This document shows, piece by piece, positions 1 to 15,363 of a stretch of 15,363 nucleotides of DNA. Within the stretch, counting starts at the first letter, position 1, and each line of letters starts with the position of its first letter. The DNA lies in contig USPU01000015.1 of assembly GCA_900556745.1 (NCBI GenBank), positions 1 through 15,363 of the forward strand, in the 5' to 3' direction. Source of the stretch: an uncultured Veillonellaceae bacterium (GTDB taxonomy: Bacteria; Bacillota; Negativicutes; Veillonellales; Negativicoccaceae). Below the pieces are notes generated by a model. That model worked only from the letters and a program-made list of their open reading frames with translations. It was not told the DNA's origin and ran no database searches. The position numbers and the translations under genes were made by a program.

Positions 1-2012
1 CTCAAATTCCGCTGGATCTCCTGGCGGCCGGCGTTCACGTTATGGACGTCAACGAATTTGATCGCGACCTGTTCGGACGTCAGATCGAACAGGCGGCCAA
101 AGATTATGAAAAAGAAGTTTTACCCCCGTTCTTCCGTGAAATGACCGAATATGTGGGAAGCGGTAACATGACGCTGGCGACGCCGGGGCACCATGGCGGT
201 CAGTTCTTCCGTAAACATCCGGCCGGACGTGCCCTTTACGACTGGTTCGGTGAAAATATGTTTCGCTCCGATATGAGCTCGTCCGACGTACGCATGGGCG
301 ATCTTCTGATTCACGAAGGGGCGCCGGCGGAAGCGGAAAAACACGCGGCGAAAGTATTTAACGCCGACACGACTTACTTCGTCATGAACGGCACGTCGAC
401 GGCCAATAAAGTCGTCATCAACGCGCTCTTGCATCCGGGCGATGTCGTATTGTTCGACCGTAACAACCACAAATCCGTGCACCACGGCGCGTTGGTACAG
501 GTCGGCGCGAAACCGGTTTATTTGGAAACCGGACGCAACCCGTTCGGCTTTATCGGCGGCGTGGATGAACATTGCTTTGAAGAAGACTATCTGCGCGCGG
601 AAATCGCCAAAGTCGATCCGGAAAAAGCCAAGGCGAAACGCCCGTTCCGTTTGGCGTTGATCCAGCTCGGCACCTATGACGGCACGATTTATAACGCGCG
701 TCAGGTCATCGACCGCATCGGTCACCTGTGCGACTACATTCTTTTCGACTCCGCTTGGGTCGGTTATGAACAATTTATTCCGATGTTGCGCGACTGCAGC
801 CCGCTGCTTTTGGAACTCGGACCGGATGATCCGGGCGTCCTGGTCACGCAGTCGGTACATAAACAGCTCGCCGGCTTCTCGCAGGCCTCCCAAATTCATA
901 AAAAAGACAGTCACATTAAAGATCAGCCGCGGTACTGCAACGACGACTGCTTCAACAACGCATTTATGTTGCACGCGTCGACCTCGCCGTTCTACGCGAT
1001 TTTCGCCTCGCTGGACGTCAACGCGAAGATCCACGAAGGCAAAGCGGGCCGCAAATTGTGGGCCGATACCGTTAAACTCGGCATTGATATCCGCAAAGAA
1101 ATCATCAAAAACTGTCACTATTTCAAGCCGTTCATTCCGGAAACAATTGACGGCAAAGCGTGGAAAGATTACGACACCGATACCATCGCCAATGACGTCC
1201 GCTTCTTCCGCATGAACCCGAAAGACAGCTGGCACGGCTTTGAAGCGTACGGTGAAAATCAGTACGTCATTGATCCGTGCAAGTTGCTCCTCTATACGCC
1301 GGGCATCAATAAAAAAACGTGGGAATATGAAGACTTCGGTATTCCGGCGGGATTGCTTTCGAACTACCTGCGCGAACACGGCATGACACCGGAAAAGAGC
1401 GATTTGAACTCGATTCTCTTCCTGCTTACGCCGGCGGAAACCTATACGAAGATGCAGAACCTGATTTCACTCCTCGTGCGGTTTGAAACCTGTCTGGACG
1501 AAGATCTGCCGCTTTCGCAGGTATTGCCGAAGATTTATAAACAAAACGAAGCCCGTTACAAAGGCTACACCATTCGACAACTCTGCCAGGAAATGCACGA
1601 GTTCTACAAATCGCGCCGCGTCAACATTCTGCAGAAACGTTTGTTCCGCAAAGAATACCTGCCGGAAGTCGCGATGAGCGCGAAAGACGCGAACTATGAA
1701 TTCGTCGCGGGCAACTGGGAAAAAGTGACCCTCGATAAGATCAAAGGCCGCGTAGCTTTGGAAGGCGCGTTGCCGTACCCGCCGGGAATCATCACGATTG
1801 ATCCGGGCGAACGCTGGGGCGATACCGTCATCGAATATTTCCGTGCCTTGGAAGATACGATCAATCTGTTACCGGGATTTGCCGGTGAAATTCAGGGCGT
1901 GCACTTCGCTGAAATCGACGGTAAAACACGCGCGGTAGCGTATGTTTTGAAAGACGAAAGCGTCATTCAAAACGCGGATAGTAAAACGGCCGCGAAAAAG
2001 ACAAAAAAATAA
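1..2012 (+). CDS. speF: Ornithine decarboxylase, copy 1 (partial, 5' end outside window)
   Basis: PLP-dependent fold-I decarboxylase converting ornithine to putrescine and CO2 in the cytoplasm. The frame is open from base 3 and the protein aligns with the second copy upstream of the first ATG (base 42), so the gene enters from the left and most of its N-terminal wing domain is missing; ATG 42 is not the real start. Seen in the sequence: the PLP-lysine motif SVHK (Lys codon 861-863), the FDSAWVGYEQF stretch that contributes the PLP aspartate, HASTSPFY, and the C-terminal LPYPPG motif. The TQSVHK context matches SpeF-type ornithine decarboxylases rather than the STHK of CadA/LdcC. One odd block: bases 939-953 encode NDDCF where copy 2 has PHKRL. 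The C-terminus is lysine-rich. potE follows 40 bp downstream, as in a speF-potE operon. The family assignment is secure; exact substrate preference is inferred. Confidence 0.93.
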   Translation, partial: QIPLDLLAAGVHVMDVNEFDRDLFGRQIEQAAKDYEKEVLPPFFREMTEYVGSGNMTLATPGHHGGQFFRKHPAGRALYDWFGENMFRSDMSSSDVRMGDLLIHEGAPAEAEKHAAKVFNADTTYFVMNGTSTANKVVINALLHPGDVVLFDRNNHKSVHHGALVQVGAKPVYLETGRNPFGFIGGVDEHCFEEDYLRAEIAKVDPEKAKAKRPFRLALIQLGTYDGTIYNARQVIDRIGHLCDYILFDSAWVGYEQFIPMLRDCSPLLLELGPDDPGVLVTQSVHKQLAGFSQASQIHKKDSHIKDQPRYCNDDCFNNAFMLHASTSPFYAIFASLDVNAKIHEGKAGRKLWADTVKLGIDIRKEIIKNCHYFKPFIPETIDGKAWKDYDTDTIANDVRFFRMNPKDSWHGFEAYGENQYVIDPCKLLLYTPGINKKTWEYEDFGIPAGLLSNYLREHGMTPEKSDLNSILFLLTPAETYTKMQNLISLLVRFETCLDEDLPLSQVLPKIYKQNEARYKGYTIRQLCQEMHEFYKSRRVNILQKRLFRKEYLPEVAMSAKDANYEFVAGNWEKVTLDKIKGRVALEGALPYPPGIITIDPGERWGDTVIEYFRALEDTINLLPGFAGEIQGVHFAEIDGKTRAVAYVLKDESVIQNADSKTAAKKTKK

Positions 2013-2052
2013 TCGCCCGAGTGGCGGTGATATCTAAAAGGATGCGATCACT

Positions 2053-3390
2053 ATGTCACAAGAAACAAAAAAAATGGGCGTCGTTCAGCTGACTATTATT
2101 ACGGCGGTTAACATGATGGGCTCCGGCATCATCATGTTGCCCGCCAAGCTGGCGTCCGTTGGTACGATGTCGATCCTCTCCTGGCTGGTGACGGCGGTAG
2201 GGTCGATGTGTTTGGCTTACTGTTTTGCCCAATGTAGCATGTTCAGCAGAGAACAGGGCGGCATGGGCGGCTACGCTGACAACGCGTTCGGCAAGGCCGG
2301 CAATTTTATTTGCAACTATACGTATTCGTTTTCATTGATTATCGCCAACGTCGCGATTGCGATTTCCGCGGTCGGCTACGGCACGGAATTTATGGATATG
2401 AAACTGTCTGCCTTGGGCGTTGGGATTGCAGCGATCGCGACGCTTTGGGTGACGGCAGTACTGAATTTCGGTGGCGCCGGCATTACCGGCAAAATCGGTT
2501 CCGTTACCGTTTGGGGCGTAATTATTCCGGTCGTCGGCATCAGTCTGATCGGCTGGTTCTGGTTTGACCCGACGCTCTATATCAACTCATGGAACCCGCA
2601 CGGACTGCCTTTTATGGAAGGAGTCAGCGAGTCGATTACGCTAACCCTCTGGTCGTTCTTGGGTTTGGAATCCGCATGCGCCAACAGCGACGCGGTGGAA
2701 AATCCGGAAAAGAACGTACCGATTGCGGTGTTGGGCGGCACGCTGGGAGCAGCGATCGTCTACATTGCCTCGACCAATGTGATGGCGGGGATAGTGCCGG
2801 TTGATCAGTTGGCTGCTTCCAACGCACCGTTCGGTTTTGTCTTTGCGCATATGTTCAGTCCGATCGTCGGCAAGATCGTCATGGGTCTGATGTCGCTCGC
2901 CTGCATCGGTTCGCTTTTGGGCTGGCAGTTCACGACCGCGCAGGTATTGAAGTCGTCGGCGGACGTCGGCTACTTCCCGCATGTTTTCTCGAAAGTCACG
3001 CGCGCCAATGCGCCGGTCGCGGGCATGATCATCATGACGATTATCGAAACCGTCATCGCGTTTACGACGATTTCCCCGAGTCTGATGGAACAGTTCAGCG
3101 CGATCGTCGATCTCGCGGTCGTCACCAATCTCGTTCCGTATGTGCTTTCGATGGCCGCCTTGCCGGTTATTTTGCATAAAGCGGGCGTGTCGAAACAAAA
3201 ACAGATGACCACGTACGTGGTTAACCTCATTGCTACCGCGTACAGCTTCTACGCCCTGTATGCCTGCGGCGAATTCGCTCTGGCTTACGGCGGTCTGGTC
3301 ACCTTCTTAGGCTGGGCATTTTATGGCTTTGTCGCCAAGCGATTCGAAGTTGGTCAAACGAAAGAAAAAATGACGGCAACTCAAGTGTAA
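2053..3390 (+). CDS. potE: Putrescine:ornithine antiporter, copy 1
   Basis: Amino acid/polyamine antiporter of the APC superfamily with about 12 membrane helices, 445 aa against 439 in E. coli PotE. It would exchange external ornithine for internal putrescine across the inner membrane. The N-terminal KMGVVQLTI...NMMGSGIIMLP block and the VTVWGVIIPVVG and VENPEKNVPIAVLGGTLGAA stretches are typical of PotE. Residues known to matter in E. coli PotE are present at equivalent positions: Cys61 (C62), Trp200 (W201) and Glu206 in LGLESACAN (E207). The start at 2053 is preceded by an AAGGA ribosome binding site about 11 bases upstream. It is almost certainly co-transcribed with speF copy 1. The protein is clearly diverged from the copy at 9197, so the duplication is old or one copy was acquired. 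Confidence 0.93.
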   Translation: MSQETKKMGVVQLTIITAVNMMGSGIIMLPAKLASVGTMSILSWLVTAVGSMCLAYCFAQCSMFSREQGGMGGYADNAFGKAGNFICNYTYSFSLIIANVAIAISAVGYGTEFMDMKLSALGVGIAAIATLWVTAVLNFGGAGITGKIGSVTVWGVIIPVVGISLIGWFWFDPTLYINSWNPHGLPFMEGVSESITLTLWSFLGLESACANSDAVENPEKNVPIAVLGGTLGAAIVYIASTNVMAGIVPVDQLAASNAPFGFVFAHMFSPIVGKIVMGLMSLACIGSLLGWQFTTAQVLKSSADVGYFPHVFSKVTRANAPVAGMIIMTIIETVIAFTTISPSLMEQFSAIVDLAVVTNLVPYVLSMAALPVILHKAGVSKQKQMTTYVVNLIATAYSFYALYACGEFALAYGGLVTFLGWAFYGFVAKRFEVGQTKEKMTATQV

Positions 3391-3410
3391 TTCATCATCT
3401 AGCGGTTGTC

Positions 3411-3439
3411 TTGTTTAAAACCAGCAATTTCGATACAAT
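3411..3439 (+). promoter_or_regulatory. Putative promoter of the lysR gene
   Basis: TTGTTT (3411-3416), 17 bases, then TACAAT (3434-3439). It lies between the potE stop and the regulator and would start transcription near 3446, giving a leader of about 65 nt. The -35 box is weak, so confidence is moderate. Confidence 0.45.
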
Positions 3440-3464
3440 TACATCGTGAGATAACAAGCTATTC

Positions 3465-3494
3465 GAACAGGTGGAGGATACCTCCACCTTGTTC
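3465..3494 (+). other. Strong stem-loop in the lysR leader
   Basis: The arms GGTGGAGG (3470-3477) and CCTCCACC (3481-3488) are perfectly complementary around the loop ATA. The stem is extended by GAACA (3465-3469) pairing with TGTTC (3490-3494) across a one-base bulge, about 13 bp in all. No proper U-tract follows, so it is a poor intrinsic terminator. It could end or protect the potE mRNA 3' end, limit lysR translation, or serve as a palindromic operator. Confidence 0.6.
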
Positions 3495-3512
3495 TTGCAT
3501 TGGGGGATTACG

Positions 3513-4433
3513 ATGAATCTGGATTTTTATCGCAACTTTGTTATTGTGGCGGAATCCTATACCGTAAGTGAAGCCGCGCGACGTTTGAATATCGCGCAGC
3601 CGGCCTTGTCAGCGCAAATTAAAAGACTGGAGTCGTATTACGGCGTTCAACTGATTAAAACGAGACAGGGCAGTCGTCACTTGGAGTTGACGGCCGCCGG
3701 TGAACTTTTATATCGGCGGATGCGCCATATTTTGAATGCGACGGATGTACTGCGGACCGACCTGAAAATGGTCGCTTTCAATGAATTGGAAACGGTCGCG
3801 ATCGGCACGGTGCCGGATCTTTCCATGGCCGTGGGGGAGTATGTCACCGACTTTGTGGAACAACACCCGGATCGTCGTTGGCGCATCATGGTCAACGATC
3901 TCGCTACGCTCGCCGAGCACTTGGAACGCGGTGAAATTCATTGCATCATGACACCGTTCGCCGCGTCGCAGGCGTTTATGTATACATTGGAAGGTGCTTT
4001 TACGAGACCGATTTACGCGATCGGGGAAAAGGATCATCCGCTACTGAAAGATAAACAACACGTGCGGATGGCGTCGTTGACCAAGGATCCGATTTGCTTG
4101 GCGACGGAATTGGAAGACGGATTTTTCCGCGGCTGTCGTGAAGAACATGTCGAAATTCCCGTTGGGATACGCTGCACATCGACGGCGACGGTGGTCGATG
4201 TGGCCTTGCGTTGCCATCGGATCGCGGTCATCGCGGGCGACGTGTCGCCGTGGCTGGCGCCCTACGTTACGGCGGTTCCGTTGCGTAGCAAGTACCTGCG
4301 AGCGGAGCATTACGTCTATACGCAAAAAGGGTCGGAGAACCCGAAAGTTATGCGTCAATTTCTTGATTATCTCAAGGCGAGGAAGGACTACCAACCTGAT
4401 TTCCCACGTTCCGAGATGTCTGCGGAGGGTTGA
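3513..4433 (+). CDS. LysR-family transcriptional regulator
   Basis: DNA-binding transcription factor of 306 aa. A winged helix-turn-helix covers about residues 1-65 (FYRNFVIVAES, SEAARRLNIAQPALSAQIKRLE, then the LELTAAGELL stretch). The rest is a periplasmic-binding-protein-like effector domain. I chose ATG 3513, which has a GGGGG ribosome binding site 6-10 bases upstream and begins MNLDFYRNF as LysR proteins do. A longer reading from GTG 3471 would run through the stem-loop and adds 14 residues with no family match. The effector is not recognisable from sequence. Position between two speF-potE pairs suggests it may respond to ornithine, putrescine or pH and control one or both pairs. That is inference only: unlike many LysR genes it is not divergent from a target. 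Its stop codon overlaps the lysS promoter. Confidence 0.9.
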   Translation: MNLDFYRNFVIVAESYTVSEAARRLNIAQPALSAQIKRLESYYGVQLIKTRQGSRHLELTAAGELLYRRMRHILNATDVLRTDLKMVAFNELETVAIGTVPDLSMAVGEYVTDFVEQHPDRRWRIMVNDLATLAEHLERGEIHCIMTPFAASQAFMYTLEGAFTRPIYAIGEKDHPLLKDKQHVRMASLTKDPICLATELEDGFFRGCREEHVEIPVGIRCTSTATVVDVALRCHRIAVIAGDVSPWLAPYVTAVPLRSKYLRAEHYVYTQKGSENPKVMRQFLDYLKARKDYQPDFPRSEMSAEG

Positions 4434-4458
4434 CACTCGAAAAACGGTTTGCTATAAT
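4430..4458 (+). promoter_or_regulatory. Consensus sigma-70/sigma-A promoter upstream of lysS
   Basis: TTGACA (4430-4435), exactly 17 bases, then TATAAT (4453-4458): a perfect consensus promoter overlapping the lysR stop codon. Transcription should begin near 4465, about 215 nt ahead of lysS. A second TTGACA lies at 4477-4482 with only a poor -10 (TATGGA, 4500-4505), so the first is the likely main promoter. Confidence 0.85.
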
Positions 4459-4464
4459 TCTTGT

Positions 4465-4679
4465 TAATAAATTAAATTGACAACCATTGGGGGGTCCGGT
4501 ATGGAAGGGCAATTCGGCGCGGTATACTTACATTGCGTGCAGCCATTAGCGCCGGCACGCCGTGTGATCCTGCCGCGTAAGGCGACAGATGCCAAACCGA
4601 CGTTTCGTCGGTAAAATACTTTTCTGCACATACAAAGAAAATTCATAACGGCTATGTCGACTTAAAGGGAGAGAATAAC
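4465..4679 (+). promoter_or_regulatory. Structured lysS leader or possible small RNA
   Basis: This 215-nt stretch has no credible ORF and follows a perfect promoter. It holds several complementary arms: GCGTGC (4535-4540) with GCACGC (4555-4560), enclosed by CGCGG (4518-4522) with CCGCG (4573-4577), and a 7-bp hairpin at 4596-4612 with a TTT loop. A short T run lies at 4620-4623, so a separate transcript could end there, though the terminator is weak. I see no T-box sequence and do not recognise a known RNA family. It may be an mRNA leader regulating lysS or an independent small RNA. The lysS ribosome binding site AAGGGAGAG lies at its 3' end. Confidence 0.45.
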
Positions 4680-6239
4680 ATGGATAACGCACAACACGAA
4701 CATGGTTCCGAACTAGAACAACTGCGCGAAGGCGAATCGGAGCAGATGCAGATCCGCCGTGAAAAGCTGCAAAAGATTTACGATTTAGGAGTGACGCCGT
4801 TTGGTCAGAAATTTGACTGGACGCATCATAATCAGCAGATCATTGACGAATTTGCGGAACTGGAAGAACAGGAAGTCGCGATTGCCGGTCGTATCATGGC
4901 GCTCCGCGATCACGGCAAAACGGCGTTCCTGAATCTGCGCGACTTCACGGGCGACATTCAAGTCTACTTACGCCAGGATGAAGTATCCGAGCTCGAATAC
5001 CAACTGTTTCAATTGCTGGATATCGGTGATATCGTCGGAATTAATGGCAAGGTCTTCAAAACGCACAAGGGTGAAATCACCGTGCGCGTGGAAAAACTGA
5101 CCTTGCTTTCCAAAGGTCTGCGCCCGTTGCCGAACAAATGGCAGGGCTTGAAGGATCCGGAAATCCGTTACCGTCAACGTTATGTCGACCTGATCATGAA
5201 CCCGCAAGTGCGTGACACTTTCAAAAAGCGTTCGCAGATTATCAATTGTATTCGCGAATGGCTCACCGATCACGGTTTCATGGAAGTCGAAACGCCGATG
5301 ATGCAGACGATCTACGGCGGCGCCGCCGCGCGTCCGTTCATCACGCACCACAACGCGCATAACATGGATGTGTACATGCGGATCTCGCCGGAATTGTACC
5401 TGAAGAGATTGGTTGTCGGCGGTTTCGAACGCGTCTTTGAAATCAACCGCAACTTCCGCAACGAAGGTATCGACAACCGTCACAACCCGGAATTCACGAT
5501 GCTGGAAACGTACCAGGCGTACGGCAACTTTGAAGACGCCATCTACCAGACGGAACAAATCGTTTCCTACTGCGCGCAGAAGGTACTCGGCACGATGAAA
5601 ATTAACTATCAGGGGACGGAAATCGATCTCACCCCGCCGTGGAACCGCATGACCATGCCGGAAGCGGTCAAGAAATTCTCGGGTGAAGACTTCGACCAGG
5701 TAGAAACAATTGAAGAAGCGCGCGCGATCGCGGATCGCCTCGGTGCGGAATACACGGAACATGACGGCATCGGCAAGATCCTGAACGCGTGCTTTGAAGA
5801 AGTGGCGGAAGAAAAACTGATTCAGCCGACCTTTATTTTCGGTCACCCGCTGGAAATCTCGCCGCTCGCGAAACAAAATAAAGAAAACCCGTCGATTACC
5901 GACCGCTTTGAAGCTTTTATCTTCGGTCGCGAACTCGCCAACGGTTACTCCGAATTGAATGACCCGATCGATCAGCGCGGACGCTTTGAGCAGCAAATGC
6001 GTGAATTCGAAATGGGCGATGACGAAGCCCATCAGATGGACGAAGACTTCGTCACCGCATTGGAATATGGCTTACCGCCGACTGGCGGTTTGGGTATCGG
6101 GATTGATCGCATGATTATGTTCCTGACGGATGCCGCATCCATTCGCGATGTCATTCTGTTCCCGCTGATGCGTCCGGAAGAGGGACGCGCCGGACACGGT
6201 GACAAAGCGGACGAAGCAGCGGAAAACGAAGAAAAATAA
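4680..6239 (+). CDS. lysS: Lysyl-tRNA synthetase, class II
   Basis: Charges tRNA-Lys with lysine using ATP in the cytoplasm. It is 519 aa; bacterial LysS is about 490-510. After a short acidic extension (residues 1-25), an OB-fold anticodon-binding domain covers about 60-165 (IAGRIMALRDHGKTAFLNLRD). The class II catalytic domain follows, with YRQRYVDLI at its start, motif 2 (RNEGIDNRHNPEFTMLE) near residue 260, and motif 3 (GLGIGIDRM) near residue 472 followed by the conserved FPLMRPE close to the C-terminus. The start has a good AAGGGAGAG ribosome binding site. The gene stands alone, with its own promoter upstream and an intrinsic terminator 14 bases after the stop. Lysine charging has no direct functional link to the flanking ornithine decarboxylases. 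Confidence 0.97.
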   Translation: MDNAQHEHGSELEQLREGESEQMQIRREKLQKIYDLGVTPFGQKFDWTHHNQQIIDEFAELEEQEVAIAGRIMALRDHGKTAFLNLRDFTGDIQVYLRQDEVSELEYQLFQLLDIGDIVGINGKVFKTHKGEITVRVEKLTLLSKGLRPLPNKWQGLKDPEIRYRQRYVDLIMNPQVRDTFKKRSQIINCIREWLTDHGFMEVETPMMQTIYGGAAARPFITHHNAHNMDVYMRISPELYLKRLVVGGFERVFEINRNFRNEGIDNRHNPEFTMLETYQAYGNFEDAIYQTEQIVSYCAQKVLGTMKINYQGTEIDLTPPWNRMTMPEAVKKFSGEDFDQVETIEEARAIADRLGAEYTEHDGIGKILNACFEEVAEEKLIQPTFIFGHPLEISPLAKQNKENPSITDRFEAFIFGRELANGYSELNDPIDQRGRFEQQMREFEMGDDEAHQMDEDFVTALEYGLPPTGGLGIGIDRMIMFLTDAASIRDVILFPLMRPEEGRAGHGDKADEAAENEEK

Positions 6240-6252
6240 AAGCGATATAACC

Positions 6253-6282
6253 AAAAAAGAGACCCTGCGGGGTCTCTTTTTT
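6253..6282 (+). terminator. Intrinsic terminator after lysS
   Basis: GAGACCC (6259-6265), loop TGCG, GGGTCTC (6270-6276), flanked by six A on the left and six T on the right. The A/T symmetry means it could act in both directions, but no gene converges from the right. Confidence 0.95.
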
Positions 6283-6351
6283 AGCGCAGAAACAAATTAT
6301 GTATAGTAAAAATATATAAGTTAATCATAAATTAATAAAAATATAAGATTT

Positions 6352-6372
6352 ATTATGCATAAAATGCATAAT
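6352..6372. promoter_or_regulatory. Inverted repeat, possible ArgR-like operator
   Basis: Arms ATTATGCAT (6352-6360) and ATGCATAAT (6364-6372) are perfect inverted repeats around AAA. The shape (TGCAT, A-run, ATGCA) resembles ArgR/AhrC boxes, whose consensus arms are TGAAT and ATTCA, but the spacing is one base shorter. It lies about 280 bases upstream of the speF copy 2 promoter. Regulator identity is a guess. Confidence 0.4.
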
Positions 6373-6474
6373 GGAAAGATCGGGAATGTAAAAATAAAAT
6401 TATAAAAACATATAGATATATTAAAAATGTTTTTTGTGATTTTTAATACATCCGCTGAAAAATACCCGCCGAAC

Positions 6475-6496
6475 CTTGTATAAGACTTGTATAAGA
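6475..6496. repeat. Tandem direct repeat, 2 x 11 bp
   Basis: CTTGTATAAGA occurs twice with no gap (6475-6485 and 6486-6496). The 11-bp period puts both copies on one face of the helix, about 130 bases upstream of the promoter at 6629, as expected for cooperative regulator binding. No known operator is recognised. Confidence 0.6.
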
Positions 6497-6628
6497 GATG
6501 TTTTGAAGATTATAAAATAATTGTTGAGGTTGTTTGCAAAATTTAAAAATTATCAATAAACATTTCATTTAAAACCAAAATAAATCTGACCGATCTGTTT
6601 TGGGTGAAAATCTATGAATATTATGAAA

Positions 6629-6658
6629 TTGACAGCCTTTGAATCGGAGGAATATAAT
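6629..6658 (+). promoter_or_regulatory. Promoter of the speF copy 2 operon
   Basis: TTGACA (6629-6634), an 18-base spacer, and TATAAT (6653-6658): both hexamers are consensus. Transcription should start near 6665, leaving a leader of about 240 nt before the speF start at 6907. Confidence 0.8.
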
Positions 6659-6664
6659 GATGTT

Positions 6665-6906
6665 GAACAACGGGTGAAAGCCGCAAACACCCGTGTGGCA
6701 CGTAACGATGTTTTTTTATGCACCTTAGGTGGTCAGAATTGAATAATGAGCCGGGACAGAATCGCTCGACGATCTGCCGGGTGAATGCAAATCGCCGAGC
6801 GGGGAAACCGGTTCGGCAGGCTGATGTACATCATCGTTGTGCTAATGCCGTTTTTTTGTGGCTATGACATTTATTGTCTAAGTAAGAAGACTGGGAGGTC
6901 TTAATA
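6665..6906 (+). promoter_or_regulatory. Candidate attenuator/riboswitch leader of speF copy 2
   Basis: The non-coding leader opens with a 7-bp hairpin, ACGGGTG (6670-6676) with CACCCGT (6688-6694), followed by a T7 run at 6711-6717 and a small hairpin CACC/GGTG (6721-6731). The key feature is CGGCA at 6814-6818 (CGGCAG to 6819). It can pair upstream with CTGCCG (6774-6779), enclosing a GC-rich domain with a further hairpin (6800-6810), or downstream with TGCCG (6846-6850), which precedes seven T. These pairings are mutually exclusive, the layout of terminator/antiterminator switches. The ligand is unknown: ornithine, putrescine or pH would make biological sense. I could not match the domain to a known riboswitch class. 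No leader peptide is credible. Confidence 0.6.
6814..6857 (+). terminator. Conditional intrinsic terminator in the speF leader
   Basis: CGGCA (6814-6818) pairs with TGCCG (6846-6850). The stem can extend through GGC (6819-6821) with GCT (6841-6843) past an AA bulge, and an inner GATG/CATC helix (6823-6835) closes the loop. Seven T follow (6851-6857). It lies 50 bases before the speF start with no gene upstream, so it can only act on the leader transcript. Confidence 0.65.
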
Positions 6907-9099
6907 ATGAAGCATCTGAAAGTGGGTTACAGTCCGCTCGCAGAACAATACTTTGACTTGGCGATCGGCCGGGAAAAAGTTTGTCTCGACAATACGGACT
7001 TCACTGATGTTGCGGTAGCCGTTATTACGGATCAGGAAATGGACTACCTCGACAAAGTGAAAGAAACGGGATTCAATATTCCGGTGATCGCCGTATTGAC
7101 GGAAGGAAAAGCGCTCGACTTACAATACATGGGCCAAATTGACCATGTCATCGACGCGGCGAACACGGACACCAAACGCGGTTACTACAGCCGCCAGGTT
7201 GAACAGGCTGCAGCGGCGTACGAAGAAGACGTATTACCGCCTTTCTTCCGTTCGTTGGCTGACTATGTGGCAGCCGGCAAATCGCAGTTTGACTGCCCGG
7301 GCCATCAGGGTGGTATGTTCTACCGTAAAATGCCCGCAGGCCGTGCTTTCTTTGATTTCTTTGGCGAAAACGTATTCCGCGCCGACCTTTGCAACGCCGA
7401 CGTTAAGTTGGGCGACCTCTTGATTCATGAAGGTCCGGCTTTGGATGCGCAGCAGCACGCAGCGCAGGTCTACAATGCGGACAAAACGTACTTCGTTTTG
7501 AACGGTACGTCGTCCTCCAATAAAGTCGTATTGAACGCTTTGCTCGCCCCCGGCGACTTGGTTCTCTATGACCGCAACAACCACAAATCGATTAACCACG
7601 GCGCTTTGGTTCAGGCCGGCGCGACTCCGGTATACCTGGAAACCGCTCGTAACCCGTTCGGTTTCATCGGCGGTATTCTGGAAGGCTGCTTCGATGAAAA
7701 GAAACTCCGCGAACTCGCTGCCGAAATGGACCCGAAAAAAGCGAAAGAAACACGCCCGTTCCGTCTGGCGGTGATCCAGCTCGGCACCTATGACGGCACG
7801 ATCTACAACGCGAAACAGGTCATTGAAAAGATCGGTCCCCTCTGCGACTACATTCTCTTTGACTCCGCTTGGGTAGGTTATGAACAGTTCATTCCGATGA
7901 TGCGCGACTGCAGTCCGATGCTCTTGGAACTCGGTCCGGATGATCCGGGTATCTTCGTAACCCAATCTGTCCACAAACAACAGGCCGGCTTCTCGCAGAC
8001 CTCGCAGATCCACAAAAAAGACAGCCATATCAAAGGTCAGGATCGTTACTGCCCGCATAAACGCTTGAACAACGCGTTCATGATGCACGCCTCGACCTCG
8101 CCGTTCTATCCGATGTTCGCGTCCTTGGACGTCAACGCGAAAATGGCTGACGGCGAAGCAGGCAAACGTCTTTGGGTCGAAGCCGTTAAACTCGGTATCG
8201 AAACCCGTAAAGCGATTTTACGCAGCTGCAAAATGATCAAACCGTTCGTTCCGCCGACAGTCAACGGCAAACCGTGGGAAGACGGCGACACCGAAGACAT
8301 GGCGAACAACCTGGACTACTTCCGTTTCGTTCCGGGGGAACGTTGGCACTCCTTCGACGGTTACGGCAAAGGCCAGTACTTCGTCGATCCGATGAAACTG
8401 CAGTTGACCACGCCGGGTATTAACGCGGAAGACGGCACCTATGAAGACTTCGGTATTCATGCCAACATTCTCGCGAACTACCTCCGTGAAAACAACATCA
8501 TTCCGGAAAAATGCGACTTGAACTCGATTCTGTTCCTCTTGACGCCGGCGGAAACGCAGACCAAAATGCAGAACCTCGTAGCGCAAATCGCTCGCTTCGA
8601 ACGCTTGATCGAAGAAGATGCGCCGATGCAGGATGTATTGCCGACCATCTACTACAACAATATCGACAAATACAAAGGTTACACGATTCGTCGTCTCTGC
8701 CAGGAAATGCAGGACTTCTACAAAGAACGTAACGTGAAAGAACTGCAGAAACGTTTGTTCCTGAAAGACTACTTCCCGGAATATGTCAATACGCCGTATA
8801 AAGCGAACCTCGAATTCGTTCGCAACCATGGTGAATTGGTACCGGTTGACGAAATCGAAGGCCGCATCGCCCTTGAAGGTGCGTTGCCGTACCCGCCGGG
8901 AGTTCTGACGGTCGTTCCGGGTGAACGCTGGAGCGCTACCGCGCAGAAATACTTCCTCGCGCTGAACGAAGGCATCAACCAGTTGCCGGGCTTCGCGCCG
9001 GAAATCCAGGGCGTATACCTGGAAACCGAAGACGGTAAGAAACGTGCTTACGGTTATGTATTGAAGAAAGAATACGAAGAAGAATTCGCGAAAGCGTAA
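6907..9099 (+). CDS. speF: Ornithine decarboxylase, copy 2 (inducible/degradative type)
   Basis: Complete PLP-dependent ornithine decarboxylase of 730 aa, close to the 732 aa of E. coli SpeF. Domains: N-terminal wing (about 1-110), PLP-binding large domain with the substrate-pocket block HQGGMFYRKMPAG (133-145), ILFDSAWVGYEQF (PLP Asp near 319), Schiff-base lysine K357 in TQSVHK, CPHKRLNNAFMMHASTSPFY, then the C-terminal domain with DFGIHANIL, CDLNSILFLLTPAE and LPYPPGVLTVVPGERW. These blocks follow E. coli SpeF closely. It makes putrescine from ornithine, consuming a cytoplasmic proton. ATG 6907 follows GGGAGGT at the expected spacing. Codon use is strongly biased (cgt, ggt, ttc, aaa), suggesting high expression. 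It is preceded by a promoter and attenuator-like leader and followed by potE after 97 bases containing a long stem-loop. Confidence 0.97.
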   Translation: MKHLKVGYSPLAEQYFDLAIGREKVCLDNTDFTDVAVAVITDQEMDYLDKVKETGFNIPVIAVLTEGKALDLQYMGQIDHVIDAANTDTKRGYYSRQVEQAAAAYEEDVLPPFFRSLADYVAAGKSQFDCPGHQGGMFYRKMPAGRAFFDFFGENVFRADLCNADVKLGDLLIHEGPALDAQQHAAQVYNADKTYFVLNGTSSSNKVVLNALLAPGDLVLYDRNNHKSINHGALVQAGATPVYLETARNPFGFIGGILEGCFDEKKLRELAAEMDPKKAKETRPFRLAVIQLGTYDGTIYNAKQVIEKIGPLCDYILFDSAWVGYEQFIPMMRDCSPMLLELGPDDPGIFVTQSVHKQQAGFSQTSQIHKKDSHIKGQDRYCPHKRLNNAFMMHASTSPFYPMFASLDVNAKMADGEAGKRLWVEAVKLGIETRKAILRSCKMIKPFVPPTVNGKPWEDGDTEDMANNLDYFRFVPGERWHSFDGYGKGQYFVDPMKLQLTTPGINAEDGTYEDFGIHANILANYLRENNIIPEKCDLNSILFLLTPAETQTKMQNLVAQIARFERLIEEDAPMQDVLPTIYYNNIDKYKGYTIRRLCQEMQDFYKERNVKELQKRLFLKDYFPEYVNTPYKANLEFVRNHGELVPVDEIEGRIALEGALPYPPGVLTVVPGERWSATAQKYFLALNEGINQLPGFAPEIQGVYLETEDGKKRAYGYVLKKEYEEEFAKA

Positions 9100-9131
9100 T
9101 TCGATTGTATTTGTAACACCTGCTTTCAGAC

Positions 9132-9161
9132 ACGGTGTGCCGGGCGGACTCGGCACACCGT
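9132..9161 (+). other. Intercistronic stem-loop between speF and potE (copy 2)
   Basis: ACGGTGTGCCG (9132-9142) and CGGCACACCGT (9151-9161) form a perfect 11-bp stem with an 8-base loop. No U-tract follows, so it is not a standard terminator. In a two-gene operon such a hairpin commonly shields the upstream mRNA from 3' exonucleases, giving more enzyme than transporter. Confidence 0.8.
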
Positions 9162-9196
9162 AATGGAAGGCGGGTATTGAGGAGAGTGTTTTTATA

Positions 9197-10645
9197 ATGG
9201 CAGATGGCTCACAAAATAAGATGAGCGTTGTCCAGCTGACAATTTTGACAGCTGTCAACATGATGGGGTCCGGTATTATTATGTTACCGACCAAGCTTGC
9301 GCAAGTAGGCACCATGTCCATTTTGAGCTGGGTCGTGACAGCGGTCGGTTCGATGTGCTTGGCGTATGCGTTTGCTAAATGTGGTATGTACACCCGCCGT
9401 GGCGGCGGTATGGGCGGCTACGCTGAATATACGTTCGGCAAAGCCGGTTCCTTTATGGCGAACTACACTTACGGTGTATCGCTCTTGATTGCCAACATCG
9501 CGATTGCGATTTCGGCCGTTGGTTACGCGCAGGAATTTATGGAAGTGCAGTTGTCTTCCGTAGCCGTTGGCATGTGGACGATCGCAACACTTTGGTTGGC
9601 GACAGTCATGAACTTCGGCGGTGCGAAATACACCGGGCGAGTTTCTTCGGTTACCGTTTGGGGCGTTATTATCCCGGTACTCGGCATTTCCGTTCTCGGT
9701 TGGTTCTGGTTCAACCCGTCGACCTATACGGAAGCTTGGAACCCGCACAACGTGCAATTCTTTGATGGTTTAACACAGTCGATCGCGATGACATTGTGGG
9801 CCTTCCTCGGCATGGAATCGGCAAGCGCCAACTCCGAAGCCGTTGAAAACCCGGAAAAGAACGTGCCAATCGCTTGCTTAGGCGGTACGTTGGGCGCAGC
9901 TATCATTTACATCTTGTCCACCAACGTTATGGCCGGTATCGTTCCGAACGCGGAACTTGCGATGTCTTCGGCGCCGTTCGGCTTGGCATTCGCGACGATG
10001 TTCACCCCGACAGTAGGTAAAATCGTCATGGGTCTCATGGTAATGTCTTGTTTCGGTTCGCTCTTGGGTTGGCAGTTCACGATCGCTCAGGTATTCAAAA
10101 CCTCGTCGGACGAAGGCTACTTCCCGAAACTGTTCAGCAAAGTTACTTCCTATGGCGCACCGATCGTCGGCATGATCACGATCACCGTCATTCAGTCGCT
10201 CCTGTCGTTAATGACGATCAGCGACGCGCTGTATGAACAGTTTGAAACGCTGGTTAACTTGGCGGTTGTTACGAACATCATCCCGTACCTGCTCTCGATG
10301 GCGGCTCTGGTCGTTATTCAGAAAGCGGCGGGTCATTACAGCGGAACGACCACCTTCATCGCGCTCCTTGGTTCGTTGTACAGCTTCTATGCGCTGTATT
10401 CTTCGGGCTTCGACTCGATGACTTACGGTTCGCTCGTTACCTTCTTCGGTTGGACGCTCTACGGTTTCGTTTCGGAACGTTTCGACCTGATGGATTCCAT
10501 TTACTGGAACCGTGAAGAAGATAAACGCACGGGCCGTGTCGATGAGGACGCGCAGAAACTCTACGCGGCGCACCAAGCCAAATTGGATAGCGAAGCGCAT
10601 GTATCGCATGAATATGATCCGGCGATGAAAAGCGAAACTAAATAA
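9197..10645 (+). CDS. potE: Putrescine:ornithine antiporter, copy 2
   Basis: APC-superfamily antiporter, about 12 transmembrane helices, 482 aa. It resembles E. coli PotE more closely than copy 1 does: MSVVQLTILTAVNMMGSGIIMLPTKLA, KCGMYTRRGGGMGGYAEYTFGKAGSF, WAFLGMESASANSE, SCFGSLLGWQFTIAQVFK. Cys62, Trp201 and Glu207, functionally important in E. coli PotE, fall at the same numbers. A hydrophilic C-terminal tail of about 40 residues after SERFDLMDS (charged, with two His) exceeds the usual length and is absent from copy 1; it is probably cytoplasmic. GGAGAG lies 11-16 bases before the ATG, a slightly long spacing. Partner of the speF just upstream: it imports ornithine and exports putrescine. 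An intrinsic terminator follows 9 bases after the stop, so the operon has two genes. Confidence 0.96.
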   Translation: MADGSQNKMSVVQLTILTAVNMMGSGIIMLPTKLAQVGTMSILSWVVTAVGSMCLAYAFAKCGMYTRRGGGMGGYAEYTFGKAGSFMANYTYGVSLLIANIAIAISAVGYAQEFMEVQLSSVAVGMWTIATLWLATVMNFGGAKYTGRVSSVTVWGVIIPVLGISVLGWFWFNPSTYTEAWNPHNVQFFDGLTQSIAMTLWAFLGMESASANSEAVENPEKNVPIACLGGTLGAAIIYILSTNVMAGIVPNAELAMSSAPFGLAFATMFTPTVGKIVMGLMVMSCFGSLLGWQFTIAQVFKTSSDEGYFPKLFSKVTSYGAPIVGMITITVIQSLLSLMTISDALYEQFETLVNLAVVTNIIPYLLSMAALVVIQKAAGHYSGTTTFIALLGSLYSFYALYSSGFDSMTYGSLVTFFGWTLYGFVSERFDLMDSIYWNREEDKRTGRVDEDAQKLYAAHQAKLDSEAHVSHEYDPAMKSETK

Positions 10646-10654
10646 TGAATAAAG

Positions 10655-10684
10655 AAAAGAAGTCGCGCGAGCGGCTTCTTTTTT
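10655..10684 (+). terminator. Intrinsic terminator of the speF-potE copy 2 operon
   Basis: AAAAGAAGTCGC (10655-10666), loop GCGA, GCGGCTTCTTTT (10671-10682), with one T-G wobble and continuing T residues. It follows the potE stop directly. Confidence 0.92.
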
Positions 10685-10790
10685 ATTGTGTAAAACTTTT
10701 GTTTTTCCGGCGTCGCAAAATAAAAAAATTATCGACAGTATGGATTCCCGACCGTTTGAAAAGCCGAGCTCGCTCCCGATCTCTTCCGCA

Positions 10791-10817
10791 TTGTTTTATC
10801 TGAGAATTTGTTATAAT
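10791..10817 (+). promoter_or_regulatory. Putative promoter of the shikimate kinase-like gene
   Basis: TATAAT (10812-10817) lies 19 bases before the ATG, with TTGTTT (10791-10796) at a short 15-base spacing. The -10 is consensus, the -35 weak. It is the only good candidate in the 150 bases between the operon terminator and the gene. The start site would leave a very short leader containing GAGGGAG. Confidence 0.45.
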
Positions 10818-10836
10818 AAAAACAAAGAGGGAGATC

Positions 10837-11268
10837 ATGCGAGAAGAACGTCAAAACCGTCTCATCAAAAAACGCAATATCGTTTTGATCGGCTCTATGG
10901 GCACGGGGAAAAGCCATGTCGGGCGGATGCTGGCGCGGGAGTTGGGCTGGCAGTTCATCGACACGGATCGCTTTTTGGAGCGTGAACGCGGCATGTCGCT
11001 GGCGGAACTCGGCGCGACACTCGGCGCGGACGCGTTGCGACAGGCGGAAGCCGAGGTCATTGAGCGCGTGCGCCGCTACCATCATGCGATCATCGCGGTC
11101 GGCGGCAACTTCGTGTTGGAAGAGGGCATGTTTGAACGTCTGCGCGAATATGGCGTAGTTGTTTTGTTGTACGCGAAAACATTTCGCATCATTGAGCGCG
11201 TAGCTCGCAAGCAGGGCAAACGCCCGACCATTGATTACGATAATTTGGCCGGTTGCGTCGCCGACTAG
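10837..11268 (+). CDS. aroK: Shikimate kinase-like protein, C-terminally truncated by an in-frame TAG
   Basis: P-loop kinase of the shikimate kinase family, which phosphorylates shikimate with ATP in the aromatic pathway. Seen: Walker A GSMGTGKS (19-26), DTD at 42-44, a region resembling GExxFRxxE but degraded to GADALRQAE (63-71), VGGN at 88-91 where the family has GGG (shikimate-binding glycines), and the lid arginine in RP (129-130). The ORF stops at codon 144; intact members run about 165-180 aa. Reading on in the same frame past the TAG gives NRAWYGWHERADCSVNTT...LAYAIRRYL, which fits the missing family C-terminus. So this is either a recent nonsense mutation in a diverging gene or a sequencing error. 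Start chosen for its GGGAG ribosome binding site. Catalytic activity is doubtful. Confidence 0.75.
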   Translation: MREERQNRLIKKRNIVLIGSMGTGKSHVGRMLARELGWQFIDTDRFLERERGMSLAELGATLGADALRQAEAEVIERVRRYHHAIIAVGGNFVLEEGMFERLREYGVVVLLYAKTFRIIERVARKQGKRPTIDYDNLAGCVAD

Positions 11269-11391
11269 AATCGCGCCTGGTACGGTTGGCACGAACGCGC
11301 CGACTGCTCGGTGAATACCACGTATCGGACACCGACGCGCTTGGCGTATGCGATCCGTCGCTACCTGCATCGGGCGCCGTTTCGTTTCCTG
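11269..11391 (+). pseudogene. C-terminal remainder of the shikimate kinase-like gene after the TAG
   Basis: In frame with the upstream ORF, this stretch encodes the end expected of a shikimate kinase: an aromatic/Tyr-containing R-AWY segment, an AD-x-x-V-x-T motif (ADCSVNTT), and a final amphipathic LAYAIRRYL helix. The frame stays open past the plausible family end, to about 11532 and into pfkA, so the true original stop is unclear and a second lesion is possible. Confidence 0.6.
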
Positions 11392-11440
11392 ACGCGACGC
11401 GGCAAAGAGCGACATAAAACGCGACGAAAGGGGTATAGTT

Positions 11441-12403
11441 ATGGTAAGAAAAGTAGCCGTTCTGACCAGTGGCGGCGACGCGCCCGGCATGAACGCCGCG
11501 CTTCGAGCGGTCGTGCGGGCGGCGATTTATAGAGATTGGAACGTCGTCGGCATTCGGCGCGGCTATGCGGGGCTGTTGGAAGAAGATTACCTGCCGTTAT
11601 TTCGTCGTTCCGTCGGCGGCATCATTCACCGCGGCGGCACGATGCTGCGCACCGCGCGCAGTCCCGAATTTAAAGAACCGATCTGCCAAAAACAGGCGCT
11701 TGATTTTTTGGAACGCATCAACGTCGACGGCCTGATCGTGATCGGCGGCGACGGCTCGTTACAGGGCGCCGCGTCATTATCGGCGCAGGGCTTGCCGACC
11801 GTGACCATACCCGCGACCATTGATAACGACATGGCGGGAACGGAAGACACCATCGGTTTTGATACCGCCGTCAATACGATCGTGCATGCGGTGAACGCCA
11901 TTCGCGACACCGCTTTTTCGCATGAACGGATTGCCGTCATCGAGGTCATGGGACGTTCCCGCGGCCATTTGGCATTGACTGCGGCGGCCGCGTGCGGCGC
12001 GGAAGCGGTACTCGTGCCGGAACTTCCCGTCAGCATGGACGCCCTTGTGGGGCGTTTGCAAACCTGCCGCTACAACGGCAAGCATGACGGCATCGTCATT
12101 GTCGCCGAAGGCGCGGCCAAAGGCGCGGATGTGGCGCAAGCCATCAGCGAGCGCACCGCCTTTGAACCGTCCGTCACCGTGCTCGGATATATCCAGCGTG
12201 GCGGCGCGCCGAGCGCGCATGACAGCATCTTGGCCGGCCGTTTGGGCGCGGCGGCCGTCACCGCCTTGGAAGGAAACGATACCGCCCATCTGATCGCCAG
12301 TCGCGCGCAGAATATCGTGGCCGTTCCCTACGCAGAATTATCACAAACTAAACGTGAGCTGGATATGGAATTGTACCAGCTTGTCCATGAATTGAGTATG
12401 TAA
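11441..12403 (+). CDS. pfkA: ATP-dependent 6-phosphofructokinase
   Basis: Phosphorylates fructose 6-phosphate to fructose 1,6-bisphosphate in glycolysis; cytoplasmic, normally a homotetramer. Its 320 aa match bacterial PfkA. Motifs: GGDAPGMN (11-18), GGDGS (102-106, the ATP-type glycine rather than the GGDDS of PPi-dependent enzymes), PATIDND with catalytic Asp128, MGRSRGHLAL (170-179), VAEGAAKG and LGYIQRGGAPSAHD. The ribosome binding site AAAGGGG precedes ATG 11441. It lies about 170 bases after the truncated shikimate kinase ORF with no terminator between, and 15 bases before the methyltransferase gene, so pfkA-rlmD are probably co-transcribed. Nothing abnormal is seen in the catalytic residues. 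Confidence 0.97.
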   Translation: MVRKVAVLTSGGDAPGMNAALRAVVRAAIYRDWNVVGIRRGYAGLLEEDYLPLFRRSVGGIIHRGGTMLRTARSPEFKEPICQKQALDFLERINVDGLIVIGGDGSLQGAASLSAQGLPTVTIPATIDNDMAGTEDTIGFDTAVNTIVHAVNAIRDTAFSHERIAVIEVMGRSRGHLALTAAAACGAEAVLVPELPVSMDALVGRLQTCRYNGKHDGIVIVAEGAAKGADVAQAISERTAFEPSVTVLGYIQRGGAPSAHDSILAGRLGAAAVTALEGNDTAHLIASRAQNIVAVPYAELSQTKRELDMELYQLVHELSM

Positions 12404-12418
12404 AAGAATCGAGAGAAC

Positions 12419-13810
12419 ATGAAAAAAATAAACGCTGTTCCCGTCGCGCTCGGTCGCGACTACCCGATCACCATTCATGATCTGGGCAGTCACGGCGAGG
12501 GCGTCGGTCGTTATGAAGGATTCACCGTATTCGTTGCCGGCGCTTTGCCCGGCGAAACCGTGCGGGCGACCATCCTCACACTGAAAAAGAAATACGCCGT
12601 CGGCGATTTGCGCGAAATCATCACCGCGTCACCCGATCGCGTCACGCCACCGGAAGGTTACTATCCCCAAGTCGGGATCTATCCGCTGGTCACGTGGGGT
12701 TATGAAGCGCAGTTGCGCTGGAAACGCGCGCGCGTCGCGCACTTGCTGACGCATATCGGCGGCATCGATGTCGCCGTCGAACCCGTCATCGGCATGGCGG
12801 ATCCCTTCCATTATCGGAATAAAATTCAAGTCCCCGTCGGCTTGCGCGACGGTCGCCCCGCGATCGGCTTTTATGAACGCCAAAGCCACGATATTGTCGA
12901 TATGACCACTTGCCTCTTGCAGGACCCCGCGACCAATCGCCTGCTCGCCGCCGTGCGCAAAATCCGCGCGGAACTTTCGACCGAACCCTATGACGAACGC
13001 ACCGGCACCGGCGTACTGCGGCATGTCGTCGGCCGCACCGGCGAGGGCGGCAAAGTAATGGCGATCCTCGTCACCGCCACGCGCGAATTGCCGGACAAGG
13101 AACGTTGGATCGAACGCTTGCGCGAAGAAGTGCCCGAACTCGTATCGCTTTACCAAAATATTCAAAAAGAACGCACCAACGTCATTTTAGATAAAACCAT
13201 GAAACACTTGTGGGGGCATGAAGTGCTCGCCGCGATCATCGGCGATTTGCGCTTCGCCTTGTCGCCGGGCTCCTTCTTTCAAGTGAACCCCGTACAGACG
13301 CGAGTACTCTATGAAACCGCCTTGCAAGCGGCGCAGCTGACTGGGCAAGAAACCGTCATCGACGCCTACTGCGGCACCGGCACCATCTCGCTCTTTCTCG
13401 CGCGCCGGGCGAAGCGCGTCATCGGCGTAGAAAAATTCGCGCCCGCCGTCAAAGACGCCCGCAACAACGCCCGCTTAAACGGTTTGGAAAACGCGTCATT
13501 CATCGCCGGCGATACCGCGGAAATTTTACCCCAACTCGCCGCGCAGGGCGTCACACCCGAGGTCATCGTCATGGATCCGGCGCGTGCCGGTTGCGATGAA
13601 AAAGTGCTCGCGACCGTCGCCGACTGGCAACCGAGCCGCATCGTCTACGTCTCCTGCAACCCCACCACCCTGGCGCGTGACGTGGCGTACCTCGCAACCC
13701 GCGGCTATGCCGTCACCTATGTGCAACCCGTCGACATGTTCCCGCACACCACGCACATCGAAACGGTGGCGTTATTGTCTCGCCGTACTGACGAAGCTCA
13801 TACCGGTTGA
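12419..13810 (+). CDS. rlmD: 23S rRNA (uracil-5-)-methyltransferase, RlmD/RumA type
   Basis: SAM-dependent m5U methyltransferase acting on 23S rRNA, 463 aa. An N-terminal TRAM domain covers about 12-70, then a linker, then a Rossmann methyltransferase domain with DAYCGTGT (315-322), the catalytic nucleophile Cys413 in YVSCNPTTLARD, and general base Glu448 in HIETV. RlmD proteins usually have C-x5-C-x2-C plus a distant Cys for a [4Fe-4S] cluster. Here residues 79-92 (GYYPQVGIYPLV region) have none of the first three, though the fourth (C165 in TTCLLQ) remains, so the cluster is probably lost. Which uridine it modifies (1939, 747 or both) cannot be told. The coding region for 403-414 (nucleophile loop) is duplicated at the right edge of the window. 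The AT-rich island begins right after the stop. Confidence 0.93.
   Translation: MKKINAVPVALGRDYPITIHDLGSHGEGVGRYEGFTVFVAGALPGETVRATILTLKKKYAVGDLREIITASPDRVTPPEGYYPQVGIYPLVTWGYEAQLRWKRARVAHLLTHIGGIDVAVEPVIGMADPFHYRNKIQVPVGLRDGRPAIGFYERQSHDIVDMTTCLLQDPATNRLLAAVRKIRAELSTEPYDERTGTGVLRHVVGRTGEGGKVMAILVTATRELPDKERWIERLREEVPELVSLYQNIQKERTNVILDKTMKHLWGHEVLAAIIGDLRFALSPGSFFQVNPVQTRVLYETALQAAQLTGQETVIDAYCGTGTISLFLARRAKRVIGVEKFAPAVKDARNNARLNGLENASFIAGDTAEILPQLAAQGVTPEVIVMDPARAGCDEKVLATVADWQPSRIVYVSCNPTTLARDVAYLATRGYAVTYVQPVDMFPHTTHIETVALLSRRTDEAHTG
13592..13660 (+). repeat. Left copy of the 69-bp direct repeat (inside rlmD)
   Basis: Matches 15295-15363 at an offset of 1703 bases with two mismatches (13598 G/A and 13605 T/C), then 55 bases of perfect identity to the window end. 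It encodes residues 392-414 of the methyltransferase, including the catalytic Cys. Likely attachment-site or recombination scar of the neighbouring island. Confidence 0.9.
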
Positions 13811-13903
13811 AATAACAAAAGAGGAATGTAGTATCCCAGCTGGAAAAGTGGTACAATCACAGACCAGAAGTAGGTGTGGGTTTTACTAGGAAGGAGACAG
13901 CCG

Positions 13904-14031
13904 ATGGATTTGGAGCGCTCTGATTTGCGATTGGGAAGACCTTTGTAACAGAGATATATTTTGATAAAAAGAGCAAGGATACATTTCAAGATAAGCTGTT
14001 AAAGGTAGTGCAATCGGAACGGAAAGAATGA
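13904..14031 (+). pseudogene. TnpW-like transposon-encoded small protein, frameshifted
   Basis: ATG 13904 has an ideal ribosome binding site (AAGGAG at 13891-13896) and starts MDLERSDLRLG, but the frame closes at a TAA after 14 codons. Restoring one base around 13930 (ggaagacc to ggaaagacc) would continue as GKTFVTEIYFDKKSKDTF, then QDKLLKVV and SERKE to a TGA at 14029-14031, a protein of about 42 aa. The R-x-G-x-T...Y-F...T...DKLL pattern is what I recall of small TnpW-type proteins beside site-specific recombinases in clostridial transposons; the match is from memory. The single-base loss suggests the element is decaying. Confidence 0.5.
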
Positions 14032-14144
14032 AAAATAGCTTGCTTAGTATTAACATTTTCAATTTTTTCAATATCTAGTTCTATGCAACCCTTAATACGT
14101 TTGATGATATGTGTAAAACTATGAGTTGTAAAAGAAAAAATTAC

Positions 14145-14173
14145 TTGAAAAACCATGCAAAATGTTGTAATAT
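14145..14173 (+). promoter_or_regulatory. Promoter of the island gene at 14208
   Basis: TTGAAA (14145-14150), exactly 17 bases, TAATAT (14168-14173). The start would be near 14180, followed by AGGAGA (14195-14200) and the ATG at 14208. Good geometry gives the island cargo its own transcription unit. Confidence 0.7.
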
Positions 14174-14207
14174 TAAGTAAAACTTAAAAAAGATAGGAGA
14201 TGATGGA

Positions 14208-14723
14208 ATGGGACTGTTTGGTTTATTTGGAGGCAAGAAAACGATTGAGTTAGATAAAGCAAAAAACGATGAAAACAAAAATCGCATGAGAGAAATTTTT
14301 GATAATAAAGTAGATAATGGTTCGGAATATAAAATAGTTTACGCTTACTCAGAAGATATAGGCGGAGCAAATTTTGCAGTACTTCGTACTGTTTCCTATA
14401 AGTACAGAAGTTTTATACTGGGCTATAAGGAAAATGATTTAAGTTTAGTCTTTCTTGAAGTGAGCCCTGATTTAAATCAGGTTGGAGAAGCACTTTTGTA
14501 TAAACCACAAGATGTAAAGAAAACCAATTTTACAAAGATGGTAGGTGCATATTATCTACAGTATGGAAGTTCATTCAAGAAAGAATTTTTCAACTTTTTC
14601 GTTCCTGAGACTATTGATGATATAGTTAACCATGATTGGTATGATGAAGATACTTTTGTCTACATTGACCAAAGAGAAATACATGACAGCTGGGTGGATT
14701 TTTGGAATAAATTTTGTAAATAA
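14208..14723 (+). CDS. Hypothetical protein, island cargo
   Basis: 171 aa, soluble, no recognised family. It opens with MGLFGLFGGKK, a short glycine/phenylalanine amphipathic stretch that could associate with membrane but is too short to span it. Next comes a charged helix (residues 14-37), then a probable alpha/beta domain with alternating hydrophobic strands (YKIVYAY, FAVLRTV, LSLVFLEVSP) and an acidic, tryptophan-rich end (NHDWYDEDTFVYIDQREIHDSWVDFWNKF). There is no signal peptide. Promoter and ribosome binding site are good, and the frame is intact for over 500 bases in AT-rich DNA, so it is a real gene. Codon use is AT-biased, unlike rlmD, pointing to horizontal transfer. It sits 13 bases before a small membrane-protein gene that may be translated from the same mRNA. 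Function unknown. Confidence 0.8.
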   Translation: MGLFGLFGGKKTIELDKAKNDENKNRMREIFDNKVDNGSEYKIVYAYSEDIGGANFAVLRTVSYKYRSFILGYKENDLSLVFLEVSPDLNQVGEALLYKPQDVKKTNFTKMVGAYYLQYGSSFKKEFFNFFVPETIDDIVNHDWYDEDTFVYIDQREIHDSWVDFWNKFCK

Positions 14724-14736
14724 ACGGTAATGTATT

Positions 14737-14958
14737 ATGTATATGTTACCAAATTATATTTTGGCTTTTATATTTACAGTATTCCTAATATATAGTTTTG
14801 TAAATATTAAAATCAAAAAAGCTAAGGTTAGCAACGGCTGTCTTTATGGCATAGGGGTTTTTGTTGCAATATTATTACTTGGAATGTCTATTTATGGAAT
14901 AATATTTAATATTCCATTAGGACAAGTGCAACTAATGATAGAAAATAGCTTCAAATAA
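14737..14958 (+). CDS. Small two-helix membrane protein, island cargo
   Basis: 73 aa with two hydrophobic segments, about residues 5-25 (YILAFIFTVFLIYSFVNI) and 38-60 (YGIGVFVAILLLGMSIYGIIF), joined by a basic loop (KIKKAKVSNG). By the positive-inside rule the loop is cytoplasmic, with both ends outside. No family recognised. No clear ribosome binding site precedes ATG 14737 (a second Met follows at 14743), so translation may be coupled to the gene ending 13 bases upstream. An intrinsic terminator follows. A small membrane partner beside a soluble cargo protein is seen in immunity, toxin and secretion-accessory pairs, but nothing here proves such a role. Confidence 0.6.
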   Translation: MYMLPNYILAFIFTVFLIYSFVNIKIKKAKVSNGCLYGIGVFVAILLLGMSIYGIIFNIPLGQVQLMIENSFK

Positions 14959-14975
14959 GGAAATATAGATTTGAG

Positions 14976-15007
14976 AAACAGTAGATCGAAAGGTTTACTG
15001 TTTTTTT
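14976..15007 (+). terminator. Intrinsic terminator after the two-gene cargo unit
   Basis: AAACAGTA (14976-14983) pairs with TACTGTTT (14996-15003) around a 12-base loop, with T continuing to 15007. It closes the 14208-14958 transcription unit. Confidence 0.85.
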
Positions 15008-15041
15008 GTTGCTTAGAATTTGAAAGGGAGGAAAACAGAAA

Positions 15042-15302
15042 ATGAAAAACATAGACGAAAAAATTTTAATGGCAGAAGAAGAAATTAAGCGGTTACAAAA
15101 CAAAAGAAAAAAACTCATCAGTCAGCAGAAACAGGAGGAGAGAAAAAAGAGAGATAGACGGCTTTATGAAAATGGTTTGTTCAATATACACCTGATAAAA
15201 AAACGCCCCGCCACGTATGGCAAGGGCTTGTTCTTTAACTACATTACAATAGAAAGTTATGTTATTTCAATATCTTGCAGAAATAAAATTTGTATGCGAT
15301 AA
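15042..15302 (+). CDS. Short coiled-coil protein resembling mobilisation-associated DUF3847 proteins; probably truncated
   Basis: 86 aa. Residues 1-43 form a highly charged helix with heptad-like spacing (EKILMAEEEIKRLQNKRKK, then LISQQKQEERKKRDRRLYENG). An N-terminal E/K-rich helix ending in ERKKR-x-RRL followed by a short G-containing turn is the pattern I associate with small DUF3847-type proteins encoded next to relaxase genes in Firmicute mobilisable elements. After about residue 48 the sequence (HLIKKRPATYGKGLFF onward) looks unrelated, suggesting the real C-terminus was lost at a deletion joint. The stop codon lies inside the right repeat. GGGAGG precedes the ATG. No relaxase follows in the window. 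Expression is plausible; function uncertain. Confidence 0.5.
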   Translation: MKNIDEKILMAEEEIKRLQNKRKKLISQQKQEERKKRDRRLYENGLFNIHLIKKRPATYGKGLFFNYITIESYVISISCRNKICMR

Positions 15303-15363
15303 AAAAGCGCTCGCGACCGTCGCCGACTGGCAACCGAGCCGCATCGTCTACGTCTCCTGCAAC
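15259..15363 (+). pseudogene. Second methyltransferase fragment fused to an island-derived start (runs off window)
   Basis: From 15295 the DNA repeats the rlmD catalytic region in the correct reading frame: ADWQPSRIVYVSCN is identical, with two changes just before it (E to K and V to A). Upstream, the same frame stays open to ATG 15259, adding 12 island-encoded residues (MLFQYLAEIKFV). There is no clear ribosome binding site. It overlaps the end of the coiled-coil gene in another frame. Without the TRAM and SAM-binding domains it cannot be an active enzyme. It is most likely the chromosomal 3' remnant of the original rlmD, or a fragment carried by the element. The right end is not visible. 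Confidence 0.6.
15295..15363 (+). repeat. Right copy of the 69-bp direct repeat
   Basis: Repeat of 13592-13660 with mismatches at 15301 and 15308 and exact identity over 15309-15363. The match runs to the last base, so its full length is unknown. Confidence 0.9.

Follow-up and report, generated by a model that had tools for sequence, protein, structure and literature searches.

Genes of the locus and genomes compared

The window, by which we mean the whole stretch of 15,363 nucleotides analysed here, comes from a human-associated anaerobe, an uncultured Veillonellaceae bacterium, and contains two pairs of an ornithine decarboxylase and an antiporter gene with a LysR-type regulator and lysS lying between them. 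The second pair is the speF-potE operon, and it is preceded by the leader of about 240 nucleotides studied here.

6907..9099, + strand: speF, inducible ornithine decarboxylase (NF010092, 1250.8 bits; cut-off 794)
9197..10645, + strand: potE, putrescine-ornithine antiporter (TIGR04299, 739.7 bits; cut-off 560)

With 1299.8 bits SpeF narrowly missed the cut-off of 1310 of a further model, TIGR04301. The first decarboxylase gene (window positions 42-2012) is probably truncated by the start of the window; the corresponding gene of the relatives aligns from residue 5 of SpeF, and the reading frame in the window begins at a later ATG. Inducible ornithine decarboxylases synthesize putrescine and aid in acid resistance. 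In the open-licence literature, searched for speF together with Negativicutes, the control of this enzyme in the class seems little described.

Four genomes of the family (G001-G004) served for comparison. Closest to the window among the four, and of one genus with it, are G001, with 53% of 31-letter words shared, and G002, which is Negativicoccus massiliensis (LT700188.1). G004 belongs to a different genus of the same family; its SpeF is 89% identical, and its leader cannot be aligned. The alignable leaders are therefore three, those of the window, G001 and N. massiliensis.

Promoter and distribution of the leader

6629..6658, + strand: promoter, -35 box TTGACA at 6629-6634, 18-nt spacer, -10 box TATAAT at 6653-6658

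The two promoter hexamers match the consensus in 12 of 12 letters, and both are conserved together with the 18-nt spacer in G001 and N. massiliensis, the 30 nucleotides as a whole being identical at 20 and 24 positions, respectively. The same hexamers precede the otherwise different leader of G004. Five sites with at least 9 of 12 matching letters occur in the 1-kb region as compared to a mean of 3.2 in shuffled sequences, a figure which refers to this class and not to the 12/12 class. The consensus sigma-70 promoter and the leader of about 240 nucleotides proposed in the initial annotation agree with the sequence. Transcription would begin near position 6665. On the + strand the promoter scan listed no promoter-like site between the T run described below and speF.

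A DNA search with the leader yielded one significant match each in G001 (94% identical) and N. massiliensis (81% identical), in both cases before speF; G003 and G004 gave matches with E values of 0.138 or worse only. Second copies of the leader were not found in the four family genomes, where the best DNA match beyond the two speF sites had an E value of 0.138, and covariance models yielded only further candidates at E 0.12 or worse. A covariance model of positions 6728-6828 was run on 61 genomes of the order, under strict filters and with a limited number of candidates scored per genome. It was significant in G001 and N. massiliensis only; matches at E<=1 were obtained in five genomes, three of which got no better than E 0.166. 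Under the same settings a model of positions 6665-6865, run on 200 genomes of the class, was significant in G001 and N. massiliensis only, four other genomes reaching E 0.16 to 0.34. As judged from these comparisons, the leader is specific to its lineage; it has a consensus promoter, and its ends are conserved.

The comparison with Rfam which had been proposed along with the initial annotation assigned the leader to no known family: no match was obtained at E<=1, and the two matches at E<=10 (E 5.8 and 8.8) are unrelated. The speF loci of N. massiliensis (L157), G001 (L158) and G004 (L161) had no match at E<=1 either, and a known RNA family was ruled out for the leader on these results. The succession GATCTG..GGATAA..AGGGAA in N. 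massiliensis may resemble the TPP riboswitch, a likeness which is backed by no Rfam match.

Conservation of the leader

The fourfold degenerate sites of speF, which were used as silent background, are identical at 271 of 313 positions to N. massiliensis and at 285 of 314 to G001. The whole leader lies below this background with respect to N. massiliensis (195/242) and above it with respect to G001 (229/242). The spacer from 6401 to 6600 upstream of the promoter is identical at 163 of 200 positions to N. massiliensis and at 123 of 200 to G001, so that for G001 the identity of the leader far exceeds that of the spacer. Compared to N. massiliensis conservation is uneven, ranging from 53% to 97% by block. 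The best-kept blocks lie at both ends of the leader (29/30 at 6671-6700 and 64/69 at 6838-6906), and the blocks 6701-6730 (16/30) and 6821-6837 (9/17) are poorly kept. Measured against the fourfold sites the leader is kept, and its middle is not outstanding.

A metabolite aptamer is normally the best-conserved part of a leader. Region 6731-6820, which includes what had been described as a compact, GC-rich, aptamer-like domain (6745-6820), is identical to N. massiliensis at 71 of 90 positions (18/26, 21/24 and 32/40 by block) and to G001 at 84 of 90. It does not clearly surpass the silent sites in either comparison and was not found in G004, neither of which is in keeping with such a domain.

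Within the window, 6822-6833 is a perfect 12-base palindrome (TGATGTACATCA), which is also present in G001; the corresponding stretch of N. massiliensis is changed and retains a palindrome, GATGCATC.

Predicted folds

All folds described here are computational predictions. The following elements were predicted for the leader:

6671..6693, + strand: 5' hairpin, stem 6671-6676/6688-6693, 11-nt loop 6677-6687 (AAAGCCGCAAA)
6694..6699, + strand: TGTGGC, local competitor for loop positions 6680-6685, 6 pairs, invariant in the three alignable leaders
6696..6710, + strand: long-range stem, 5' strand (6696-6702 and 6705-6710), pairing with 6838-6844 and 6832-6837 in the window ground state and in RNAalifold
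6832..6844, + strand: long-range stem, 3' strand, overlapping the 3' half of the terminator-like element
6732..6736, + strand: junction-closing stem, GUCAG with CUGAU at 6821-6825, invariant in the three
6757..6776, + strand: hairpin P2, CAGA-A-UCG / CGAUCUG, stem invariant in the three, loop variable
6794..6817, + strand: hairpin P3, GCCGAGC 6794-6800 / GUUCGGC 6811-6817, overlapping the CGGCA of the terminator-like element
6866..6878, + strand: small hairpin GACA/UGUC, invariant in the three, found in the 3'-region folds of window, G001 and N. massiliensis
6887..6902, + strand: Shine-Dalgarno hairpin AAGACU-GGGA-GGUCUU, paired in all three, with one A-U to G-U change

For window positions 6665-6857 the predicted ground state, at -63.4 kcal/mol, has the form of a three-way junction which the long-range stem closes. 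This stem overlaps the 3' arm of the terminator-like element described in the next section, and P3 overlaps its 5' arm. The stability of the fold is ordinary in the window (z -1.32; 20 of 200 shuffled sequences as good) and in the N. massiliensis leader up to the end of the T run (z -0.86; 41 of 200). The G004 leader folds markedly better (z -3.68), none of 200 shuffles being as good.

The alignment of three sequences yielded, with RNAalifold, a structure with the clamp described below, the long-range stem, P2 and P3, in which 4 of 64 pairs are changed on both sides. In the structure proposed here one pair is changed on both sides, and 355 of 500 letter shuffles reach this level of covariation. 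The ground states of the single sequences disagree: that of G001 is without the 5' hairpin and the long-range stem and retains a terminator-like GGC/GCC stem beside P3, and that of N. massiliensis has the long-range stem and is without P3. The 5' hairpin can pair in all three leaders, with two one-sided changes, and the same holds for strand 6696-6702 of the long-range stem, again with two one-sided changes. In P3 one C-G pair has become U-A in G001, and two pairs are lost in N. massiliensis. The Shine-Dalgarno hairpin is found again in G004.

Exchanging the strands of the long-range stem between the leaders gave mixed evidence. The N. massiliensis strand paired at -29.1 with its own partner and at -20.6 with the window strand, and 9 of 2000 shuffles were as good. 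No support came from the window (own -19.4, swapped -20.0; 198 of 2000 shuffles as good) or from G001 (own -21.0, swapped -24.5; 213 of 2000).

The terminator-like element

6814..6857, + strand: terminator-like element, CGGCA 6814-6818 / TGCCG 6846-6850, followed by T7 at 6851-6857

The initial annotation had proposed that CGGCAG at 6814-6819 pairs either with CTGCCG at 6774-6779, as an antiterminator, or through its first five bases with TGCCG at 6846-6850, as an intrinsic terminator. These motifs and the seven T at 6851-6857 are placed as described, and the T run lies 50 bases before speF. A weaker alternative stem, GGC 6819-6821 / GCC 6847-6849, is compatible with P3. N. massiliensis has CGACAG in place of CGGCAG with both partners unchanged, so that each of the two pairings contains one A·C mismatch without compensation there. 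Covariation of the alternative stems, which had been expected among relatives, is thus absent from the three sequences: each pairing is broken at one pair in one of the three, and no pair of either is changed on both sides.

In favour of the terminator part of the proposal, T7 is invariant in the three alignable leaders and folds which exclude each other around the T run are predicted in the window and likewise in G004; against it speak the mismatched stem of N. massiliensis and the fact that a simple terminator scan did not list the site 6846-6857. When the last 60 nucleotides are folded, the best structure (-16.7) contains the CGGCA/TGCCG stem. Forcing the terminator fold onto window positions 6665-6857 gave -58.0 kcal/mol as compared to -63.4 for the ground state, a cost of 5.4 kcal/mol. 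Structures which close immediately ahead of the T run were also compared to shuffled sequences by their best representative; 1 of 60 shuffles was as good in the window and likewise 1 of 60 in G001, the winning structure in both being a branched fold with P3 and not the CGGCA/TGCCG hairpin; in N. massiliensis 55 and in G004 25 of 60 shuffles were as good, and the stability of the terminator is not conserved. The CTGCCG/CGGCAG pairing found no support as antiterminator: forcing it onto the window leader costs 8.1 kcal/mol relative to the predicted ground state, and its mismatch in N. massiliensis is uncompensated.

Of the upstream hairpin and T7 run which had been noted at 6670-6717, all three leaders are able to form the hairpin at 6671-6693; the T run at 6711-6717 is not kept, N. 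massiliensis having GCGTTTT at this site. The sequence TTTTTGTGGC was considered as a leader-specific tag and discarded, as it also occurs after other terminator-like hairpins; in G003 it follows, by eye, an apparent tRNA 3' end.

A possible long-range clamp

6679..6687, + strand: candidate clamp, 5' strand AGCCGCAAA, in the loop of the 5' hairpin, 9 pairs with 6855-6863
6855..6863, + strand: candidate clamp, 3' strand TTTGTGGCT, end of the T run plus GTGGCT, invariant in the three

The loop of the 5' hairpin has a nine-base complementarity to UUUGUGGCU, the end of the T run with the bases next to it, and this is the best partner of the loop in the leaders of the window and of N. massiliensis. 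In the RNAalifold structure the clamp is the outermost helix, and the 5' hairpin is opened for it. For the full leader the clamp fold was calculated, without pseudoknots, at -75.1 as compared to -76.3 for the ground state, 1.2 kcal/mol above it; for a window transcript ending at 6870 it is the ground state itself. The energy of the window clamp was matched by 16 of 5000 shuffled loops, and a run of at least nine pairs was reached by 366 of 5000.

G004 has a 5' hairpin with a stem different from that in Negativicoccus, the loop of which (GATGCCATGAAA) is complementary over ten bases to UUUUGUGGCA, its best partner, again a U run followed by GUGGC. This element lies 44 nt before the start codon in G004 and 43-44 nt in Negativicoccus. 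In G004 15 of 5000 shuffled loops matched the energy and 263 of 5000 gave a run of at least nine pairs. Compared by eye between G004 and Negativicoccus, the clamp pairs show one both-sided change (A-U to U-A) and three one-sided changes, and none is lost. When 100 distinct decarboxylase upstream regions were searched for a T run that has a GTGGC-like end and lies no more than 160 nt before the gene, only G001, N. massiliensis and G004 were hit. The frame common to both genera thus consists of the promoter, the 5' hairpin, the U run with GUGGC, and the Shine-Dalgarno hairpin. The middle of the G004 leader (L053) is predicted to form a single long hairpin, and between this and the U run two folds which exclude each other (-16.0 and -14.4) are predicted.

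Pairing of this length also occurs elsewhere: of the 25 rows with at least nine loop-to-downstream pairs in the scan, 16 came from ten other leaders, and some of the remaining rows are further loops within the same leaders which fit the T run with 9-10 pairs. For the GUGGC strand of G004 local pairing with GCUGCAAG is predicted. The argument for the clamp rests on its position and its recurrence in a second genus and not on the length of the run. A local H-type pseudoknot, GCCGCA/TGTGGC, is possible in the genus; it was rejected as conserved core, as no equivalent was seen by eye in G004.

Interpretation

The explanation which we regard as the best one, plausible at modest odds, is that the structured mRNA leader acts as a fold-based attenuator of speF-potE, perhaps locked by the clamp. 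Following transcription from near 6665, the three-way junction with P2 and P3, closed by the long-range stem, would connect the beginning of the leader with the 3' half of the terminator-like element. This closed fold would exclude the terminator and lead to read-through, which sets the presumed direction of control; when it is absent, a hairpin before T7, either CGGCA/TGCCG or the weaker GGC/GCC, would be used as terminator and end transcription. Switching between the two forms would respond to some presumed signal, which may be a metabolite, pH, a protein or translation. Once the polymerase has read through, the first hairpin may use its loop to bind the U run together with GUGGC, which would lock the closed form. 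The clamp cannot itself prevent intrinsic termination, because it can form only when the U run has already emerged from the polymerase.

The frame shared with G004, consisting of 5' hairpin, U run with GUGGC, and Shine-Dalgarno hairpin, would also suit a post-transcriptional element, in which the T run serves as a pairing strand instead of a functional terminator and the fold-back together with the Shine-Dalgarno hairpin sets speF translation or mRNA stability. The terminator stability, which is not conserved, points in the same direction, as does the ring-like fold which is reported to promote mRNA decay in the speF leader of Salmonella (PMC6386406). However, all seven T are kept in the three alignable leaders, of which the clamp requires only three; the limits of the clamp evidence, namely the shuffles, the other loops and the local competitor, apply here too; and the Shine-Dalgarno hairpin contributes no covariation because it hardly varies. 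We consider this element possible, if rather unlikely. That the leader is an ordinary 5' untranslated region, or carries an unrelated small RNA ending at the T run, with speF unregulated, we consider unlikely. It would account for the identity to N. massiliensis below that of silent sites, for the ordinary folding, and for structure counts which do not beat shuffles, but it would leave unexplained why the identity to G001 exceeds both silent sites and spacer, why conservation with respect to N. massiliensis is so uneven, and why the frame recurs in the sister genus; moreover, speF has no listed promoter-like site of its own behind the T run.

An RNA-only riboswitch for a metabolite or pH, with its aptamer in 6731-6820, had been suggested by the initial annotation, which named ornithine, putrescine or pH as candidates; to these signals only the function of the operon itself points, and the suggestion found no support. 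A predicted three-way junction with invariant stretches in front of a metabolic operon would be in line with it, but since no known family matched, a new class would be needed. The conservation of the region without clear excess over silent sites, the folding of the leader no better than that of shuffles, the absence of the region from the matches in G004, and covariance matches which, under strict filters and with a limited number of candidates scored, were significant in just 2 of the 61 order genomes and 2 of the 200 class genomes make it quite improbable. Attenuation by a leader peptide as in speFL/orf34, encoded by a small reading frame in the leader, is given very little credit. An open frame of 42 codons (6614-6742) spans the promoter, but it starts upstream of the -35 box. 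The three alignable leaders share a GTG at position 29, the Shine-Dalgarno score of which is weak (-4.1), but it opens frames of 11, 69 and 30 codons and is absent from G004; differences from N. massiliensis are spread evenly over codon positions (16, 13, 13). No start codon with a Shine-Dalgarno-like site is common to all four leaders, which agrees with the earlier view that no credible leader peptide exists here.

The possible clamp is the part of the leader most worth testing. It is conceivable, if improbable, that the leader represents a new kind, the conserved core of which would be a long-range clamp and not an aptamer: the loop of the first hairpin would pair with the U run of the terminator and the bases following it, and the middle, a three-way junction in one genus and a long hairpin in G004, would have been swapped wholesale between genera, the clamp and the Shine-Dalgarno hairpin staying in place. 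If real, the clamp would mean that the U run of a leader has a further function through base pairing, and comparing sister leaders which differ in their middle domains would be a natural test of the part which senses the signal.

Relation to known systems and other leaders

Control of speF in Salmonella involves a translated reading frame, Rho, and the ring-like leader fold promoting decay (PMC6386406). The leader studied here resembles that of speFL/orf34 in being long, structured and located before the same operon, where premature termination and alternative folds occur as well. In that system a translated frame of 34 residues and Rho are central, and its authors report no Rho-independent terminator (PMC6386406), whereas the window leader has no upstream reading frame common to all leaders and carries a site resembling an intrinsic terminator. 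A fold-back speF leader would thus have its precedent in Salmonella by analogy only.

The odc1 motif of alpha-proteobacteria, likewise an ornithine decarboxylase leader, shares a structured leader, a pseudoknot near the 5' end and a ribosome site in a stem (PMC8632094). It has two adjacent UUG starts and an upstream frame of 11 residues (PMC8632094), whereas the window leader is longer and has an ATG start and a U run; two UUG starts two nucleotides apart were not found at speF, the ATG of which is preceded by AATA. The potE motif (WRC-18-1), a structured-RNA candidate of the same class and pathway, lies before potE and is reported only from Veillonella and environmental samples (PMC8632094), the comparison being by description only. 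The spermidine riboswitch, a SAM-I variant, is a regulatory leader linked to polyamines as well (PMC10853860); the window leader has no SAM-I or other Rfam match.

In other decarboxylase leaders of Negativicutes a hairpin was observed 44-58 nt before the start codon, the loop of which contains a self-complementary hexamer (GUGCAC, GCGCGC/CGCGCG, UCGCGA or GUCGAC):

L014, L015, L017, L020, L027, L065, L067, L071, L072 (the same locus as L178) and L186: palindromic-loop hairpin
L051, L052 and L053: palindromic-loop hairpin before the first decarboxylase of G001, N. massiliensis and G004

By criteria fixed after the first cases had been seen, 14 of 54 Negativicutes leaders, two of them one locus read twice, contain this hairpin as compared to 1 of 59 from other groups; 40 shuffled sets gave a mean of 1.2 and a maximum of 3. 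The stems are not the same in all leaders and contain, by eye, G-U pairs, so that an RNA hairpin capable of loop-to-loop contact is possible. In L186 the sequence AAACGTGAG is seen by eye at two places, one close to the 5' end of the leader and the other within the 3' arm of the palindromic-loop hairpin, and the two might compete for a common partner; by eye, L027 resembles L186 in this.
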